Source of the DNA: Bordetella sp. BOR01 | GTDB lineage: Bacteria > Pseudomonadota > Gammaproteobacteria > Burkholderiales > Burkholderiaceae_B | Reading direction: 5' to 3' | Assembly (NCBI RefSeq): GCF_019218885.1 | Contig: NZ_JAHUWT010000003.1 | Span: forward strand, 248,001 to 312,000 | Length of the DNA: 64,000 bases | Shown here: piece after piece, positions 1-64,000 of the stretch | Layout: every line of letters begins with the position of its first letter | Position numbering within the stretch: the stretch's first letter is position 1 | Program-made: the position numbers and the translations under genes | The notes under the pieces: generated by a model | Told to the model about the DNA's origin: nothing | What the model saw: only the letters and a program-made list of their open reading frames with translations | The model's database searches: none

Positions 1-484
1 GGGTAGTGTTCCAGGCCCATACCGCCACCGGAAAGTTGAATGCGCTGATGACGCCGACAACACCCAGCGGATGCCAGGTTTCCCGCATGTGGTGGCCCGG
101 CCGCTCGGAGGCGATCGTCAACCCGTATAGCTGGCGCGACAATCCGACCGCGAAGTCGCAGATGTCGATCATTTCCTGGACTTCGCCCAAGCCCTCCTGG
201 GTGATCTTGCCGGCTTCCCAGGACACCAGTTCCCCCAAGGCCTGCTTATGGCGGCGCAAGAGATCGCCGAACAAGCGCACCAGTTCGCCGCGCCGTGGCG
301 CCGGCACGGCGCGCCAGAGATCGAAGGCGCGTTGCGCACGCTCGATTTTGGCCGCCATGGCAAGCGGGTCATCCAACTGGACCGAAGCGATGCGGCTGCC
401 GTCGATGGGAGTATGGATGGCGTGCGGGCCGGCAGTATACGCAGACCGATCCACACCGAGACTGGCCATGAGATGGTCAACCAT
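1..484 (-). CDS. Aldehyde dehydrogenase, ALDH7-like (3' end cut by window edge)
   Basis: N-terminal 161 residues of an NAD(P)-dependent aldehyde dehydrogenase. The start ATG at 484 gives [12 protein letters not shown], and the visible part runs to the segment [16 protein letters not shown] near the left edge, which is the conserved FNFP region of the cofactor domain. The way the N-terminus reads (a PIDG-like strand followed by [15 protein letters not shown]) resembles the alpha-aminoadipic semialdehyde / piperideine-6-carboxylate dehydrogenase group (ALDH7), which acts in lysine or pipecolate breakdown. The catalytic Cys and Glu lie outside the window, so the substrate is an inference. It is transcribed away from thiG, with 218 bp between the two starts. 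Confidence 0.8.
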
Positions 485-702
485 GGGGGGTTCCTTGGAA
501 AGGGTGGAAAAACACAGGGTTGGGCCAGTATGCAGTCGGCGCGACGGCCCCGCCAAACGATGAAAACCGCTCGGATCATTCCGTTTAGTCATGACCCGGG
601 CGGGCCTGCCCGGACCACCTGCCGCCCGGTGCTTTATCATGGACATATCGCCAGCCTGCCGCATGCGCCGGCAACCGCATTTTTTCCCCTGCAAGCATCG
701 CC

Positions 703-1512
703 ATGACCACTCCTGATACCCTGACCATCGCCGGGCGCGAATACCAGTCGCGTCTGCTGGTGGGCACCGGCAAGTACAAAGACTTCGCACAGACCCGCGC
801 CGCGCTCGATGCCAGCGGCACCCAGATCGTCACGGTGGCCATCCGCCGCACCAATATCGGCCAGAATCCCGGCGAGCCCAGCCTGCTCGACTACGTGCCG
901 CCCTCGCAATTCACGCTGCTGCCCAACACCGCCGGCTGCTATAGCGCCGACGATGCCGTACGCACGCTGCGCCTGGCACGCGAACTGCTCGACGGCCACG
1001 ACCTGGTCAAGCTGGAAGTACTGGGCGACTCGCACACGCTGTTTCCCAACATGCCCGAAACGCTGCAGGCCGCCAAGACCCTGGTCGCCGACGGTTTCAA
1101 GGTCATGGTGTATTGCACCGACGACCCCATCCAGTGCCGCATGCTCGAAGACCTGGGCGTGGTGGCCGTCATGCCGCTGGCGTCGCTGATCGGCTCGGGC
1201 ATGGGCATCCTGAACCCCTGGAACCTGCGCCTGATCATCGACCAGGCGCGCGTGCCGGTGCTGGTCGACGCGGGCGTGGGCACGGCCTCCGATGCCGCCA
1301 TCGCCATGGAACTGGGGTGCGACGGCGTGCTGATGAACACCGCCATCGCCGGGGCGCAAGACCCCATCCTGATGGCCGGCGCCATGAAAAAGGCGGTGGA
1401 AGCCGGCCGCGAAGCCTTCCGGGCCGGCCGCACGCCGCGCAAGCTGTACAGCGGCGCCCCCAGTTCGCCCACCGAAGGCCTGATCACCGCCGCCCCGGCC
1501 GCCGCGCGATGA
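703..1512 (+). CDS. thiG: Thiazole synthase ThiG
   Basis: Builds the thiazole phosphate ring of thiamine from 1-deoxy-xylulose 5-phosphate, dehydroglycine and the ThiS thiocarboxylate, in the cytoplasm. The 269-residue TIM-barrel protein is of normal family length. It shows the early GTGKY motif (residues 21-25), the strand [10 protein letters not shown] carrying the Schiff-base Lys at about 103, and the phosphate-binding GVGTASDAA loop. The stop overlaps the thiD start by four bases (ATGA), so the two genes are translationally coupled. No ThiS gene lies in the 218 bp upstream, and I see no TPP riboswitch there, so the sulfur carrier must be encoded elsewhere. Confidence 0.95.
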
Positions 1513-2333
1513 CTGCCTCCCGGCCCATCCCGAATGCCTTGAGCATTGCCGGGGTCGATCCTTCCGGCGGCGCCGGCGTGCTGGCCGACGTCAAGACCAT
1601 GAGCGCGCTGGGCGCCTACGGCTGCGCGGTCATTGCCGCGCTCACGGCCCAGAACACCCAGGGCGTCACGGCCATCGCGCCGGTGCCGCCGGCCTTCGTC
1701 GGGCAGCAGATCGACACCCTGTTCGCCGACGTGCGCATCGACGCGGTCAAGATCGGCATGCTGGGCCAGCAGCCCGTTACCGTCGTCGTGGCCGAGAAAC
1801 TGGCCAAGTGGCTGCCCGCCCACGTCGTGCTGGACCCGGTCATGGTCGCCAAGAGCGGCGACCTGCTGCTCGAGCGCGAGGCGGTGGGCGCGCTGCGCGA
1901 GGCGCTGCTGCCGCAAGCCACCCTGCTCACGCCCAACCTGCCCGAGGCCGGCGTGCTGCTCGACGAGCGCCCCGTCGAGACCCTGAAAGAGATGCGCCGC
2001 GTGGCCGAACGCCTGCGCAACATCATGGCCTACACTGGCCAGCGCTGGGTGATGCTCAAGGGCGGGCACCTGCCCGGCAACGACACCATCGACCTGCTGC
2101 ATGACGGCGACCGCATGATCGAACTGCCCGGCCACCGCATCGAGACGCGCAATACCCACGGCACCGGCTGCACGCTGTCGGCCGCCCTGGCCGCGCTGCT
2201 ACCGCAGGTCGACGACGTGCCCGAGGCCGCCCGCCGCGCCAAGGCCTACCTGGCCGAAGCGCTGCGCCATGCCGACCGCCTGCAGGTGGGCTCGGGCCAC
2301 GGCCCCACGCACCACTTTCATGCCTGGTGGTAG
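1509..2333 (+). CDS. thiD: Hydroxymethylpyrimidine/phosphomethylpyrimidine kinase ThiD
   Basis: Phosphorylates HMP and HMP-phosphate to supply the pyrimidine half of thiamine. The 274-residue ribokinase-fold protein starts with the diagnostic [14 protein letters not shown] segment and carries [10 protein letters not shown] in the middle. The [11 protein letters not shown] anion-hole and catalytic Cys motif lies near residue 220. The start ATG at 1509 overlaps the thiG stop, which fixes the start. ThiG and ThiD make the two halves that ThiE would join, but thiE is not in the window. Confidence 0.95.
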
Positions 2334-2425
2334 GCCCCGTCTGACCCTCACCGGGCCGGGTGCGCAAAAATGCAACGAATCAGTACAATGTCCTGTTGGA
2401 TTTTCCTGAGTTTTCCTTTGCCGTC

Positions 2426-3106
2426 ATGAACGCTTCGACCCTACCCGACGTAGAACAAGCCCGCTTCAACATGGTGGAGCAGCAGATCCGCCCCTGGGAC
2501 GTGCTCGACCCCAAGGTGCTGGACACCCTGTTCGCGGTGCGCCGTGAACAATTCGTGCCCCCGGCGCTGCGCGCCCTGGCGTTTTCCGACCTGGAAATCC
2601 CGTTGCAGATCAACGCGGTCGATACCCGCCAGACCATGCTGGCCCCCAAGGTCGAGGCGCGCCTGACCCAGGAACTGCAACTTACCCCCACCGACTGCGT
2701 GCTGGAAATCGGCACGGGCTCGGGCTACCAGGCGGCGCTGCTGGCGCGCCTGGCCCAGCAAGTCACGTCGGTCGAGATCGACAACCGCCTGGTGGCGTTC
2801 GCGCAGCAGAACCTGCAAATGAACAACGTCACCAACGTCAAGGTCGAGACCGGCGACGGCCGCAATGGCTGGGGCACCACCGAATACGACGCCATCCTGG
2901 TCACCGGTTCGGTGCCGGTGGTTCCCGACGCCGTGAAGTACCAGTTGCGCGTCGGCGGCCGCCTGGTGGTGATCGTCGGCCAAATGCCCATCATGACGGC
3001 CTGTCGCATCACGCGTACCACGGCCGCCAGCTTCGAAACCGTCAACCTGTTCGAAACGGTCGTCAAGCCGCTGCGCGGGGCCACGGTTTCGCAGTTCAAG
3101 TTCTGA
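2426..3106 (+). CDS. Protein-L-isoaspartate O-methyltransferase family protein
   Basis: SAM-dependent methyltransferase of the PCMT family, 226 residues from ATG 2426 (MNASTLPDVEQARF). The SAM-binding loop reads LEIGTGSGYQAALLARL around residue 95, followed by VEIDNRLVAFA and the later GDGRNGW strand. PCMT repairs isoaspartyl residues, but betaproteobacterial members placed next to tolC are often divergent, so the substrate is not proven. A downstream in-frame Met (MVEQQIRPWDVLDP) is an alternative start; many homologues begin near that conserved QQIRPW block. It precedes tolC by 10 bases and is probably co-transcribed with it. Confidence 0.85.
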   Translation: MNASTLPDVEQARFNMVEQQIRPWDVLDPKVLDTLFAVRREQFVPPALRALAFSDLEIPLQINAVDTRQTMLAPKVEARLTQELQLTPTDCVLEIGTGSGYQAALLARLAQQVTSVEIDNRLVAFAQQNLQMNNVTNVKVETGDGRNGWGTTEYDAILVTGSVPVVPDAVKYQLRVGGRLVVIVGQMPIMTACRITRTTAASFETVNLFETVVKPLRGATVSQFKF

Positions 3107-3116
3107 TTCTCGACGC

Positions 3117-4448
3117 ATGCGCGCCGGATCGCTTGCAGGCACGCTGGTCCTGGCGCTTGCCGCATGCCTGGGCGCGCCGGCCCAGGCCGCCGAAGACCTG
3201 CTGCAGGTCTGGCGCCTGGCATTAGCCAAAGATCCGCTCTACGCCGCCGCCCGCGCCTCGTATCGCGCGTCCATCGAGCAATTGCCGCAAGCGCGCGCCG
3301 ACCTGTTGCCGGCGGTCAATGCCGAAGTCGGTGGCGCCTACGAAGAAACCCGGGCCACGCGCAACATATCCACGCGTCGCCGCGACGGCACCCGCGGCAC
3401 CTGGGACTTGATCCTGACCCAGCCGCTGTACGACTGGTCGCGCTGGCAGCGCTACGAGCAAGCCAAGCTGGGGGTGGCCGACGCCGAACTGCAGTTGCAG
3501 CAGGCCTACCAAGACCTGCTGCTACGCGTCTCGGATGCCTATTTCAACGTATTGGCCGCGCAAGACACCCTGACTGCCACTGAAGGCGAGAAAGCCGCGG
3601 TGGGTGCCCAACTAGAAGCAGCCAAGCGCAATTTCGAGCTGGGCAATTCCACCATCACGGATACTTACGAAGCCCAGGCCCGCTACGACCTGGTGGTGGC
3701 GCAAGAACTGCTGCAGCAAAATGCCCTGGACGTGCTGCGCGACCAGTTGGCACAGATCATCGGCCAGCCGTCGGGCGCGTTGGCCGAACTGCCCGGCAGC
3801 GTGCCGTTGCCGCCCCCGCAGCCTGCCCGCCAGAACGATTGGTCGACCCAGGCCGAGGCTGCCAGCCTGACAGTGGCGCGCGCCCAACTGCAAACCCAGA
3901 TCGCCCAGCGCGACATCCAGGTGGCGCGTAGCGGCCACTATCCTACCTTGAGCCTGCGTGCCAGCAGCGGCAACGCCATCGGCGCGAACCGCGACGTTGC
4001 TGGCAGCCGTGCCGTCGACAGCTCGGTCGGGCTGGTGTTGTCGGTGCCTATTTATTCGGGCGGCGGTGTTTCTTCTCAGGTAACAGAAAAAGTCCAACTC
4101 GAACAAAAGGCGCGCAACGACTACGAAGCCGCCCGCCGCCAGGCAGTGCAGCTGGCCCGCCAGTACTACACCGGCGTCGTCGCCGGCCTGGCCCGCATCG
4201 CCGCGCTCGAAGCCGGCGAAAAATCCAGCCGCGCGGCGGTACAGGCCAATCAAACCGGCTACGAAATCGGCGTACGCATCAACCTGGACGTGCTCAACGC
4301 CCAGCAACAGCTCTACGCCACCCAGCGCGACCTGGCCCAGGCCCGCTACCGCACCCTGCTGGATGGCCTGCGGCTCAAGGCCACCGGCGGCATCCTGTCG
4401 GAAGCCGACCTGGAAGCCGTCAACCGCCTGCTACGCCTGCCCAACTGA
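3117..4448 (+). CDS. tolC: TolC-family outer membrane efflux/secretion channel
   Basis: Outer membrane trunk of type I secretion and tripartite efflux systems. The 443-residue precursor has a signal peptide ending near AQAAEDLLQVW, followed by two copies of the outer-membrane-factor repeat rich in long amphipathic helices. These begin with LALAKDPLYAAARASY and end with the helix GVRINLDVLNAQQQLYATQRDL. That length and pattern match the TolC subfamily used for type I secretion rather than the longer NodT/OprM lipoprotein type, because no lipobox Cys is present. It follows the methyltransferase at 10 bases. No inner membrane pump or adaptor gene is next to it. Confidence 0.92.
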   Translation: MRAGSLAGTLVLALAACLGAPAQAAEDLLQVWRLALAKDPLYAAARASYRASIEQLPQARADLLPAVNAEVGGAYEETRATRNISTRRRDGTRGTWDLILTQPLYDWSRWQRYEQAKLGVADAELQLQQAYQDLLLRVSDAYFNVLAAQDTLTATEGEKAAVGAQLEAAKRNFELGNSTITDTYEAQARYDLVVAQELLQQNALDVLRDQLAQIIGQPSGALAELPGSVPLPPPQPARQNDWSTQAEAASLTVARAQLQTQIAQRDIQVARSGHYPTLSLRASSGNAIGANRDVAGSRAVDSSVGLVLSVPIYSGGGVSSQVTEKVQLEQKARNDYEAARRQAVQLARQYYTGVVAGLARIAALEAGEKSSRAAVQANQTGYEIGVRINLDVLNAQQQLYATQRDLAQARYRTLLDGLRLKATGGILSEADLEAVNRLLRLPN

Positions 4449-4501
4449 GCCGCCGGCCGAACAACTCATCCGCCCTGGGCCAGGCACCGGCAGCGGGCTG
4501 C

Positions 4502-4987
4502 CTACCCGCGTATTCTCTTGACCAGCGACGTCGTCGACCGCTCGAACTCGAACGGAATCGCCAGCGCGCGTCCCCCCCAGGTCTTGACCAGGGCGGTCTC
4601 GGGCAGGGTTTCCATGTCGTAGTCGCCGCCCTTGACGATCAGGTCGGGGCGCAGTTCGCCAATGATCTCGACCGGCGTGTCTTCATGAAACCAGGTCACC
4701 GCGCTGACGCAACCCAGCGCCGCCAGCAGCGCGGCGCGGTCTTCCTGGCGGTTGAGGGGCCGATCGTCGCCCTTGCCCAGGCGGCGCACCGAATCGTCGG
4801 TATTGATGGCCACCACCAGCGTGGCGCCCAGTTGCGCGGCCTGGTCCAGGTAAGTGGCATGCCCCCGATGCAGGATGTCGAACACGCCATTGGTGAACAC
4901 CAGCGGCCGGGGCAGCTTGCCCAGGGCGATGGCGGCCGCGCAGGCGTCGCGGGACAGGATCTTGGATTCGAAACGGGCGGCGGACAT
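4502..4987 (-). CDS. rfaE2: D-glycero-beta-D-manno-heptose 1-phosphate adenylyltransferase RfaE2
   Basis: Transfers AMP from ATP to heptose 1-phosphate to make ADP-heptose for the LPS inner core. The protein has 161 residues and is the stand-alone C-terminal half of the bifunctional HldE. The nucleotidyltransferase motif HRGH is at residues 40-43 within TNGVFDILHRGH, and KGGDYD lies about two thirds along. I chose ATG 4987 (MSAARFESKIL). The kinase half (RfaE1) is not adjacent. A phosphoheptose isomerase gene near 53 kb and the Kdo genes near 40 kb belong to the same envelope pathway. Confidence 0.93.
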   Translation of the reverse strand: MSAARFESKILSRDACAAAIALGKLPRPLVFTNGVFDILHRGHATYLDQAAQLGATLVVAINTDDSVRRLGKGDDRPLNRQEDRAALLAALGCVSAVTWFHEDTPVEIIGELRPDLIVKGGDYDMETLPETALVKTWGGRALAIPFEFERSTTSLVKRIRG

Positions 4988-5025
4988 GCGGCGATTGTAC
5001 GACGCTGTCCGCCCGCCCCGCCTCG

Positions 5026-5910
5026 TCAGGTGCCGGCCGGAACGATCAGCTCGGACTGCCCACCGGCCGCGGCCAGCTGGTTGATTTCCTTGCGATAGCG
5101 GTTCAGGTCTTTCACCGTATCGAAGCTGCGCCCCATCAGGCTGGACAAGATGTGCAGGATGCGGCTGGCCACTTTCTGTTCCCAGTTGCCGTCGAAGCGG
5201 ATCTGCGTATCCAGCCAGTGTTCCAGCCAACCGGGCTCGGGCAGTCGAGACTGCACCGTGTCGTTCGGGAACAGGCCCTTGTTGACGTGCAGGTTGGTCG
5301 GGTGCATGGCCTGGGCCGTGCGGCTGGCCGATGCCATCAGCACGCCGATCTTCGAGAACGACAGCCGGGCCTGCTCGCTGACGCGCTGGCCGCGATCGTG
5401 CAGGGCCCGGCGCATGTACTGCAAGTAGGCGCCCGCGTGGCGTGCCTCGTCGCGCGAGATGGTCTGGTAGATGGCCCTGATGACCGGCTCGGTATGCCAT
5501 TCGGCGGCGCGACGATACCAGTGGTTCAGGCGCACCTCGCCGCAGAAGTGCAGCATCAGCGTCTCGAGCTCGGGTGCCGGATCGAATTCAAAGCGCACCT
5601 TGTGCAGCTCTTCTTCAGTGGGCACCAGGTCGGGGCGGAAACGGCGCAGGTATTCAATCAGCACCAGCGCATGTTTCTGCTCTTCGAAAAACCACACCGA
5701 CATGAACGCGCAGAAATCGCTGTCGCCGCGATTGTCGCGCAGGAACATCTCGGTGGCCGGCAATGCCGCCCATTCAGTGATGGCGTTCATCTTGATGGTA
5801 TACGCCTGTTCGTCCGACAGCTTGCTGCGGTCGAAGTCGTCCCAGGGTATGTCGCTTGCCATGTTCCAGCGCACGGCTTCCATGGTCTTGAAGAGTTCAG
5901 GATAAAGCAT
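5026..5910 (-). CDS. Ferritin-like di-iron protein, acyl-ACP desaturase-like
   Basis: 294 residues from ATG 5910 (MLYPELFKTM), preceded by an AAGGGC ribosome-binding site. The helical body carries a complete di-iron ligand pattern: E46, E77-x-x-H80 (in FFEEQKHALV), E125 (in CGEVRLNHWY) and E155-x-x-H158 (in RDEARHAG). Four Glu and two His in E/ExxH/E/ExxH order are typical of soluble acyl-ACP desaturases and related oxygen-activating ferritin-like proteins. The actual substrate is unknown; a fatty-acyl desaturase or hydroxylase role is an inference. The most interesting feature is upstream: three 11-bp TGTCAT-type repeats and a sigma70 promoter suggest control by PhoB, whose gene lies about 5 kb away. 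Confidence 0.8.
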   Translation of the reverse strand: MLYPELFKTMEAVRWNMASDIPWDDFDRSKLSDEQAYTIKMNAITEWAALPATEMFLRDNRGDSDFCAFMSVWFFEEQKHALVLIEYLRRFRPDLVPTEEELHKVRFEFDPAPELETLMLHFCGEVRLNHWYRRAAEWHTEPVIRAIYQTISRDEARHAGAYLQYMRRALHDRGQRVSEQARLSFSKIGVLMASASRTAQAMHPTNLHVNKGLFPNDTVQSRLPEPGWLEHWLDTQIRFDGNWEQKVASRILHILSSLMGRSFDTVKDLNRYRKEINQLAAAGGQSELIVPAGT

Positions 5911-5981
5911 GGTGTGCCCTTGTTGGTCCCGCGTGGGGCTATATAACTTCAAAAGAATGCCGTTCGTTCGTCACGGCCCGG

Positions 5982-6003
5982 ACCCTGCGCTATCGCGCAG
6001 GGT
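5982..6003. repeat. Perfect inverted repeat in the leader of the di-iron gene
   Basis: Nine-base arms ACCCTGCGC and GCGCAGGGT around a TATC loop. It lies just downstream of the proposed -10 element of the minus-strand promoter, so it would overlap the transcription start or form a stem at the very 5' end of the mRNA. Read on the plus strand it is followed by TTATTTAT, a poor terminator tail. Function unknown. Confidence 0.6.
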
Positions 6004-6005
6004 TA

Positions 6006-6034
6006 TTTATCGCCGGACCGCACGAAACTGTCAT
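6006..6034 (-). promoter_or_regulatory. Probable sigma70 promoter of the di-iron gene
   Basis: On the minus strand, ATGACA (6034-6029, five of six matches to TTGACA) is followed by 17 bases and GATAAA (6011-6006, four of six matches to TATAAT). The -35 element sits inside the last repeat of the Pho-box-like array. Transcription would start near 6000, leaving a leader of about 90 bases. Confidence 0.5.
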
Positions 6035-6060
6035 GACAATTCGATGACTAATTCATGACA
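6028..6060 (-). promoter_or_regulatory. Pho-box-like array (three 11-bp repeats)
   Basis: Read on the minus strand, three consecutive 11-mers occur without a gap: TGTCATGAATT, AGTCATCGAAT and TGTCATGACAG. The six-base cores are TGTCAT, AGTCAT and TGTCAT at an exact 11-bp period, with mostly AT-rich spacers. This is the architecture of PhoB operators (CTGTCAT repeats, 11 bp). The array is 118-150 bases upstream of the di-iron gene at 5910 and overlaps its predicted -35 region, as activator sites do in Pho promoters. Confidence 0.7.
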
Positions 6061-6075
6061 TTTCGGCCCGACAGG

Positions 6076-7629
6076 TCAGCGGGTAAGTGCCCACAGGGCT
6101 ACCCCCACTGCCAGCGCCAGCACGGCCGCCAAGGCGGCCAGCAGGCGATTGCCCTGTTCCTGCGACTGCCGCAGGCGGGTCATTTCAAGCAGCAATTTCG
6201 GTGCCACATCGGGCCGGCTGAGCTGCTCGTGCATCAGCCGCGGCAGGGTCGGCAGTATCTGCGACCACTGCGCGGCTTCCTTGGACAGCGATTTGCGCAG
6301 GCCATCCAGGCCCATGCGCTGGCGCATCCAGTTTTCCAGGTACGGCTTGGCGGTTTTCCAGAGGTCGAGGTTGGGATCCAGCTGGCGCCCCAGCCCCTCG
6401 ACGTTGAGCAGCGTTTTCTGCAGCAACACCAGTTGCGGCTGGATCTCGACGTTGAAGCGGCGCGAGGTCTGGAACAAGCGCAACAGTACCTGCCCCAGCG
6501 AGATCTCGGCCAGCGGCCGGTCGAAATAGGGTTCGCACACCGCGCGTACCGCGCCTTCCAGTGCCTCTTCGCGCGTGTCGGGCGGTACCCAGCCCGATTC
6601 GATATGCAACTGCGCCACCCGCCGGTAGTCGCGGTGGAAGAACGCCAGGAAATTCTGCGCCAGGTAATTCTTGTCGAACTCGGACAGCGAGCCGACGATG
6701 CCGAAATCGAGCGCGATATAACGCCCCAGGGTCTCGGGCCGGTCGGACACATAGATGTTGCCCGGGTGCATGTCGGCGTGGAAAAAGCCGTCGGAAAACA
6801 CCTGGGTGAAGAAGATGTCGACCCCGCTGCGTGCCAGCGTGGCAATGTCGATGCCCGCGGCGCGCAGGCGGTCGATCTGGCCCACCGGGATACCGTACAT
6901 GCGTTGCATGGTGAACACAGTGGAAGTCGTGTATTCCCAGATGACCTCGGGCACGATCAGCAGGTCGCCGCGTCCGGAGGCCGCATCGAAATTGCGCCGC
7001 AACTGGCTGCAATTCGAGGCTTCGCGCACCAGGTCGAGTTCATCGTGCAGATAATTGTCGAACTCGGCCACCACTTCGCGTGGCTTCAGGCGACGGCCAT
7101 CGGGCCCGGTGCGCTCGACAATGCGCGCCACGATGCGCAACAGCGACAGGTCGCGCTCGATGGCGCGGCGCATGCCGGGCCGCAGCACTTTCACCGCGAC
7201 TTCGCGGCCGTCGTGCAGCACGGCGAAATGCACCTGGGCGATCGAGGCCGAGGCAACCGGGTCCACGTCGAATTGGGCGAATAACTGCGCCGGCGCGGCA
7301 CCCAGCGCGGCCTCGATGCAAGCGGCCGCCTGGACCGACGGAAACGGCGGCACGCGGTCTTGCAGCAGCGCCAGTTCGTCGGCGATGTCGGCCGGGATGA
7401 GGTCGCGCCGGGTGGACAGCACCTGGCCGAACTTGACGAAGATCGGGCCCAGCGATTCCAGCGCGCGCCGCAGCCGCAACCCGCGCGGCGCGCGCGGCCG
7501 CATGCCCAGCCGGATCAGCCAGCGCAGACCGTTGGCCAGCGGATGATTCAGGCTGGACAGCACCAGGTCGTCCAGGCCGAACCGGAACGCCACATACAGG
7601 ATGCGTAGTACGCGCAGGAAGCTGGGCAT
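6076..7629 (-). CDS. ubiB: Ubiquinone biosynthesis regulatory kinase-like protein UbiB
   Basis: Atypical protein-kinase-like ATPase needed for aerobic ubiquinone synthesis at the inner membrane. 517 residues from ATG 7629 ([15 protein letters not shown]). The UbiB-specific KxGQ motif is KFGQ at 66-69, the Ala-rich loop is [11 protein letters not shown], the Lys strand is AVKVLRPG, and the metal/catalytic region reads [11 protein letters not shown] followed by ALDFGIVG. The C-terminus has a hydrophobic anchor ([20 protein letters not shown]). It lies four bases after ubiJ, and an open frame extending further upstream only reads through ubiJ in another frame. Confidence 0.95.
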
Positions 7630-7633
7630 GGAG

Positions 7634-8272
7634 TCAGGCGCCCCGCTGTCGCGCCAGGCGGGCCAGGCGTGCATCCAGCTCGGCCGCCTTGCGCGCCACG
7701 GCATCGCCGTGCCGGCCCAGTTCGGCCAGGTCTTGGTGCCACTGGGCCAACAGCGGCGCCCCGGCCAGCACACCACGCTCTTCGGCCAGGTATTCCGACA
7801 CGTTGCGTCCCAGGCTGGTCGCCGCGGCGCGTACGCCCTGGTTGGCCGCGCGCGCGCCGGCCGCCAGGCGCGCCGCCGGAATATCGCCCACCACGCGGGC
7901 CAGGTCGTCTTCGGGATCCCAGCGCAAGTTGGCGGCCAGGTCGGCCACTACGCGCGCAAGCGCGGCATCGCCGGCAATGTGCGTGGCCTCGGCCACGTCG
8001 GGCTTGTCTTGCCCGGGCAGCAGGCGCAGCGGATTGAATTTGGCCGGATCGACGGTCAGGGTCACGTCGGGCACCACGGCGGCATCGGCCAGGTCGGCAT
8101 ACCCTTCGCTGTTGATGGCCAGCCCGGCCGCGAATCCACCCAGCGCAAAACGCACTGTCTTGCCGGCATGGCGCGCCAGGCGTTCACGTGCCCAGGCTTC
8201 GCGCGCCAGCAAGGTATTAAGCGCGCGAACCGCCAGACGCGGGGGGGTGGGCAATACGGAAAAGGGCAGCAT
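7634..8272 (-). CDS. ubiJ: Ubiquinone biosynthesis accessory factor UbiJ (SCP2-like)
   Basis: 212-residue accessory protein of the soluble ubiquinone-synthesis complex, thought to bind the hydrophobic intermediates. The N-terminal half is an SCP2-type lipid-binding domain: the [14 protein letters not shown] strand region, then DVTLTVDP and [29 protein letters not shown]. The C-terminal half is a charged helix rich in Ala, Glu and Arg. It sits directly upstream of ubiB in the usual ubiE-ubiJ-ubiB order, but here a Tim44-like gene separates it from ubiE. Confidence 0.9.
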
Positions 8273-8407
8273 CTATGCTAGGGGGCCTGCCTGCTGCAGG
8301 CCCGGCCGAATAAACGGACAAACCCGGAGTTTACCGGGTCGGGCGCATGCCCGCCCCGCATGCGCGGCGTCGCACCGCTGAATGCCGGGCGGCAGGTCCT
8401 TGCCAGG

Positions 8408-8431
8408 CCGGGCGCCGCGGTAGGCGCCCGG
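8408..8431. terminator. GC-rich stem-loop after the Tim44-like gene
   Basis: Nine-base arms CCGGGCGCC and GGCGCCCGG around GCGGTA, seven bases beyond the stop of the minus-strand Tim44-like gene. There is no following T run, so it may pause transcription, assist Rho or stabilise the mRNA end rather than be a classical intrinsic terminator. Confidence 0.45.
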
Positions 8432-8437
8432 GGCCGA

Positions 8438-9442
8438 TCAGCTGGCGTATTCGACCGGAATTTGCTGGATGCCGGCCAGCAGCCAGCCGCCTTGCTGCGG
8501 CTTGTACAGGTTCCAGACCTCTTCGAAACGGAACGCCTCGGTGCCGGGAGCCTCGCGCAGCATGCCCGAGAAGCGCACGCTGGCCAGATGGCCGTCGGAC
8601 ACGGTCTCGATGCCCAGCAATTCGGCGTTGAGCAGCACCACTTCGGTCTGGTTGGCGGTGGCGCCGCGCTCGGCCAACTGCTGCTTCAGCTCAGCGATCA
8701 GGTCGTCGGTCAGGAAGTCGCGCAGGCGGTCGGTATCGCCCTTGTCCCAGATGGCCTGGATTTGCACGAACTGCTCTTTGGCCCTTTTCAGGAACTCGGT
8801 GCTGTCGAAGTCACCTGGGATATACCAATTATCGTTGCTGCCTTCGGCAGGCAGGGCAGCGGCAGCAGGCGCCACTGACGCAGCTGGCGCCGCGGCCGGG
8901 GCAGCCGCCGGGGCCGCCGACTGGCGCCACAGGGGTTGCTGCTGGCCCTGCGGGTTGCCTTCGCGCGCCGCACCGGAGCCGTAGGCGCCCTGGGTGGCAT
9001 GACGCGGACCCGCGCCGCGCAGGCGGCGCACGATGAAGATCACCGCGAACACGACCAGGGCGATCAGCAGCATGCTGGACAGGGCTTCGGCAAAAGCGCC
9101 CGACAGGCCCAGGCTCGACAGCAGCGCGGCTATGCCCAGGCCGGCGGCAATACCGGCGATGGGGCCCAGCCAGCGCGACATGCCGCTCTTGGCGGCGGTG
9201 CCGGCCGCAGCGGTGCCGGCGGCAGCACCCGCTGCGGGGGCGGCGGCGCGGTTGGTGGTGGTGGCGGCAGCAGGCGGCGTGACGGCCTGGCGCTGCTGGG
9301 TAATGTTGCTGGACTGACGGCCCATGCTGCTGCCACCGCCCATGCGACGGGCTTCGGCATCGAACGACACTGCCAGCATGGCGGTACCGGCGACGGCGAT
9401 CAACGCAGCGGCGAGCAGCCGGGAGAATCCGGAACGTGACAT
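8438..9442 (-). CDS. Tim44-domain membrane protein
   Basis: 334 residues. The N-terminus is a signal-like hydrophobic helix ending at SFDAEARRMGGGSSMG, followed by a low-complexity Ala/Thr/Pro linker (about residues 45-88) and a hydrophobic stretch with one or two membrane segments (LGPIAGIAAGLGIAALL and SMLLIALVVFAVIFIVRRL). A second Ala/Pro linker precedes the C-terminal Tim44-like domain (about 215-334, with EFLKRAKEQFVQIQAIWDKG and LNAELLGIETV). In mitochondria Tim44 anchors the import motor; bacterial proteins of this type have no defined role. The setting between ubiE and ubiJ suggests a link to ubiquinone synthesis or its membrane. Confidence 0.85.
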   Translation of the reverse strand: MSRSGFSRLLAAALIAVAGTAMLAVSFDAEARRMGGGSSMGRQSSNITQQRQAVTPPAAATTTNRAAAPAAGAAAGTAAAGTAAKSGMSRWLGPIAGIAAGLGIAALLSSLGLSGAFAEALSSMLLIALVVFAVIFIVRRLRGAGPRHATQGAYGSGAAREGNPQGQQQPLWRQSAAPAAAPAAAPAASVAPAAAALPAEGSNDNWYIPGDFDSTEFLKRAKEQFVQIQAIWDKGDTDRLRDFLTDDLIAELKQQLAERGATANQTEVVLLNAELLGIETVSDGHLASVRFSGMLREAPGTEAFRFEEVWNLYKPQQGGWLLAGIQQIPVEYAS

Positions 9443-9465
9443 ATTGCGTGACTCCTTGAGCGCAA

Positions 9466-9485
9466 GGCGCCCGGTTGCGGGCGCC
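9466..9485. repeat. Stem-loop in the Tim44-like gene leader
   Basis: Arms GGCGCCCG and CGGGCGCC around GTTG, 24-43 bases upstream of the Tim44-like start and downstream of ubiE. It could end ubiE transcripts in part or act in the leader; no T run follows on either strand. Confidence 0.4.
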
Positions 9486-9598
9486 GCCAGACCGCAGCGC
9501 GGCCGGCAATTTTTTCTAATCAGGGTTTTCTTACAAAAAACTGAATACCTGAAGAATAACGGACAAGCCGGCCAGCGACAAGTTCCCCGCGCCGAGGC

Positions 9599-10366
9599 TC
9601 AGCCCAGGCGCACGCCCTCGTGCAGGGCAACCACGCCGGCTGTCAGGTTGAAGTACTGCACGCGCTCGAGGCCGGCAGTACGCATCATGTCGGCCAGGGT
9701 GTCCTGGTCGGGATGCATGCGGATGGATTCCGCCAGGTAGCGGTAGCTGGCTTCGTCGCCCGCCACCTTCTTGCCCAGCCACGGCAGGATGTTGAACGAA
9801 TACCAGTCGTACACCGGCGCCAGCGGCTTGGCCACCCGCGAGAATTCCAGCACCAGCAGCTTGCCGCCCGGCTTGAGCACGCGCGTCATCTCGGCCAGCG
9901 CCCGGTCTTTATGCGTCATGTTACGCAGGCCGAAGGCCACGCTGACCCGGTCGAAATAGCCGGCCGGGAACGGCAGGCGCTCGGCATCGCACACGGCGGT
10001 GGGCAGCAGCAGCCCGGCATCGGTAAGCCGGTCGCGCCCGACGCGCAGCATGGAATCGTTGATATCGGTCAGCCACACTTCGCCCGTGGGCCCGGCACGG
10101 CGCGCAAACGCCCGCGCCAGGTCGCCCGTGCCCCCGGCGATGTCCAGCGCTTTCATGCCGGGGCGGATCGCGGCGCGCCCGATGGTGAAGGCCTTCCAGG
10201 CACGGTGCAGCCCGCCCGACATCAGGTCGTTCATCACGTCGTAGCGCGAGGCCACCGAATGGAAAACCTCGGCCACCTTGCGGGCTTTCTCGTCTTCAGG
10301 AACGGATTGAAAGCCGAAATGGGTGGTGCTGTCCGAGTCGGAGGAAGAGGCAGGGTGTTGTTGCAT
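9599..10366 (-). CDS. ubiE: Demethylmenaquinone/ubiquinone C-methyltransferase UbiE
   Basis: SAM-dependent C-methylation of the benzoquinol ring in ubiquinone synthesis. 255 residues from ATG 10366 ([13 protein letters not shown]). The family start motif [19 protein letters not shown] is followed by motif [12 protein letters not shown], then [13 protein letters not shown] and [17 protein letters not shown]. The end [17 protein letters not shown] is typical. The first 20 residues are Ser/Thr-rich and variable. A frame extending further upstream is GC-driven and not part of the protein. The gene is divergent from phoB across 280 bp and leads the minus-strand ubi cluster. Confidence 0.95.
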
Positions 10367-10646
10367 GGTGGAATCCCGGTGTATGGGGCAATGGTAGCCG
10401 ATCGATGGCGGGCAGGTCGGCGCAGAACGCGTTCTTGCGGCCGCCCCTGCAAAGGCATACCGCGCGGCAAACAGCGTGCCCGGACGGCACCGTGAAGCCA
10501 CGGCAGCTTCCCACCCAGCCCACCGACGTCGCAAGAACCACCCCACAACACCGCCAATCCCCCCCCACGGTCACATACCTGAAATATTCCGGCCATACTA
10601 TCGCAATGTTCGCGCTGCTATGCGCTCATCGCCCGCCTCGATCCCT

Positions 10647-11345
10647 ATGTCCAGCACCATTCTTGTTGTCGAAGACGAACCTGCCATCCAGGAACTGATC
10701 GCCGTGAACCTGTCGTTCGCCGGCCATAAAGTCTTGCGCGCCTTCGATGCTGAACAAGCACAGACCCTGATCCGCGCCGAACTACCCGACCTGATCCTGC
10801 TCGACTGGATGCTGCCCGGCACTTCGGGCCTGACCCTGGCGCGCAAACTGCGCGACGACGAGCGCACCCGCGCCGTGCCGGTCATCATGCTGACCGCCAA
10901 GGGCGCCGAGCAAGACAAGGTCGACGGCCTGGAAGCCGGGGCCGACGACTACATCACCAAGCCCTTCTCGCCCAAGGAACTGATGGCGCGAATCAAGGCC
11001 GTGCTGCGGCGGCGCGCGCCCCAGCTCACCGACGACATCATCGATGTCAGCGGGCTGAAGCTCGATCCGGTCACGCACCGCCTGTCAGGCAACGAGCAAT
11101 CCCTGTCGATCGGCCCCACCGAATTCCGCCTGCTGCATTTCTTCATGACCCACCCCGAACGGGTGTTTTCGCGGTCGCAACTGCTGGACCAGGTGTGGGG
11201 CGACCACGTCTTCGTGGAAGAACGCACGGTCGACGTGCATATCCGGCGCCTGCGCAAGGCGCTGGAGCCCTCGGGCCACGACGCGCACGTGGAAACCGTG
11301 CGCGGCAGCGGATATCGGTTTACCGCACAGGTCCCGGCACGGTAA
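10647..11345 (+). CDS. phoB: Phosphate regulon response regulator PhoB
   Basis: DNA-binding response regulator of phosphate starvation. 232 residues from ATG 10647 (MSSTILVVEDEP). The receiver domain has the acidic pocket at E9/D10, phospho-acceptor D53 (LILLDWMLPG), T83 and K105 (YITKPFSP). The OmpR-type winged helix occupies about residues 130-230, with the recognition helix region EERTVDVHIRRLRKAL. This and the close identity of VFSRSQLLDQVWG fit PhoB rather than a generic OmpR member. phoR follows at 12 bases. A PhoB-type binding array is seen near 6.0 kb. An alternative Met nine codons upstream is less likely. Confidence 0.92.
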   Translation: MSSTILVVEDEPAIQELIAVNLSFAGHKVLRAFDAEQAQTLIRAELPDLILLDWMLPGTSGLTLARKLRDDERTRAVPVIMLTAKGAEQDKVDGLEAGADDYITKPFSPKELMARIKAVLRRRAPQLTDDIIDVSGLKLDPVTHRLSGNEQSLSIGPTEFRLLHFFMTHPERVFSRSQLLDQVWGDHVFVEERTVDVHIRRLRKALEPSGHDAHVETVRGSGYRFTAQVPAR

Positions 11346-11357
11346 AACATCGCCACG

Positions 11358-12656
11358 ATGATCTGGCTGCGCACTTTGTTCCTGGTCGCCCTGTGGGCGA
11401 TCGTGTCGCTGTTCCTGCAATGGCTGGCCGGCGACCCGGTCGGCTGGGTGGTGTTCTGCGCGGCATTGCTAGGCATGCTGTTCTGGCGCAGCTGGCGCCT
11501 GCGCGCGGTGTCGTACTGGGCGCACCACCCCGAGACACCGCCGCCGGCCTCGGTGGGCCCATGGGATGACATCCTGGCTCCGCTGTACCGCTACACGCGG
11601 GCCCGGGCGCGCGAACTGGCCGAAACCCGCGGCACCATGCAGGGCATGCTGGCGGCCGCCCAGGCCCTGCCCGATGGCGTGGTGACGCTCAACGCAGACT
11701 TCCAGATCGAGTGGTGCAACCGCATGGCGCGGCACCACCTGAGCCTGAGCCTGCCCGCCGACCGGGGCCACAACCTGCTGAACCTGCTGCGCGCGCCCGA
11801 ATTCGTGGCCTATGCGCACCGCGACGACTGGCCCGAGCCGATTCTGGTGCGCCTGGCGCATGGCGGCCAGGAGCGCGTCATGATGATGCATCTGGCGGCC
11901 TATGCCAGCAATCGCCGGCTGCTGATCTCGCGCGACGTAACGCAGATCGAAAAGCTGGAAACCACACGGCGCGATTTCGTGGCCAATGTCTCGCACGAAC
12001 TGCGTACGCCGCTGACCGTGCTGGCCGGCTTCCTGGAAACGCTGCGCGACATGCCGGCCGAGGCGCTCGAAGACGAGCAGCGCGACCAGTACATGGGCAT
12101 GATGCACGAGCAGGCCCAGCGCATGCAGGCCATCGTCGAAGACCTGCTGACACTGTCCACGCTGGAGTCGTCGCCCGGATCGGACCCGCGCGCGGTCAAC
12201 CTGCCCGGCTTGCTGCAAACTACGCGCCAGCAGATCGAGGCCCTGTCGGCAGGCCGCCACGACATCGCCTGGCACATCGATGAATCGCTGGACGTGCTGG
12301 GTGCCGAGACCGAACTGGCCTCGGCCATGTCTAACCTGCTGACCAACGCGGTGCGCTACACGCCCGACGGCGGCAAGATCACCGTGCGCTGGCATGGCGA
12401 GGCCAACGGCGGGGCGCGCTTCAGCGTGCAGGACACCGGCATCGGCATCGCGGCCCTGCATATCCCGCGGCTGACCGAACGCTTCTACCGGGTCGACCGG
12501 GGCCGGTCGCGGGCGGCCGGCGGCACGGGCCTGGGACTGGCCATCACCAAGCACATCGCCATCCGCCACGACGCCGAATTGCTGATTACCAGCGAAGCCG
12601 GCAAGGGCAGCACCTTCGCCCTGCACTTCCCTGCCGAACGGATCGTGGCCGCCTGA
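11358..12656 (+). CDS. phoR: Phosphate regulon sensor histidine kinase PhoR
   Basis: Membrane sensor kinase partner of PhoB. 432 residues: two N-terminal membrane segments (about 5-43) with almost no periplasmic loop, a PAS domain (about 95-195, with ALPDGVVTLNADFQIEWCN), the HisKA helix with the phospho-acceptor H213 in NVSHELRTPLTVLAGF, and an HATPase domain with the N box NLLTNAVRYTPDGG, DTGIGI and GTGLGLAI. The lack of a periplasmic sensor fits PhoR, which senses through the Pst/PhoU complex. pst and phoU are not in the window, so the sensing partners must be elsewhere. Confidence 0.93.
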   Translation: MIWLRTLFLVALWAIVSLFLQWLAGDPVGWVVFCAALLGMLFWRSWRLRAVSYWAHHPETPPPASVGPWDDILAPLYRYTRARARELAETRGTMQGMLAAAQALPDGVVTLNADFQIEWCNRMARHHLSLSLPADRGHNLLNLLRAPEFVAYAHRDDWPEPILVRLAHGGQERVMMMHLAAYASNRRLLISRDVTQIEKLETTRRDFVANVSHELRTPLTVLAGFLETLRDMPAEALEDEQRDQYMGMMHEQAQRMQAIVEDLLTLSTLESSPGSDPRAVNLPGLLQTTRQQIEALSAGRHDIAWHIDESLDVLGAETELASAMSNLLTNAVRYTPDGGKITVRWHGEANGGARFSVQDTGIGIAALHIPRLTERFYRVDRGRSRAAGGTGLGLAITKHIAIRHDAELLITSEAGKGSTFALHFPAERIVAA

Positions 12657-12749
12657 TCGCCACACCGGCCAAATGGCCTCTGGCCGCCCGGGCGGCAAAC
12701 TGCGCCACAATAGGGAAAGATTCCCAGTCACTTCCCCACTGCTGCAGCC

Positions 12750-13949
12750 ATGGCCCAAATCGTCCTGTTCGAGAACATCCATCCCAGCGCGCGCGATGTG
12801 TTCGCCACCGCTGGCTACACCGATATCGTCACACACGCAGCCGCCCTGCCGCCGGCCGAGCTGCGCGCAGCCTTGCGCGGGGCGCAGGTGGCCGGCATCC
12901 GGTCGCGCACCCACCTGGACACTGAAGCGCTGGCGGCCTCGCCCGACCTGCGCGTGGTGGGCTGCTTCTGCATCGGCACCAACCAGGTCGACCTGAACAA
13001 TGCCATGCAGCGCGGCATCCCGGTGTTCAACGCGCCCTTCTCCAACACACGCTCGGTGGCCGAGCTGGTGCTGGGCGAAGCCATCCTGCTGCTGCGTCGC
13101 ATCCCCGAGAAAAACGCCCGCGTCCACCTGGGCCATTGGGACAAGTCCGCTACCGGCGCGTTCGAGACGCGCGGCAAGACGCTGGGCATCGTGGGCTACG
13201 GCAATATCGGCTCGCAGATCAGCACGCTGGCCGAAGGCATCGGCATGAGCGTGGTGTTTTTCGACGTGGAAGCCAAGCTGCCGCTGGGCAATGCCCGCGC
13301 GGCCGGCTCGCTGAACGAACTGCTGGAACAGGCCGACGTGGTCACGCTGCATGTGCCCGGCGGCAAGAGCACCGAGAACATCGTCAACGCCGATACCCTG
13401 GCCCGCATGAAACGCGGCGCCATCCTGATCAATGCCTCGCGCGGCACGGTGGTCGACATCGAAGCGCTGCATGCGGCCCTGACATCCGGCCACCTGGCCG
13501 GCGCCGCGCTGGACGTGTTTCCCACCGAACCCAAAAGCGTCGACGAGCCGCTGGCCAGCCCGCTGATCGGCCTGCCCAATGTGCTGCTGACGCCGCACAT
13601 CGGCGGCAGCACACAGGAATCGCAGGAAAACATCGGCCGCGAAGTCGCCCAGAAACTGGTGCGCTTCCTGCAGGCCGGCACCACCAAGAGCGCAGTCAAC
13701 TTCCCGGAACTTCCCTACCTGGAGCCCGCCGGCGAAGCACGCATCCTGCATGTGCACCGCAATGCGCCGGGCGCCCTGGGCGCCCTGGACAACCTGCTGG
13801 CCGAACAGGGGCTGAACATCGTCAGCCAAAGCCTGCAAACGCGTGGCCAGATCGGCTACGTGGTCACCGATGTGGACGGCCAGGTCAGCGATACGGTGAT
13901 GGCGGCACTGCGCAGCCACCCGATCACGGTGCGCTGCGACCTGGTCTAG
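12750..13949 (+). CDS. serA: D-3-phosphoglycerate dehydrogenase
   Basis: NAD-dependent oxidation of 3-phosphoglycerate, the first step of serine synthesis. 399 residues: a substrate domain, then the Rossmann fold with GIVGYGNIGSQ near residue 147, catalytic Arg in NASRGTVVD, the later Glu, and catalytic His in LTPHIGGSTQES. The C-terminal ACT domain (about 325-399, ARILHVHRNAPGALGALDNLL) is typical of the short, serine-inhibited SerA class without the extra intervening domain. It stands alone between phoR and a convergent LysR gene. Confidence 0.92.
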   Translation: MAQIVLFENIHPSARDVFATAGYTDIVTHAAALPPAELRAALRGAQVAGIRSRTHLDTEALAASPDLRVVGCFCIGTNQVDLNNAMQRGIPVFNAPFSNTRSVAELVLGEAILLLRRIPEKNARVHLGHWDKSATGAFETRGKTLGIVGYGNIGSQISTLAEGIGMSVVFFDVEAKLPLGNARAAGSLNELLEQADVVTLHVPGGKSTENIVNADTLARMKRGAILINASRGTVVDIEALHAALTSGHLAGAALDVFPTEPKSVDEPLASPLIGLPNVLLTPHIGGSTQESQENIGREVAQKLVRFLQAGTTKSAVNFPELPYLEPAGEARILHVHRNAPGALGALDNLLAEQGLNIVSQSLQTRGQIGYVVTDVDGQVSDTVMAALRSHPITVRCDLV

Positions 13950-13979
13950 GCAAGGACCTGGCGCCGCGGGACGACGGCG

Positions 13980-14861
13980 TCAGGCGCCGTCGTCCCGCGG
14001 TATTTCGGCGGCCTGTATCAGGCAGTCGGCCAGATGCCCCGCCAGCGAGCCAGGATCATGCGGCAGGCGGGCCACCAGGCCGATCTCGCGGTCAAAGCCC
14101 GCGTCGCCCAGGCCGTACAAGCGCAGCCCGTCGGTATCGAACTGCCGCGTATGCGGCAACAACGCCACGCCCAGGCCGCGCCTGACCAGGTTGGCGATGG
14201 CTTCCATTTCGTCCAATTCCACCGCTTCGCGCACGGCGATGCGATGCTTCTTCAAGAACATATCGACCAGGCGCCCGCCAAAAGACGAACGGTCATAGCG
14301 GATGAACGGATGGCCAGCCAGCAATTCGCGCCAGGGCTGCGCGGGCAGGGCAGCCGGCGCAGCCAGCACCACCGGCTCGCGCAACAGCGGCCGCCAGGCC
14401 AGTTCGGGCGGCAACGCGAACGGCGGCCGGATCAACACCGCCATATCGATCTCGCCCGCATCCACCTGGCCCAGCAGGGACAGGGACACTCCGGGCACCA
14501 CGCGTACCCGCACATCGGGAAAGGTGTCGCGGAACTGCGCCAGGGCGTCCACCAGCACGCTTTGCTGCACCGAGGCAATGGCCCCTACGCGCAGCAGCCC
14601 GCTGACATGTCCGGCGCCCGCCGAACTGGCCATGCGTTCGGCCATGGCCACCAGTTCCTCGGCCTGCGGCACCATCTCGCGGCCGGCCGCGTTCAGCACC
14701 GCCGACTTGGCCGTGCGCTCGAACAGGGTCACGCCCAGGTAGTCTTCCAGGCGGCGCATCTGCGCGCTGACGGCCGACTGCGTCAGCCCCAGCTGGCGGC
14801 CGGCCCCGGTAAAGGTGCCATCGCGCGCGACGGCAATGAAGGTCTTGAATTCGCGGATCAC
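13980..14861 (-). CDS. LysR-family regulator, divergent from the VOC-pxp operon
   Basis: 293 residues from a GTG start at 14861 (first codons read IREFKTFIAV). The N-terminal winged HTH (about 1-60) has TFTGAGRQLGLTQSAVSAQMRRLEDYLG, and the C-terminal effector domain follows. No ATG fits better, since the next Met is far inside the HTH. The divergent position across a 166-bp AT-rich gap from the VOC gene and pxpBCA predicts that it controls that operon in response to a metabolite, perhaps 5-oxoproline or a related compound. This is inference from layout. Confidence 0.88.
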   Translation of the reverse strand: MIREFKTFIAVARDGTFTGAGRQLGLTQSAVSAQMRRLEDYLGVTLFERTAKSAVLNAAGREMVPQAEELVAMAERMASSAGAGHVSGLLRVGAIASVQQSVLVDALAQFRDTFPDVRVRVVPGVSLSLLGQVDAGEIDMAVLIRPPFALPPELAWRPLLREPVVLAAPAALPAQPWRELLAGHPFIRYDRSSFGGRLVDMFLKKHRIAVREAVELDEMEAIANLVRRGLGVALLPHTRQFDTDGLRLYGLGDAGFDREIGLVARLPHDPGSLAGHLADCLIQAAEIPRDDGA

Positions 14862-14882
14862 AATGATTTTTTTCGATGCTCA

Positions 14883-14915
14883 GATCAAAAAAATATCGTT
14901 TTTCGATCAAAAAAA
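14883..14915. promoter_or_regulatory. Direct repeat GATCAAAAAAA in the divergent LysR/VOC gap
   Basis: GATCAAAAAAA occurs at 14883-14893 and again at 14905-14915, exactly 22 bp or two helical turns apart. Between and before them lie ATCG/CGAT half-sites (TATCGTTTTTCGAT). The whole AT-rich island (about 14862-14935) stands out from the GC-rich surroundings and probably holds the LysR operator and both promoters. Confidence 0.5.
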
Positions 14916-15027
14916 CAATCACTAAACTGATAGGTATGCCATTCCCGTGGCGCCTGGCTGCCTACAGCCGCCAGGACAGCCCGGGCCTCTTCATTTTGTT
15001 TTACTCTTGCCGCATCCGGAGCCTTGC

Positions 15028-15459
15028 ATGACCGCAACAACCACCTTGCCCCCCTTCCATCTGGCCTTCCCCGTCCGCGACCTGGCCGAAGCCCGCGCGT
15101 TCTACGGTGAACTGCTGGGCTGTCCCGAGGGCCGCAGTTCGGCCGAATGGGTGGACTTCAACTTCTACGGCCACCAGATCGTAGCCCACCTGTCGCCCGA
15201 CGAATGCGGCCACCGGTCCACCAGCTCGGTCGACGCGCACGATGTGCCGGTACGCCATTTCGGCGCCGTGCTGCCCCTGGCCGACTGGGAAACCCTGGCC
15301 AAGAGGCTGACCGACGCAGGCACCAAGTTCATCATCGAGCCATACATCCGCTTCAAGGGCGAAGTGGGCGAACAGGCCACCATGTTTTTCCTGGACCCGT
15401 CGGGCAATGCGCTGGAATTCAAGTCGTTCAAGAACCTGGATTCGCTGTTTGCCAAATAG
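15028..15459 (+). CDS. VOC-superfamily (glyoxalase-like) protein
   Basis: 143 residues from ATG 15028, chosen because GGAG lies six bases upstream. It has a single VOC module: [23 protein letters not shown] at the N-terminus and [15 protein letters not shown] at the C-terminus. Possible metal ligands are His in FHLAFPV, a central His (GAVLP region or HLSPDE), and Glu in ALEFK. It may be a dioxygenase, isomerase or glyoxalase; the substrate cannot be read from sequence. It leads the pxpBCA genes in the same direction with a 24-base gap, so it is probably part of the 5-oxoproline operon. Confidence 0.85.
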
Positions 15460-15467
15460 ATCCGCCT

Positions 15468-15486
15468 GGAGGCGGCCGCGCCGTTG
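15468..15486 (+). promoter_or_regulatory. Ribosome-binding site fixing the TTG start of pxpB
   Basis: GGAGG at 15468-15472 lies 11 bases before TTG 15484. No ATG or GTG is available nearby in the correct frame ahead of the conserved domain, so TTG is the likely start codon. Confidence 0.6.
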
Positions 15487-16209
15487 AACGATATCCCGTC
15501 CGCTTCCGCCGTGCCCGCCTGGCGCATCCAGCCGCAAGGCGACCGCTGCCTGCTGGTGTACTTCGGCGACGGCATCGATATCGGCACCGGCCGCCTGTGC
15601 CTGGCCGCGGCGCGCCTGCTGCGCCAAGCGCAACTGCCCGGCGTCCTCGATGTGGTGCCCTCGTTCGTCGCGGTGGCCGTACATTACCGGCCCGTGGGCA
15701 GCCAGGGGCCGCGCTATCCGCAACTGGCCGCGCAAGTCGAACAGTTGCTTGCCGCAGGGGTGAAGGCTGACGCGCAGGCTGGCCGCCGCATCGAGATCCC
15801 GGTCTGCTATGGCGGCGAATACGGGCCCGACCTGGACGACGTGGCGCGCCACGCGGGAATATCGCCCGAGGCAGTCGTCGACCTGCATACCGGTGCCGAC
15901 AGCCTGGTGTTCATGCTGGGGTTCGCGCCAGGCGCGCCCTACGTGGGCGTGCATGACCTAGGCCTGGACATTCCGCGCCGGGCCTCGCCCCGCACGGCCG
16001 TACCGGCCGGCTCGGTGGCCGTGGCCAACCGCCAGAGCGTGCTGTACCCCAGCCAGTCGCCCGGCGGCTGGAACATCATCGGCGCCACGCCGGCAGTGCT
16101 GTTCGACCCTGCCCGCGATGCCCCTACGCTGCTGCAGCCCGGCGACAGCGTGCGCTTCGTGCCCATCGACAGCGCCGAATACAGGCGCCTGCGCGAGGCC
16201 GCGCAATGA
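15484..16209 (+). CDS. pxpB: 5-oxoprolinase subunit PxpB
   Basis: 241-residue subunit of the bacterial ATP-dependent 5-oxoprolinase PxpABC, which opens pyroglutamate to glutamate. It belongs to the KipI/carboxyltransferase subunit C-D family. Motifs seen are the N-terminal RIQPQGDRCLLVYFG, then RIEIPVCYGGEYGPDLDDVA, and the hallmark GFAPGAPYVG followed by RASPRTAVPAGSVAVANRQSVLYP. It starts at TTG 15484 and ends overlapping pxpC by four bases. Confidence 0.92.
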   Translation: MNDIPSASAVPAWRIQPQGDRCLLVYFGDGIDIGTGRLCLAAARLLRQAQLPGVLDVVPSFVAVAVHYRPVGSQGPRYPQLAAQVEQLLAAGVKADAQAGRRIEIPVCYGGEYGPDLDDVARHAGISPEAVVDLHTGADSLVFMLGFAPGAPYVGVHDLGLDIPRRASPRTAVPAGSVAVANRQSVLYPSQSPGGWNIIGATPAVLFDPARDAPTLLQPGDSVRFVPIDSAEYRRLREAAQ

Positions 16210-17207
16210 GCCTCACGGTACTCAAGCCCGGGCTGCTGTCCAGCTTCCAGGATGCCGGCCGGACTGGCTGCCAGCACCTGGGCGTACCCGTGTGCGGCGC
16301 CATGGACGCCCGCGCCCATCGCCTGGCCAATCTGCTGGCCGGCAACCAGGCCGACCCCGCGACGCTGGAAATCACCCTGGTCGGCCCCACCTTGCGCTTC
16401 GAATCGCCCGCCTGCTTCGCCATCGGCGGCGCCGACCTGCACGCCACCCTGAACGGCGCCGCAGTTCCCTGCCACCGCCCGCTGGTGGCGCGCACCGGCG
16501 ACGTGCTGGCATTCGGCTCGGCCACCCCCGGCCGCGGCATGCGTGCCTACCTGGCCGTGCGTGGCGGATACGCGCTCACGCCGGTCATGGGCAGCACCAG
16601 CACCTATCTGCGCGGCCGCTTCGGCGGCCATGCCGGCCGCGCCCTGGCCAAGGGCGACACCATCGGCCTGCCAGGGGCACTGCCCGGCAAGCCGGCCGCG
16701 CTGGCCCGTCTGGCCGATGCGCTCTGGCAAATACGCATCTACCTGCCGGCCACGCTGGCCCCCAGCCTGCGCCACGCGCTGCGCGTATTGCCGGGCGTAC
16801 ACTGGGACGAATTCGACGCCGAGTCGCGCCACCACTTGCTGCATGCCGAATTCCGCATCAGCACGCAGTCCGACCGCATGGGCTACCGGCTGGATGGCCC
16901 GACGCTGGCCATGACCGCACCGCGCCAGATCCTGTCCGAGGCGGCCAGCTATGGCACCGTGCAAGTGCCTTCGGGCGGCGAGGCCATCGTACTGATGGCC
17001 GACCGCCAGACCACCGGCGGCTACCCCAAGATCGCCCAGGTCATCACGGCCGACCTGCCCAGCCTGGCGCAGCGCGGGCCCGGATACGCTTTGCGGTTCG
17101 CCGGTATCGAGCTGGACGAGGCGCAACGGCTGGATGGCGAACGCGAAGACGCGTTCGCCCAATTGCAGGACGCGCTGGCCCCGCTGCGCGCCCTGCTTCA
17201 CGCTTGA
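16206..17207 (+). CDS. pxpC: 5-oxoprolinase subunit PxpC
   Basis: 333-residue biotin-dependent-carboxyltransferase-like subunit (KipA family) that acts with PxpB. Typical segments are the start VLKPGLLSSFQDAGRTG, the following GVPVCGAMDARAHRLANLLAGN, LAVRGGY and the C-terminal GGEAIVLMADRQTTGGYPKIA. It overlaps pxpB by ATGA and precedes pxpA by nine bases, so the three subunits are made from one message. Confidence 0.93.
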   Translation: MSLTVLKPGLLSSFQDAGRTGCQHLGVPVCGAMDARAHRLANLLAGNQADPATLEITLVGPTLRFESPACFAIGGADLHATLNGAAVPCHRPLVARTGDVLAFGSATPGRGMRAYLAVRGGYALTPVMGSTSTYLRGRFGGHAGRALAKGDTIGLPGALPGKPAALARLADALWQIRIYLPATLAPSLRHALRVLPGVHWDEFDAESRHHLLHAEFRISTQSDRMGYRLDGPTLAMTAPRQILSEAASYGTVQVPSGGEAIVLMADRQTTGGYPKIAQVITADLPSLAQRGPGYALRFAGIELDEAQRLDGEREDAFAQLQDALAPLRALLHA

Positions 17208-17216
17208 GGACATTCC

Positions 17217-17978
17217 ATGAGCTCTGCCATCGACCTGAACTGCGACATGGGCGAAAGCTACGGCGCCTGGCATATGGGCAATGACGAAGCCGTACTGCAG
17301 TTCGTCAGCTCGGCCAACGTTGCCTGTGGTTTTCATGGCGGCGACCCCTCCACCATGCGCAAGACCGTGGCGGCCGCCGTGGCGCGGCAGGTGGCGGTGG
17401 GCGCGCACCCCAGCCTGCCCGACCTGGTCGGCTTCGGCCGCCGCGTCATGCAGGTCACCCCGCAGGAAGCCTATGACATGGTGGTGTACCAGGTGGGCGC
17501 GCTGGCGGCGGTGGCGGCCACGCAGGGCACGCGCCTGCATCATGTGAAGGCGCATGGCGCGCTCTACAACATGGCGGCCAAAGATTCCGCCCTGGCCCAG
17601 GCCATCTGCCGCGCGGTGCGCGACGTGGATGCCGGCCTGGTGCTGTACGGCCTGGCGGGCAGCCACCTGGTCCAGGCAGCCCAGGAACTGGGCCTGCGCG
17701 CCGCCCACGAAGTGTTCGCCGACCGCTCTTACCAGGACGACGGCTCGCTGACCCCGCGCAGCCATCCGGGCGCCATGATCGAAGACGCCGATGCCTCGGT
17801 GGCCCAGGTACTGCGGATGGTGCAAGAAGGCATGGTGCGTTCGGTCAACGGACGCGACATCCCCGTGCAGGCCGATACCTTGTGCATCCACGGCGACCAG
17901 CCCAACGCTCCGGTATTCGCGAAAGCCCTTACCGATGCCCTACGGAAGGCCGGGATCGAAGTCCGCGCAGTACCGTAG
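17217..17978 (+). CDS. pxpA: 5-oxoprolinase subunit PxpA (LamB/YcsF family)
   Basis: 253-residue TIM-barrel subunit of 5-oxoprolinase. It opens with the family signature DLNCDMGESYGAWHMGNDEA and has SANVACGFHGGDPSTM, VGAHPSLPDLVGFGRR and VKAHGALYNMA. Metal or substrate ligands are expected among these Asp and His residues. It is the last gene of the VOC-pxpB-pxpC-pxpA set and reads towards the large minus-strand oxidoreductase, with a 100-bp gap. Confidence 0.94.
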   Translation: MSSAIDLNCDMGESYGAWHMGNDEAVLQFVSSANVACGFHGGDPSTMRKTVAAAVARQVAVGAHPSLPDLVGFGRRVMQVTPQEAYDMVVYQVGALAAVAATQGTRLHHVKAHGALYNMAAKDSALAQAICRAVRDVDAGLVLYGLAGSHLVQAAQELGLRAAHEVFADRSYQDDGSLTPRSHPGAMIEDADASVAQVLRMVQEGMVRSVNGRDIPVQADTLCIHGDQPNAPVFAKALTDALRKAGIEVRAVP

Positions 17979-18078
17979 GGGTGTTGCGGGGTGTTGATTC
18001 TCTAGGCGCCGGCACGGGGCCGGGAAGGCCGGGCTGGGCGCCTCGGTGCCGCCACCCCGCGACGGCGCCAACAAAAAA

Positions 18079-21000
18079 CTACACCAGCACCCGCTCGATC
18101 CCACCGGAATTAGCCCGCCCCACATACTCCTGCATCCATTGCTCGCCCAGGATGTGGCGTGCCATTTCGACCACGATGTAGTCGGCTTCCATGGCGGTAT
18201 CGCCCTCGTAGCGGGACAGGCCTTGCAGGCAGGACGGACACGAGGTCAGTACTTTAACGTCGCCGGCATAGCCGTCCTGGCGCAGCGCGGCCTGGTTTTT
18301 CTGCAGTTCTTCCTGCTTGCGGAAACGCACCTGGGTGGATACGTCGGGGCGGCTGACGGCCAGCGTGCCCGACTCGCCGCAGCAGCGGTCGGTCTTGATG
18401 GCGCCGTCGCCCACCAGCGAACGCACGGTCTTCATCGGATCCTGCAGCTTCATGGGCGTATGGCAGGGGTCGTGGTACATGTAGCGCACGCCCTTCGCCC
18501 CTTCCAGCTTGATACCTTTTTCCAGCAGGTATTCGTGGATGTCGATCAGGCGGCAACCGGGGAAAATCTTGTCGAACTCGTAGCCGGCCAACTGGTCGTA
18601 GCAGGTGCCGCAGCTCACCACCACCGTCTTGATGTCCAGGTAGTTCAGCGTGTTGGCCATCCGATGGAACAGCACACGGTTGTCGGTAATGATCTGTTCG
18701 GCTTTGTCGTTCATGCCATTGCCGCGCTGCGGGTAGCCGCAGCACAGATAGCCCGGGGGCAATACCGTCTGCACGCCCGCATGCCACAGCATGGCCTGGG
18801 TAGCCAGGCCCACTTGCGAGAACAATCTTTCCGATCCGCAGCCCGGAAAATAGAACACCGCTTCCGTATCGGCCGTGGTGGCCTTCGGGTCGCGGATGAT
18901 GGGCACATAGTTGGCGTCTTCGATATCCAGCAGCTTGCGGGCGCTTTGCTTGGGCAGGCCGCCGGGCATCTTCTTGTTGACGAAGTGCACCACCTGCTCG
19001 CGCAGCGGCGGCTTGCCCACCGTGGCCGGCGGGTGCGCGGTCTGCTTGCGCGTGAACCTGGACAGCACGTCGTTGGCCAGGCGCTGGGCCTTGTAGCCCA
19101 CGCCCACCATGGCCTTGCGCGTGGCATTGATGGTGGCAGGGTCCTTGGCGTTCAGGAAGAACATGGCCGCCGAAGTACCCGGATTGAACGACTTGCGCCC
19201 CATGCGGCGCAGCAGCGCGCGCATGTTCATCGATACGTCGCCGAAATCGATATCCACCGGGCACGGGTTGTAGCACTTGTGGCACACCGTGCAGTGGTCG
19301 GCCACGTCTTCGAATTCTTCCCAGTGCTTCAGGCTGACGCCGCGGCGGGTCTGCTCTTCATACAGGAACGCCTCGACCAGCAGCGAGGTGGCCAGGATCT
19401 TGTTGCGCGGCGAATACAGCAGGTTGGCGCGCGGCACATGCGTGGCGCACACCGGCTTGCACTTGCCGCAGCGCAGGCAGTCTTTGATGGATTCGGAAAT
19501 GGCGCCGATATCGCTTTGCTGCATGATCAGCGATTCGTGGCCCATCAGGTTGAAGCTGGGCGTCCAGGCATGGCGCAAATCGGCGCCGGGCATCAGTTTG
19601 CCGGCGTTGAAATGCCCGCCCGGATCGACACGGCGCTTGTATTCCTGGAACGGCGCCAATTCGGCGTCGGTCAGGAATTCGTACTTGGTCAGGCCGATAC
19701 CGTGCTCGCCCGAGATCACCCCATCCAGGTCGCGCGCTATCTGCATGATGCGGGCCACCGCCTGGTGCGCCTCGGTCAGCATTTCGTAGTCGTCGGAATT
19801 GACCGGGATATTGGTGTGCACGTTGCCGTCGCCAGCGTGCATGTGCAGCGCCACGAACACACGGCTTTTCAGTACGCGCGCATGAATGGCCTTGAGTTCG
19901 TCCAGCACGTGCTTGCCCGTGCCGCCCGAGAAAATGCCCTGCATGGGTGCCAGCACCTCGGTCTTCCAGGACACGCGCACGGTGCGGTCCTGCAACACGT
20001 CGAACAGGGTGGCCTGCGGTTGCGCGGCGACGCGGTCCGACAGCGCGCCCTGCAGCGGCGTCATGCCCAGGCCGGGCAGGTCGGGCAGCGCCTGCCGCAC
20101 GGGCAGGTCCAGGCTGTCCAGCAGCCACTGCCAGCGCTTGCGCACGGCTGCCAGCACGTCGATGGCCTGGCGCGTGCGCTCGGCCAGCGCTTCGGCGCGA
20201 GTCACTTCGTCTTCGGCGTCTTCGGCCTTGCCCACCGGCAGCGGCACCGCCAGGAACGCGTCCAGCGCATCCAGCAGCTTGAGCTTGTTGCGGGTGGACA
20301 GTTCGATGTTGATGCGCTCGATGTGATCGGTGTATTCGCCCATGCGCGACAGCGGGATCACCACGTCTTCGTTGATCTTGAAGGCGTTGGTATGCCGGGC
20401 GATGGCCGCGGTGCGCGACCGGTCGAGCCAGAATTTCTTGCGTGCCTCGGCGCTGACGGCCACGAAGCCCTCGCCGTGCCGCGTGTTGGCCAGCCGTACC
20501 ACTTCGCTGGCGGCCGTTGCCACGGCGTCTTCGTCGTCGCCGACGATATCGCCGATCAGCACCATCTTGGGCAGAGTGCCGCGCTTGCTCTTGGTGGCAT
20601 AGCCCACCGCGCGCAGATAGCGCTCGTCCAGGTGTTCCAGGCCGGCCAAAATGGCGCCGCGCGCGCGGCCGTCGCCATCCAGGTAGTCCTTGATCTCGAC
20701 GATCGACGGAATGGCGTCGCGCGCCTGTCCGAAGAATTCCATGCAGACCGTGCGCGTATGGCGCGGCATGCGATGCAGCACCCAGCGGGCCGATGTAATC
20801 AGGCCATCGCAGCCCTCTTTCTGCACGCCAGGCAGCCCGGCCAGGAACTTGTCGGTAACGTCCTTGCCCAGGCCTTCTTTGCGGAAAACGCGGCCCGCGA
20901 TCTCGAGCTGCTCGGTACGCAGCAGTTTCTCGCCCGGCTGGGCGGTGCCGTCGAACCATTTCAATTCGAAGCGGGCGAGCTCGACGTCGTGGATCTTGCC

Positions 21001-22038
21001 CAGGTTGTGGTCCAGGCGGGTGACTTCCAGCCAGTTGCCGTCGGGATCGACCATGCGCCACCAGGCCAGGTTGTCCAGCGCCGTGCCCCACAGCACGGCC
21101 TTCTTGCCGCCGGCGTTCATGGCGATGTTGCCGCCCACGCACGAGGCCTCGGCCGAGGTCGGGTCCACGGCGAACACGAAGCCGGCCTGCTCGGCAGCCT
21201 CGGCCACCCGCTTGGTGACCACGCCTGCGCCGGCATGGATGACCGCCGCAGGCTCGGTCAGGCCGGGCAAGATACAGGACTCGACCGCCCCCAGGGCATC
21301 GAATTTCTCGGTGTTGATAACGGCCGACTTCCAGGTCAGCGGGATGGCGCCGCCGGTGTAGCCGGTACCGCCGCCGCGCGGCACGATGGTCAGGCCCAGT
21401 TCGATACAGGCACGCACCAGGCTGGCGATTTCGGCTTCGTTGTCGGGTGTCAGCACCACGAATGGGTATTCCACCCGCCAATCGGTAGCGTCGGTCACGT
21501 GCGACACGCGCGACAGGCCGTCGAACTTGATGTTGTCGCGCGCGGTGATGCGGCCCAGCACTTTCTGGGCCTGCTTGCGCAGATGTTCGGTCTGGGCGAA
21601 CTCGCCTTCGAAAGCCGCCACGGCGGAACGCGCCCGCGCCAGCAGTTCCACGACCTTGGCGTCGCGCTGCGGGTCGTGGCCTTCGGGCGTGGGCGAATCC
21701 GGGTCGCGGCGCTTGTCGATTTCGCCCAGGCGATGGTGCAGCGCCCCCACCAGCAGCTTGCGTCGCTTGGGGTTGTCGAGCAGGTCGTCTTGCAGGTAGG
21801 GGTTGCGGCGCACCACCCAGATGTCGCCCAGCACCTCGTACAGCATGCGGGCCGACCGGCCGGTGCGGCGTTCGCCGCGCAAATCGCTCAACCACTGCCA
21901 GGCATCGTCGCCCAGCAGGCGGCCGACGATCTCCCGGTCGGAGAACGACGTGTAGTTGTACGGGATCTCGCGCAAACGCGAGGTAGCTGCAGGCGGAATC
22001 GCCGCGGACAGGATTTGGCTGGCGAGGGGGGCGTTCAT
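18079..22038 (-). CDS. Giant FAD-linked oxidase / Fe-S / CCG-domain oxidoreductase (DUF3683)
   Basis: 1319 residues from ATG 22038 ([10 protein letters not shown]); a TTG two codons upstream is also in frame. Domain order: a DUF3683-type N-terminus (about 1-180); an FAD-binding PCMH-type domain with [11 protein letters not shown] near 219; an FAD-oxidase C-terminal domain with [12 protein letters not shown] near 733 and EHGIGL near 777; two 4Fe-4S motifs, [11 protein letters not shown] near 851 and [12 protein letters not shown] near 915; and two CCG modules (FPGCGSE near 1065, LCCGYP near 1096, HDPCH near 1189, CCGESG near 1219). This joins a D-lactate/glycolate-oxidase-like flavoprotein to a GlpC/LldE-like electron-transfer module in one chain. 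The substrate is probably a D-2-hydroxyacid; electrons likely go to quinone. No regulator adjoins it. Confidence 0.9.
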
Positions 22039-22124
22039 GGACAACCGAGGGATAAGATGGGCCCTTAAAGAATCATTTTATGACATTGCGCAAGCTGGCC
22101 CCCTGACACGCCATCAACACGGCC

Positions 22125-22688
22125 TCAGACGGGCTGGGGAAAGACCCACAGCAGCCCGCCGGTCATGATGGTGTAACGGGCGAATTTGCCGATGGCCATG
22201 TACAGCACGCAGGGCCAGAAGGCCAGGCGCAGCCAGCCGGCCACGGCGCAAAGGGGGTCGCCCACCGCGGGCAGCCAGGACAGCAGCAGCGCCGGCGGCC
22301 CCATGCGGTGCAGCCAGTCGTGGGCGCGCATGTGCCAGCGGCCCCGCATGCGGTCGCCCGCCCCGCCGGGATGCGCCGCGGCATGGGCGGCCTCGCCTTC
22401 GATCGGATGCGGGTGTTTTTCGCGCCAGCGTTCCAGCGCCCGGTGCGCCCCCAGGCCCATTGCGTAGCTGATGATGCCGCCCAGCGTATTGCCCACGGTG
22501 GCCACCAGCACGGCCGGCCAGAACATGTCGGGCGCCAGTTTCACGAAGCCGAACACGGCCGGCTCGGACCCCAGCGGCAGCAGGGTCGCCGAGATCACGC
22601 TGACCATGAAAATGGCCGGTAGCCCGACTTCGGGCAGGGCCACCAGTGCCAGCAGCCAATGGACGGCGTTGAGCAGGCTTTGTTCCAT
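22125..22688 (-). CDS. YqaA-family membrane protein (SNARE-associated/DedA-like)
   Basis: 187-residue integral membrane protein with about four hydrophobic segments (LLALVALPEVGLPAIFMVSVISATLLP in pieces, AVLVATVGNTLGGIISYAMG, LLLSWLPAVGDPLC, FWPCVLYMAIGKFARY). The sequence G-N-T-L-G-G with the later LPAVGDPLCAVAGW is typical of the YqaA branch of the VTT/DedA superfamily. DedA relatives help membrane lipid recycling; YqaA itself is uncharacterised. A His/Arg-rich cytoplasmic loop (about 90-125) is a local peculiarity. It is divergent from ilvA. Confidence 0.85.
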   Translation of the reverse strand: MEQSLLNAVHWLLALVALPEVGLPAIFMVSVISATLLPLGSEPAVFGFVKLAPDMFWPAVLVATVGNTLGGIISYAMGLGAHRALERWREKHPHPIEGEAAHAAAHPGGAGDRMRGRWHMRAHDWLHRMGPPALLLSWLPAVGDPLCAVAGWLRLAFWPCVLYMAIGKFARYTIMTGGLLWVFPQPV

Positions 22689-22872
22689 GATGGGCGGCAG
22701 TGTAGCCGGTCGCGGCCAGCGGAAGGTGGCCGGAATGGATGGACAACCGGAAGCGCCATTCCATTCGTGCGGCAGCAGGCATCACCTCGATACCCGGGAA
22801 TGGCGACAGAGGTCCATATGGTAATCTGCCCCACGCTGTTTTTTTCCACTTCCCCGGCTGTTTTGCGCCACC

Positions 22873-24381
22873 ATGTCTGCCGACTATCTGAAACGCATCC
22901 TGACCTCGAAGGTCTACGACGTCGCTGTCGAATCCCCGCTCGAATCCGCCCCCCTGCTGTCCCAGCGAATTTCGAACACGGTGCTGCTCAAGCGTGAAGA
23001 TACCCAGGCAGTGTTCAGCTTCAAGCTGCGCGGCGCCTACAACAAGATGGCCAACCTGGCGCCGGCCGCCCTCAACCGCGGCGTCATTGCCGCCTCGGCG
23101 GGCAACCACGCCCAGGGCGTGGCGCTGGCCGCCGCCCGGCTGGGCTGCCGGGCCGTCATCGTCATGCCCACCACCAGCCCGCAGGTCAAGATCGACGCGG
23201 TGCGCCGGCTGGGCGGTGAGGTGGTGCTGGCCGGCGAGAGCTTCTCGGATGCCTATGCGCACGCCCAGACGCTGGAAAAGAAAGAGAAGCTCACCTTTGT
23301 CCATCCCTTCGACGATCCCGACGTGATCGCCGGCCAGGGCACGGTGGGCATGGAGATCCTGCGCCAGCATCCCGGCCCCATCGACGCCATCTTCGTGGCC
23401 GTCGGCGGCGGCGGACTGGTGTCGGGCGTGGCGGCATTCGTGAAGCAGTTGCGCCCCGAAATCAAGATCATCGGCGTGCAAACCGAAGACTCCGACGCCA
23501 TGTTGCGCAGCGTGCGCGCCGGGCGCCGCGTGCAGCTCAATGACGTGGGCCTGTTTTCGGACGGCACCGCGGTGAAAATGGTGGGCGTCGAGACCTTCCG
23601 CCTGACGCGCCAGTACGTGGATGATTTCGTGGTGGTCGACACCGATGCCATCTGTGCCGCCATCAAAGACGTCTTCCAGGACACCCGCAGCGTGCTCGAG
23701 CCCGCCGGCGCCCTGGCCGTGGCGGCCGCCAAGCAGTATGCGGCCCAGCACAAGCTCAAGGGCAAGACCCTGGTCGCCATCGCCTGTGGCGCCAACATGA
23801 ACTTCGACCGCCTGCGCTTCGTGGCCGAACGCGCCGAGGTCGGCGAAATGCGCGAAGCCGTGTTCGCCGTCACCATGCCCGAGCAACGTGGCAGTTTCCG
23901 CCGGTTCTGCGAACTGGTCGGGCACCGCAGCGTCACCGAATTCAATTACCGTATTTCGGATGCAGAGCGCGCCCATGTGTTCGTCGGGGTGCAGGTCAAT
24001 TCGCCAGCCGAATCCGACAAGATCTCTGCCAACTTCCGCCGCCATGGCTTCGATACGCTGGATCTCACCCACGACGAAATGGCCAAGACCCACTTGCGCC
24101 ATATGGTGGGCGGCCGTTCGGCGCTGGCCAGCCACGAACTGCTGTATCGCTTCGAGTTCCCCGAGCGTCCGGGCGCGCTGATGCGCTTCCTGAACGCCAT
24201 GAATCCCGACTGGAACATCAGCCTGTTCCACTACCGCAACCAGGGGGCCGACTACGGCCGCATCCTGATCGGTATCCAGGTGCCGCCGTCGGACAAGAAA
24301 CAGTTCAAGGCCTTCGTGGCCGAACTGGGTTATCCGCACTGGAACGAAACCGACAACCCGGCCTACCAATTGTTCTTGTAG
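22873..24381 (+). CDS. ilvA: Threonine ammonia-lyase, biosynthetic (IlvA)
   Basis: PLP enzyme that deaminates threonine to 2-oxobutyrate, the first step to isoleucine. 502 residues. The PLP Lys is K51 in FSFKLRGAYNKM; the phosphate-binding loop is VGGGGLVSG near residue 178. The C-terminal third holds two ACT-like regulatory domains (about 330-500, with EQRGSFRRFCELVG and ERPGALMRFLNAM), so it is the long, feedback-controlled form. It is followed by a strong hairpin shared with the porin gene. Confidence 0.96.
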   Translation: MSADYLKRILTSKVYDVAVESPLESAPLLSQRISNTVLLKREDTQAVFSFKLRGAYNKMANLAPAALNRGVIAASAGNHAQGVALAAARLGCRAVIVMPTTSPQVKIDAVRRLGGEVVLAGESFSDAYAHAQTLEKKEKLTFVHPFDDPDVIAGQGTVGMEILRQHPGPIDAIFVAVGGGGLVSGVAAFVKQLRPEIKIIGVQTEDSDAMLRSVRAGRRVQLNDVGLFSDGTAVKMVGVETFRLTRQYVDDFVVVDTDAICAAIKDVFQDTRSVLEPAGALAVAAAKQYAAQHKLKGKTLVAIACGANMNFDRLRFVAERAEVGEMREAVFAVTMPEQRGSFRRFCELVGHRSVTEFNYRISDAERAHVFVGVQVNSPAESDKISANFRRHGFDTLDLTHDEMAKTHLRHMVGGRSALASHELLYRFEFPERPGALMRFLNAMNPDWNISLFHYRNQGADYGRILIGIQVPPSDKKQFKAFVAELGYPHWNETDNPAYQLFL

Positions 24382-24387
24382 AAAAGC

Positions 24388-24412
24388 GGAAGGGCCCTTT
24401 TGGGGCCCTTCC
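24388..24412. terminator. Strong hairpin between ilvA and the porin gene
   Basis: Perfect ten-base stem GGAAGGGCCC / GGGCCCTTCC around TTTTG, starting seven bases after the ilvA stop. TTT follows on the plus strand after two C, and GCTTTTC follows on the minus strand, so it can serve the convergent ilvA and porin transcripts as a bidirectional terminator. Confidence 0.8.
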
Positions 24413-24522
24413 TTTCCAGCCACGTACACGCTCGGCGCAAACCTTCGCGGGGTCAGTTGTCACTCGACGGGTAGCGGAGACAACCCGTGCATTCGGCAAC
24501 CCGCGCCGGGCGTGCGACGCGC

Positions 24523-25644
24523 TTAGAACCGGTGGCGCAAGCCGACCGCCACAGCGGTGCTGCGCTGGTCTTCTTGGAATGCCCAGTTGTCGCCGTACGA
24601 GCCCATCGCGTACAGGTTGGTACGCTTGCTCAGGTCGTAGGTGTAACCCAGGCTGAACGTGTTGCTCGTGGCGTCGTCGCCTGCCAGACGGCTGTTGTTG
24701 ATGTCAGCACGCTGCCAGGAAGCCCAGATGTTGCTGGCACCGCCGATCGGAGCGCTGATGCCCAGCAGGTACGAGTTGACGCGCGAGCCGTCAGCCAATT
24801 TCCAGCTGCCCAGACCCGTGCCGTCGACGTCGCTCAAGCCATCGATGCTCGTGCCGACGAACCAGCCGTCAAACGTTTGACCGAAAGCGGCCGAGACCTT
24901 GACCACTTCGAAGTCGTAGGCAGCACCGATGATGTACGACTGAACGTTGTCGGTGTCGTATTGACCTTTGGTACGGCTGCTGTCCGGACGGAAGTTGTCG
25001 TACGACAGGGCCACATCCAGCGGGCCATTTTGGTAGCGACCACCAACCGTCAGAACACGGTTGTTGTTGTTGGTGCGGAAACCACCACCGGTGTCGGCGT
25101 TGTCGTCAGCATTGAAGGAGTAACCGACGCCGAACTTGAAGCCCGAGAACGACGGGGTTTGGTACAACACCATGTTGTCCAGGCGAACGGTGTTGGCCGA
25201 GCTGAACGACGTGCCCATGGTGGCTTGGTCGTAGCTGATGCCCGAGGGGTCGATGCCGGAGAAGTACTTGGAGGCCAGGTTGGTTTGACGACCGAAGTCC
25301 AGTTGGCCCCAGCTGTCGCTTTGCAGGCCAACGGTGGCTTGACGACCAAACAGGCGGCCGCCTTGCGAGGAGTTACCGCTGTTGGGCGAGAAACCGCCTT
25401 CCAGGGTGAAGACAGCCTTCAGGCCATCGCCCAGGTCTTCAGCGCCGCGCAGACCGAAACGCGAGCCGCTGTTCACGCCGTCCACGGCGCCGATACGGCT
25501 GGCTTTGTCGCCATTAGCGCCCTTGACTTGGTTGTAGCCGATACCTGCGTCAATCAGGCCGTACAGCGTAACCGAGGTCTCGGCTTGGGCCACGCCTGCG
25601 AAGCCGGCGGCCAGCGCAACGGCCAGTAGCGTTTTTTTCATCAT
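24523..25644 (-). CDS. Gram-negative general porin
   Basis: 373-residue outer membrane beta-barrel porin of the betaproteobacterial type. The signal peptide MMKKTLLAVALAAGFAGVAQA is followed by ETSVTLYGLIDAGIGYN, and the chain ends in ...GLRHRF with the C-terminal Phe needed for barrel assembly. Loop-3-like and eyelet regions include SRFGLRGAEDLGDGLKAVF and GRQATVGLQS. Two adjacent ATG codons (25644 and 25641) could start it. Codon use is less GC-biased (many T-ending codons) than its neighbours, as expected of a highly expressed gene. Confidence 0.95.
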   Translation of the reverse strand: MMKKTLLAVALAAGFAGVAQAETSVTLYGLIDAGIGYNQVKGANGDKASRIGAVDGVNSGSRFGLRGAEDLGDGLKAVFTLEGGFSPNSGNSSQGGRLFGRQATVGLQSDSWGQLDFGRQTNLASKYFSGIDPSGISYDQATMGTSFSSANTVRLDNMVLYQTPSFSGFKFGVGYSFNADDNADTGGGFRTNNNNRVLTVGGRYQNGPLDVALSYDNFRPDSSRTKGQYDTDNVQSYIIGAAYDFEVVKVSAAFGQTFDGWFVGTSIDGLSDVDGTGLGSWKLADGSRVNSYLLGISAPIGGASNIWASWQRADINNSRLAGDDATSNTFSLGYTYDLSKRTNLYAMGSYGDNWAFQEDQRSTAVAVGLRHRF

Positions 25645-25980
25645 GATTTCCTAAAGCGATGTGACAGGAAAGGGCATGCGCGGCCTGCCTATGCCATCGG
25701 CGGGACTGGACGACGCATGTACGGGTGAAAGTATCTTTCCTAGGGCAATAGGGATTAACCACGAATTTGGCGAGTTGTTTTTCAAAAAAAGAGGTAAAGG
25801 CTTTGATTGGGCGCCGTGGCGAGCTGCGCCCCCAGGGAGAGCGCAAATATTGGGCAATCAGTGCGCACCGTGAGCGCGCAGAATGGCTTGACGTCCATCA
25901 AGGACGGACGTTGCATTTCAACCACAGCAGATGCGCCCCAGGCCGGCCCTACGGAAGGCAGCTGCGGGAACCTGACAGGT
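25645..25980. other. Non-coding gap between the porin and DUF4148 genes
   Basis: 336 bases with no believable gene. The part nearest the porin (about 25730-25800) is AT-rich and holds runs such as TTTTTTTGAAAAACAAC on the minus strand, so it most likely carries the porin promoter, but I cannot fix the -35/-10 pair. A short palindrome GAACCTG-A-CAGGTTC (25968-25982) overlaps the DUF4148 stop codon. Confidence 0.6.
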
Positions 25981-26346
25981 TCAATGATCTTCGGGCGGGT
26001 AGTCCAGGTCGCCGAAGCTGACTTCGCCCGCGGCTTTGGCGGCAGCCAGTTCGGCACGCACCTGGGCGCGGGTCTTGTGGGTGGCGGGGCGCTGCTCGGG
26101 CGGATAGTCCAGCTCGCCCGAACTGAGTTGCCCCGCGGCGCGGGCCTGGTCGAGTTCGGCATTCACCTGCGCGCGGGTCTTGTACGTGGCCACCGGCGCA
26201 GTCGGCGGGTAGTCGAGGTCGCCGAACGACACCTGGCCGGCCTCTTTGGCGGCGGCGAGTTCGGCGCGCACCTGGGCGCGGGTTTTACCTGCGGCGTAAG
26301 CGGACATTCGTGCCACCGTAAGTGTCGTAGCCATCAATGCGGCCAC
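25981..26346 (-). CDS. DUF4148 triple-repeat exported protein, start probably frameshifted
   Basis: 121 residues if read from GTG 26346. The C-terminal hundred residues are three copies of a 28-residue unit starting KTRAQV and ending in LDYPP (residues 21-48, 56-83, 91-118). DUF4148 proteins are small exported proteins of betaproteobacteria with unknown role. The natural start looks broken: a good ribosome-binding site (GGAGAA at 26366-26361) precedes ATG ATG (26358, 26355), but that frame ends after 24 codons. The signal-peptide-like residues ALVAALMATTLTVARMSAYA continue in the repeat frame directly after a TGA. A small indel near 26350 would restore one long secretory precursor. Confidence 0.7.
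   Translation of the reverse strand: MAALMATTLTVARMSAYAAGKTRAQVRAELAAAKEAGQVSFGDLDYPPTAPVATYKTRAQVNAELDQARAAGQLSSGELDYPPEQRPATHKTRAQVRAELAAAKAAGEVSFGDLDYPPEDH
25993..26286 (-). repeat. Three tandem DUF4148 units, 105-bp period
   Basis: Units at 26286-26203, 26181-26098 and 26076-25993, each coding 28 residues, joined by seven-residue linkers. Units 1 and 3 are nearly identical (KTRAQVRAELAAAK, then FGDLDYPP), and unit 2 is diverged (KTRAQVNAELDQAR, then SGELDYPP). This suggests duplication or conversion of the outer copies. Confidence 0.85.
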
Positions 26347-26352
26347 CAGGGC

Positions 26353-26366
26353 TCATCATACTTCTC
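26353..26366 (-). promoter_or_regulatory. Ribosome-binding site and double ATG ahead of the DUF4148 gene
   Basis: GGAGAA (26366-26361) then ATG ATG (26358-26353); the second ATG is at ideal spacing. The frame it opens does not lead into the DUF4148 repeats. Confidence 0.6.
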
Positions 26367-26596
26367 CTGGATGCAACCGGCGGTGCCGACAGTATCCGGC
26401 GACCCTGGATCCGTATAAACCCTTGGTTCGGGGAACATTTTTCCATTGATGGAACCGAGTTTTCCCGGCGGCCGGGCATTTCCCCAACTGAAGTCAGGCT
26501 TGTCGCGGAACAGACTTTTCCATTTTTGGCGAACAATATCTTCCTCGTGATGAGATATCTTCTCCATCAGACATACGAATCGCCCCAGAATCTCTC

Positions 26597-27520
26597 ATGG
26601 ACATCCAGCTAAACGACATCGCGCTCTTTGTCGAAGTCGCCAAGCGCAAGAATTTCAGCCACGCGGCCGAAGCGCTGAACATGCCCGCCTCGACGCTGTC
26701 GCGCCGAGTCAGCGAGCTTGAGCAGCACATCGGCATGAAGTTGTTGAACCGCAGCACCCGCCGCATCGAACTGACCGAAGCCGGGCTGGTGTACTTCGAG
26801 CGATGCCGCCCCATCGTGGACGAAGCCCGCGTGGCCCACGACCAATTGCTGGACATGGCCGCCCAGCCCAAGGGCCGTCTACGGGTATCGATGCCCTCGA
26901 GCCTGGCGCAGTTGTTCTTGCCGGCGGTGATCCGTGAATTCCGCGAGCTGCATCCAGATATCGAGTGCGATTTCGACTTGAACATGCAGCACATCGATCC
27001 CATCAGCAATCCGTTCGACCTGGTGCTGCGGTTTGGCCGGCAGCCGGATTCCAGCCTGGTGGCGCGCCAGATCGTTCTGATGGAACATCGTCTTTATGCG
27101 TCGCCGCAATACTTGGCACGGCATGGCGTGCCCCGCTCGCCGGCCGACCTGGGGCATCACGAATGCCTGCGCATGGCCATGAGCGAGGCCTTTTCGTACT
27201 GGGTGCTGCATTCCGGTGAAAAGGTCGAGCGCGTGGTGGCTTCCGGCCGCTTGGCGGCCAATAACGTCGGCATCCTGTCGCGCCTGGCCAGCCAGGGCCT
27301 GGGCATTGCCCCCTTGCCCCTGCTGGTGTTCGACCCGGCCGGGCAGCCGATCCGCAGCAAGGGGCTGGTGCCGGTGCTGCCCGACTGGAGCCTGACACCC
27401 ATTCCGCTGTTCGCACTGCTGCCGTCGCGCACCATTCCCGCCAAGACGCGGGCCTTCCTGGATTTCATTCAGCCAAGGCTGGCCAAGCCGGCCTCGTGGG
27501 CGCTGGGCGAAACGACCTGA
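26597..27520 (+). CDS. LysR-family transcriptional regulator
   Basis: 307 residues. The N-terminal HTH reads LFVEVAKRKNFSHAAEALNMPASTLSRRVSELEQHIGM in pieces, followed by LLNRSTRRIELTEAG and a type 2 periplasmic-binding-like effector domain (about 95-295). The sequence, with STRRIELTEAG and PLGHHECL-like segments, resembles the large CrgA/AaeR-like LysR clade. It is divergent from the DUF4148 gene over 250 bp; an AGATATCT palindrome (26553-26560) lies 37-44 bp ahead of its start. Targets are unknown. Confidence 0.88.
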   Translation: MDIQLNDIALFVEVAKRKNFSHAAEALNMPASTLSRRVSELEQHIGMKLLNRSTRRIELTEAGLVYFERCRPIVDEARVAHDQLLDMAAQPKGRLRVSMPSSLAQLFLPAVIREFRELHPDIECDFDLNMQHIDPISNPFDLVLRFGRQPDSSLVARQIVLMEHRLYASPQYLARHGVPRSPADLGHHECLRMAMSEAFSYWVLHSGEKVERVVASGRLAANNVGILSRLASQGLGIAPLPLLVFDPAGQPIRSKGLVPVLPDWSLTPIPLFALLPSRTIPAKTRAFLDFIQPRLAKPASWALGETT

Positions 27521-27530
27521 GCCGGGCGCG

Positions 27531-28079
27531 CTATTCGGCGCCGTCGTAGCTGCACACCGTGAACAGCGGCGTGCCGGTGGTGGCAACCTTGCCGGACCCG
27601 CCCAGTTCGGGCAGGTCGATGATGGCGGCGGCCTCGACCACGTTGGCACCCAGGCGCTGCAGCAGCTTGATGGCGGCCAGCATGGTGCCGCCGGTGGCGA
27701 TCAGGTCATCGACCAGCAGCACGCGCTGGCCGGTGCGTACTGAATCGGTGTGCATTTCCACCGACGAATTGCCGTATTCAAGGGTATAGGATTCGGCCAC
27801 CGTGCGGTACGGCAGCTTGCCTTGCTTGCGCACCGGCACGAAACCCAGGTTCAGTTCGTAGGCCAGCACGCTGCCGATGATGAAGCCGCGCGCGTCGACA
27901 CCGGCCACCAGATCCAGGCGCTGGCGCATGTAGCGATAGACGAACAGGTCGATAAGTACCCGGAACGTGCGCGGATCTTGCAGCAGCGGCGTGATGTCGC
28001 GAAATACGACACCGGGCCGGGGCCAGTCGGGGACGCTGCGGATGGTGCGCCGAATGAGTTCGGCGGTGTCGGTCTGCAT
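27531..28079 (-). CDS. apt: Adenine phosphoribosyltransferase
   Basis: Salvages adenine with PRPP to AMP. 182 residues from ATG 28079 ([16 protein letters not shown]), normal family length. The N-terminal [17 protein letters not shown] is diagnostic, and the PRPP loop is [15 protein letters not shown] near 117-131. It follows the cydC gene by 52 bases on the same strand and may be reached by transcription from the cyd operon, although the functions are unrelated. Confidence 0.95.
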
Positions 28080-28131
28080 GGGCACGCCCCGGAAAAATAA
28101 AGCAAGGCGAACTATAACCGTGCCACCGCAG

Positions 28132-29814
28132 TTAAGCCAGATCGTCGGCCGCCAGGCGGCCGTTGCGCAAAGCCAGCGTGCGGTGCACGGTACCGGGCGG
28201 CAAGGCGGCGTGCGTGACCAGCACCACCGTGCGGCCGTGCGTAGCCTGCGCCAGGTCGCTGAAGAACGCGGCTTGCGCCGCTTCGTCCAGGCCGGCAGTC
28301 GGTTCGTCCAGTGCCAGCACCGGCGCCGGCGCCAGCAATGCCCGCGCCAGGCACAGCCGGCGCGCCTGGCCCATCGACAGGCTTGCGCCCGTTTCGCCCA
28401 CCCATGTGTCCAGCCCGTTGGGCAGGCCGCGGGCGAAGTCCCCCAGGCGGGCTGCGTCCAGTGCCGCCCACAGCGCCGCATCGTCGGCACCGGGATCGCC
28501 GATCAACAAATTGGTGCGCAAAGTGCCCAGGAAGACCGGAGCGTCCTGCGCCAGCCAGGCCACCCGCCGATGCAGCGCGGCCTGTGGCGCCTGCCGCACA
28601 TCCACGCCACCGAAACGCACGCCGCCGGACTGCGGGTCTTCGAGCCGCAGCAGCAAGTAGAGCAAGGTTGATTTGCCGGCCCCGCTGGGGCCCGTGATGG
28701 CAACGCGCTCGCCCGGCTCGATGCGCAAGTCCACGCCATCGAGTAGCGGCAGGCCGGCGGTACCGGCCGCAGTCGGATAGGCAAAACGCACCGCATGGAA
28801 TTCGATGGCGCCTTGCGCGGGCAGGGGCTGCGGCTCGACCGGGTCGCGCTGGTCGGGCTCGAGCGCCACAATGGCCTGGATGCGATGCGCGGCGCCAATC
28901 GCTCCCCCCAGGCGGGCCGCGCCCCGCATCAAAGGGCCAGCCACCTCGAACACGCCGATCACCGCCAACAGCAGGCCGGCCAGCAGCGGCCCGCTGAGCT
29001 CTTGCCGCCCCAGGGCATCCAGCCCGAACCACAACATCGCCACCATGCACGCGCCCGCCAAAGCCTGCAGCATCCACAAGCCGCCGGCGGCCACCCTTAC
29101 TTGCGCTTCGCGGGCGCGTGCCGCCTGGGCGCAATGCGTGGCGTAGACCTGGCGTACCTGGCCGGTCGCATGCCAGGCGGCCAGGTCGGCATGCCCTTCC
29201 ACCGCTTCCAGCGTGGCTGCCCGCAAGGCGGCATGGCTGTCCTGCATGGCATGGCCTGGCTGGCGTGCCGCGCGTGCCAGCCAGGCGGGCACCAGCAGGC
29301 AGGCGGCCAGCATGGCCCAGGCCAGGATCCAGCCGGCGGCGGGCACCCAGTGGCCGATGACAGCGGCAAGCAACACCGCGGCCAGCCCGGCGGTCGCCAT
29401 GGGCGCCAGCACATTCAGGAACACGGTATCCAGCGCATCGACGTCGCCCGTCAGCCGTGCCACCAGGTCGCCGGCACGGTAGCGCCCCAGCTGACGCGGC
29501 GTCAGGCCCACCAGCGCGCCGAACACGCTGGCTCGCAAGTCCGTCAGCAGGCGCAGCGTGGCCGCGTGCCCCACCAGCCGTTCGGCATAGCGCGAGGCGA
29601 TGCGCACGAACGACAGCAGGCGCACCAATGCCGATGGCACAAAAAGATTGAATACTGTGCCGGCACCCGCCAGGGCGGCAGCGCTGAGGAACCAGCCCGA
29701 TACCCCCAGCAGGCCGACGCCGGCGGCCACTGTCAGCAACGCCAGCGCCAGGGCCCCCAGCAAACCACCGGCACGGCGACGGTACAGCGGCAGCAAGTGC
29801 AGCAGCGCTTTCAT
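28132..29814 (-). CDS. cydC: Thiol reductant ABC exporter subunit CydC
   Basis: 560-residue half-transporter with six membrane helices and a C-terminal ATPase. With CydD it exports glutathione and cysteine to the periplasm, needed for bd-oxidase and cytochrome assembly. Walker A is [15 protein letters not shown], the signature is [16 protein letters not shown] and Walker B is [12 protein letters not shown]. Its start overlaps the cydD stop by four bases. The signature has Met in place of the usual second Gly (LSGGQ), a modest deviation. Confidence 0.93.
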
Positions 29815-31571
29815 GCCGGAACCAGCTTGCCGTGCGCCAATTGCACGGTACGCGGCAACCGTTGCGCCACGGCCTGGGCATGCGTGGCCAGCACCAATGT
29901 GCGCCCCTGCGCGAACGCCAGGATTTCGTCCAGCACGCGCGCTTGCGTGGCCTCGTCCAGGTGGGCGGTGGGTTCATCCAGCAGGATCAGGCCCGGATCG
30001 CGCAGGAACAGGCGCGCCAGCGCCACGCGCTGGGCCTGTCCGCCCGACAGCCCCATCCCGCGGCTGCCCAGCAAAGTGTCCAGCCCTCCCGGCAGGGCCT
30101 GGGCGAACTCGAGCACGCAGGCGCGGCGGGCGGCGGTGTGCACTTGTTCATCGGTGGCATCCGGACAGCCCAGGCGGATGTTGGCGGCAAGGCTGCCGGC
30201 GAATAAATACGGGCGCTGGCCGACCAGCGCCACGCGGGCGCGCAAGGCGGTTTCGTCCCAGCCGGCCAGGGGCACGCCATCCAGGCGGATGGTGCCCTCG
30301 GCTGCGCGCAGCCGGCACAGGGTTTCCAGCAGCGTGGTCTTGCCACTGCCGCTTGGGCCCATCAGCGCCACGTGGGCACCAGGCGACAACGCCAATTGCG
30401 CCACATCCAGCAAGGCTGCCGGGCGGCCGGCGGCGCGTACGGTCAGGGCCTGGGCCTGCAGGGCGGCGGCCTGGGTGGATGGCGGATGCCCGGCTTGTTC
30501 CCGAGGTGTTTCCGCCTTGTGCGGGCCCGGCACCGCGATTTCCGGCAAGCCATCGAAGGCCGCGGCGATCTGCGAGACGGCTGCGCGCGCGGCGGCGCGG
30601 TCATGGTAATGGGCGGCGAATTGCCGCAACGGCGCGTATACCTCGGGCGCCATCAGCAAACAGAAAAACCCGATCTGCAAGGTCAGCGGCGAGGTCCGCA
30701 CGTCCAGGAAGCCCAGGTACGTCAGGCCGAAGTACACCGCCATGCCGGCCACGCCCAGCGCGGCGAAGAATTCCAGCACGGCCGACGACAGGAAAGCGAT
30801 ACGCAGCACCGCCATCGTGCGCCGCCGGACGGCGTCGCTGGCCATCGCCACCGACTGCGCCTCGGCTTCGGCACGGCCATACAGCTTCAGGGTCGACAGG
30901 CCGCGCAGCCGGTCGGCAAAAAAACCCGACAGCCGCGCAAAAGCATGCAAGTGGCGCCGGCTGGCCGCCTCGGCCCCCCACCCCACCAAGGCCATGAACA
31001 GGGGAATCAGCGGCGCGGTAACCAGCAACAGCAGCCCCGCCACCACATCGAACGGCAACACCACGGCTGCGAACGCCAGCGGCAATACCGCGGCCGCCGC
31101 GGCGGCAGGCAAGTAGCGCGAGAAAAAGCCGTCCAGCGCCTCGACCTGGTCGACAATGGCGCTGGCCAGTTCACCCGATACGCGGCCGCGCGACCAGGCA
31201 GGTCCGCGGGCCAACAGACGGTCGAACAAGGCCAGCCGCAAGTGCTGCTTGATGATTTCGGCGGCACGTGCGCCGGCCCGCTCGCCCAGCCACGCAAGGG
31301 CCGCGCGCACCAGGATCAGCGCAGCGATCGCGCCAATGGCGGGTACCAGATCGGCGCGCGGCGCCCGGGCCGCGATGGCGGCATCGAGCACCCACGCCAG
31401 CAGCCAGGCCTGCACCAGCAGCAGGGCTCCGCTAACCAGCGGCGCCGCGGCCGCCAATGCCAGCGGCACACGCACGATGCGCGCCTGGGCCGCCAGCCAC
31501 CGCGAATGCTCGCGCGGCAGCCGGCCCTGCGCAGCGGCCGGATCGGGCGTGATGCCCGGCGTACTACTCAC
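29811..31571 (-). CDS. cydD: Thiol reductant ABC exporter subunit CydD
   Basis: 586-residue partner of CydC. Membrane domain (about 30-330), then an ATPase with GPSGSGKTTLLETLC, LSGGQAQRVALARLFL and LILLDEPTAHLDEATQ. The start is GTG 31571, which overlaps the cydX stop codon (GTGA), so translation of cydD is coupled to the small subunit gene. The order cydA-cydB-cydX-cydD-cydC puts oxidase subunits and their assembly exporter in one operon. Confidence 0.93.
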   Translation of the reverse strand: MSSTPGITPDPAAAQGRLPREHSRWLAAQARIVRVPLALAAAAPLVSGALLLVQAWLLAWVLDAAIAARAPRADLVPAIGAIAALILVRAALAWLGERAGARAAEIIKQHLRLALFDRLLARGPAWSRGRVSGELASAIVDQVEALDGFFSRYLPAAAAAAVLPLAFAAVVLPFDVVAGLLLLVTAPLIPLFMALVGWGAEAASRRHLHAFARLSGFFADRLRGLSTLKLYGRAEAEAQSVAMASDAVRRRTMAVLRIAFLSSAVLEFFAALGVAGMAVYFGLTYLGFLDVRTSPLTLQIGFFCLLMAPEVYAPLRQFAAHYHDRAAARAAVSQIAAAFDGLPEIAVPGPHKAETPREQAGHPPSTQAAALQAQALTVRAAGRPAALLDVAQLALSPGAHVALMGPSGSGKTTLLETLCRLRAAEGTIRLDGVPLAGWDETALRARVALVGQRPYLFAGSLAANIRLGCPDATDEQVHTAARRACVLEFAQALPGGLDTLLGSRGMGLSGGQAQRVALARLFLRDPGLILLDEPTAHLDEATQARVLDEILAFAQGRTLVLATHAQAVAQRLPRTVQLAHGKLVPA

Positions 31572-31693
31572 GCGTCGCCGGGCGGCCTGGCGGGATCGTG
31601 CTCGGATCCTTCACGCAGCTCGAACCACATGGCATTGAGAATGCCGAACGCACAAGCCAGGCTCAGGCCGAGAATCCACGAGAAATACCACAT
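31568..31693 (-). CDS. cydX: Cytochrome bd oxidase small subunit CydX
   Basis: 41-residue single-span membrane protein (starts MWYFSWILGLSLACAFGI). The Trp-Tyr-Phe start, the helix and the Glu after it (FELREG) match the E. coli CydX/YbgT family, which stabilises the haem site of cytochrome bd. The ATG at 31693 lies 12 bases after cydB and is preceded by GGAGC. The stop overlaps the cydD GTG. The C-terminal tail EHDPARPPGDA is longer and more charged than in E. coli. Confidence 0.92.
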   Translation of the reverse strand: MWYFSWILGLSLACAFGILNAMWFELREGSEHDPARPPGDA

Positions 31694-31705
31694 GCGTGAA
31701 AGCTC

Positions 31706-32860
31706 CTAATAAGAATTCGGCGTGCCGTCGACCGACTCGCTGGTGACCTTGCCGCGCATCACGCGGTAGACCCAGGCGGTATACAGCGTGATGATGGGCA
31801 GGAACAGCACCACGGCCAACAGCATGATCCAGAGCGTAAGCAGGCTGGACGACGCATCCCAGACCGTCAGGCCGAAACGCGGGTCGGTCGAGGACGGCAT
31901 CAGGAACGGGAACAGCGCCAGGCCGACGGTCAGGATAATGCCGGCGACGGCCAGCGACGAGACAATGAAGGTCAGCCATTGGTGGCGCTGGCCCAGCAGC
32001 AGCACCACCAGCAAGGCGCCGCCCACGCCCAGCGCCGGCGCAATCCAGGCCAGCGGCCACTTGGCAAAATTGGCCATCCATCCGCCCGTCTGCACCGCGA
32101 CTTCCTTGAGCATGGGGTCGGATGGCGCCATGGTGTCGATCGCACTGGTAATGATGTGGCCATCTATGCCCTGGGCAACCCAGAAGCCGCCCGCCGCGAA
32201 CAAGGCCGCAGTCAGCAGGGCCGCCATGCGCCCGAAGCGGCGCGCCCGCTCGGCCACCACTCCCTCGGTGCGCCACACCAGTTGCACCGCGCCATGCATG
32301 ATCAACATGGACACGCTGAGCAGGCCGGCCAGCAGCGCAAAGGGACTGAAGAGTTGGTAGAAATGCCCGTGGTACTGTGGCCGCAGTTGGGCAGGGTCGA
32401 AGCCGAAAGGAACGCCCACGATCAGGTTGCCCATGGCCACGCCGAACACCAGCGATGTCACGATACCGGATGCGCACAACACGTGGTCCCAGGTGCCGCG
32501 CCAGCGGGTGCCTTCCATTTTGCTGCGGTACTTGAAACCCACCGGGCGCACGATCAGCGCCACCAGCACCAGCATCATGGCCAGGTAGAAACCGGAAAAT
32601 GACGCCGCGTACAGCAATGGCCATGCCGCGAAGATGGCGCCGCCGCCCGTGATCAGCCAGACCTGGTTGCCTTCCCAGACAGGCCCCACCACGTTGATCA
32701 CCACGCGGCGCTCGGTATCGCTACGCGCCACCACCGGCAACAGCGCCGCGATGCCCAGGTCAAACCCGTCCATCACGGCGAATGCGATCAACAGCACGCC
32801 CAGCAGCGCCCACCAAATTACCCGCAGCGTAGCGTAGTCGAAAGGAATCAGAGTTTCCAT
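31706..32860 (-). CDS. cydB: Cytochrome bd ubiquinol oxidase subunit II CydB
   Basis: 384-residue membrane subunit that stabilises the haems of cytochrome bd. Characteristic parts are the start YATLRVIWWALLGVLLIAFAVMDGFDLG, then GPVWEGNQVWLITGGGAIFAAWP, and later helices ending in VTSESVDGTPNSY. It follows cydA by 15 bases and precedes cydX by 12. The short C-terminus is normal. Confidence 0.95.
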   Translation of the reverse strand: METLIPFDYATLRVIWWALLGVLLIAFAVMDGFDLGIAALLPVVARSDTERRVVINVVGPVWEGNQVWLITGGGAIFAAWPLLYAASFSGFYLAMMLVLVALIVRPVGFKYRSKMEGTRWRGTWDHVLCASGIVTSLVFGVAMGNLIVGVPFGFDPAQLRPQYHGHFYQLFSPFALLAGLLSVSMLIMHGAVQLVWRTEGVVAERARRFGRMAALLTAALFAAGGFWVAQGIDGHIITSAIDTMAPSDPMLKEVAVQTGGWMANFAKWPLAWIAPALGVGGALLVVLLLGQRHQWLTFIVSSLAVAGIILTVGLALFPFLMPSSTDPRFGLTVWDASSSLLTLWIMLLAVVLFLPIITLYTAWVYRVMRGKVTSESVDGTPNSY

Positions 32861-32875
32861 GTGCGCGCTCCGTGA

Positions 32876-34453
32876 TCAATAGACATCGACAGCGGCCGCC
32901 ACCGGATCGGCCGGTGCCGGACGCGGGGCGGGGCGATCGGACTTGGGCCCGGCCTTGATGGCATGCAGCATGACTTTCACCCCGATGACCAGCAACACTG
33001 TGTACAGCACCAGGAAAATCGACAGGCTGATGGCCAAGTCGGCCAGCGTCAGCCCCGAAGCGGCGTAATACGTGGGCAGCACGCCTTCGATGACCCAGGG
33101 CTGGCGCCCGTATTCGGCCACGAACCAGCCGGCCTCGATGGCCACCCATGGCAGCGGCAGGCTCCACAAGGCAATCTTCAGCAACGCCGGCCGGTTATCG
33201 AGCCGCCCGCGCGATGCCAGCCAGAACGCCACCCCGAAAAACAGGATCAGGTACATGCCCACCGCCACCATGATGCGGAATGCCCAGAACAGCGGGGCCA
33301 CGTGGGGAATGGTGTCCTCGGCCGCCATCGCAATATCGGCGTCGGTGACCTTGCTCAAGTCGGGCTGATGGCGCTTGACCAACAGCGCATAGCCCAACTG
33401 GGGCCAGGTGCGGTCCAGTGTCATGCGTGCTTCGGTGTCGGCCGGGTTGGCGCGTATGCGCTGCATGGCCTCGTAGGCCACCAGGCCTTCGCGGATGCGG
33501 ACCTCGGCGCGCCTGACCAGGTCGTCGATGCCCAAGAGCGGCGTGGTCAGCGACCGCGTGCCGATGATACCCATGACATAGGGCACCTCGACGACGAAGT
33601 CGTTCCTGCGCTCGGCCTGGTTGGGAATGGCGAACAGATTGAAACTGGCGGGCGCGGGCTCGGTGTGCCACATGGCCTCGATGGCCGCGATCTTCATTTT
33701 CTGGTGCTCGGTGGTCAGGTAGCCGCTTTCGTCGCCCAGCACCACCACCGACAATGCCGAGGCCAGGCCGAAGCTGGCCGCCACCACCATGGATCGCTTG
33801 GCCAGGTCGACGTGGCGGCGCCGCAGCAAATACCATGCGCTGATAGACATCACGAACATGGCGCCAGCCACGTAGCCCGCGCTGACGGTATGCACGAACT
33901 TGGCCTGCGCCACCGGGTTGAGCAGCACGGCGGCGAAATCCGTCATTTCCATGCGCATGGTGTCGGGGTTGAACACCGCACCCACCGGGTTCTGCATCCA
34001 GCCGTTGGCGATCAGGATCCACAGGGCCGAGAAATTGGTGCCAAACGCCACCAGCCAGGTCACCATCAGGTGGCCCACCTTGGACAGGCGGTTCCAGCCG
34101 AAGAAGAACAGCCCCACGAAGGTGGCTTCCAGGAAGAACGCCATCAGGCCTTCGAGCGCCAGCGGTGCGCCGAAGACATCGCCCACGTAATGGCTGTAGT
34201 ACGACCAGTTCATGCCGAACTGGAATTCCATGACCACGCCCGTGGCCACGCCCAGTGCGAAGTTGATGCCGAACAGCGTGCCCCAGAACATGGTCATGCG
34301 GCGCCAGATATCGCGGCCGGTCATGACGTACACGCTTTCCATGATGGCCAGGATGAACGACAGGCCCAGCGTGAGCGGCACGAAGATGAAGTGATACATC
34401 GCTGTCGCGGCGAACTGCAGGCGCGACAGATTGACGACGTCGAGATCGATCAT
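32876..34453 (-). CDS. cydA: Cytochrome bd ubiquinol oxidase subunit I CydA
   Basis: 525-residue haem-binding subunit of the high-affinity quinol oxidase. ATG 34453 (MIDLDVVNLSRLQFAATAMYHFIF) was chosen because AGGA lies eight bases upstream; an ATG three codons earlier lacks this. The haem b595 His is in MYHFIF, the haem b558 ligands are expected at His in KFVHTVSAGY and a later Met, and the quinol-site signature GRQPWVIEGVLPTYY is present. Length is close to the E. coli enzyme, so the Q-loop is likely the long form. A GbsR-type regulator lies 130 bp upstream. Confidence 0.95.
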   Translation of the reverse strand: MIDLDVVNLSRLQFAATAMYHFIFVPLTLGLSFILAIMESVYVMTGRDIWRRMTMFWGTLFGINFALGVATGVVMEFQFGMNWSYYSHYVGDVFGAPLALEGLMAFFLEATFVGLFFFGWNRLSKVGHLMVTWLVAFGTNFSALWILIANGWMQNPVGAVFNPDTMRMEMTDFAAVLLNPVAQAKFVHTVSAGYVAGAMFVMSISAWYLLRRRHVDLAKRSMVVAASFGLASALSVVVLGDESGYLTTEHQKMKIAAIEAMWHTEPAPASFNLFAIPNQAERRNDFVVEVPYVMGIIGTRSLTTPLLGIDDLVRRAEVRIREGLVAYEAMQRIRANPADTEARMTLDRTWPQLGYALLVKRHQPDLSKVTDADIAMAAEDTIPHVAPLFWAFRIMVAVGMYLILFFGVAFWLASRGRLDNRPALLKIALWSLPLPWVAIEAGWFVAEYGRQPWVIEGVLPTYYAASGLTLADLAISLSIFLVLYTVLLVIGVKVMLHAIKAGPKSDRPAPRPAPADPVAAAVDVY

Positions 34454-34582
34454 GGAGGGCATCCTACGAAAAGACAGCAAACCACGATGGCACGCGCACG
34501 CCGCGGCCGACGCAACAGGTAGCCCATGATAAGGGCGTACGTGGCAACTTCATAGAGATGCTCCCGAGTTCACGCCGCGACG

Positions 34583-35128
34583 TCATTCCCGGCCTCGCAG
34601 CTTGCCGGCAAAATCCAATACTTTCTGTACCTTGGTGCCCAGCTTCATCAGGCTTTGCAGCGTCTCGGGCGGCAGGCGGTGCACTTCGTCGAACCAGCCG
34701 GTGCACAGTTCGATCAGTTCGAGCATCTCGCGCATGCGCTGCTGGGCGTAGGCTTCGGATGCGCCGGCAGGCGGCGCAAGCAGGGTATCGCGCAGCAGCG
34801 TCAAGGTGGGATCGATTTCGCGCTTGCGCTTTTCTTCCATCAGGATGCGGAAGATTTCCCAGACATCCTGGGGCGCTTCGAAGTAGTCGCGCCGGTCGCC
34901 CACTTGATGCACCAGCTTGACCAGGCGCCAGGACTGCAATTCTTTCAGCCCCATGCTGACATTGGAACGCGAGAACCCCAGTGCTTCGGCAATGTCGTCG
35001 GCGTGCAGCGGCTGCGGCGCCAGGAACAGCAAGGCATAGATCTGCCCCACCGTGCGGTTCACCCCCCAGCGGCTGCCCATTTCGCCGAAATGCAATACGA
35101 AACGCTCGGTTTGGGGGTTGAGTGGCAT
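34583..35128 (-). CDS. GbsR/MarR-type transcriptional regulator upstream of cyd
   Basis: 181 residues. A winged HTH at about 30-95 contains ADDIAEALGFSRSNVSMGLKELQSWRLVKLV, typical of GbsR/MarR-like proteins that sense small molecules; the C-terminal half is helical with no known ligand motif. It lies 130 bp upstream of cydA in the same direction, so it may be first in the operon or control cydA. A 20-bp inverted repeat 16 bases before its start codon is a likely self-operator. I see no Fnr/Anr-type TTGAT-N4-ATCAA box in this region. Confidence 0.85.
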   Translation of the reverse strand: MPLNPQTERFVLHFGEMGSRWGVNRTVGQIYALLFLAPQPLHADDIAEALGFSRSNVSMGLKELQSWRLVKLVHQVGDRRDYFEAPQDVWEIFRILMEEKRKREIDPTLTLLRDTLLAPPAGASEAYAQQRMREMLELIELCTGWFDEVHRLPPETLQSLMKLGTKVQKVLDFAGKLRGRE

Positions 35129-35143
35129 ACTTTTGTTACTTTG

Positions 35144-35163
35144 ATTTCAGTAATTCCTGAAAT
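35144..35163. promoter_or_regulatory. Inverted repeat upstream of the GbsR/MarR-type gene
   Basis: ATTTCAG-TAATTC-CTGAAAT: perfect seven-base arms around six bases, 16-35 bases upstream of the regulator start. Size and position fit an operator for a dimeric winged-helix protein; autoregulation is inferred. Confidence 0.6.
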
Positions 35164-35193
35164 TATCGAATTAACCAAAATCAAAAGCAAGTC

Positions 35194-35215
35194 AAAAAAG
35201 CCACCCGCAGGTGGC
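35194..35215 (-). terminator. Intrinsic terminator after the RutB-like gene
   Basis: On the minus strand, stem GCCACC / GGTGGC with a TGCG loop is followed at once by six T. It lies 23 bases beyond the stop of the RutB-like gene, ending the Bug-RutB transcript before the GbsR-type gene. Confidence 0.8.
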
Positions 35216-35237
35216 CATTGCTTTGAAGTGGCCTGGT

Positions 35238-35999
35238 TCAGGCCGGCTTGTGTTCCACGGCCCGCACCAGGCTGGCCACGTCGCTGACCCAGCCGAAGAA
35301 GGTCTCGACGTTGTACAGCGTGGCCTGCAACGTGAATGCGGGCCCCGCCTGGGTGGTGGCATCGGCCAGCAAAGCGCAGAAATATTCGTAGTGATAGGCG
35401 TCGCGCAGCGTGGACTCGACGCAAACGTTGGTGGCTATGCCGGCAAACAGCAGGGTGCGCAGACCGCGTGATCGCAACAGGCTGTCGAGCGTGGAATTGA
35501 AGAAGCCGCTGTAGCGGGTCTTGGCGACGACGATGTCGCCCGCTTGCGGGGCCAGCGCGTCGACCAGGGCGTAGTCCCAGCCGCCCTTGCACAGCAGCTT
35601 GCCGTCCAGTGCGGCCTGCTGGCGCATGACGCGCAGCGCATTGGACTTGTGCCAGTTGGGCGAGCCGGGGCCGCCGGCCTCGACATATTGGGCATCCCAG
35701 CCGTTCTGCAAGTACACCACTTGGATACCCGCGGCCCGGGCCGCATCCAGCGCCCGCAGCGTGCCCTCGACGGCCCCGGCCGCCTGCGAGATGTCGAAAC
35801 CCGCCTGGTCCATGTAGCCGCCCTTGGACACGTAGGCGTTCTGCATGTCCACCACCACCAGTGCGGTCGAGGCGGGATCGAAATGCAGTGCTTGCGGGCG
35901 CGCGTCCAGTGACAGCGCGCCTTGGCCGGCGAACGGCGGGCGGCCCACGCGCCGGGCGTCGTCGGGATCGTTGAGACGGAAGGAAGATTGCCTGGTCAT
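35238..35999 (-). CDS. RutB-like cysteine hydrolase (isochorismatase superfamily)
   Basis: 253 residues from ATG 35999 (GGAG six bases upstream). Strong likeness to RutB, which splits (peroxy)ureidoacrylate in uracil breakdown: [49 protein letters not shown] and [13 protein letters not shown]. The proposed Asp, Lys and Cys triad is D51, K160 and C193; these sit exactly 27 positions later than the RutB triad D24/K133/C166 as I recall it, so this enzyme has an N-terminal extension of about 27 residues ([15 protein letters not shown] region). No rutA, C, D, E, F or G is nearby. It is coupled to a Bug receptor and an IclR regulator instead. Confidence 0.85.
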
Positions 36000-36012
36000 G
36001 CCATGCTCCTTT

Positions 36013-37008
36013 TTACTGGTCCAGCTTGCCGATGCCGGCGGCTTCGATGCGCTGCTGCAGTATGCGCCGGCTGTCCGCGATGAAATCGCGGTATTGGCCG
36101 GACGGCTCGGCAAACAGCCTGATCGACAAAGTCTCGGCCGCGTATTTGATCAGTTCCGGATCGGCCACCGCCTGCTTCACTGCTTCGGCAATCTGCCGCT
36201 GGATCGCCGGATCCACGCCGGCCGGCGCTGCCAGGCCCAGCGTATAGCCGGTATCGAGGTTGTCGTGGCCCAGCTCGCGGAAGGTAGGCACATCGGGAGC
36301 ATTGGGCAGCCGCTGCTCCCCGGACACCACCAGCACCCTGACCTTGCCCTGGTCGATGAACCCGATGCTCGACGGAATGATGTTGCCGAACAGAATCTGG
36401 ATCTCGCCGCCCAGCAAGGCGATCATGGCCGGCCCCTGCCCCGCGAACGGGATATGCACCATGTCCAGGTCGAACTGCTTCGACAGCCACGACAAGCCCA
36501 GGTTGGTCGAGTTTGACACCCCATACGACCCGTAGAACGTCTTGCCCTTGTGCTGGCGCGCATAGGAAAGGAAATCCTGGAAGGTCTTCACCGGCGTATC
36601 CGCGTTGACGAACAGCGCAAACGGGCTGGCCGCGAAACGGGTGATCGGCACCAGGTCTTTATCGGGATCGTAGGACAAGTGGTTGTACAGCAGCGGATTG
36701 AGCTGGAAGGTGGAGTCGGACGCGAACAACAGCGTATAGCCGTCGGCCGGTGCACGCGCCACGGCCGATGCCGCGATCGACTCGCTGGCGCCCGGCCGGT
36801 TTTCGACGATGACCTTCTGCCGCCAGATCTCGCTGAGCTTGCGCGCCAGGGCACGCGCCATGCTGTCGGTGCCGCCGCCCGGCGCATACGGCACGATGAG
36901 CCGCACGGGCTGCTGCGGATAGGCATCAGGCGCCGCCGCAGCGGTGTTGCCAGTCAACAGGCCGGCGGCGCAAGCCAGCGCGGCCAGGGCTTTTTGGTAA
37001 GGTATCAT
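36013..37008 (-). CDS. Bug-family periplasmic substrate-binding protein (TctC-like)
   Basis: 331 residues with a signal peptide ending near [12 protein letters not shown]. The Bug signature [22 protein letters not shown] is followed by VIVENRPGA and [22 protein letters not shown]. Bug proteins bind carboxylates, amides and related small molecules, usually for tripartite tricarboxylate transporters, but most have no transporter gene beside them, as here. ATG 37008 has GGAGAC five bases upstream. It precedes the RutB-like gene by 13 bases, so its ligand may be the substrate of that amidohydrolase. Confidence 0.92.
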
Positions 37009-37091
37009 GCTTAGTCTCCAGGGTTCCCTGGGCACGGCACGGCGCGCACCAAGGACGTTGATTCGAACAAGAAGCAATAGGAAAAGAAAAG

Positions 37092-37847
37092 ATGGGCTCG
37101 TACGAACCGGTGGTCGCGTTGATGCGGGGCCTCGAGGTCTTGCGGTGCCTTAACGAACAAGGGCCCGCCAGCGTGGGCCAGCTTCACGCCCACACCGGCA
37201 TCGCCAAGCCCACCATCGTGCGCATTCTCGAAACGCTGGCCCATACAGGCTACGTACAGCGCTGCGACGACGACCGCAAATACTCCGTTACCGCGAAAGT
37301 GCTGGCATTGGCCAATGGCTACGACGCCCAGGCCCAGTTGCTGGCGGTGGCCTCGCCCATCCTCGACGCGCAGCGGCAAACCGTGGGCTGGCCGATCGAA
37401 CTGGGCGTCTTCGACAATGACGCCATGGTCATCCTGAACACCAGCCGCAAGGCCGGCGTGCTGGCGATCAACCGCAAGCCTGGCTCGCGCGTGCCGGTAC
37501 TGCGCACGGCGCTGGGCCGCGCCTATTTGGCGGCCCTGGCCCCGTCGATATTGCACGACCAGCTGCTCAGGCTGGCCGAGTTGCCGGGCCCCGACTTCGA
37601 CCCGGCCAGGAAGAAAACCGAACTTGCGGCGATCCTGGCCACGGCACGCGAACGCGGCTACGCCGTGGCCGACACGGAAACGCTGAGCAACGGCCGCGCC
37701 CTGGGCTGTGCCATCGTGCACGACCACGAGCCCATCGCCAGCGTGAACATCGTGGTGCATACCTCGGCCATGTCGCGCGCCGAACTCGAACAACGGTTCG
37801 GCGACGTCATCCGCACCATTGCCGCCGACATCTCGGACGCGCTGTAG
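37092..37847 (+). CDS. IclR-family regulator, divergent from the Bug-RutB genes
   Basis: 251 residues. N-terminal winged HTH (about 10-75) with ASVGQLHAHTGIAKPTIVRILETLAHTGYVQ; the IclR effector domain follows (PRKAGVLAINRKPGSRVPVLRTALGRAYLAA, and RGYAVADTETLSNGRALGCAIV). The start ATG 37092 is 83 bp from the divergent Bug gene, which is the obvious target. Its ligand would be the compound handled by the Bug-RutB pair. Confidence 0.9.
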   Translation: MGSYEPVVALMRGLEVLRCLNEQGPASVGQLHAHTGIAKPTIVRILETLAHTGYVQRCDDDRKYSVTAKVLALANGYDAQAQLLAVASPILDAQRQTVGWPIELGVFDNDAMVILNTSRKAGVLAINRKPGSRVPVLRTALGRAYLAALAPSILHDQLLRLAELPGPDFDPARKKTELAAILATARERGYAVADTETLSNGRALGCAIVHDHEPIASVNIVVHTSAMSRAELEQRFGDVIRTIAADISDAL

Positions 37848-37908
37848 CCCCACAGCCGTTCGAGGCCCCTCCAGTAGGATAAGCATGACTTCCCAGCCCG
37901 CCAGGTCG

Positions 37909-37936
37909 TTTCAACTATTGAAATACCATTTCAATA
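37909..37936. repeat. Overlapping TTTCAA inverted repeats in the iclR-purT gap
   Basis: TTTCAA-CTA-TTGAAA (37909-37923) overlaps TATTGAAAT-ACC-ATTTCAATA (37916-37936). Three alternately oriented TTTCAA half-sites in 28 bp look like an operator, yet the spot is between two convergent genes. IclR proteins can bind TTTCA/TGAAA palindromes, but the iclR-Bug promoter gap has no copy. Confidence 0.6.
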
Positions 37937-37946
37937 ATAGTCTAAA
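37918..37946 (+). promoter_or_regulatory. Possible sigma70 promoter inside the TTTCAA repeats
   Basis: TTGAAA (37918-37923), 17 bases, TCTAAA (37941-37946; four of six to TATAAT). It would make a short transcript towards the 3' end of purT. No terminator or coding frame supports it further. Confidence 0.3.
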
Positions 37947-38118
37947 CGACCGAAGCCCCAACCAGCACCCAGGGCTTACCCCAGCCCGCAGTCGACAGCC
38001 CCGGCACCCATCCCACGCATGCCACCCAGCGTGGCCAAGAATTCAAGAACTCAATCGCCCCCAGCAGCCTGGCGCATTGAACCCGTCACGACGCCAGAAG
38101 AACCAGAACATGGCCCCT

Positions 38119-39333
38119 TCAACCCTTGACCACCACCGCCCCCGACACCCGCTTCGCCTTGTCCCGTGCCGCATCGACATCCCCCGAGGTGGCCAACGCC
38201 ACCCCCATGCGGCGCTTCACAAAGGATTCAGGCTTGCCGAACAGTCGGATATCGGTGCCGGCCTCGGCCAAGGCTTGCGCCACCTGGTGAAACGACACCC
38301 CACGGGCGTCGACGCCGCCGTAGATGACGCTGCTGGCGCCGGGCTGGCGCAGCGCGGTGTCCACCGGCAAGCCCAGCAGGGCGCGCGCATGCAGTTCGAA
38401 CTCGCTCTGCACCTGGCTGATCATGGTGACCATGCCGGTATCGTGCGGCCGCGGACTGACCTCTGAAAACCACACCTGGTCGCCAGCCACGAACAATTCG
38501 ACTCCGAATACCCCCATGCCGCCCAATTCGCCAGTGATGGCGCGGGCGATATCGCGGGCACGCTCGAGCGCCAGGGGCTGCATGGCGTGGGGCTGCCAGC
38601 TTTCGACGTAGTCGCCGTCGACCTGCAAGTGGCCGATAGGATCGCAGAAATGCGTCTGGATGCTGCCGTCGGCGCCGCGTGCCCGCACTGTCAACAGCGT
38701 GATTTCGTAGTCGAAGCGGATGAAGCCCTCGACAATGATGCGGCCCGCCCCTACCCGGCCCCCTTCCTGCGAATAGCGCCAGGCGCCGGCGATATCGTCG
38801 GGCCCATGGATGACCGACTGGCCCTTGCCCGATGAGGACATCACGGGCTTGACCACGCAGGGGTAGCCAATGCCGCCGTCTATGGCCTGGCGCAGTTCGG
38901 CATCGGAATCGACGAAACGGTAAGGCGATACCGGCAGGCCCAGCGTTTCGGCGGCCAGCCGGCGGATACCTTCGCGGTTCATGGTGAGCTGCGCGGCGCG
39001 GGCCGTGGGTGTAACACGCACCGTGCCGGCGGCCTCGAGCTCGACCAACGCCCCGGTGGCGATGGCCTCGATCTCGGGCACGACCACGTCGGGGCGCTCT
39101 TGCTCGATGAGCTGGCGCAGGGCGTCGGGGTCGGTCATGGGAATGACGTGCGCGCGGTGCGCCACCTGGTGGCCCGGCGCGTCGGCATAGCGGTCGACCG
39201 CAATGACCTCGACACCCAGGCGCTGCAGGGCGATGATGACTTCCTTGCCCAGTTCGCCTGCGCCCAGCAACATGACGCGGGTAGCCGAAGCGGACAAGGG
39301 CGTGCCCAATATGGGCGCAGGGACAGAGGACAT
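38119..39333 (-). CDS. purT: Formate-dependent phosphoribosylglycinamide formyltransferase PurT
   Basis: ATP-grasp enzyme that formylates GAR with formate in purine synthesis. 404 residues from ATG 39333 ([14 protein letters not shown]). [20 protein letters not shown] opens the N-terminal domain; the ATP-grasp region has [16 protein letters not shown], then the metal-binding [30 protein letters not shown] and the Arg/Pro loop. Transcribed divergently from kdsD across 101 bp. No other purine genes adjoin. Confidence 0.96.
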
Positions 39334-39434
39334 GATGGCGGGCCTGGTCAAGAGTTGAAACGGAAAATTGCGGCGCCAGCATGCCATAGCCCCCAAGCGC
39401 CGGCAACCTGCCATACTGCGATTAAAATCCGTCC

Positions 39435-40424
39435 ATGACCGACCATCCCCTTCCCTCGTGCGGCACCGCGCTCGACTCTGCGCACCGCACCCTGCAAATC
39501 GAAGCACAGGCCATCTCCGACCTTTCGGCACGCCTGGACGATAGCTTCACTCGCGTGGTCGACATGCTGCTGGCCTGCCGCGGCCGCGTGGTGGTCAGCG
39601 GTATCGGCAAGACCGGCCATATCGCGCGCAAGATCGCCGCCACGTTTGCCTCGACCGGCACCCCCGCCTTCTTCGTGCATGCCGCCGAAGCCATCCACGG
39701 CGACCTGGGCATGGTCACCCGCGACGACGTCCTGATCGCGATCTCGCATTCCGGCTCGGGCCAGGAACTCCTGACCATCCTGCCGGTGGCCCGCCGCATG
39801 GGCGCCGGCCTGGTAGCCATCACGGGCAACCCGTCTTCGGAACTGGCCCGCCTGGCCGACCTGCACCTGGACACCAGCGTGGCGCAGGAAGCCTGCCCGC
39901 TGAACCTGGCGCCCACCGCCAGCACCACGGCGGCGCTGGCCCTGGGCGATGCGCTGGCCGTGGCCTGCCTGGAAGCCCGAGGCTTCGGCCCCGAAGACTT
40001 CGCCCGCTCGCATCCCGGCGGTACGCTCGGGCGCCGCCTGCTGACCCACGTGCGCGATGTCATGCGCCAGGGCGCCGCACTGCCCACCGTGGCCGAAGAC
40101 TCGCCCCTGTTTCCCGCCCTGGAAGAAATGTCGGCCAAGGGCATGGGCATGACCATCGTGCTGGACGCGGCCGGCAAGCCCTCCGGCATCTTCACTGACG
40201 GCGACCTGCGCCGCCTGATCGAGCGCCACGGCGACATCCGCAACCTGACCGTGGTCCAGGGCATGACCCGCATGCCGCGCAGCATCGGCCCCGATGCGCT
40301 GGCCGCGGAAGCGGCCCGCCAGATGGACGAGCAGCGCCTGAACCAGATGCTGGTCCTGAATACCGACGGCACCCTGCTGGGCGCCCTGCACATGCACGAC
40401 CTGATGGCCGCGAAAGTGGTATGA
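39435..40424 (+). CDS. kdsD: D-arabinose 5-phosphate isomerase KdsD
   Basis: Turns ribulose 5-phosphate into arabinose 5-phosphate for Kdo synthesis. 329 residues: SIS domain (about 40-175, [23 protein letters not shown] and [11 protein letters not shown]) followed by two CBS domains (about 205-329, [25 protein letters not shown]). It opens the LPS cluster kdsD-kdsC-lptC-lptA-lptB and overlaps kdsC by four bases. Confidence 0.95.
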
Positions 40425-41029
40425 CCATGACAACATCCCGTTCCTCGACCCACCCCGCCGAAGCCCTGGTACTGGCCCGCATCACCCCGGCAGTGCGCGA
40501 GCGGGCGGCCGCCGTGCGCCTGATGGTGTTCGACGTCGACGGCGTGCTTACCGACGGCAGCCTGTACTACGGCGAAAACGGCGAACTCTTCAAGCGCTTC
40601 CATGCGCTGGATGGCCATGGCCTGCGCCTGCTGCTCGAAGGCGGCCTGAAAGTGGCGCTGATTACCGGCCGGTCGGGCCCCATCGTCGACCGCCGCGCTG
40701 CCGAACTGGGTATTGCCGAAGTCATGCAGGGCGTACGCGACAAGGGTGCGGCCCTGACGGAACTCGCCCAGCGCAACGGGGTCGAACTGAACCAGACCGG
40801 CTACATGGGCGATGACATCATCGACCTGCCCGCCATGCAGCGGGCCGGTTTCGCCGCCAGCGTCGCCAACGCGCCCGGCTACATCGCCCAGGCCGCGCAC
40901 TGGGTTGCCTCGCAACCCGGCGGCGGCGGCGCGGTACGCGAATGCTGCGACCTGCTGCTGGCTTCGCAGGGCCGGCTGGGCACCTTCATGATGGCGCCCG
41001 GCCTGCTAGGCCCTGGCGCCATCCAGTAA
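40421..41029 (+). CDS. kdsC: 3-deoxy-D-manno-octulosonate 8-phosphate phosphatase KdsC
   Basis: HAD-family phosphatase releasing Kdo from Kdo-8-phosphate. 202 residues. The nucleophile motif is LMVFDVDGVLTDGSL near residue 33; TGRSGPIVDRRAAELG carries motif II, and GYMGDDIIDLPAM the metal-binding Asp pair of motif IV. The start ATG 40421 overlaps the kdsD stop; a second ATG two codons on is possible. Confidence 0.95.
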   Translation: MTMTTSRSSTHPAEALVLARITPAVRERAAAVRLMVFDVDGVLTDGSLYYGENGELFKRFHALDGHGLRLLLEGGLKVALITGRSGPIVDRRAAELGIAEVMQGVRDKGAALTELAQRNGVELNQTGYMGDDIIDLPAMQRAGFAASVANAPGYIAQAAHWVASQPGGGGAVRECCDLLLASQGRLGTFMMAPGLLGPGAIQ

Positions 41030-41040
41030 CTGCGCCCGGC

Positions 41041-41658
41041 ATGAAAGAACGCTTCCCTTCCCTGATTGCCCTGTTCCTGCTGATTGCCCTGGTGGCCGGC
41101 ACGTGGTGGGCTGCCGACTACGCGCAGCGCGCCATCCCCATCGACCCGCCGCGGCGCCTGACCCACGAAATGGATTCCTGGGCGCGCGATTTCGTCATGC
41201 TGCGCACCGATCCGGCCGGCCAGCCCATCAACCGCCTGGAAGGCGAGTACGCCGAGCACTTCCCCGACGACGATTCGTACCACATCACCGGCCCGCGCGC
41301 GATCGGCCAGCAGGAAGCCAACCCCATCACGGTCGGCACCTCGAAGACCGCCATCATGGAACACGGGGGCCGGCGCATCGTCATGAACGGCAACGCACAT
41401 GTGCACCGCCAGCAAGATGCCAACAACGACTCGCTGGACGTGCGCAGCGAACAGCTCATCATCCTGCCCGACGACGACGTGGTCTACACCGACCTGCCAG
41501 CAGTCGTCATCAAGGGCAATTCGCGCATGAGCGGCACTGGCATGCGCTACAACAACAAGACCCGCCAGCTCCAGGTATCGGCGTCCACCGACGTCGAGAT
41601 CGCCGGCTCCGAAACACGCAAGCGCCCCTCGGGCGACTCAACCCAGACCCAACCATGA
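41041..41658 (+). CDS. lptC: LPS export ABC transporter periplasmic protein LptC
   Basis: 205-residue bitopic protein linking the LptB2FG extractor to the LptA bridge. One N-terminal membrane helix (LIALFLLIALVAGTWWAADY), then a periplasmic beta-jellyroll rich in alternating polar strands (ARDFVMLRTDPAG, HYHITGPRA-like, RIVMNGNAHVHRQ). It starts 11 bases after kdsC and overlaps lptA by four bases. Confidence 0.9.
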   Translation: MKERFPSLIALFLLIALVAGTWWAADYAQRAIPIDPPRRLTHEMDSWARDFVMLRTDPAGQPINRLEGEYAEHFPDDDSYHITGPRAIGQQEANPITVGTSKTAIMEHGGRRIVMNGNAHVHRQQDANNDSLDVRSEQLIILPDDDVVYTDLPAVVIKGNSRMSGTGMRYNNKTRQLQVSASTDVEIAGSETRKRPSGDSTQTQP

Positions 41659-42275
41659 CCCACTTACGGATCTCTCTCGCTTTGCGATCGCTTGCCTGCA
41701 TGTTGCTGCTGGGCATGGCGGCCCACGCGCATGCGCAGCAGAACGCGCCCGCCGAAGAGCCCAGCACGCTGATCCTGTCCGACACCCTGCACTACGACGA
41801 CGTCAAGCGGCAAAGCATTTTCACCGGCAACGTGGTGCTTACGCGCGGCCTCATGAAGCTGACGGCCGACCGGCTCGAAGCCAATGAAGACGCGTCCGGC
41901 AACCAGTTCGGCACGGCCACGGCCAATAAGGGCAACATCGTCACCATCCGCCAGGAACGCCCCGAGACCTTCGAAGTCATCGAAGGCAAGGGCCTGCGCG
42001 CCGAATACAACAGCGGCACGAGCGAGTTCGACCTGATCGGCCAAGCCATCGTCACCCGGTACATCTGTGGCAAGCCGTTCGACACGATCCGTGGCGAGCG
42101 GGTGCGCTACAACGAGAAAACCGGTGTCTACCAGGCTCAGGGTGGGCCCAATTCGTCGGCGCCCGGCGGACGCGTGCGCTCGTTTGCCGCGCCGCGCGCC
42201 AAGGCCGACGCCGCCATCGCCGAATGCCGCGCCGCCAAGGGCGGCACGAGCGCCAAGGCCAAACAGGGTGGCTGA
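41655..42275 (+). CDS. lptA: LPS transport periplasmic protein LptA
   Basis: 206-residue precursor of the periplasmic bridge that carries LPS to the outer membrane. The signal peptide ends at AAHAHAQQNAPAEE. Beta-jellyroll strands include DTLHYDDVKRQSIFTGNVVLTRGLMKLTADRLEA, the usual OstA/LptA N-terminal pattern. The C-terminus has an Ala/Lys-rich tail (AECRAAKGGTSAKAKQGG) beyond the fold. Overlaps lptC by ATGA. Confidence 0.92.
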   Translation: MTHLRISLALRSLACMLLLGMAAHAHAQQNAPAEEPSTLILSDTLHYDDVKRQSIFTGNVVLTRGLMKLTADRLEANEDASGNQFGTATANKGNIVTIRQERPETFEVIEGKGLRAEYNSGTSEFDLIGQAIVTRYICGKPFDTIRGERVRYNEKTGVYQAQGGPNSSAPGGRVRSFAAPRAKADAAIAECRAAKGGTSAKAKQGG

Positions 42276-42311
42276 CCGCCCCGTTCCCCGTTGTTTTCAT
42301 CCGCATACACA

Positions 42312-43103
42312 ATGACTCAGATCTCCACGCCTCCACCTGCGCCCTCTGCCTCGGGCGTCAAGCAGGGCAGCCTGCGTGCCACCGGCCTGCGCAAGGTCTA
42401 CAACGGCCGTACCGTGGTGCAAGATGTCTCGCTGTCGGTCGTCAGCGGCGAAGTCGTGGGGCTGCTGGGCCCCAATGGCGCCGGCAAGACCACCAGCTTC
42501 TACATGATCGTCGGCCTGGTGCCGGCCGACGCGGGCCGTATCGAAATCGACGACATACCGATCACCTCGATGCCCATCCACAAGCGGGCTCGCATGGGCC
42601 TGTCGTACTTGCCGCAAGACGCCTCGGTATTCCGGCGCCTGACGGTCGAGCAGAACATCCGGGCGGTGCTTGAACTGCAGGTCGATGCCCAGGGCAAAAG
42701 CCTGTCCGAGGCCCAGATCAAAGAACAACTGGAAGCCTTGCTCGACGAGCTGCAAATCGGCCATATCCGCGGCAACACCGCCATCTCGCTGTCCGGCGGC
42801 GAACGTCGCCGGGTGGAAATCGCCCGCGCGCTTGCCACGCACCCGCGGTTCATCCTGCTTGACGAGCCCTTCGCAGGTGTCGACCCGATCGCGGTGATCG
42901 AGATCCAGCGCATCGTGCGCTTCTTGAAGGGCCGCGGCATCGGCGTGCTGATCACCGACCACAACGTGCGCGAAACGTTGGGCATCTGCGACCGCGCCTA
43001 CATCATCAGCGAAGGCAAAGTGCTGACCGATGGCCAGCCTGACGAGATCGTCGGCGACCCGGCCGTGCGGCGCGTCTACCTGGGCGAACACTTCCGCATG
43101 TAA
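42312..43103 (+). CDS. lptB: LPS export ABC transporter ATPase LptB
   Basis: 263-residue cytoplasmic ATPase driving LPS extraction. ATG 42312 ([10 protein letters not shown]) is preferred over a TTG seven codons upstream. Walker A is [19 protein letters not shown], the signature is [17 protein letters not shown], Walker B is [16 protein letters not shown], and the switch His is in [11 protein letters not shown]. The family-specific [21 protein letters not shown] is present. In many betaproteobacteria rpoN follows lptB; here hpf follows directly. Confidence 0.96.
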
Positions 43104-43175
43104 CCGCTCCGGCCCCTGGGAAAACCCCATCCCCGGGGCATCTCTATGACGTGGCATGCGCTTGTCCCAGGGCAA

Positions 43176-43204
43176 CTTGTTTTACCCGGCAGAGTCTATA
43201 CACT
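43176..43204 (+). promoter_or_regulatory. Possible promoter in the lptB-hpf gap
   Basis: CTTGTT (43176-43181), 17 bases, TACACT (43199-43204). Weak matches with correct spacing, about 130 bases before the hpf start; the 234-bp gap otherwise shows no gene. Confidence 0.3.
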
Positions 43205-43337
43205 AGTACTAACAGCCGCCGCCCGACAGCGGCAGTACCGTAGTTCAACCCCCCTCATTTCCCTCTACAGGAGACCCTACCCCCACATCCCCGCGCAATA
43301 CCGCGCAACTATTTCTCTTTCAGAAGGAGAGCGCACT

Positions 43338-43676
43338 ATGAACCTGAGCATCTGCGGTCGTCATCTCGACGTCACCCCGGCCATCCGGGAATATGTCATG
43401 AATAAACTGGCGCGAGTGCTGCGGCATTTCGATCACGTGATCGATACCCAGGTCATGCTCTCAGTAGAGCCCCTGCGGCATAAAGCCGAAATCACCATGA
43501 GACTGCGCGGCAAAGACATCCATTGCGAAGCCGTGGATGAAAACCTTTACGCAGCCATTGACCTGCTGGCCGACAAAATCGACCGCCAGGTCCTCAAGCA
43601 CAAAGACAAGGTGCAAAGCCATACGGCAGAGTCGGTGAAGCGACAAGCTGCTGCCATCGCGCAGCAAAATCCGTAG
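43338..43676 (+). CDS. hpf: Ribosome hibernation promoting factor HPF (short form)
   Basis: 112 residues from ATG 43338, with AAGGAG just upstream. MNLSICGRHLDVTPAIREYVMNKLARVLRHF is the family's first strand and helix, and HCEAVDENLYAAIDLLADKIDRQVLKHKDK the second. The length matches short HPF/YhbH, which binds the 30S A/P sites and drives 100S dimers in stationary phase. In sigma-54 bearing relatives it sits right after rpoN; here that gene is missing. Confidence 0.93.
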   Translation: MNLSICGRHLDVTPAIREYVMNKLARVLRHFDHVIDTQVMLSVEPLRHKAEITMRLRGKDIHCEAVDENLYAAIDLLADKIDRQVLKHKDKVQSHTAESVKRQAAAIAQQNP

Positions 43677-43927
43677 TCCCGCGCTTCATCCACGCTCGAG
43701 TCGTCCACGCACCCCAGCTTGAGCCCGAAGATCCCCTGGCGGATCTTACCGATCCCGATGTCCCGCGAGATGCAGTATCCTTCCCGCCGGGGCATCGGCA
43801 AATCTCTCCCCCGTTTACTTCCCTCTCCCATTGCCGCCCGGAACCGACTATGCTTGCCGGATCCCGCAACCGGCGAGCGGCCGCAGCCAGTTTTTGCACT
43901 GCGGCATATAACCCTATAATGATCCGC

Positions 43928-44383
43928 ATGAATCATTTGTCGCGCATCCTACCCGCCGGCAACGTCGTGCTCGACATGCAGGCCACCAGCAAGAAGCGGG
44001 CATTCGAGCAGGCCGGCTTGCTTTTCGAGAACTATCACGGCCTGGCGCGAACCATCGTGTTCGACAGCCTGTTTGCCCGCGAGCGCCTGGGGTCTACCGC
44101 CCTGGGGCAGGGCGTAGCCGTGCCGCACGGCCGCGTAAAGGGCCTGGAAGAACCGCTGGCCGCGTTCATCCGCCTGGCGCAGCCGGTGCCGTTCGACGCC
44201 CCCGACGGCCAGCCGGTCACCATGCTGATGTGCCTGCTGGTACCCGAAACCGCCACCCAGCAGCACCTGGACATCCTGGCCGAGCTGGCCCAGCTCATGT
44301 CCAACAAGGCGCTGCGCGAAGCCCTGGGCACCGAAGCCAACCCGGCCGAAGTCCACCGGATGCTCACCACGGGCCAACGCTGA
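43928..44383 (+). CDS. ptsN: Nitrogen-PTS EIIA protein PtsN
   Basis: 151 residues from ATG 43928 ([17 protein letters not shown]); an ATG three codons upstream (43919) overlaps a TATAAT-like sequence. EIIA-type fold with the phospho-accepting His in [12 protein letters not shown] and the family opening [23 protein letters not shown]. PtsN regulates potassium uptake and metabolism in place of sugar transport. hprK follows after 19 bases. Confidence 0.93.
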
Positions 44384-44402
44384 CCTTCGCCGAGCCGCTG
44401 CC

Positions 44403-45329
44403 ATGCTTACCGTGCAGGAACTGGTCGACGACAACGCCGACGGAATCCCCTTCAACTGGATCGCGGGCCACAGCGCCGCCGAGCGCGCCATCCGCGATGA
44501 CGGCATGGCAGCCGCCGACCTGGTCGGCCACCTGAACCTCATCCACCCCTCGCGCATCCAGGTGTTCGGCCAGGAAGAGCTGGCCTACTACAGCCGCTTC
44601 GACCTGCGCCGCCGCACGCACCACATGGACGAGCTGCTGATCGGCGGCGTGCCGGCCATCTTGCTGGCCGACGGCCTGACCCCGCCGCAAGACCTGGTCG
44701 ACCAATGCGACCAGCACCAGGTGCCGCTGCTGTCCACCCCGGTGGCGGCGGCCCAGCTCATCGACCTGCTGCGCATCTATCTAAGCAAGAAGCTGGCGCC
44801 CACCACCACCGTGCATGGCGTCTTCATGGACGTGCTGGGCCTGGGGGTGCTGATCACCGGCGAATCGGGGCTGGGCAAGAGCGAACTGGCGCTTGAACTG
44901 ATCTCGCGCGGGCATGGCCTGGTGGCCGACGACGCGGTGGAATTCTCGCGCATCGCCCCCGGCATGATCGAAGGGCACTGTCCGGCGCTGCTGCAGAACA
45001 TGCTGGAAGTCCGCGGGCTGGGACTGCTGGATATCCGTACCATCTTCGGCGAGACCTCGGTGCGCCGCAAGATGCGCTTGAAACTGATCGTGCACCTGGT
45101 GCGCGCCACCGCCCAAGACAAATTCGAGCGCCTGCCGCTGCAAGACATCACCCAGGACATGCTGGGCATGCCGGTGCGCAAGGTGATGCTGCAAGTGGCA
45201 GCCGGCCGCAACCTGGCCGTGCTGGTCGAGGCGGCGGTGCGCAACACCATCCTGAAACTGCGCGGCATCGATACCCTGGGCGAGTTCATGGAACGCCAGG
45301 CCATGGCGATTCTGCAAAGCAGCAAATAG
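44403..45329 (+). CDS. hprK: HPr kinase/phosphorylase HprK
   Basis: 308-residue bifunctional enzyme that phosphorylates and dephosphorylates Ser of HPr/NPr. N-terminal domain to about 130; Walker [16 protein letters not shown] around 153; His/Asp region [10 protein letters not shown]; signature [17 protein letters not shown]. In Gram-negatives with HprK, it usually adjoins ptsN and rapZ; here rapZ is 3.7 kb further on. Confidence 0.95.
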
Positions 45330-45354
45330 CCGCCGCGATGGCGGCCCCGACGCC

Positions 45355-46791
45355 ATGGCGGTAACACGCTACCAGGCACTGGCCGATGATATCGCGCGTT
45401 CCATCCGCGAAGGCCTGCTGCGCGAGGGCGACAAACTGCCGTCAGTGCGCGAAACCTGCGCCAGCCGCGCCGTCAGCCCGTCTACCGTGTTCCAGGCCTA
45501 CTACCTGCTCGAGGCGCGAGGCCTGGTGCGCGCCCAGCCGCGTTCGGGCTATTACGTACGCGCGCTGCCCCGGGCCCTGCCGCCCGAACCCGGCACGTCG
45601 CAGCCAGGCGGCGAGTCCACGTCGCTGGCCATCAGCGCCCGCATTTTCGACATTCTCGATTCCGTGCGCGATCGCAAGGTCGTGCCGCTGGGCTCGGCGT
45701 TCCCGGCGGCATCGCTGTTTCCCCTGGAACGCCTGGGCCAGGCCATGTCCGGCTACCTGCGCCATCTCGACCCCCACGACACGGTCGAAGGCTTGTCGCC
45801 GGGCAACCCGCGCCTGCGCCGCCAGATCGCCCTGCGCTACCGGGCGGCCGGCGTAGCCGTAGGCCCGGAAGACGTGGTCATCACCACCGGCGCACTCGAC
45901 GCGCTGAACCTGTGCCTGCACGTAACGACCCAGCCGGGCGACGCGGTCGTTGTCGAATCCCCCACCTTCTACGGCGCGCTGCAGGCGCTGGAGCAGCGCG
46001 GGCTGAAGGCGGTCGAGGTACCCACCCATCCGCGCCAGGGCATCGACCTGGACGCGCTAGAAACCGCCATCGCGCGTCACGCCCCCAAGGCCTGCTGGCT
46101 GATGACGCAGTTCCAGAACCCGCTGGGCAGCCTGATGCCCGATGAGAACAAGCGCGAGCTGGTCGCCCTGCTGGCGCGCCACCAGATTGCGCTGATAGAA
46201 GACGACGTATACAGCGAGCTGTACTTCGGCGACATACGCCCCCTGCCTGCCAAGGCCTACGACACGCAGGGCCTGGTGCTGCATTGCTCGTCGTTCTCGA
46301 AATGCCTGGCGCCAGGGTATCGGATCGGCTGGGCCGTGGCGGGCCGCTATGCGCGGGCGGTGCAACAGCTGAAGCTGGCGACCACGCTGTCGGCCTCGGG
46401 GCCGCCGCAGGGTGCGCTGGCCCAGTACCTGGAACAGGGCGGCTACGATCGCCACCTGCGCCGGCTGCGCGGCACGTTGGCGGCCCAGCAGGAACGCATG
46501 CTGGATGCCGTGGCGCGTTATTTCCCGGCCGGTACGCGCGTGACGCGCCCGCAGGGCGGCTTCTTCGTGTGGCTGGAAATGCCGCCGGGCACCGATGCCC
46601 TTGCCTTGCATCGTCGCGCGCTGGCGCGTGGCATCAGCGTGGCGCCCGGGCCGATTTTTTCGGCCAGCCAGCAGTTCGGCCATGCCCTGCGCCTGAACTA
46701 TGGGCATCCCTGGGACGACCGCATGGAAGACGCCATGCGCGAGCTGGGTAGCCTGGCCGGCCGCCGCGATGCGGCCCGGCCCCGGCGCTAG
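45355..46791 (+). CDS. MocR-type PLP-dependent transcriptional regulator / aminotransferase
   Basis: 478 residues: a GntR winged HTH (about 5-70, YQALADDIARSIREGLLREGDKLPSVRE and SPSTVFQAYYLLEARGLV), a linker, and a fold-type I aminotransferase domain. The PLP Lys is in CSSFSKCLAPGYRIGW near residue 314; TQFQNPLGSLMPDE and EDDVYSELYFG carry the other cofactor contacts. MocR proteins usually regulate a neighbouring pathway; here the neighbours are hprK and, convergently, two cytochrome c genes. It starts 25 bases after hprK. Confidence 0.9.
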   Translation: MAVTRYQALADDIARSIREGLLREGDKLPSVRETCASRAVSPSTVFQAYYLLEARGLVRAQPRSGYYVRALPRALPPEPGTSQPGGESTSLAISARIFDILDSVRDRKVVPLGSAFPAASLFPLERLGQAMSGYLRHLDPHDTVEGLSPGNPRLRRQIALRYRAAGVAVGPEDVVITTGALDALNLCLHVTTQPGDAVVVESPTFYGALQALEQRGLKAVEVPTHPRQGIDLDALETAIARHAPKACWLMTQFQNPLGSLMPDENKRELVALLARHQIALIEDDVYSELYFGDIRPLPAKAYDTQGLVLHCSSFSKCLAPGYRIGWAVAGRYARAVQQLKLATTLSASGPPQGALAQYLEQGGYDRHLRRLRGTLAAQQERMLDAVARYFPAGTRVTRPQGGFFVWLEMPPGTDALALHRRALARGISVAPGPIFSASQQFGHALRLNYGHPWDDRMEDAMRELGSLAGRRDAARPRR

Positions 46792-46801
46792 GGGCTAGGG
46801 G

Positions 46802-48088
46802 CTAGTTCAGCGTAGAGGCATCGCGCACGCGCTTGACCTCGAACGGCCTGACGCCGCCCGCCTGGTTGCCCCAGCTCGAGCGAATATACGAAACCAGCGC
46901 GGCGATGTCGTTGTCGGCCAGCACCGGCCCGAACGGCGGCATGCCATGCGGCCACGGATTGGCCGCCGTGGCCGGCGCGAATCCGCCATCGAGCACCATG
47001 CGGATGGTGTTGACCGGCGAGGGCGCCGTCACCGTGGGGTTGCCCGCCAGCGCGGGCCACGCGGTACCGCTACCCTGCCCCTGGTCTTGGTGGCACTGGG
47101 CGCAATGCTGCTGGTACAGCTTGCCGCCATGGTCCATCAAGGCCGCCGAAGGCTCGGGCCCTCGTGCAGGCCCGGCCGCCGGCGTGGACGGCAAGGACTT
47201 CAAGTAAGTGCCGATGGCCAGCGCATCATCGTCGTTCAAGTATTGCGAACTGCCCAGCACCACTTCGGCCATCGGCCCGCTGGCCGTGGAATGCCGGGCC
47301 ATGCCGGTCTGCAGCAGCATGGCGATGTCTTGCGCGCTCCAGTTGCCGAGCCCCGTGTTCGGGTCGTTGCCCAGGGGCGGCGCATACCAGTCCAGGCCGG
47401 CAATCAGCCCGCCGGCCAGGCCGTCGGCCGCCCGGGTGGCGCCCAGGCGATTGCGCGGCGCGTGGCAGGCCGCACAGTGCCCCAGCCCCTCGACCAGGTA
47501 GCGGCCACGGTTCCATGGCACGGATTCGCCGGGATCGGCTTCAAGCACGCCGGGTTGGAAATACAGGGCGCGCCAGAAAGCCAGCAGGCTGCGCTGGTTG
47601 TACGGGAACGCCAGTTCGTGCGGCCGGCTGGGCTGGCTGACGGGCTCGAGCGTGCGCAGGTAAGCGAACAACGCATCCGAATCGGCTCGCGAAATGCGGG
47701 TGTATTCGGTGTACGGGAAGGCCGGATACAGCAGGCTGCCGTCTTTCGACTTGCCGTTGTGCAATGCCCGCCAGAAATCATCGGCATTCCAGTCGCCGAT
47801 ACCGGTTTGCGGATCGGGGGTGATGTTGGGGCCGTACAGCGTGCCGAACGGCGTGGGAATCGCCGTGCCGCCGGCATAGGCCTGCCCGCCTTGCGTCGTA
47901 TGGCAAGCCATGCAATTGCCCAGGCGGGCCAGGTAGCGCCCCTGCTCTACCATGCGGCCGGTGTCGGCGGGTGCCGCCAAGGCGGCGCCCGGGGCAGTTT
48001 CGCGCGTGCCCATCCAGTACAGCGTGGCGATGGCCGCAAGGCACGCCAGCAGGATGGCCAGCAAGCAGTATTTGACGATGCGCTTCAT
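46802..48088 (-). CDS. Membrane-anchored triheme cytochrome c (AdhB-like)
   Basis: 428 residues. An N-terminal membrane helix (YCLLAILLACLAAIATLYWM) is followed by three CxxCH haem sites: CMACH at 59-63, CAACH near 205 and CAQCH near 330. Three haems and the spacing fit the cytochrome subunit of membrane-bound alcohol/gluconate/sorbitol dehydrogenases, which passes electrons to ubiquinone. No dehydrogenase large subunit is nearby. Segments GTAIPTPFGTLYGPNITPDPQTGIG and VPWNRGRYLVEGLGHC are typical. Confidence 0.88.
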   Translation of the reverse strand: MKRIVKYCLLAILLACLAAIATLYWMGTRETAPGAALAAPADTGRMVEQGRYLARLGNCMACHTTQGGQAYAGGTAIPTPFGTLYGPNITPDPQTGIGDWNADDFWRALHNGKSKDGSLLYPAFPYTEYTRISRADSDALFAYLRTLEPVSQPSRPHELAFPYNQRSLLAFWRALYFQPGVLEADPGESVPWNRGRYLVEGLGHCAACHAPRNRLGATRAADGLAGGLIAGLDWYAPPLGNDPNTGLGNWSAQDIAMLLQTGMARHSTASGPMAEVVLGSSQYLNDDDALAIGTYLKSLPSTPAAGPARGPEPSAALMDHGGKLYQQHCAQCHQDQGQGSGTAWPALAGNPTVTAPSPVNTIRMVLDGGFAPATAANPWPHGMPPFGPVLADNDIAALVSYIRSSWGNQAGGVRPFEVKRVRDASTLN

Positions 48089-48097
48089 GCCGGCCCT

Positions 48098-48850
48098 TTA
48101 ACGTTGCGCCTGGCTGCCGCATTCGGCAGGCAAGTTCAGTGATCCCGCGGGATCCGGCACGTAGGGTTCGACCACCGGACGCGACGCCAGCCATACCGAC
48201 AGGGCGCCGATGTCTTGCGGCGTGAGCTTGTTGGCAATGTCGGCCATACAGTCGGGCGCCGCAGCGTGGCGCAGGCCGTTCTTCCAGCCGCCGATCTGGG
48301 CGCCGATATAGTCGCGCGGCAGGCCCAGCAGGCCCGGAATGGCGGGCGCCAGGCCGCTGAGCGCCGCGCCGTGGCAGGCAACGCAGGCCGGCAGCCCACG
48401 GGCCAGATCGCCTTGCATGGCCAGCACGCGGCCGTGCTCGAGCACATCGGCCGACACGGCCGGACGCGCCGGGGTGGGATACGGAACGTGCTGATCGGCG
48501 AAGTAGGCGGCGATTTCCAGCAGGTAATCGTCGGGCAGGCCGGCCAGCAAGTGCGCCATGGGCCGATACTGCCGCAAGCCGTCGCGGAAGTTCAGCAATT
48601 GGTGATACAGGTAATCGCGCGGCTTGCCGGCCAGCCGCGGATAATAGCCATCCGACCCCGCTTTGCCCTGCTCGCCATGGCAGGCTGTACAGGCCGCGAC
48701 CCGCGCCCGCATGGTGCCCGGTTGCAGCGTGGCTGCATCTTGGGCGGCTGCCGGTGCGGCCGGCCAGGCCAGCGCCGCGCCCGCCAGGGCCAGCGCGGCC
48801 AGGTGGCGCCGCGCCTGCGACATATGGTGGAAAAGGGAAGGTGCTGACAT
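48098..48850 (-). CDS. Diheme cytochrome c (c4-like)
   Basis: 250 residues with a signal peptide (LALAGAALAWPAAPAAAQDA). Two haem sites, CTACH (near residue 54) and CVACH (near 155), each in a small c-type domain, as in cytochrome c4. Each domain has a later Met region (YRPMAHLLAGLPDDYLLEIAAYFADQ). No ribosome-binding site is clear; an internal ATG at 48824 (MSQARRHLAAL) may be the true start. It precedes the triheme gene by nine bases, so the two form an electron-carrier pair without an obvious dehydrogenase. Confidence 0.85.
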   Translation of the reverse strand: MSAPSLFHHMSQARRHLAALALAGAALAWPAAPAAAQDAATLQPGTMRARVAACTACHGEQGKAGSDGYYPRLAGKPRDYLYHQLLNFRDGLRQYRPMAHLLAGLPDDYLLEIAAYFADQHVPYPTPARPAVSADVLEHGRVLAMQGDLARGLPACVACHGAALSGLAPAIPGLLGLPRDYIGAQIGGWKNGLRHAAAPDCMADIANKLTPQDIGALSVWLASRPVVEPYVPDPAGSLNLPAECGSQAQR

Positions 48851-49023
48851 TGCTGCAGTATGCGATAAGAAGATAGGCGGACAGGCCAGGAGGCGAACGG
48901 TCCGGGCGCGACAAGGTTACGCTACCGCTGCCGGCCGGTACAGGATCAGTGGCGCAGTTTACGGCCATATCAGATGACATCGCGCCCGCATTATGACGGC
49001 AAAATCATGCAACAATCAGAGCC

Positions 49024-49896
49024 ATGCTAAGAGTTGTCCTTATCACCGGAATCTCCGGCTCAGGCAAGTCGGTGGCGCTGCGCATGCTGGAAGATGCCGG
49101 CTACACATGCATCGACAATCTGCCGGTTCGTTTTCTCAGCGAGTTCGTCGCCAGCGCGCGCGACGATGGCCTGGAACGGGTTGCCATTGCCATCGATGTA
49201 CGCTCGCCGGGCGAACTGGCCGAACTGCCGGGCGTGATCACCGCCATGCGTTCCATGGGTACTTCGCTGCGCGTGATCTTCCTTGACGCCAACACCCATA
49301 CGTTGGCGCAGCGGTATTCGGAATCGCGCCGCCGCCACCCGCTGACCGACCGCCTGTCGCGCGGCGGCCAGACGCCGTCGCTGCTGGATTGCATCTCGCT
49401 CGAGCGCGACTTGCTCGCCCCGCTGCGTGAACAAGAACATGTCATCGACACCTCGGACCTGACGCCGGGCCAGCTGCGCTCCTGGATCCGCGACCTGATC
49501 CAGGCCGACCGGCCGCCCCTGGTGCTGACCTTCGAGTCCTTCGCCTACAAGCGCGGCGTTCCCAGCGACGCCGACCTGGTCTTCGACGTGCGATGCCTGC
49601 CCAACCCCTACTACGACCGCAACCTGCGTCCGCTGACGGGCCGCGACGCGCCCGTGGCCGAGTGGCTGGCCAGCTTCGATATCGTCGGCCAGATGATCGA
49701 CGACATTGCCGGCTATCTGCAGCGCTGGTTGCCGCAGTACACGCAAGATACGCGCAACTACCTGACCGTGGCCATCGGCTGTACCGGCGGCCAGCATCGC
49801 TCGGTGTACGTCGTCGAGCAACTGGCGCAACGCTTTGCCGAACACGACCCGCTGCTGGTGCGCCATCGCACCCAGTTGCCGGAAGAGCCCACATGA
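49024..49896 (+). CDS. rapZ: RNase adapter protein RapZ
   Basis: 290-residue nucleotide-binding protein that in enterobacteria targets GlmZ sRNA to RNase E and senses glucosamine-6-phosphate. Walker A GISGSGKSVALRMLEDAG at the N-terminus, RHPLTD, LTFESFAYKRGVPSDADLVFDVR, then the C-terminal sensing domain GCTGGQHRSVYVVEQLA. It overlaps rlpA by four bases. GlmZ/GlmY are not known here, so its RNA partner is open. Confidence 0.93.
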   Translation: MLRVVLITGISGSGKSVALRMLEDAGYTCIDNLPVRFLSEFVASARDDGLERVAIAIDVRSPGELAELPGVITAMRSMGTSLRVIFLDANTHTLAQRYSESRRRHPLTDRLSRGGQTPSLLDCISLERDLLAPLREQEHVIDTSDLTPGQLRSWIRDLIQADRPPLVLTFESFAYKRGVPSDADLVFDVRCLPNPYYDRNLRPLTGRDAPVAEWLASFDIVGQMIDDIAGYLQRWLPQYTQDTRNYLTVAIGCTGGQHRSVYVVEQLAQRFAEHDPLLVRHRTQLPEEPT

Positions 49897-50846
49897 ACGG
49901 CGGGCGCCTGATCCTCGCGCCCATCCTGGTCGGACTGGCCGTCTTGATCGCCGGTTGCTCGTCGCCCGGTACGCGCAAGGCCGGGGGCTACTACCAAGAC
50001 GACGGGCCAGGCGCCAACCCGCCTTCCGACCTGGACAACATTCCCGATGCCGTGCCGCGGCTCGAGCCCCTGGCCAGCGGCGCAAATCGCCCCTATACGG
50101 TATTCGGCAAGCGCTACGTGCCCGTGGTTGACGACGAGCAGAACTACAAACAGCGCGGCCTCGCCTCGTGGTACGGCAGGAAATTCCATGGCAAGCGCAC
50201 GTCCAACGGCGAGGTCTACGACATGTACGCCATGACGGCGGCCCACCCCACCATGCCGCTGCCCAGCTATGCGCGAGTCACCAGCAGCATCAACGGCCGC
50301 ACGGTGGTCGTGCGCGTCAACGACCGGGGGCCGTTCCACAGCGACCGGATCATGGACCTGTCGTACGCGGCAGCGCGCAAGCTGGGCATCATCGGCCCGG
50401 GCAGCGGCGAAGTCACGGTCGAGCGCATCCTGCCCTCGGAAATTCGCCTGACCCAGTCGCAAAGCCCGGCTGGCGATGCGCCCAGGGCCGAGGCGGCGCA
50501 GGCCTCGGCCGACTCCACGCCGCTGCCGGCTGCCACCAACCTGGCCATGACCGAGACTGAACTCGAGCCGGCCCGCGCCATGACTGCCGCGATGCCTGCC
50601 GAGCCCGCCGATGGCGTGTACCTGCAGATGGGGGCGTTCAGCCAGCCGTCCAACGCCCAGACCCTGATGCACCGGGTCAATGGCCAGCTCGATAGCGAAG
50701 CCGGCATGCCGCCTGCCGTGGTACAGCAAACCGGCAGCCTGTATCGGGTGCGCATCGGCCCCTACAGCGACCGGGCGGCCGCACTGGGCGCGGCCCGGCA
50801 AGTGGCCGACCGCACCGGCATCCTGCCCAGCCTGGCCGCCCCCTAG
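49893..50846 (+). CDS. rlpA: Septal ring lytic transglycosylase RlpA (lipoprotein)
   Basis: 317-residue outer membrane lipoprotein that cleaves naked glycan strands at the septum. Lipobox LIAGC with C22. The DPBB catalytic domain spans about 88-185 (GLASWYGRKFHGKRTSNGEVYDM, then VNDRGPFHSDRIMDLS with the conserved His and Asp). A Pro/Ala-rich linker leads to the C-terminal SPOR domain (about 240-315, VYLQMGAFSQPSNAQTLMHRV). ATG 49893 overlaps the rapZ stop. It ends three bases from convergent ogt. Confidence 0.93.
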   Translation: MNGGRLILAPILVGLAVLIAGCSSPGTRKAGGYYQDDGPGANPPSDLDNIPDAVPRLEPLASGANRPYTVFGKRYVPVVDDEQNYKQRGLASWYGRKFHGKRTSNGEVYDMYAMTAAHPTMPLPSYARVTSSINGRTVVVRVNDRGPFHSDRIMDLSYAAARKLGIIGPGSGEVTVERILPSEIRLTQSQSPAGDAPRAEAAQASADSTPLPAATNLAMTETELEPARAMTAAMPAEPADGVYLQMGAFSQPSNAQTLMHRVNGQLDSEAGMPPAVVQQTGSLYRVRIGPYSDRAAALGAARQVADRTGILPSLAAP

Positions 50847-50849
50847 GGC

Positions 50850-51413
50850 CTACCAGGGCAGTTCGGCTTGCCCGTCGGCCACGCGGCGCGCCCGCGCATC
50901 GCGGCCGGGATAGCGGTGTCCTTCGTGCGCCAGCAGCGCCTGCTTGCGTGCCAGGCCGCCACCGAACCCCGTCAACGACGTATCGCGGCCCACGACGCGG
51001 TGGCAAGGGATGAAAATCGAAATGGGATTGCGCCCGATCGCCTGGGCAGCCGCCCGCACCGACTTGGGCTTGCCGATGGACACGGCCAGATCGCCATAGC
51101 TGCAGGTCGTGCCAAACGGCAGGCCCAGCAGGGCCTGCCATACGGCCTGCTGGAACGCCGTGCCTTGCGGATCGAGCGCCACATCGAACTCACGCCGCTG
51201 CCCTGCAAACCATTGGGCCAGTTCATCGCGGGCCTGGCTGAGTACAGGATGCGTGGGCGCAAACCGCCAGGCCGGCGACGGCGGCGGCAAATCCGATTGG
51301 TCCAGGAACCAGGCACCACGCAGCGCGGTATCGCTTGCGGCCAGCCGCAAGCCGCCCAGCGGCGTGTCAGTATCCAGGTAGACGACGGCTTCGCAAGGGG
51401 CCAGGCGCTTCAT
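50850..51413 (-). CDS. ogt: Methylated-DNA-[protein]-cysteine S-methyltransferase
   Basis: 187-residue suicide repair protein for O6-alkylguanine. The acceptor Cys is in IFIPCHRVVG near residue 137; the HTH-like segment GTTCSYGDLAVSIGKPKSVRAAAQAIGRNP and the Arg finger precede it. No N-terminal AraC/Ada domain, so it is the Ogt type. Its start overlaps the rsmI stop by four bases, an operon of two unrelated housekeeping genes. Confidence 0.94.
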   Translation of the reverse strand: MKRLAPCEAVVYLDTDTPLGGLRLAASDTALRGAWFLDQSDLPPPSPAWRFAPTHPVLSQARDELAQWFAGQRREFDVALDPQGTAFQQAVWQALLGLPFGTTCSYGDLAVSIGKPKSVRAAAQAIGRNPISIFIPCHRVVGRDTSLTGFGGGLARKQALLAHEGHRYPGRDARARRVADGQAELPW

Positions 51414-52345
51414 GACGACGCCTTGCGTGCCAGGGCCATTGCGTACAAGGCATCGCGCGGCTGCCCGGTCACCTTGGCGGCCACCCGCGCGGCATCGCGC
51501 ACCGACAGGGTTTCGAGCAAGGCATCGAGCAGCGTACCGGTGGCCGGATCGTCAGGCTCGGCCGCATCGGCGGCGGCCTCGGCGGCGTGCACGATCAGCA
51601 CGAACTCGCCCTGCGCGCGATGCGGGTCGGCGGCCAGCCACTCGGCCGCCTGCGCCAGGGGCAAGGTGGCGATCTGTTCGAAACGCTTGGTGAGTTCGCG
51701 CGCGATAGTCAGCATGCGCTGGGGCCCGCAGGCCTCGAGCAGGTCGGCCAGGCAGGCCGCCAGGCGGTGCGGCGATTCGAACATCACCACGGGCGCGGGC
51801 AAGGCACACCACGAACGCAGCCAACGCTGGCGCGCCATTGCCTTGGACGGGGCAAAGCCGGCAAACGCATAGGCGGGGTTTTCATCCGAGGTGGCCCCGC
51901 TGCCCATCAGCGCCGCAATGACCGAGCTGGGCCCGGGCACCGGTACCACCGTATAGCCCGCCGCGCGCACCGCGCGCACCACGCGCGCCCCCGGGTCGCT
52001 GACCGCCGGGGCACCGGCGTCGGATACCAAGGCCACTCGCTGGCCCTGCGCCAGGCGCTGGCAGATGTCCTGGGCGGCGGACGCCTCATTGTGGCGATGG
52101 GCGGCCATCAAGGGGGTGGAAATGCCCCAGGCGTCGAGCAGGCTGCGGCTCGAGCGCGTGTCTTCGGCGGCAATGACATCGGCGCGAGCCAGCGCCTGCC
52201 AGGCGCGCAGGCCCAGGTCGCCCAGGTTGCCGATGGGGGTGGCCACGACATACAGCGCGGCCTCTGGCCAATGCTGGCCGGCCACGCGCTCGGCCATGCG
52301 GGTCCAGGCGTCGCCGGCGGTCGCGGGCGGGACATTCTGATTCAT
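51410..52345 (-). CDS. rsmI: 16S rRNA (cytidine1402-2'-O)-methyltransferase RsmI
   Basis: 311 residues from ATG 52345 (MNQNVPPATAGD). Tetrapyrrole-methylase fold: LYVVATPIGNLGDLGLRAWQAL, AEDTRSSRSLLDAWG, LVSDAGAPAVSDPGARVVRA, VPVPGPSSVIAALMGSG. It 2'-O-methylates C1402 in the decoding centre. Divergent from yraN over 65 bp, the arrangement usual in proteobacteria (rsmI / yraN). Confidence 0.95.
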   Translation of the reverse strand: MNQNVPPATAGDAWTRMAERVAGQHWPEAALYVVATPIGNLGDLGLRAWQALARADVIAAEDTRSSRSLLDAWGISTPLMAAHRHNEASAAQDICQRLAQGQRVALVSDAGAPAVSDPGARVVRAVRAAGYTVVPVPGPSSVIAALMGSGATSDENPAYAFAGFAPSKAMARQRWLRSWCALPAPVVMFESPHRLAACLADLLEACGPQRMLTIARELTKRFEQIATLPLAQAAEWLAADPHRAQGEFVLIVHAAEAAADAAEPDDPATGTLLDALLETLSVRDAARVAAKVTGQPRDALYAMALARKASS

Positions 52346-52410
52346 TGGAAGCTGGCGGCTAGGCGGCAAATTGTGCCAGTGTAGCCGTCCGACTTGCCCA
52401 GAGCACGCTC

Positions 52411-52893
52411 ATGCACGACCCCTTCCTGGAAATCGCCTACGAACATGCCCGCCGGGCCCAGCAGCGCCTGCTGAAGCGGCGCCGCGCCGCCGCCGGCCGC
52501 AGCGCGCGCCAACCCGCCGAGACGGCCAAGCCGCGGACCTCGCCCACACAACAGGCCGGCTCGGCCCACGAAAGCCAGGCGCTGCGGCTGCTGGCCAGCG
52601 CCGGCCTGGTACCGCTGGCGCGCAACCTGCACTGCCGCACGGGCGAGATCGACCTGGTCATGCGCGACGGCGACACGCTGGTGTTCGTCGAGGTGCGTGC
52701 GCGGGCCAGCGGCCGCTACGGCGGCGCCGCGGCCAGCGTCGGGCGGGCCAAGCAGGCCCGCCTGCTGCGCAGCGCCGCCTTGCTGCTGCCCGACCTGGCC
52801 CACCGCCACTGGAGTGGCCGGATCCCGCCGGTGCGCTTCGATGTGGTGGCCTTCGAAGCCGGCGGCGTCCACTGGCTGCCGGCCGCCTTCTGA
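52411..52893 (+). CDS. YraN-family (UPF0102) endonuclease-like protein
   Basis: 160 residues, with an extra Ala/Arg-rich N-terminal extension of about 45 residues ([21 protein letters not shown]). The core [46 protein letters not shown] carries the predicted nuclease-fold residues E..D..E-x-R (GEIDLV and VEVRAR). Function unknown; conserved beside rsmI. Confidence 0.9.
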
Positions 52894-52929
52894 CTATTGC
52901 CGGCCTGGCGCCGTGAGATAATGCCGGCC

Positions 52930-53523
52930 ATGGATATGACCTCTCGGATGACGTCGCACTTTCGCGACGCCATGGCCGTCTGCGAACAAAGCATGCACGC
53001 GCTAGCGGGCCCGCTGGCCAGCGCGGTCGACGTGGTGTTCGCCGCGCTGGCCAACAATGGCAAGATACTGGCGTGCGGCAATGGCGGCTCGGCTGCCGAT
53101 GCGCAACATTTCATTGCCGAACTGGTCGGCCGCTTCGAACGCGAGCGGCTGCCCCTGGCCGGTGTCGCCCTCAATACCGATACGGCCATCCTGACCGCGG
53201 TCGGTAACGACTACGGTTTCGAAGAAATCTACGAGCGCCAGGTCAATGCCCTGGGCCAGTCCGGCGATGTCCTGGTGGCCATTTCCACCAGCGGCAACTC
53301 CGCCAACGTGATCCGCGCCATCGAAGCTGCCCACGACCGCGAAATATCGGTCATTGCGCTGACCGGCAAGGGCGGCGGGGTCGTCAGTGAACTCCTGACC
53401 GCGCACGACGTCCATTTATGCGTGCCCCATGACCGCACCATGCGCATCCAGGAAGTCCACGCCCTGCTGCTGCATGCCCTGTGCGATGGAATAGATGCCC
53501 TTCTTCTAGGAGACACCGAATGA
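52930..53523 (+). CDS. gmhA: Phosphoheptose isomerase (GmhA/DiaA family)
   Basis: 197 residues from ATG 52930 (an ATG at 52921 is also possible). SIS fold: ILACGNGGSAADAQHFIAELVGRFERERLPL, STSGNSANVIRAIEAAH, LTGKGGGVVSELL. The Glu of HFIAEL and the His of RIQEVHALLLH match the GmhA catalytic pair, while the locus (yraN, this gene, BON lipoprotein) matches E. coli yraN-diaA-dolP. It may do both jobs: isomerise sedoheptulose 7-phosphate and, like DiaA, contact DnaA. The gmhA symbol is by residue evidence only. Confidence 0.8.
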   Translation: MDMTSRMTSHFRDAMAVCEQSMHALAGPLASAVDVVFAALANNGKILACGNGGSAADAQHFIAELVGRFERERLPLAGVALNTDTAILTAVGNDYGFEEIYERQVNALGQSGDVLVAISTSGNSANVIRAIEAAHDREISVIALTGKGGGVVSELLTAHDVHLCVPHDRTMRIQEVHALLLHALCDGIDALLLGDTE

Positions 53524-54257
53524 TGCCCGACGCCAAGACGGTTGCCCGCCCCCTGCTGCTGGCTGCCCTGATCGGTACCGCCGCCCTGTCCCTGTCGGCC
53601 TGCGCGCCGCTGGTCGTCGGCGGCGCCGCGGCCACCACCGCCGTGGTCATTACCGACCGGCGTACTTCGGGCGCCCAGCTCGAAGACCAGAACATCTCGT
53701 TCAAGGCCGAACGCCAGATCAGCGAAAAACTGGGCGACACCGCGCGCGTCAGCGCCATGGTCTACAACGGCGTGGTGCTGCTGACGGGCGACGTGCCGTC
53801 CGAAGCCGCCAAGGCCCAGGCCACCACGCTTACGCAGGGTGTCCAGCACGTCAAGTCGGTGGTCAACCAGCTCAATGTGGGCCCGGTCGCCTCGTTCAGC
53901 ACCCGCTCGAACGACACCTGGCTGACCTCCAAGGTCAAGACCGCGCTGCTCAACACCAAGTATGTGCCGTCGGCCACCATCGCTGTCACCACCGAGCGCA
54001 GCGTGGTATACCTGATGGGCCTGGTCACCGAGTCCGAGGGCAACTATGCCGCCACGGCCGCGTCGGAAGTGGGCGGCGTGGCCAAGGTGGTCAAGCTGTT
54101 CCAGGTCATCAGCCGCGAAGAAGCGCTGCGGTTGTCCGGCCCGGGAACCCAACCGGAAGGTGCGCAGTCCAACAGTACCCCGCAGCCCAAGGCCGCCCCG
54201 ATCGAATCGGGCGGCGGCGGCGCGGTCAACGGCGTACAGGCCATACCGATCAAATAA
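53520..54257 (+). CDS. BON-domain outer membrane lipoprotein (DolP/YraP-like)
   Basis: 245 residues. Lipobox ALSLSAC with C28; two BON domains (about 45-112: NISFKAERQISEKLGDTARVSAMVYNGVVLLTGDV; about 120-190: DTWLTSKVKTALLNTKYVPSATIAVTTERSVVYLMGLV). A C-terminal Pro/Gly/Ser-rich tail of about 40 residues is longer than in E. coli. DolP binds anionic lipids at the division site and protects the outer membrane. The start overlaps the isomerase stop. Confidence 0.9.
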   Translation: MMPDAKTVARPLLLAALIGTAALSLSACAPLVVGGAAATTAVVITDRRTSGAQLEDQNISFKAERQISEKLGDTARVSAMVYNGVVLLTGDVPSEAAKAQATTLTQGVQHVKSVVNQLNVGPVASFSTRSNDTWLTSKVKTALLNTKYVPSATIAVTTERSVVYLMGLVTESEGNYAATAASEVGGVAKVVKLFQVISREEALRLSGPGTQPEGAQSNSTPQPKAAPIESGGGGAVNGVQAIPIK

Positions 54258-54752
54258 ATGAAAAAGCTCATCCTGACCCTGGCCGTGCTGGTGGCGGCCG
54301 GCATCGGCGCCTGGTTCGTCTGGCGGCCGGCGCCGCCCGCGCCCGATGTGGCCTTCACCACCATCGAGGGCAAGACCTTCAGCATGCACGACCTGCGCGG
54401 CAAGGTGGTGCTGGTGAAATTCTGGGCCACCAGCTGCGTCACCTGCGTCAAGCAGATGCCTGGCGCGATCGAGACCTACAACGAATACGCGCCCAAGGGC
54501 TACGAGGCCGTCGCCGTGGCCATGAGCTACGACCCGCCCAACTACGTGCTGAACTTCGCCGAAACGCGCAAGCTGCCCTTTCCGGTGGCGCTTGACGTCA
54601 AGGGCGACATCGCCCGCGCCTTCGGCGACGTGAAACTGACGCCCACCGCCTTCCTGATCGACAAGCAGGGGCATATCATCAAGCGCTACCTGGGCGAATA
54701 CGATACCGGCGAATTCCACGCCGCCATCGAAAAGGCGCTGGCTGCCGGTTAG
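54258..54752 (+). CDS. TlpA-like membrane-anchored thioredoxin
   Basis: 164 residues. One N-terminal anchor (LILTLAVLVAAGIGAWFVW), then a thioredoxin fold with the redox pair C60-V-T-C63 in FWATSCVTCVKQM and the cis-Pro loop LTPTAFLID. It starts on the base after the BON gene stop, so the two are tightly joined. CVTC is unusual for thioredoxin (CGPC). Partner is unknown; a role in disulfide handling of envelope proteins is likely. Confidence 0.9.
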   Translation: MKKLILTLAVLVAAGIGAWFVWRPAPPAPDVAFTTIEGKTFSMHDLRGKVVLVKFWATSCVTCVKQMPGAIETYNEYAPKGYEAVAVAMSYDPPNYVLNFAETRKLPFPVALDVKGDIARAFGDVKLTPTAFLIDKQGHIIKRYLGEYDTGEFHAAIEKALAAG

Positions 54753-54833
54753 GCCCCATCCTGAAAGAAGCCCCAGCGGCCGGGGCGGGCCAGCCAGCCG
54801 CATCATCACTGCTTGCATCCCAGGCTGCCCGCC

Positions 54834-55718
54834 ATGCCCCAGAAAATCAACTTCAAGCTGTTGTCCGCATTCATGGCGGTGGCCGAGCATGCCAGCTTCC
54901 GCAAGGCCGCCGAACAGGCCTTTGTATCGCTGCCGGCCATCAGCATGCAGATCAAGCAGCTGGAGACGCAGCTGGGCGTTGCACTGTTCCAGCGCACCAC
55001 CCGGCACGTCGAACTGACGCCCGAAGGCGAAGAGCTGCTGATCAGCACGCGCAAGGCCATGGCCGAGCTCGACGGCGGCCTGACCCGCATCCAGCAGGCC
55101 GCCGACGCCCAGCATGGCAACCTGGCCTTCGCCTGCGTGCCTACCGTGGCCGGCACCCGCCTGCCCGCTGTGCTGACCGAATACGCGCGCCTGTACCCGG
55201 GCATCTCGGTGCGCGTGCGCGAGCTGTCGCACCACGACCTGCTCGAGGCGGTGCGCCGGCGCGAGGTGGACTTCGGCATCGGCCCGGTGGAAGAAAAGCG
55301 CACCGAACTGGACTTCCGCCCGCTCTTTCTGGACGAGTATTGCGCGCTGCTGCCGCGCGGCTACCGCCACAATGGCCGCAAGACGATTTCGCTGCGCGAG
55401 CTGACGCGCCTGCGGCTGCTGACGCTGGCGCCCAATTCGCTGTTTCGCAATCACCTGGAAGACGCGCTGCGCGCCAACGGCATCGCGGCCGACCTGAGCT
55501 ATGAGTTCACCCATGCCAGCACCCTGATCGCCATGGTCGAGGCCGGCCTGGGCGCCGGCATCCTGCCACGCATTGCCGTCCCCCGCAGCACCGTCCTGAC
55601 CCCCGTGCGCATCGCACGACCCTCTCTGCACCGCACCATTGCCGTCATCACCATCCGGGGATACACCTTGTCGCCCGCGGGGGGAAAGCTGGTAGAGATG
55701 CTGAGACGAGAGGGATGA
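54834..55718 (+). CDS. LysR-family regulator upstream of the TauD-like gene
   Basis: 294 residues from ATG 54834 (MPQKINFKLLSAFMAVAEHASF). HTH region FRKAAEQAFVSLPAISMQIKQLETQLG, then a substrate-binding domain. Same strand as, and 156 bp ahead of, the TauD-like gene; it could control that gene. It does not face a divergent gene, which is less common for LysR. Confidence 0.88.
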   Translation: MPQKINFKLLSAFMAVAEHASFRKAAEQAFVSLPAISMQIKQLETQLGVALFQRTTRHVELTPEGEELLISTRKAMAELDGGLTRIQQAADAQHGNLAFACVPTVAGTRLPAVLTEYARLYPGISVRVRELSHHDLLEAVRRREVDFGIGPVEEKRTELDFRPLFLDEYCALLPRGYRHNGRKTISLRELTRLRLLTLAPNSLFRNHLEDALRANGIAADLSYEFTHASTLIAMVEAGLGAGILPRIAVPRSTVLTPVRIARPSLHRTIAVITIRGYTLSPAGGKLVEMLRREG

Positions 55719-55874
55719 GTGGACGCAGGGGCGGGGGCTTGTGCCGCCCGCGCCCGGATAGCTAAAAATATCTGAATAATCCCTCATATTATTTGATTTG
55801 TTCCTGCCCGCGAGCGGCAATACCATGTACCTCGTGCATGGGCACCCTTTTCGCCCGCCTAGGAACCGACTGCC

Positions 55875-56696
55875 ATGAAAATCCGGAAAATCGCCGGCGC
55901 GCTGGGCGCCGAACTGTCAGGCATCGACCTGGCCGGTGGCCTGAGCGCCGACCAGGCCACCGCCGTGCGCCAGGCCTTGCTGGACCACCAGGTCATCTTC
56001 ATCAAGAACCAGCCACTTACGCCGTCGCAGTACCTGGCGTTCGCGCAAGCCATGGGCGAGCCCGTCGAATACCCGTTCGTGCGCGGCCTGGAGGACTATC
56101 CCACCATCATCGAGGTCAAGAAGCTGGAGCACGAGACCTCGAACTTCGGCGGCATCTGGCATTCGGACACCACTTACCTGCAAGAGCCTCCCATGGGCTC
56201 GATGCTGCTGTCGCGCGAAGTCCCGCCCTATGGCGGCGACACCTTGTTCGCCAATCAGTACATGGCGTACGAATCGCTGTCCGACACCCTGCGCGGATTG
56301 CTGGACGGGCTGGTGGGCATCAGCAGTTCGGCGCAGGCCGATGTCTCGAAGACCCGCGAAGACCGTATCCGTACCGATGGGCGCGAGGCGCCCAAGGAAT
56401 ACATGGCCGAGCACCCGGTGGTGCGCACCCACCCGGAAACCGGCCGCAAGGCCCTGTACGTGAACGTGGCGCACACGGTGGGCATCAAGGGCATGCGCCG
56501 CGAAGAATCCGCGCCCTTGCTGCAGTTCTTGTTCAGCCACCAGGTCAAGCCGGAATTCACCTGCCGCTTCGCCTGGGAACCCGACACCATCGCCTTCTGG
56601 GACAACCGCTGCACGCAGCACAATCCGGTCAATGACTACCACGGCCACCGCCGCATCATGCACCGCATCACCCTGAAAGGCGATCGCCCCGCCTAG
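55875..56696 (+). CDS. TauD-family Fe(II)/2-oxoglutarate-dependent dioxygenase
   Basis: 273 residues. Iron ligands H96 and D98 (IWHSDTTY) and distal H263 (RRIMHRITL), with KNQPLTPSQYLAFAQAMGE at the N-terminus. These enzymes release sulfite from taurine or other sulfonates, or hydroxylate other small substrates; no sulfonate transporter is beside it, so the substrate is open. The stop codon TAG forms the loop of a 13-bp hairpin with the 3' end of the gene. Confidence 0.9.
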   Translation: MKIRKIAGALGAELSGIDLAGGLSADQATAVRQALLDHQVIFIKNQPLTPSQYLAFAQAMGEPVEYPFVRGLEDYPTIIEVKKLEHETSNFGGIWHSDTTYLQEPPMGSMLLSREVPPYGGDTLFANQYMAYESLSDTLRGLLDGLVGISSSAQADVSKTREDRIRTDGREAPKEYMAEHPVVRTHPETGRKALYVNVAHTVGIKGMRREESAPLLQFLFSHQVKPEFTCRFAWEPDTIAFWDNRCTQHNPVNDYHGHRRIMHRITLKGDRPA

Positions 56697-56709
56697 GGCG
56701 GGGCGATCG
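56681..56709. terminator. Thirteen-base hairpin with the stop codon as its loop
   Basis: CGATCGCCCCGCC (56681-56693), TAG, GGCGGGGCGATCG (56697-56709): a perfect stem whose three-base loop is the stop codon of the dioxygenase gene. It lies between convergent genes and could end both transcripts, though no T run follows. Confidence 0.55.
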
Positions 56710-56735
56710 GGCGAGCCCGGCCTGGCCGGAACAGA

Positions 56736-57521
56736 TCAGAAGGCGGGCACCACGGCGCCCTTGTACTTGTCCTGGATGAACTGCTTCACCTCGGGCGTGT
56801 GCAAGGCATCGACCAGCTTCTTGATGGCCGGCGAATCCTGGTTGTCTTGGCGCGCAGCCACCAGGTTCGCGTAGGGCGAATCGGCGCCCTCGATGAAGAG
56901 CGCATCTTTGGTGGGCACCAGGCCCGCTTCCAGCGCGTAGTTGGTATTGATGAGCGCCAGCGCCACGTCATCAAGCGCGCGCGGCAGCATGGCGGCCTCG
57001 AGCTCGCGGAACTTCAGATTCTTGGGGTTCTCGATGATGTCGAGCGGCGTGGCCACGATATTGGCCGGATCTTTCAGCTTGATGAGGCCCTGCTTTTGCA
57101 GCAGCAACAGGGCGCGGCCGCTGTTGGACGGATCGTTCGGAATGGCCACCGTGGCGCCCGACGGCAACTCGGCCACCGACTTGACCTGGCGCGAATAACC
57201 GCCGAACGGCTCGACGTGCACCAGGCCCACCGGCACCAGGTGCGCGCCGCGGTCTTTATTGAAGGTGTCCAGGTACGGCTTGTGCTGGAAGAAGTTGGCG
57301 TCCAGTTCCTTGTCGACCAGTTGCAGGTTGGGCTGCACGTAGTCGCTGAACACCTTGATATCCAGTTCCACGCCTTCTTTGGCCAGCACGGGCTTGACCA
57401 CTTCCAGGATCTCGGCGTGCGGCACCTGGGTGGCCCCCACGATGAGTTTTTCGGCATGGGCGGCACCGGCCAGCAAGAAGGCGGACGCCAGCAGGGCCGT
57501 CCGGGCAAGAAGGAAGCGCAT
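56736..57521 (-). CDS. MetQ/NlpA-family substrate-binding protein
   Basis: 261 residues from ATG 57521 (MRFLLARTALLASAFLL). The signal peptide ends AGAAHAEKLIVGA with no lipobox Cys, so the protein is probably free in the periplasm, unlike lipid-anchored MetQ. Family parts: QVPHAEILEVVKPVLAKEGVELDIKVFSDYVQPN and NDPSNSGRALLLLQKQGLIKL. Likely ligand: methionine or a related amino acid. metN and metI are not adjacent. Confidence 0.88.
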   Translation of the reverse strand: MRFLLARTALLASAFLLAGAAHAEKLIVGATQVPHAEILEVVKPVLAKEGVELDIKVFSDYVQPNLQLVDKELDANFFQHKPYLDTFNKDRGAHLVPVGLVHVEPFGGYSRQVKSVAELPSGATVAIPNDPSNSGRALLLLQKQGLIKLKDPANIVATPLDIIENPKNLKFRELEAAMLPRALDDVALALINTNYALEAGLVPTKDALFIEGADSPYANLVAARQDNQDSPAIKKLVDALHTPEVKQFIQDKYKGAVVPAF

Positions 57522-57650
57522 AGGTAACCTCGTGGGATGGGACTGGGGCGGCCGCCCGGGCCGGACGGGCCGCGGCCGTTGCAAAAACGCCCCCAATTTA
57601 CCTGAATGGCGGTTATTTGTCGGGCATAACATCATGGGTTTTGGGTATAA

Positions 57651-58660
<1,010 letters not shown>

Positions 58661-58661
<1 letters not shown>

Positions 58662-59407
58662 TGCAGGTGCATCGCCATCTGCTGCGGCCGGCGGCGCGCC
58701 AGCGCCGTTCGCGCCGCATCGCCACGGGCGTGCCCGACCGCCTGTGGCTGTTCGACCTGGACAACACGCTGCACGACACTTCGCACGCCATCTTTCCGCT
58801 CATCGACCAGGGCATGACGGCGGCCGTGGCCGAGTCGCTGGGCGTGGACATCGATACCGCCAACCAGTTGCGCGCCCAGTACTGGCGCCGCTACGGAGCC
58901 ACCGTGATCGGCATGGTGCGCCACCACGGTATCGACGCAAATGCCTTCCTGCGCCGCAGCCACGATTTCGACGTCAAGCCTTTGGTGCGCGCCGAGACCG
59001 CCCTGGCGGCCAAGCTGCGCCGACTGCCCGGCCGCAAGGTACTGTTGACCAACGCGCCGTTCCATTACGCGCGCGCCGTGCTGCGGCGCCTGGGCATCCT
59101 GCGCCATTTCGACAGCCTGTGGGCCATCGAGCACATGCGCCTGCATGGCGAGTTCCGTCCCAAGCCCTCGCCCGCCCTGCTGCGCTACGTGCTGGCGCGC
59201 GAAGGAGTGCCCGCATCACGCGCGGTGCTGGTCGAAGACACCCTGCCGAACCTGCGCGGAGCGCGCCGGGTCGGGCTGCGCACCGTGCATGTGTATCACC
59301 CGGGCACGCCGTTTGCATGCGGCGCCAACCACCGGCCGGGCTACGTCGACTTACGGGTAAACTCGGTCAGCGACCTGCTGCTGCGCCGCCGCCCGCTACG
59401 CGGCTAG
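58661..59407 (+). CDS. Pyrimidine 5'-nucleotidase (HAD superfamily)
   Basis: 248 residues. HAD motif I WLFDLDNTLHDTSHAIFPLID, motif II LLTNAPFHYARAVLRRLG, and the C-terminal VLVEDTLPNLRGARRVGLRTVHV. The PHPxxFK-less sequence with QYWRRYGATVIGMVRHHGID is typical of the eukaryote-like SDT1/pyrimidine 5'-nucleotidase clade. Coupled to argB by one-base overlap; slmA follows at 36 bases. An alternative, later start is possible because the first 20 residues are Arg-rich and non-conserved. Confidence 0.9.
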
Positions 59408-59443
59408 CGCGCTGCCTTCTCTTCCACCCATCATTGTCAGGCC

Positions 59444-60016
59444 ATGGCAAGCAAACCCGGCGAGCGCAAGACCCAGATCCTGCAAACCCTGGCGGAAATG
59501 CTGGAACAACCGCACGCGGCCCGCATCACCACGGCCGCCCTGGCCGCACGCATGCAGGTGTCCGAAGCGGCACTGTACCGCCACTTTGCCAGCAAGGCCC
59601 AGATGTTCGAGGGCCTGATCGAGTTCATCGAAGTCAGCCTGTTCACCTTGGTCAACCAGATCGCCGCGGCCGAGCCCCACGGCCTGGGGCAGGCACGCAA
59701 GACCGTATCGATGCTGCTGGCGTTTTCCGAGCGCAACAAGGGCATGACGCGGGTACTGACCGGCGACGCGCTGGTCACCGAAGACAACCGCCTGCAAGAA
59801 CGCATCAACCACATCAACGACCGCATCGAGGCCACGCTGAAGCAATCGCTGCGCGTGGCCGTCAGCAACGGCGACCTGGCTCCGGACGCCAACATCACCG
59901 CACACGCCAGCCTGCTGACCCACCTGGTACTGGGGCGCTGGCTGCGCTACGCCCAAAGCGGATGGCGCGTGCCCCCGACCGTGCACCTGGATGAACACCT
60001 GCGGATGGTGCTGTAG
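59444..60016 (+). CDS. slmA: Nucleoid occlusion factor SlmA
   Basis: 190-residue TetR-fold DNA-binding protein that blocks FtsZ assembly over the chromosome. KPGERKTQILQTLAEMLEQPHAARITTAALAARMQVSEAALYRHFASKAQMFEGLI (in parts) is the SlmA-type HTH. Located with argB and the nucleotidase. A run of T (GTTTTTTT) follows the stop but I see no preceding stem. Confidence 0.93.
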   Translation: MASKPGERKTQILQTLAEMLEQPHAARITTAALAARMQVSEAALYRHFASKAQMFEGLIEFIEVSLFTLVNQIAAAEPHGLGQARKTVSMLLAFSERNKGMTRVLTGDALVTEDNRLQERINHINDRIEATLKQSLRVAVSNGDLAPDANITAHASLLTHLVLGRWLRYAQSGWRVPPTVHLDEHLRMVL

Positions 60017-60146
60017 GTTTTTTTGACGAGGCCTTGCGCGCCTACTCGCAACGGCAAGAACCCCGGCCATCCCAGCGATGCGAAAACTTGAGGCCACCCC
60101 AGCCCTCAGTGACCGACGTCCCAGAACCACAAGAACCTTCAACCCG

Positions 60147-61283
60147 CTAGGACTGCTCCCCCCGATGCCGCGAAATACTCATCAATATCCCGCACGCAAT
60201 CCCCATGGTGAACAGCGCCGTCCCCCCGTAGCTCATGAACGGCAAGGGCACGCCCACCACGGGCAGGATGCCGGTCACCATCCCGACGTTGACGAAGACA
60301 TAGATGAACACCATCATCGTCAGCGCACCAGCAAGCAAGCGGCCGAACTGCGACGACGCCCGCATGGCGATGGTCAGGCCGCGCGCGATCAGCAACACGT
60401 ACAGCACCAGCATCGCCACGCCCCCGTACAAGCCGAATTCCTCGGCATACACGGCGAAGATGAAATCAGTGGTGCGCTCGGGGATGAAATCCAGGTGCGT
60501 CTGCGTGCCCCGCATGTAGCCCTTGCCGTACAAGCCGCCAGACCCCACGGCGATCATCGACTGGATCGTGTGAAAGCCCTTGCCCAGCGGGTCGGAACTG
60601 GGATTGAGCAGCGTGCAGACGCGCTGCTTCTGGTAGTCGTGCAGCAGCACCCAATCGATGCCGGACTGGCATAGCGTGTCTTCGTAGTAGATCAGGGTCC
60701 CGATGCCCAGGATGCCGATCACCGCCAGCGGTGCCAACAGCTTGAACGACAGGCCGGCAAAGTAGATGACGCAGAAACCGGCGCCGAACACCAGCAGCGC
60801 CGTGCCCAGGTCGGGCTGCAGCACGATCAGGCCGAACGGAGCCGCCAGCATCGCCGCCGCCACCAGGAAGTCGCGGACGCGCACTTCGCCTTCGTGGCGC
60901 TGGAAATACCAGGCCAGCATCAACGGCACCGCGATCTTCAGCATTTCAGATGGCTGAATGCGCGTAATGCCCAAGTCCAGCCAGCGCGTCGCGCCCTTGC
61001 TGGTTTCGCCGAAGAACTCCACGCCCAGCAGCAGCACCACGCCCACGGCATAGAACGGCAGGGCCAGCCGCATCAGCATCTTGGGCGGCACCAGCGCCAT
61101 GACCCACATGGCGCAGAAGGCGATCAGGAAATTGCGCGATTGTTCGGCGAAGCGCCAGTCGGTACTACCGACAGCCGAGTGCATGACCGTCAGGCCCAGC
61201 GCGGCGAACAGCGCCAGGATGACCAGCAAAGGCCAGTCGAACGCAAGGAATACGCGCGCCAGCAAGGCACCCAGGCGTTTCAT
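60147..61283 (-). CDS. rodA: Rod-shape peptidoglycan glycosyltransferase RodA
   Basis: 378-residue SEDS polymerase of the elongasome with about ten membrane helices. Signatures: FAEQSRNFLIAFCAMWV, LGITRIQPSEMLKIAVPLMLAW, RYTDFIFAVYAEEFGLYGG-like segment TTDFIFAVYAEEFGLYGG and VPLPFMSYGGTAL. The catalytic Asp is expected in the ERTTDFIF region or near it. Its start overlaps the mrdA stop by four bases. Confidence 0.95.
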   Translation of the reverse strand: MKRLGALLARVFLAFDWPLLVILALFAALGLTVMHSAVGSTDWRFAEQSRNFLIAFCAMWVMALVPPKMLMRLALPFYAVGVVLLLGVEFFGETSKGATRWLDLGITRIQPSEMLKIAVPLMLAWYFQRHEGEVRVRDFLVAAAMLAAPFGLIVLQPDLGTALLVFGAGFCVIYFAGLSFKLLAPLAVIGILGIGTLIYYEDTLCQSGIDWVLLHDYQKQRVCTLLNPSSDPLGKGFHTIQSMIAVGSGGLYGKGYMRGTQTHLDFIPERTTDFIFAVYAEEFGLYGGVAMLVLYVLLIARGLTIAMRASSQFGRLLAGALTMMVFIYVFVNVGMVTGILPVVGVPLPFMSYGGTALFTMGIACGILMSISRHRGEQS

Positions 61284-63349
61284 GGCTTGTCTCCGGTGGC
61301 AGACGACTCGAACAGGTCGGTCAGGTCGGACAACGCCGGCGCGGTCGAAGGCGTGCGCCGCGCCGGCATGGCAGGCGGCTTGGGAGCGGCGGTGGCCTTG
61401 GGTGCCGGACGCGGCCTGGGCCCAGGCGCCGGAGGGGCCGGCTGGGCCGCGGTCGTGCCTGGCTCTGTGGACGGCGCGGCGGCCGGCAGCGTGGGCGCAG
61501 CCGGCGCCGTCTTGGCCAGCCAGTAGTCGAAGACCTTGCGGGCAATGGGCGCGGCCACGCTTGCGCCCCAGCCGGCGTTCTCGACCAGCAGCGCCAGCGC
61601 GATGCGCGGCCGGTCGAAAGGCGCGAAACCCATGAACAGCGCGTGGTCGCGCAAGCGCTCGTCGAGCTCGCTGGCCCGGTACTGCGAACCGCGCAAGCTG
61701 AATACCTGCGCGGTGCCGGTCTTGCCGGCAGCCTGGTACGGGGCGCCGGCGAAGGCGAGCCGCGCCGTGCCCGCGCGAACCACATCGGCCATGGCGGCCT
61801 TGATGATGTCCACGTTCTGCTGCTTGAGCGGAATGCGGTGCTGCGGTGCCGAAGGCGTCACGCTGGTCTTGCCGGTGCGGGTGTCGCGTACCGCGTGCAC
61901 CAGGTGGGGCCGCCGGTAGGCACCGCTATTGGCCAGCGTAGAAGTGGCTTGGGCCAATTGCAGCAGCGTGAACGAGTTGTAGCCCTGCCCCACCGCCACC
62001 GAGATCGTCTCGCCCGCATACCAGCGCTGCCGTTCGCGTTCTTTGTACGCCTTGCGCTTCCATTCAGTGGACGGCAGCACGCCGGCGCGCTCGCCGTCCA
62101 GGTCGATGCCGGTGATCTGGCCGAAGCCGAATTGCTTGGAAAAATCGTGCAGGGCGTTCACGCCGATTTCCGGGCCCAGCGAATAGAAGTAAGTGTCCGA
62201 CGACACCACGATGGCGCGGTGCATGTCGGTCATGCCATAGGCGGCACCGCCGGCGTTGCGGAACCGCTGGCCGCCGAACTCGTAGTAGCCCGGATCGGAG
62301 ATACGCTCGGTGGCGCTGCGCACGCCCAGCTCCAGCGCGGCCAGCGCCACGAAGGGCTTGTAGGTCGAACCGATAGGATACGTGCCGTACAGCGGCCGGT
62401 TGATCAGGGGATGGTCGGGCGATTCGTTCAGCAGGCGCCAGTTCTCGACATCGATGCCGTCGATGAACAGGTTCGGGTCGAACGACGGCTGCGACACGAA
62501 GGCCAGCACTTCGCCGGTATCGGGGTCCAGGGCCACCAGGGCGCCGCGCTGGGTGCCGAACGCTTCCTCGGCGACGCGCTGCAAGTCCAGGTCGATGGAC
62601 AACATGATGTCGGAACCGGGCACCGGATCGATGCGGCGCAGCGTGCGCACCGGGCGCCCGCTGGCGGTGACCTCGACCTCTTCGACGCCGGTCTGGCCGT
62701 GCAATTGCTGTTCCCAGCTTTTCTCGATGCCCTTCTTGCCGATGACATCGGTACCGCGGTAGTTGCCCAGCTGGCCGGCGTTTTCCAGGGCCTCGATGTC
62801 GTTGTCGGCGATGCGGCCGATATAGCCCACCACGTGGCCGGCCGTGGCGCCCTGGGGGTATTCGCGCACCCAGCGGGCCCGCAGCTCGACGCCGGGGAAT
62901 TCAAAAGCATGGGCCGCGAACCAGGAGGCCTCGGTTTCGTTCAGGTTATTGCGCAGCACCAGGCTGGCATAGCGGCTGGATTCGACCACGCGGCGCTTGA
63001 AGCGGCGCAGGTCGCCCGGGCTGACGTACACAATGGGCGTCAGGCGGTCGAGCAGCGCATCGACGTCGCCGGCCTGGGCCGGCACCACTTCGAGCGTATA
63101 AGTGCGGTAGTTGCGCGCCATGACCTGGCCGTTGCGGTCCAGGATCTCGCCGCGCCGCGGCGCGATCGGCACCACCGCGATGCGGTTGCGGTCGGCGCGT
63201 TCGGACAGCCCTTCGTAGCGGTCGACCTGCAAATACCAGAAGCGGCCCACCAGCACGCCAAAGCAGGCCAGCGCGAACACGCCGCCCACCCAGGCGCGCA
63301 ACCTGAATCGCTGCTTCTGCTGTTGGCCGGTTTTCTTGAACTCGAACAT
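61280..63349 (-). CDS. mrdA: Penicillin-binding protein 2 (MrdA)
   Basis: 689-residue transpeptidase partner of RodA. One membrane anchor (AWVGGVFALACFGVLVGRFWYL), a pedestal domain, then the transpeptidase domain: nucleophile Ser in STYKPFVALAAL, SSD in VVSSDTYFYSLG, and KTGTAQ. The C-terminus has an added Pro/Ala/Lys tail of about 70 residues (PAPPAPGPRPRPAPKATAAPKP) that most PBP2s lack and that could bind another envelope component. Confidence 0.95.
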   Translation of the reverse strand: MFEFKKTGQQQKQRFRLRAWVGGVFALACFGVLVGRFWYLQVDRYEGLSERADRNRIAVVPIAPRRGEILDRNGQVMARNYRTYTLEVVPAQAGDVDALLDRLTPIVYVSPGDLRRFKRRVVESSRYASLVLRNNLNETEASWFAAHAFEFPGVELRARWVREYPQGATAGHVVGYIGRIADNDIEALENAGQLGNYRGTDVIGKKGIEKSWEQQLHGQTGVEEVEVTASGRPVRTLRRIDPVPGSDIMLSIDLDLQRVAEEAFGTQRGALVALDPDTGEVLAFVSQPSFDPNLFIDGIDVENWRLLNESPDHPLINRPLYGTYPIGSTYKPFVALAALELGVRSATERISDPGYYEFGGQRFRNAGGAAYGMTDMHRAIVVSSDTYFYSLGPEIGVNALHDFSKQFGFGQITGIDLDGERAGVLPSTEWKRKAYKERERQRWYAGETISVAVGQGYNSFTLLQLAQATSTLANSGAYRRPHLVHAVRDTRTGKTSVTPSAPQHRIPLKQQNVDIIKAAMADVVRAGTARLAFAGAPYQAAGKTGTAQVFSLRGSQYRASELDERLRDHALFMGFAPFDRPRIALALLVENAGWGASVAAPIARKVFDYWLAKTAPAAPTLPAAAPSTEPGTTAAQPAPPAPGPRPRPAPKATAAPKPPAMPARRTPSTAPALSDLTDLFESSATGDKP

Positions 63350-63376
63350 GGGCGGGGCCTGTCGTGAAAACAGGCC

Positions 63377-63943
63377 CTAAACGGATGACGATTCGACGTC
63401 GTCGGTGCCGCGCTGCGGCAGGTGCAGCACCCAGCCGGCCAGCGGCCAGATCGCTACAGTGAGCAACACGCCCAGGGTCCAGTCCCAGCCCGGCCATTTG
63501 CCGGCCAGCCAGGCAAGCAGCATCTGCTGCACCAGCCGCGCCACAAAGAACACTGGCAGCATGTGCATGGCCTGGCTCCAGGGGTCGAAGCGCTGCAGGC
63601 GGCGATGCAACGCCACCGCCCCATAGGCCACCAGCGTATACGACAGCGCATGCCCGCCCAGCACGCTGGCATCGTGCACATCCAGCAGCAAGCCGAAGCA
63701 GAATGCCGCCACCAGGCCAACCCGGCGAGGTTCATGCACGCACCAGAAGGCCAGCACCAATAGCAGGATGTCGGGCGCGCCGTCCCATACCCGCCAGGGC
63801 AGCAGCGACAGCAGCCAGGCCAGCAGCAGCGTGCCCCAGACAAACGCCCCGTGCGCCGGGCGCGCAAGGCGCTCGGGACGTACATTGCTGGGCGTACCCA
63901 GGCGGCGCGGGGCCTGCTGTGCCGCCTGGTTATTGCGATCCAC
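63377..63943 (-). CDS. mreD: Rod-shape-determining membrane protein MreD
   Basis: 188-residue membrane protein with about five helices (FVWGTLLLAWLLSLLPWRVW, ILLLVLAFWCVHEP, LVAAFCFGLLLDV, LLTVAIWPLAGWVLHL). It starts at GTG 63943 (DRNNQAAQQAPRR). Its first 14 bases overlap the end of mreC in another frame. mrdA and rodA follow in the same direction. Confidence 0.92.
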   Translation of the reverse strand: MDRNNQAAQQAPRRLGTPSNVRPERLARPAHGAFVWGTLLLAWLLSLLPWRVWDGAPDILLLVLAFWCVHEPRRVGLVAAFCFGLLLDVHDASVLGGHALSYTLVAYGAVALHRRLQRFDPWSQAMHMLPVFFVARLVQQMLLAWLAGKWPGWDWTLGVLLTVAIWPLAGWVLHLPQRGTDDVESSSV

Positions 63944-64000
63944 CGGTATCGGCCTCTTGAAGATTTGATTGCGCGCGTGCCACGTCGACCTGCAACACCA
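63930..64000 (-). CDS. mreC: Rod-shape-determining protein MreC (C-terminal end only)
   Basis: Only the last 23 residues lie in the window (ending ARAQSNLQEADTGGSQ, stop TAA at 63932-63930). Identified by position directly upstream of mreD in the mreBCD order and by the polar, Gln-rich tail that ends many MreC proteins. The overlap of 14 bases with mreD indicates coupling. Confidence 0.7.
   Translation of the reverse strand, partial: VLQVDVARAQSNLQEADTGGSQ

What the first reader, a model, noticed from the sequence alone, without database searches (positions are those of the whole stretch)
5026..6060. Pho-box-like triple repeat in front of a di-iron, desaturase-like gene
On the minus strand three 11-bp units (cores TGTCAT, AGTCAT, TGTCAT) run without a gap, and the last overlaps a -35 element with a 17-bp spaced -10. 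This is how PhoB activates promoters. The gene behind it encodes a protein with the full E/ExxH/E/ExxH di-iron set. A phosphate-starvation-controlled acyl-chain oxidase or desaturase would point to a membrane-lipid remodelling step that I do not recognise from known Pho regulons. phoBR itself lies in the window.
Basis: partly seen in the sequence, partly recalled or inferred. Interest (0 to 1): 0.72.

Follow-up and report, generated by a model that had tools for sequence, protein, structure and literature searches.

The report
Phosphate-controlled di-iron acyl-oxidase-like gene
A Bordetella-type bacterium carries an uncharacterised iron enzyme resembling fatty-acid desaturases behind a conserved phosphate-starvation switch, so that starving cells may change the tails as well as the heads of their membrane lipids.

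Summary
On the minus strand, 6060-6028 holds three gapless 11-bp Pho units; a fourth, degenerate unit (6027-6017) follows in register, and a -10 lies 16 bases from its start, as in the genome's pstS and ppk promoters. In this 6.18-Mb genome the triple core (up to 1 mismatch) occurs at four places: this gene, a PlcP-like phosphoesterase gene, phoU and ugpB. In nine congeneric genomes 14 of 16 triple-array places precede this gene, plcP-like or an Agt-like glycosyltransferase gene. Arrays precede 30 of 30 Bordetella/Achromobacter-type homologues, but few elsewhere. phoBR is in the window. The protein (5026-5910) belongs to an uncharacterised, strongly conserved Burkholderiales family with all di-iron ligands and a predicted fold closest to soluble acyl-ACP desaturases. 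Where ubiB is not its neighbour it often lies near methyltransferase (CMAS), DUF1365 and FAD-protein genes resembling the furan-fatty-acid set, which suggests an acyl-chain substrate. hldC follows 38 bp downstream here. Most likely: a PhoB-activated, O2-dependent acyl-chain oxidase or desaturase used in membrane remodelling. PhoB control is well supported by sequence; substrate and reaction are inferred; no binding or expression data were available.

The parts
5026..5910 (-). Gene of interest: 294-aa soluble di-iron protein, FA_desaturase_2-like (PF03405), single copy in the genome
   Evidence: translation; Pfam and 39 of 39 aligned sequences; single match in own genome; E46, E54, E77xxH80, E125, E155xxH158 invariant; AF2 model; fold
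6050..6060 (-). Pho unit 1, TGTCATGAATT
   Evidence: 11.3 bits
6039..6049 (-). Pho unit 2, AGTCATCGAAT
   Evidence: 9.2 bits
6028..6038 (-). Pho unit 3, TGTCATGACAG
   Evidence: 11.5 bits
6017..6027 (-). Pho unit 4, degenerate, TTTCGTGCGGT; promoter-proximal
   Evidence: TTC invariant in 15 of 15 aligned promoters; offset to the -10 as in pstS and ppk; scores only -0.6 bits
6006..6011 (-). -10 element GATAAA
   Evidence: its G, A, A and A invariant in the 15 promoters
4502..4987 (-). hldC-like gene (rfaE domain II, heptose-1-phosphate adenylyltransferase), 38 bp downstream, probably co-transcribed; only match in the genome (start codon is my reading)
   Evidence: 180.2 bits, just under the cut-off 181.5; adjacency in relatives
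6076..7776 (-). ubiB, upstream neighbour on the same strand (ORF limits; start not refined)
10647..11345 (+). phoB (ORF 10476-11345; PhoB model starts at residue 58)
   Evidence: TIGR02154 373 bits against cut-off 296
11358..12656 (+). phoR
   Evidence: TIGR02966 413 bits against cut-off 334
10569..10590 (+). Pho-box-like pair in front of phoB (GGTCACATACC TGAAATATTCC); best 2-unit match in the window that does not overlap the array described here, by a small margin (12.6 bits; next 11.9 at 43359); not used to build the matrix

Best explanation
Under phosphate starvation phosphorylated PhoB binds as two tandem dimers to the four 11-bp units at 6060-6017, takes the place of a -35 element, and recruits RNA polymerase to the -10 at 6011-6006. 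The transcript runs through the di-iron gene (5910-5026) and probably hldC. The protein is a soluble, O2-dependent di-iron enzyme with the fold of acyl-ACP desaturases that most likely desaturates or oxygenates an acyl chain (carrier-bound or on a lipid). It works alongside PhoB-controlled PlcP-like and, in two relatives, Agt-like enzymes, so that acyl chains as well as head groups change when phospholipid is withdrawn. Shown by sequence: array, geometry, company of known Pho genes, conservation in the Bordetella/Achromobacter group, ligand set. Predicted: fold. Inferred: PhoB binding, phosphate response, co-transcription, acyl substrate, role in remodelling.
Against: No binding or expression data. 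Outside the clade arrays are the exception: with either the 2- or the 3-unit score at p<0.01, 8 of 38 other ubiB-linked loci and 11 of 64 loci without that link. One of nine congeneric genomes (G191) has no triple core, and in L019/L020 the array lies near -233, not near -150. Four of the five promoters behind the matrix were found with the same core pattern, so scores are not fully independent. Co-occurrence with the plcP-like gene across 300 Burkholderiales genomes is weak and not corrected for kinship: 76 of 129 holders against 72 of 171 non-holders, odds ratio 2.0, p 0.005; 53 holders have no strong plcP-like match. The PlcP-like and Agt-like names are not tested against characterised enzymes; NCBIfam gave the PlcP-like protein no match up to E 1e-15. 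The FA_desaturase_2 match is marginal (27.8 bits, cut-off 22.7, 38 residues), the DesA2 alignment has only E 0.01. The model has pLDDT 77 with poor stretches within 199-220, and helical bundles give high Z easily. The genome has no DUF1365 match, so the furan-fatty-acid context does not hold in this species. hldC adjacency suggests an LPS link as an alternative.
Confidence: 0.6

Rival explanations
1. The promoter serves LPS rather than glycerolipids: the di-iron protein and HldC form a phosphate-controlled unit that alters lipid A acyl chains and core heptose supply. (Overlaps with the best explanation in the acyl substrate.)
For: hldC lies downstream on the same strand within 600 bp in 87 of 132 loci and farther off in 11 more, also where ubiB is absent; it is 38 bp away here and is the only match in the genome.
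Against: 34 of 132 loci have no hldC in the fetched stretch; of the 21 loci with FAD/DUF1365/CMAS neighbours, 13 have none in the fetched stretch (my count); hldC must be needed at high phosphate too (general knowledge).
Confidence: 0.2
2. The protein is an oxidative-stress enzyme (removes peroxidised acyl chains, peroxide or oxygen) and is in the Pho regulon because starved cells suffer oxidative stress.
For: Neighbours in relatives include MerR-B12 (LitR/CarH-like) regulators in 19 of 79 loci and photolyase-like genes in 9 of 79; weak matches to rubrerythrin and encapsulated-ferritin families.
Against: Rubrerythrin and EncFtn-like scores lie below their cut-offs; the predicted fold is nearer to desaturases; the neighbours include acyl-modifying enzymes.
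Confidence: 0.2
3. A ubiquinone-related di-iron hydroxylase, because it follows ubiE-ubiJ-ubiB.
For: ubiB is upstream on the same strand in 69 of 132 loci, within 600 bp in 68.
Against: 63 of 132 loci have no ubiB in the fetched stretch; 165 of 300 Burkholderiales genomes have no match to the protein; no ubiquinone hydroxylase model among its NCBIfam matches up to E 0.1.
Confidence: 0.05
4. The repeats are bound by another OmpR/PhoB-type response regulator, not by PhoB.
For: Related regulators also bind tandem direct repeats (general knowledge).
Against: The same repeats in this genome precede pstS, phoU, ugpB and ppk and a weaker pair precedes phoB itself.
Confidence: 0.05

Closest known systems
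PlcP-Agt lipid renovation under PhoBR (Pseudomonas aeruginosa, PMC8528852; Phaeobacter and SAR11, PMC4796936; passages of both seen)
   Same: Pho-box promoters; in this genus triple arrays precede a PlcP-like phosphoesterase gene in four genomes and a GT4 glycosyltransferase gene in two.
   Different: Those papers deal with head-group exchange; 'desaturase' has no occurrence in the main text of either. Here an additional di-iron acyl-oxidase-like gene has the same kind of promoter.
Soluble acyl-ACP desaturases (plant stearoyl-ACP desaturase 1afr/1oq9/2uw1; M. tuberculosis DesA2 1za0)
   Same: Predicted fold; EExxH / E / DExRH motifs aligned by HMMER with DesA2, at E 0.01 only.
   Different: 12-18% identity to these structures; Pfam's best stretch covers only residues 134-171; E125+3 is Leu where castor desaturase has Thr199 (recalled); substrate unknown.
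Furan fatty acid pathway UfaM/UfaD/UfaO (Rhodobacter, PMC7380195, passages seen)
   Same: Relatives of the methyltransferase and of the DUF1365 protein, and a probable FAD protein, neighbour this gene in some relatives.
   Different: This protein is none of the three; this genome has no DUF1365 match.
AurF di-iron N-oxygenases
   Same: Di-iron helical bundle, weak Pfam similarity.
   Different: 24.0 bits against a cut-off of 29.6.

Membership tests
Pho regulon (PhoB-activated promoter) | At least two tandem 11-bp TGTCA-like units | tested here: met
   Three good units plus one degenerate
Pho regulon (PhoB-activated promoter) | Last unit replaces the -35 at a fixed distance from the -10 | tested here: met
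   Offset 16 as in own pstS and ppk (4 of 6 -10 matches); ugpB and plcP-like 3 of 6 at 16; phoU has none. Met only if the degenerate unit 4 counts
Pho regulon (PhoB-activated promoter) | Site conserved in relatives | tested here: met
   30 of 30 in the Bordetella/Achromobacter group; beyond it only 8 of 38 and 11 of 64
Pho regulon (PhoB-activated promoter) | Same motif in front of undisputed Pho genes of this genome | tested here: met
   pstS, phoU, ugpB, ppk; weaker pair at phoB
Pho regulon (PhoB-activated promoter) | PhoB binds and expression answers to phosphate | not testable with these tools
   needs EMSA/ChIP and transcript data
Soluble acyl-ACP desaturase (FA_desaturase_2) | Profile match over the curated cut-off | tested here: met
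   27.8 bits against 22.7, short stretch 134-171; 39 of 39 aligned sequences at E<=0.001
Soluble acyl-ACP desaturase (FA_desaturase_2) | Six di-iron ligands E, ExxH, E, ExxH | tested here: met
   which of E46/E54 is the first ligand is not settled
Soluble acyl-ACP desaturase (FA_desaturase_2) | Desaturase fold | tested here: inconclusive
Soluble acyl-ACP desaturase (FA_desaturase_2) | Acts on acyl-ACP with ferredoxin | not testable with these tools
   needs enzyme assay
AurF N-oxygenase | Profile match over cut-off | tested here: not met
   24.0 against 29.6 bits
Furan fatty acid enzymes UfaM/D/O | CMAS, FAD or DUF1365 domain in the protein itself | tested here: not met
   one search shows none; neighbours in relatives carry CMAS and DUF1365; the FAD label is by eye

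The most novel reading that the evidence does not exclude
An uncharacterised Burkholderiales family of soluble di-iron acyl oxidases, associated in many relatives with a light/singlet-oxygen type fatty-acid modification cluster, has been placed under PhoB in the Bordetella-Achromobacter group, so that phosphate starvation there changes acyl chains in an O2-dependent step in addition to swapping lipid head groups: a remodelling step that I know from no other Pho regulon.
Probability: 0.45. Interest if true: 0.7.

Novelty: new variant of a known kind. Interest (0 to 1): 0.55.

Why it matters
Known phosphate-starvation lipid renovation exchanges head groups (PlcP-Agt and similar). A PhoB-driven di-iron acyl enzyme would add the acyl chains, tie the response to oxygen and iron, and give a function to a family whose full-length members in 300 Burkholderiales genomes are 66% or more identical to this one. 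It makes a direct test possible: compare the fatty acids of all lipids in a single-gene removal mutant at low and high phosphate.

Tried and rejected
Ubiquinone role: rejected as main reading, because 63 of 132 loci have no ubiB nearby and no ubiquinone hydroxylase model matched. Ordinary ferritin or rubrerythrin: below cut-offs. PHROGs and the Rfam scan of the window gave nothing useful. A 5' UTR hairpin (5982-6003) was folded here and the UTR in four relatives: z -1.95, -0.71, 1.09, -1.59, -1.55, not convincing. PlcP-like co-occurrence gave only a weak association. The OlsB family (PF13444) is too common (242 of 300 genomes) to discriminate; no contrast was computed. I first missed the arrays of L019/L020 by eye; the matrix found them near -233. 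Random-window p values (28 of 30 below 0.01, 30 of 30 below 0.05 in the clade) use a background that contains the arrays themselves, so shuffles were used. The pattern was relaxed (R for A in two cores) after I had seen the congeneric sequences. Two of 16 triple-array places in the genus precede genes I did not identify (L209, L222), and two of six double-core places in the own genome precede no Pho gene that I recognise (L174, L176).

Print: ten searches, each showing a capped list, named no paper whose title or abstract start reports a PhoB-controlled desaturase-like or ferritin-like gene in Burkholderiales: searches (20 of 51 shown; 8 of 17; 12 of 90; 15 of 21; 20 of 487; 10 of 41; 12 of 141; 10 of 120; 3 of 3), 80 (12 of 1,707). 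Passages only were seen of PMC7380195, PMC5241685, PMC8528852 and PMC4796936. PMC5373536 (Advenella proteome, holds 'ferritin-like') was seen in a listing and not opened. Most subscription papers are not in the library.

Full report
What is there. The window is G000:C23:248001-312000 of a 6.18-Mb genome; the nearest named relatives of the protein are in Bordetella and Achromobacter. On the minus strand ubiB (ORF 7776-6076) is followed by a 165-bp gap, the gene of interest (ATG at 5910, stop ending at 5026) and, 38 bp on, an hldC-like gene (4987-4502).

A fourth unit. In an alignment of 15 promoters (own plus 14 of the 30 others of this clade) the dinucleotide TC is invariant in four units 11 columns apart, the fourth in TTTCGT (6027-6017); one sequence (L004) has a 10-bp step. 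G, A, A and A of the -10 region (GATAAA here) are invariant too. In this genome's pstS and ppk promoters the -10 starts 16 bases after the start of the last unit; ugpB and the plcP-like promoter have weaker hexamers (3 of 6) at that offset, ugpB a better one at 14, and phoU none; here 16 is reached from unit 4 and 27 from unit 3. So the array is best read as two PhoB dimer sites with a degenerate promoter-proximal unit. Unit 4 scores only -0.6 bits, so this rests on position and conservation.

More than chance. The triple core GTCAYN6GTCAYN6GTCAY with up to one mismatch has 5 hits at 4 places in the whole genome (reversed control 2 hits): this gene, a calcineurin-type phosphoesterase that I call PlcP-like (name recalled; Pfam, no NCBIfam match up to E 1e-15), phoU and ugpB. 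The double core has 6 hits without mismatch (control 2): phoU, this gene, ppk, pstS and two that precede no Pho gene I recognise. In nine genomes of the genus a slightly relaxed triple core has 20 hits at 16 places (control 2 hits): 8 in front of this gene (8 of 9 genomes; none in G191), 4 plcP-like, 2 GT4 glycosyltransferase (Agt-like by family and context; one of the two confirmed by Pfam), 2 unidentified. Apart from the Pfam results these names are by eye from translations. phoB and phoR are in the window. In the matrix scan of the window this array is best, and the best 2-unit match not overlapping it, at 10569-10590 (+), is in front of phoB, which was not used for the matrix; the margin is small (12.6 bits, next 11.9 at 43359).

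Conservation. I scored 260 bp upstream of 132 homologues with a matrix of 14 units from five own-genome promoters (pstS, ppk, phoU, ugpB, plcP-like); four of the five were found with the same core pattern, so the test is not fully independent. The 132 are 30 of the Bordetella/Achromobacter group (20 named loci L002-L021; 8 unnamed of the same genus; 2 unnamed of one genus of the same family that I place there by likeness), 38 other loci with ubiB close upstream (Alcaligenaceae, or MAG records that name no or another family) and 64 others. Named and unnamed records may overlap. Against 400 dinucleotide shuffles of each region, both the 2- and the 3-unit score have p<0.01 in 30 of 30 of the first group (14 of 14 after removing near-duplicates); either score has p<0.01 in 8 of 38 (7 of 29) and 11 of 64 (10 of 61) of the other two. 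The site is thus fixed in one clade and scattered outside, above the 1-2% expected but the exception.

Neighbourhood. hldC is downstream on the same strand within 600 bp in 87 of 132 loci, farther off in 11, absent from the fetched stretch in 34; ubiB is upstream within 600 bp in 68, farther in 1, absent in 63. Where ubiB was absent I examined 79 loci (three known duplicates and the broken copy L204 left out; 30 have only 1.5-kb flanks): 43 have at least one of FAD protein, DUF1365, CMAS, MFS, SDR, SnoaL, chalcone-isomerase-like, MerR-B12 or photolyase-like genes, 21 one of FAD/DUF1365/CMAS. Pfam confirmed one representative each of DUF1365, CMAS, MFS_2, DUF3833, SDR, SnoaL and MerR plus B12-binding; the one FAD fragment tested gave no match, so 'FAD', 'photolyase' and 'chalcone-isomerase-like' are names by eye. 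In L190 this gene ends a same-strand run of such genes; in L189 it lies in one and hldC follows. UfaM, UfaD and UfaO make furan fatty acids, UfaO being the DUF1365 protein (PMC7380195, passages); that this gene set belongs to light or singlet-oxygen responses is recalled, with the MerR and photolyase neighbours as the only support here. This genome has no DUF1365 match. I infer that the family acts on acyl chains and that the Bordetella-Achromobacter clade uses it without that pathway, under PhoB.

Link to lipid remodelling. PlcP-Agt makes glycolipids in phosphate-stressed P. aeruginosa, with predicted Pho boxes in front of the genes (PMC8528852, passages), and PlcP is central in marine bacteria (PMC4796936, passages). 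In this genus triple arrays precede the present gene, plcP-like and Agt-like genes. Against a tight link: across 300 genomes 76 of 129 holders of the gene have a strong plcP-like match (E 1e-70 or better) against 72 of 171 others (odds ratio 2.0, p 0.005, no correction for kinship).

Verdict. PhoB control about 0.9; acyl-chain oxidation or desaturation about 0.6; use in phosphate-starvation lipid remodelling about 0.5. No direct experiment was available. The elements are of known kinds; the combination was not found in the searches named under Tried and rejected.

Noticed in passing
window 10569-10590 (+): Pho-box-like pair in front of phoB, suggesting autoregulation.
   Followed up: partly
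window 5982-6003 (-): Strong hairpin just after the -10, in the presumed 5' UTR; relatives have different hairpins or none there, statistical support is weak.
   Followed up: partly
L204 (G430:C12), about 5751-5947: A broken remnant of the gene (only residues 1-66 recognisable) lies divergent to an OlsB-family (PF13444) acyltransferase gene.
   Followed up: no
genomes behind: In at least 13 genomes of the printed rows the plcP-like gene and an OlsB-family gene lie within 8 kb of each other, hinting at PlcP plus ornithine-lipid units in Burkholderiales.
   Followed up: no
L209 and L222, about base 1500: Triple Pho arrays in two congeneric genomes in front of genes not identified here.
   Followed up: no
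L083-L087: Five genomes of the class outside the order hold homologues at 67-72%, with neither hldC nor ubiB found in the 1.5-kb flanks.
   Followed up: no
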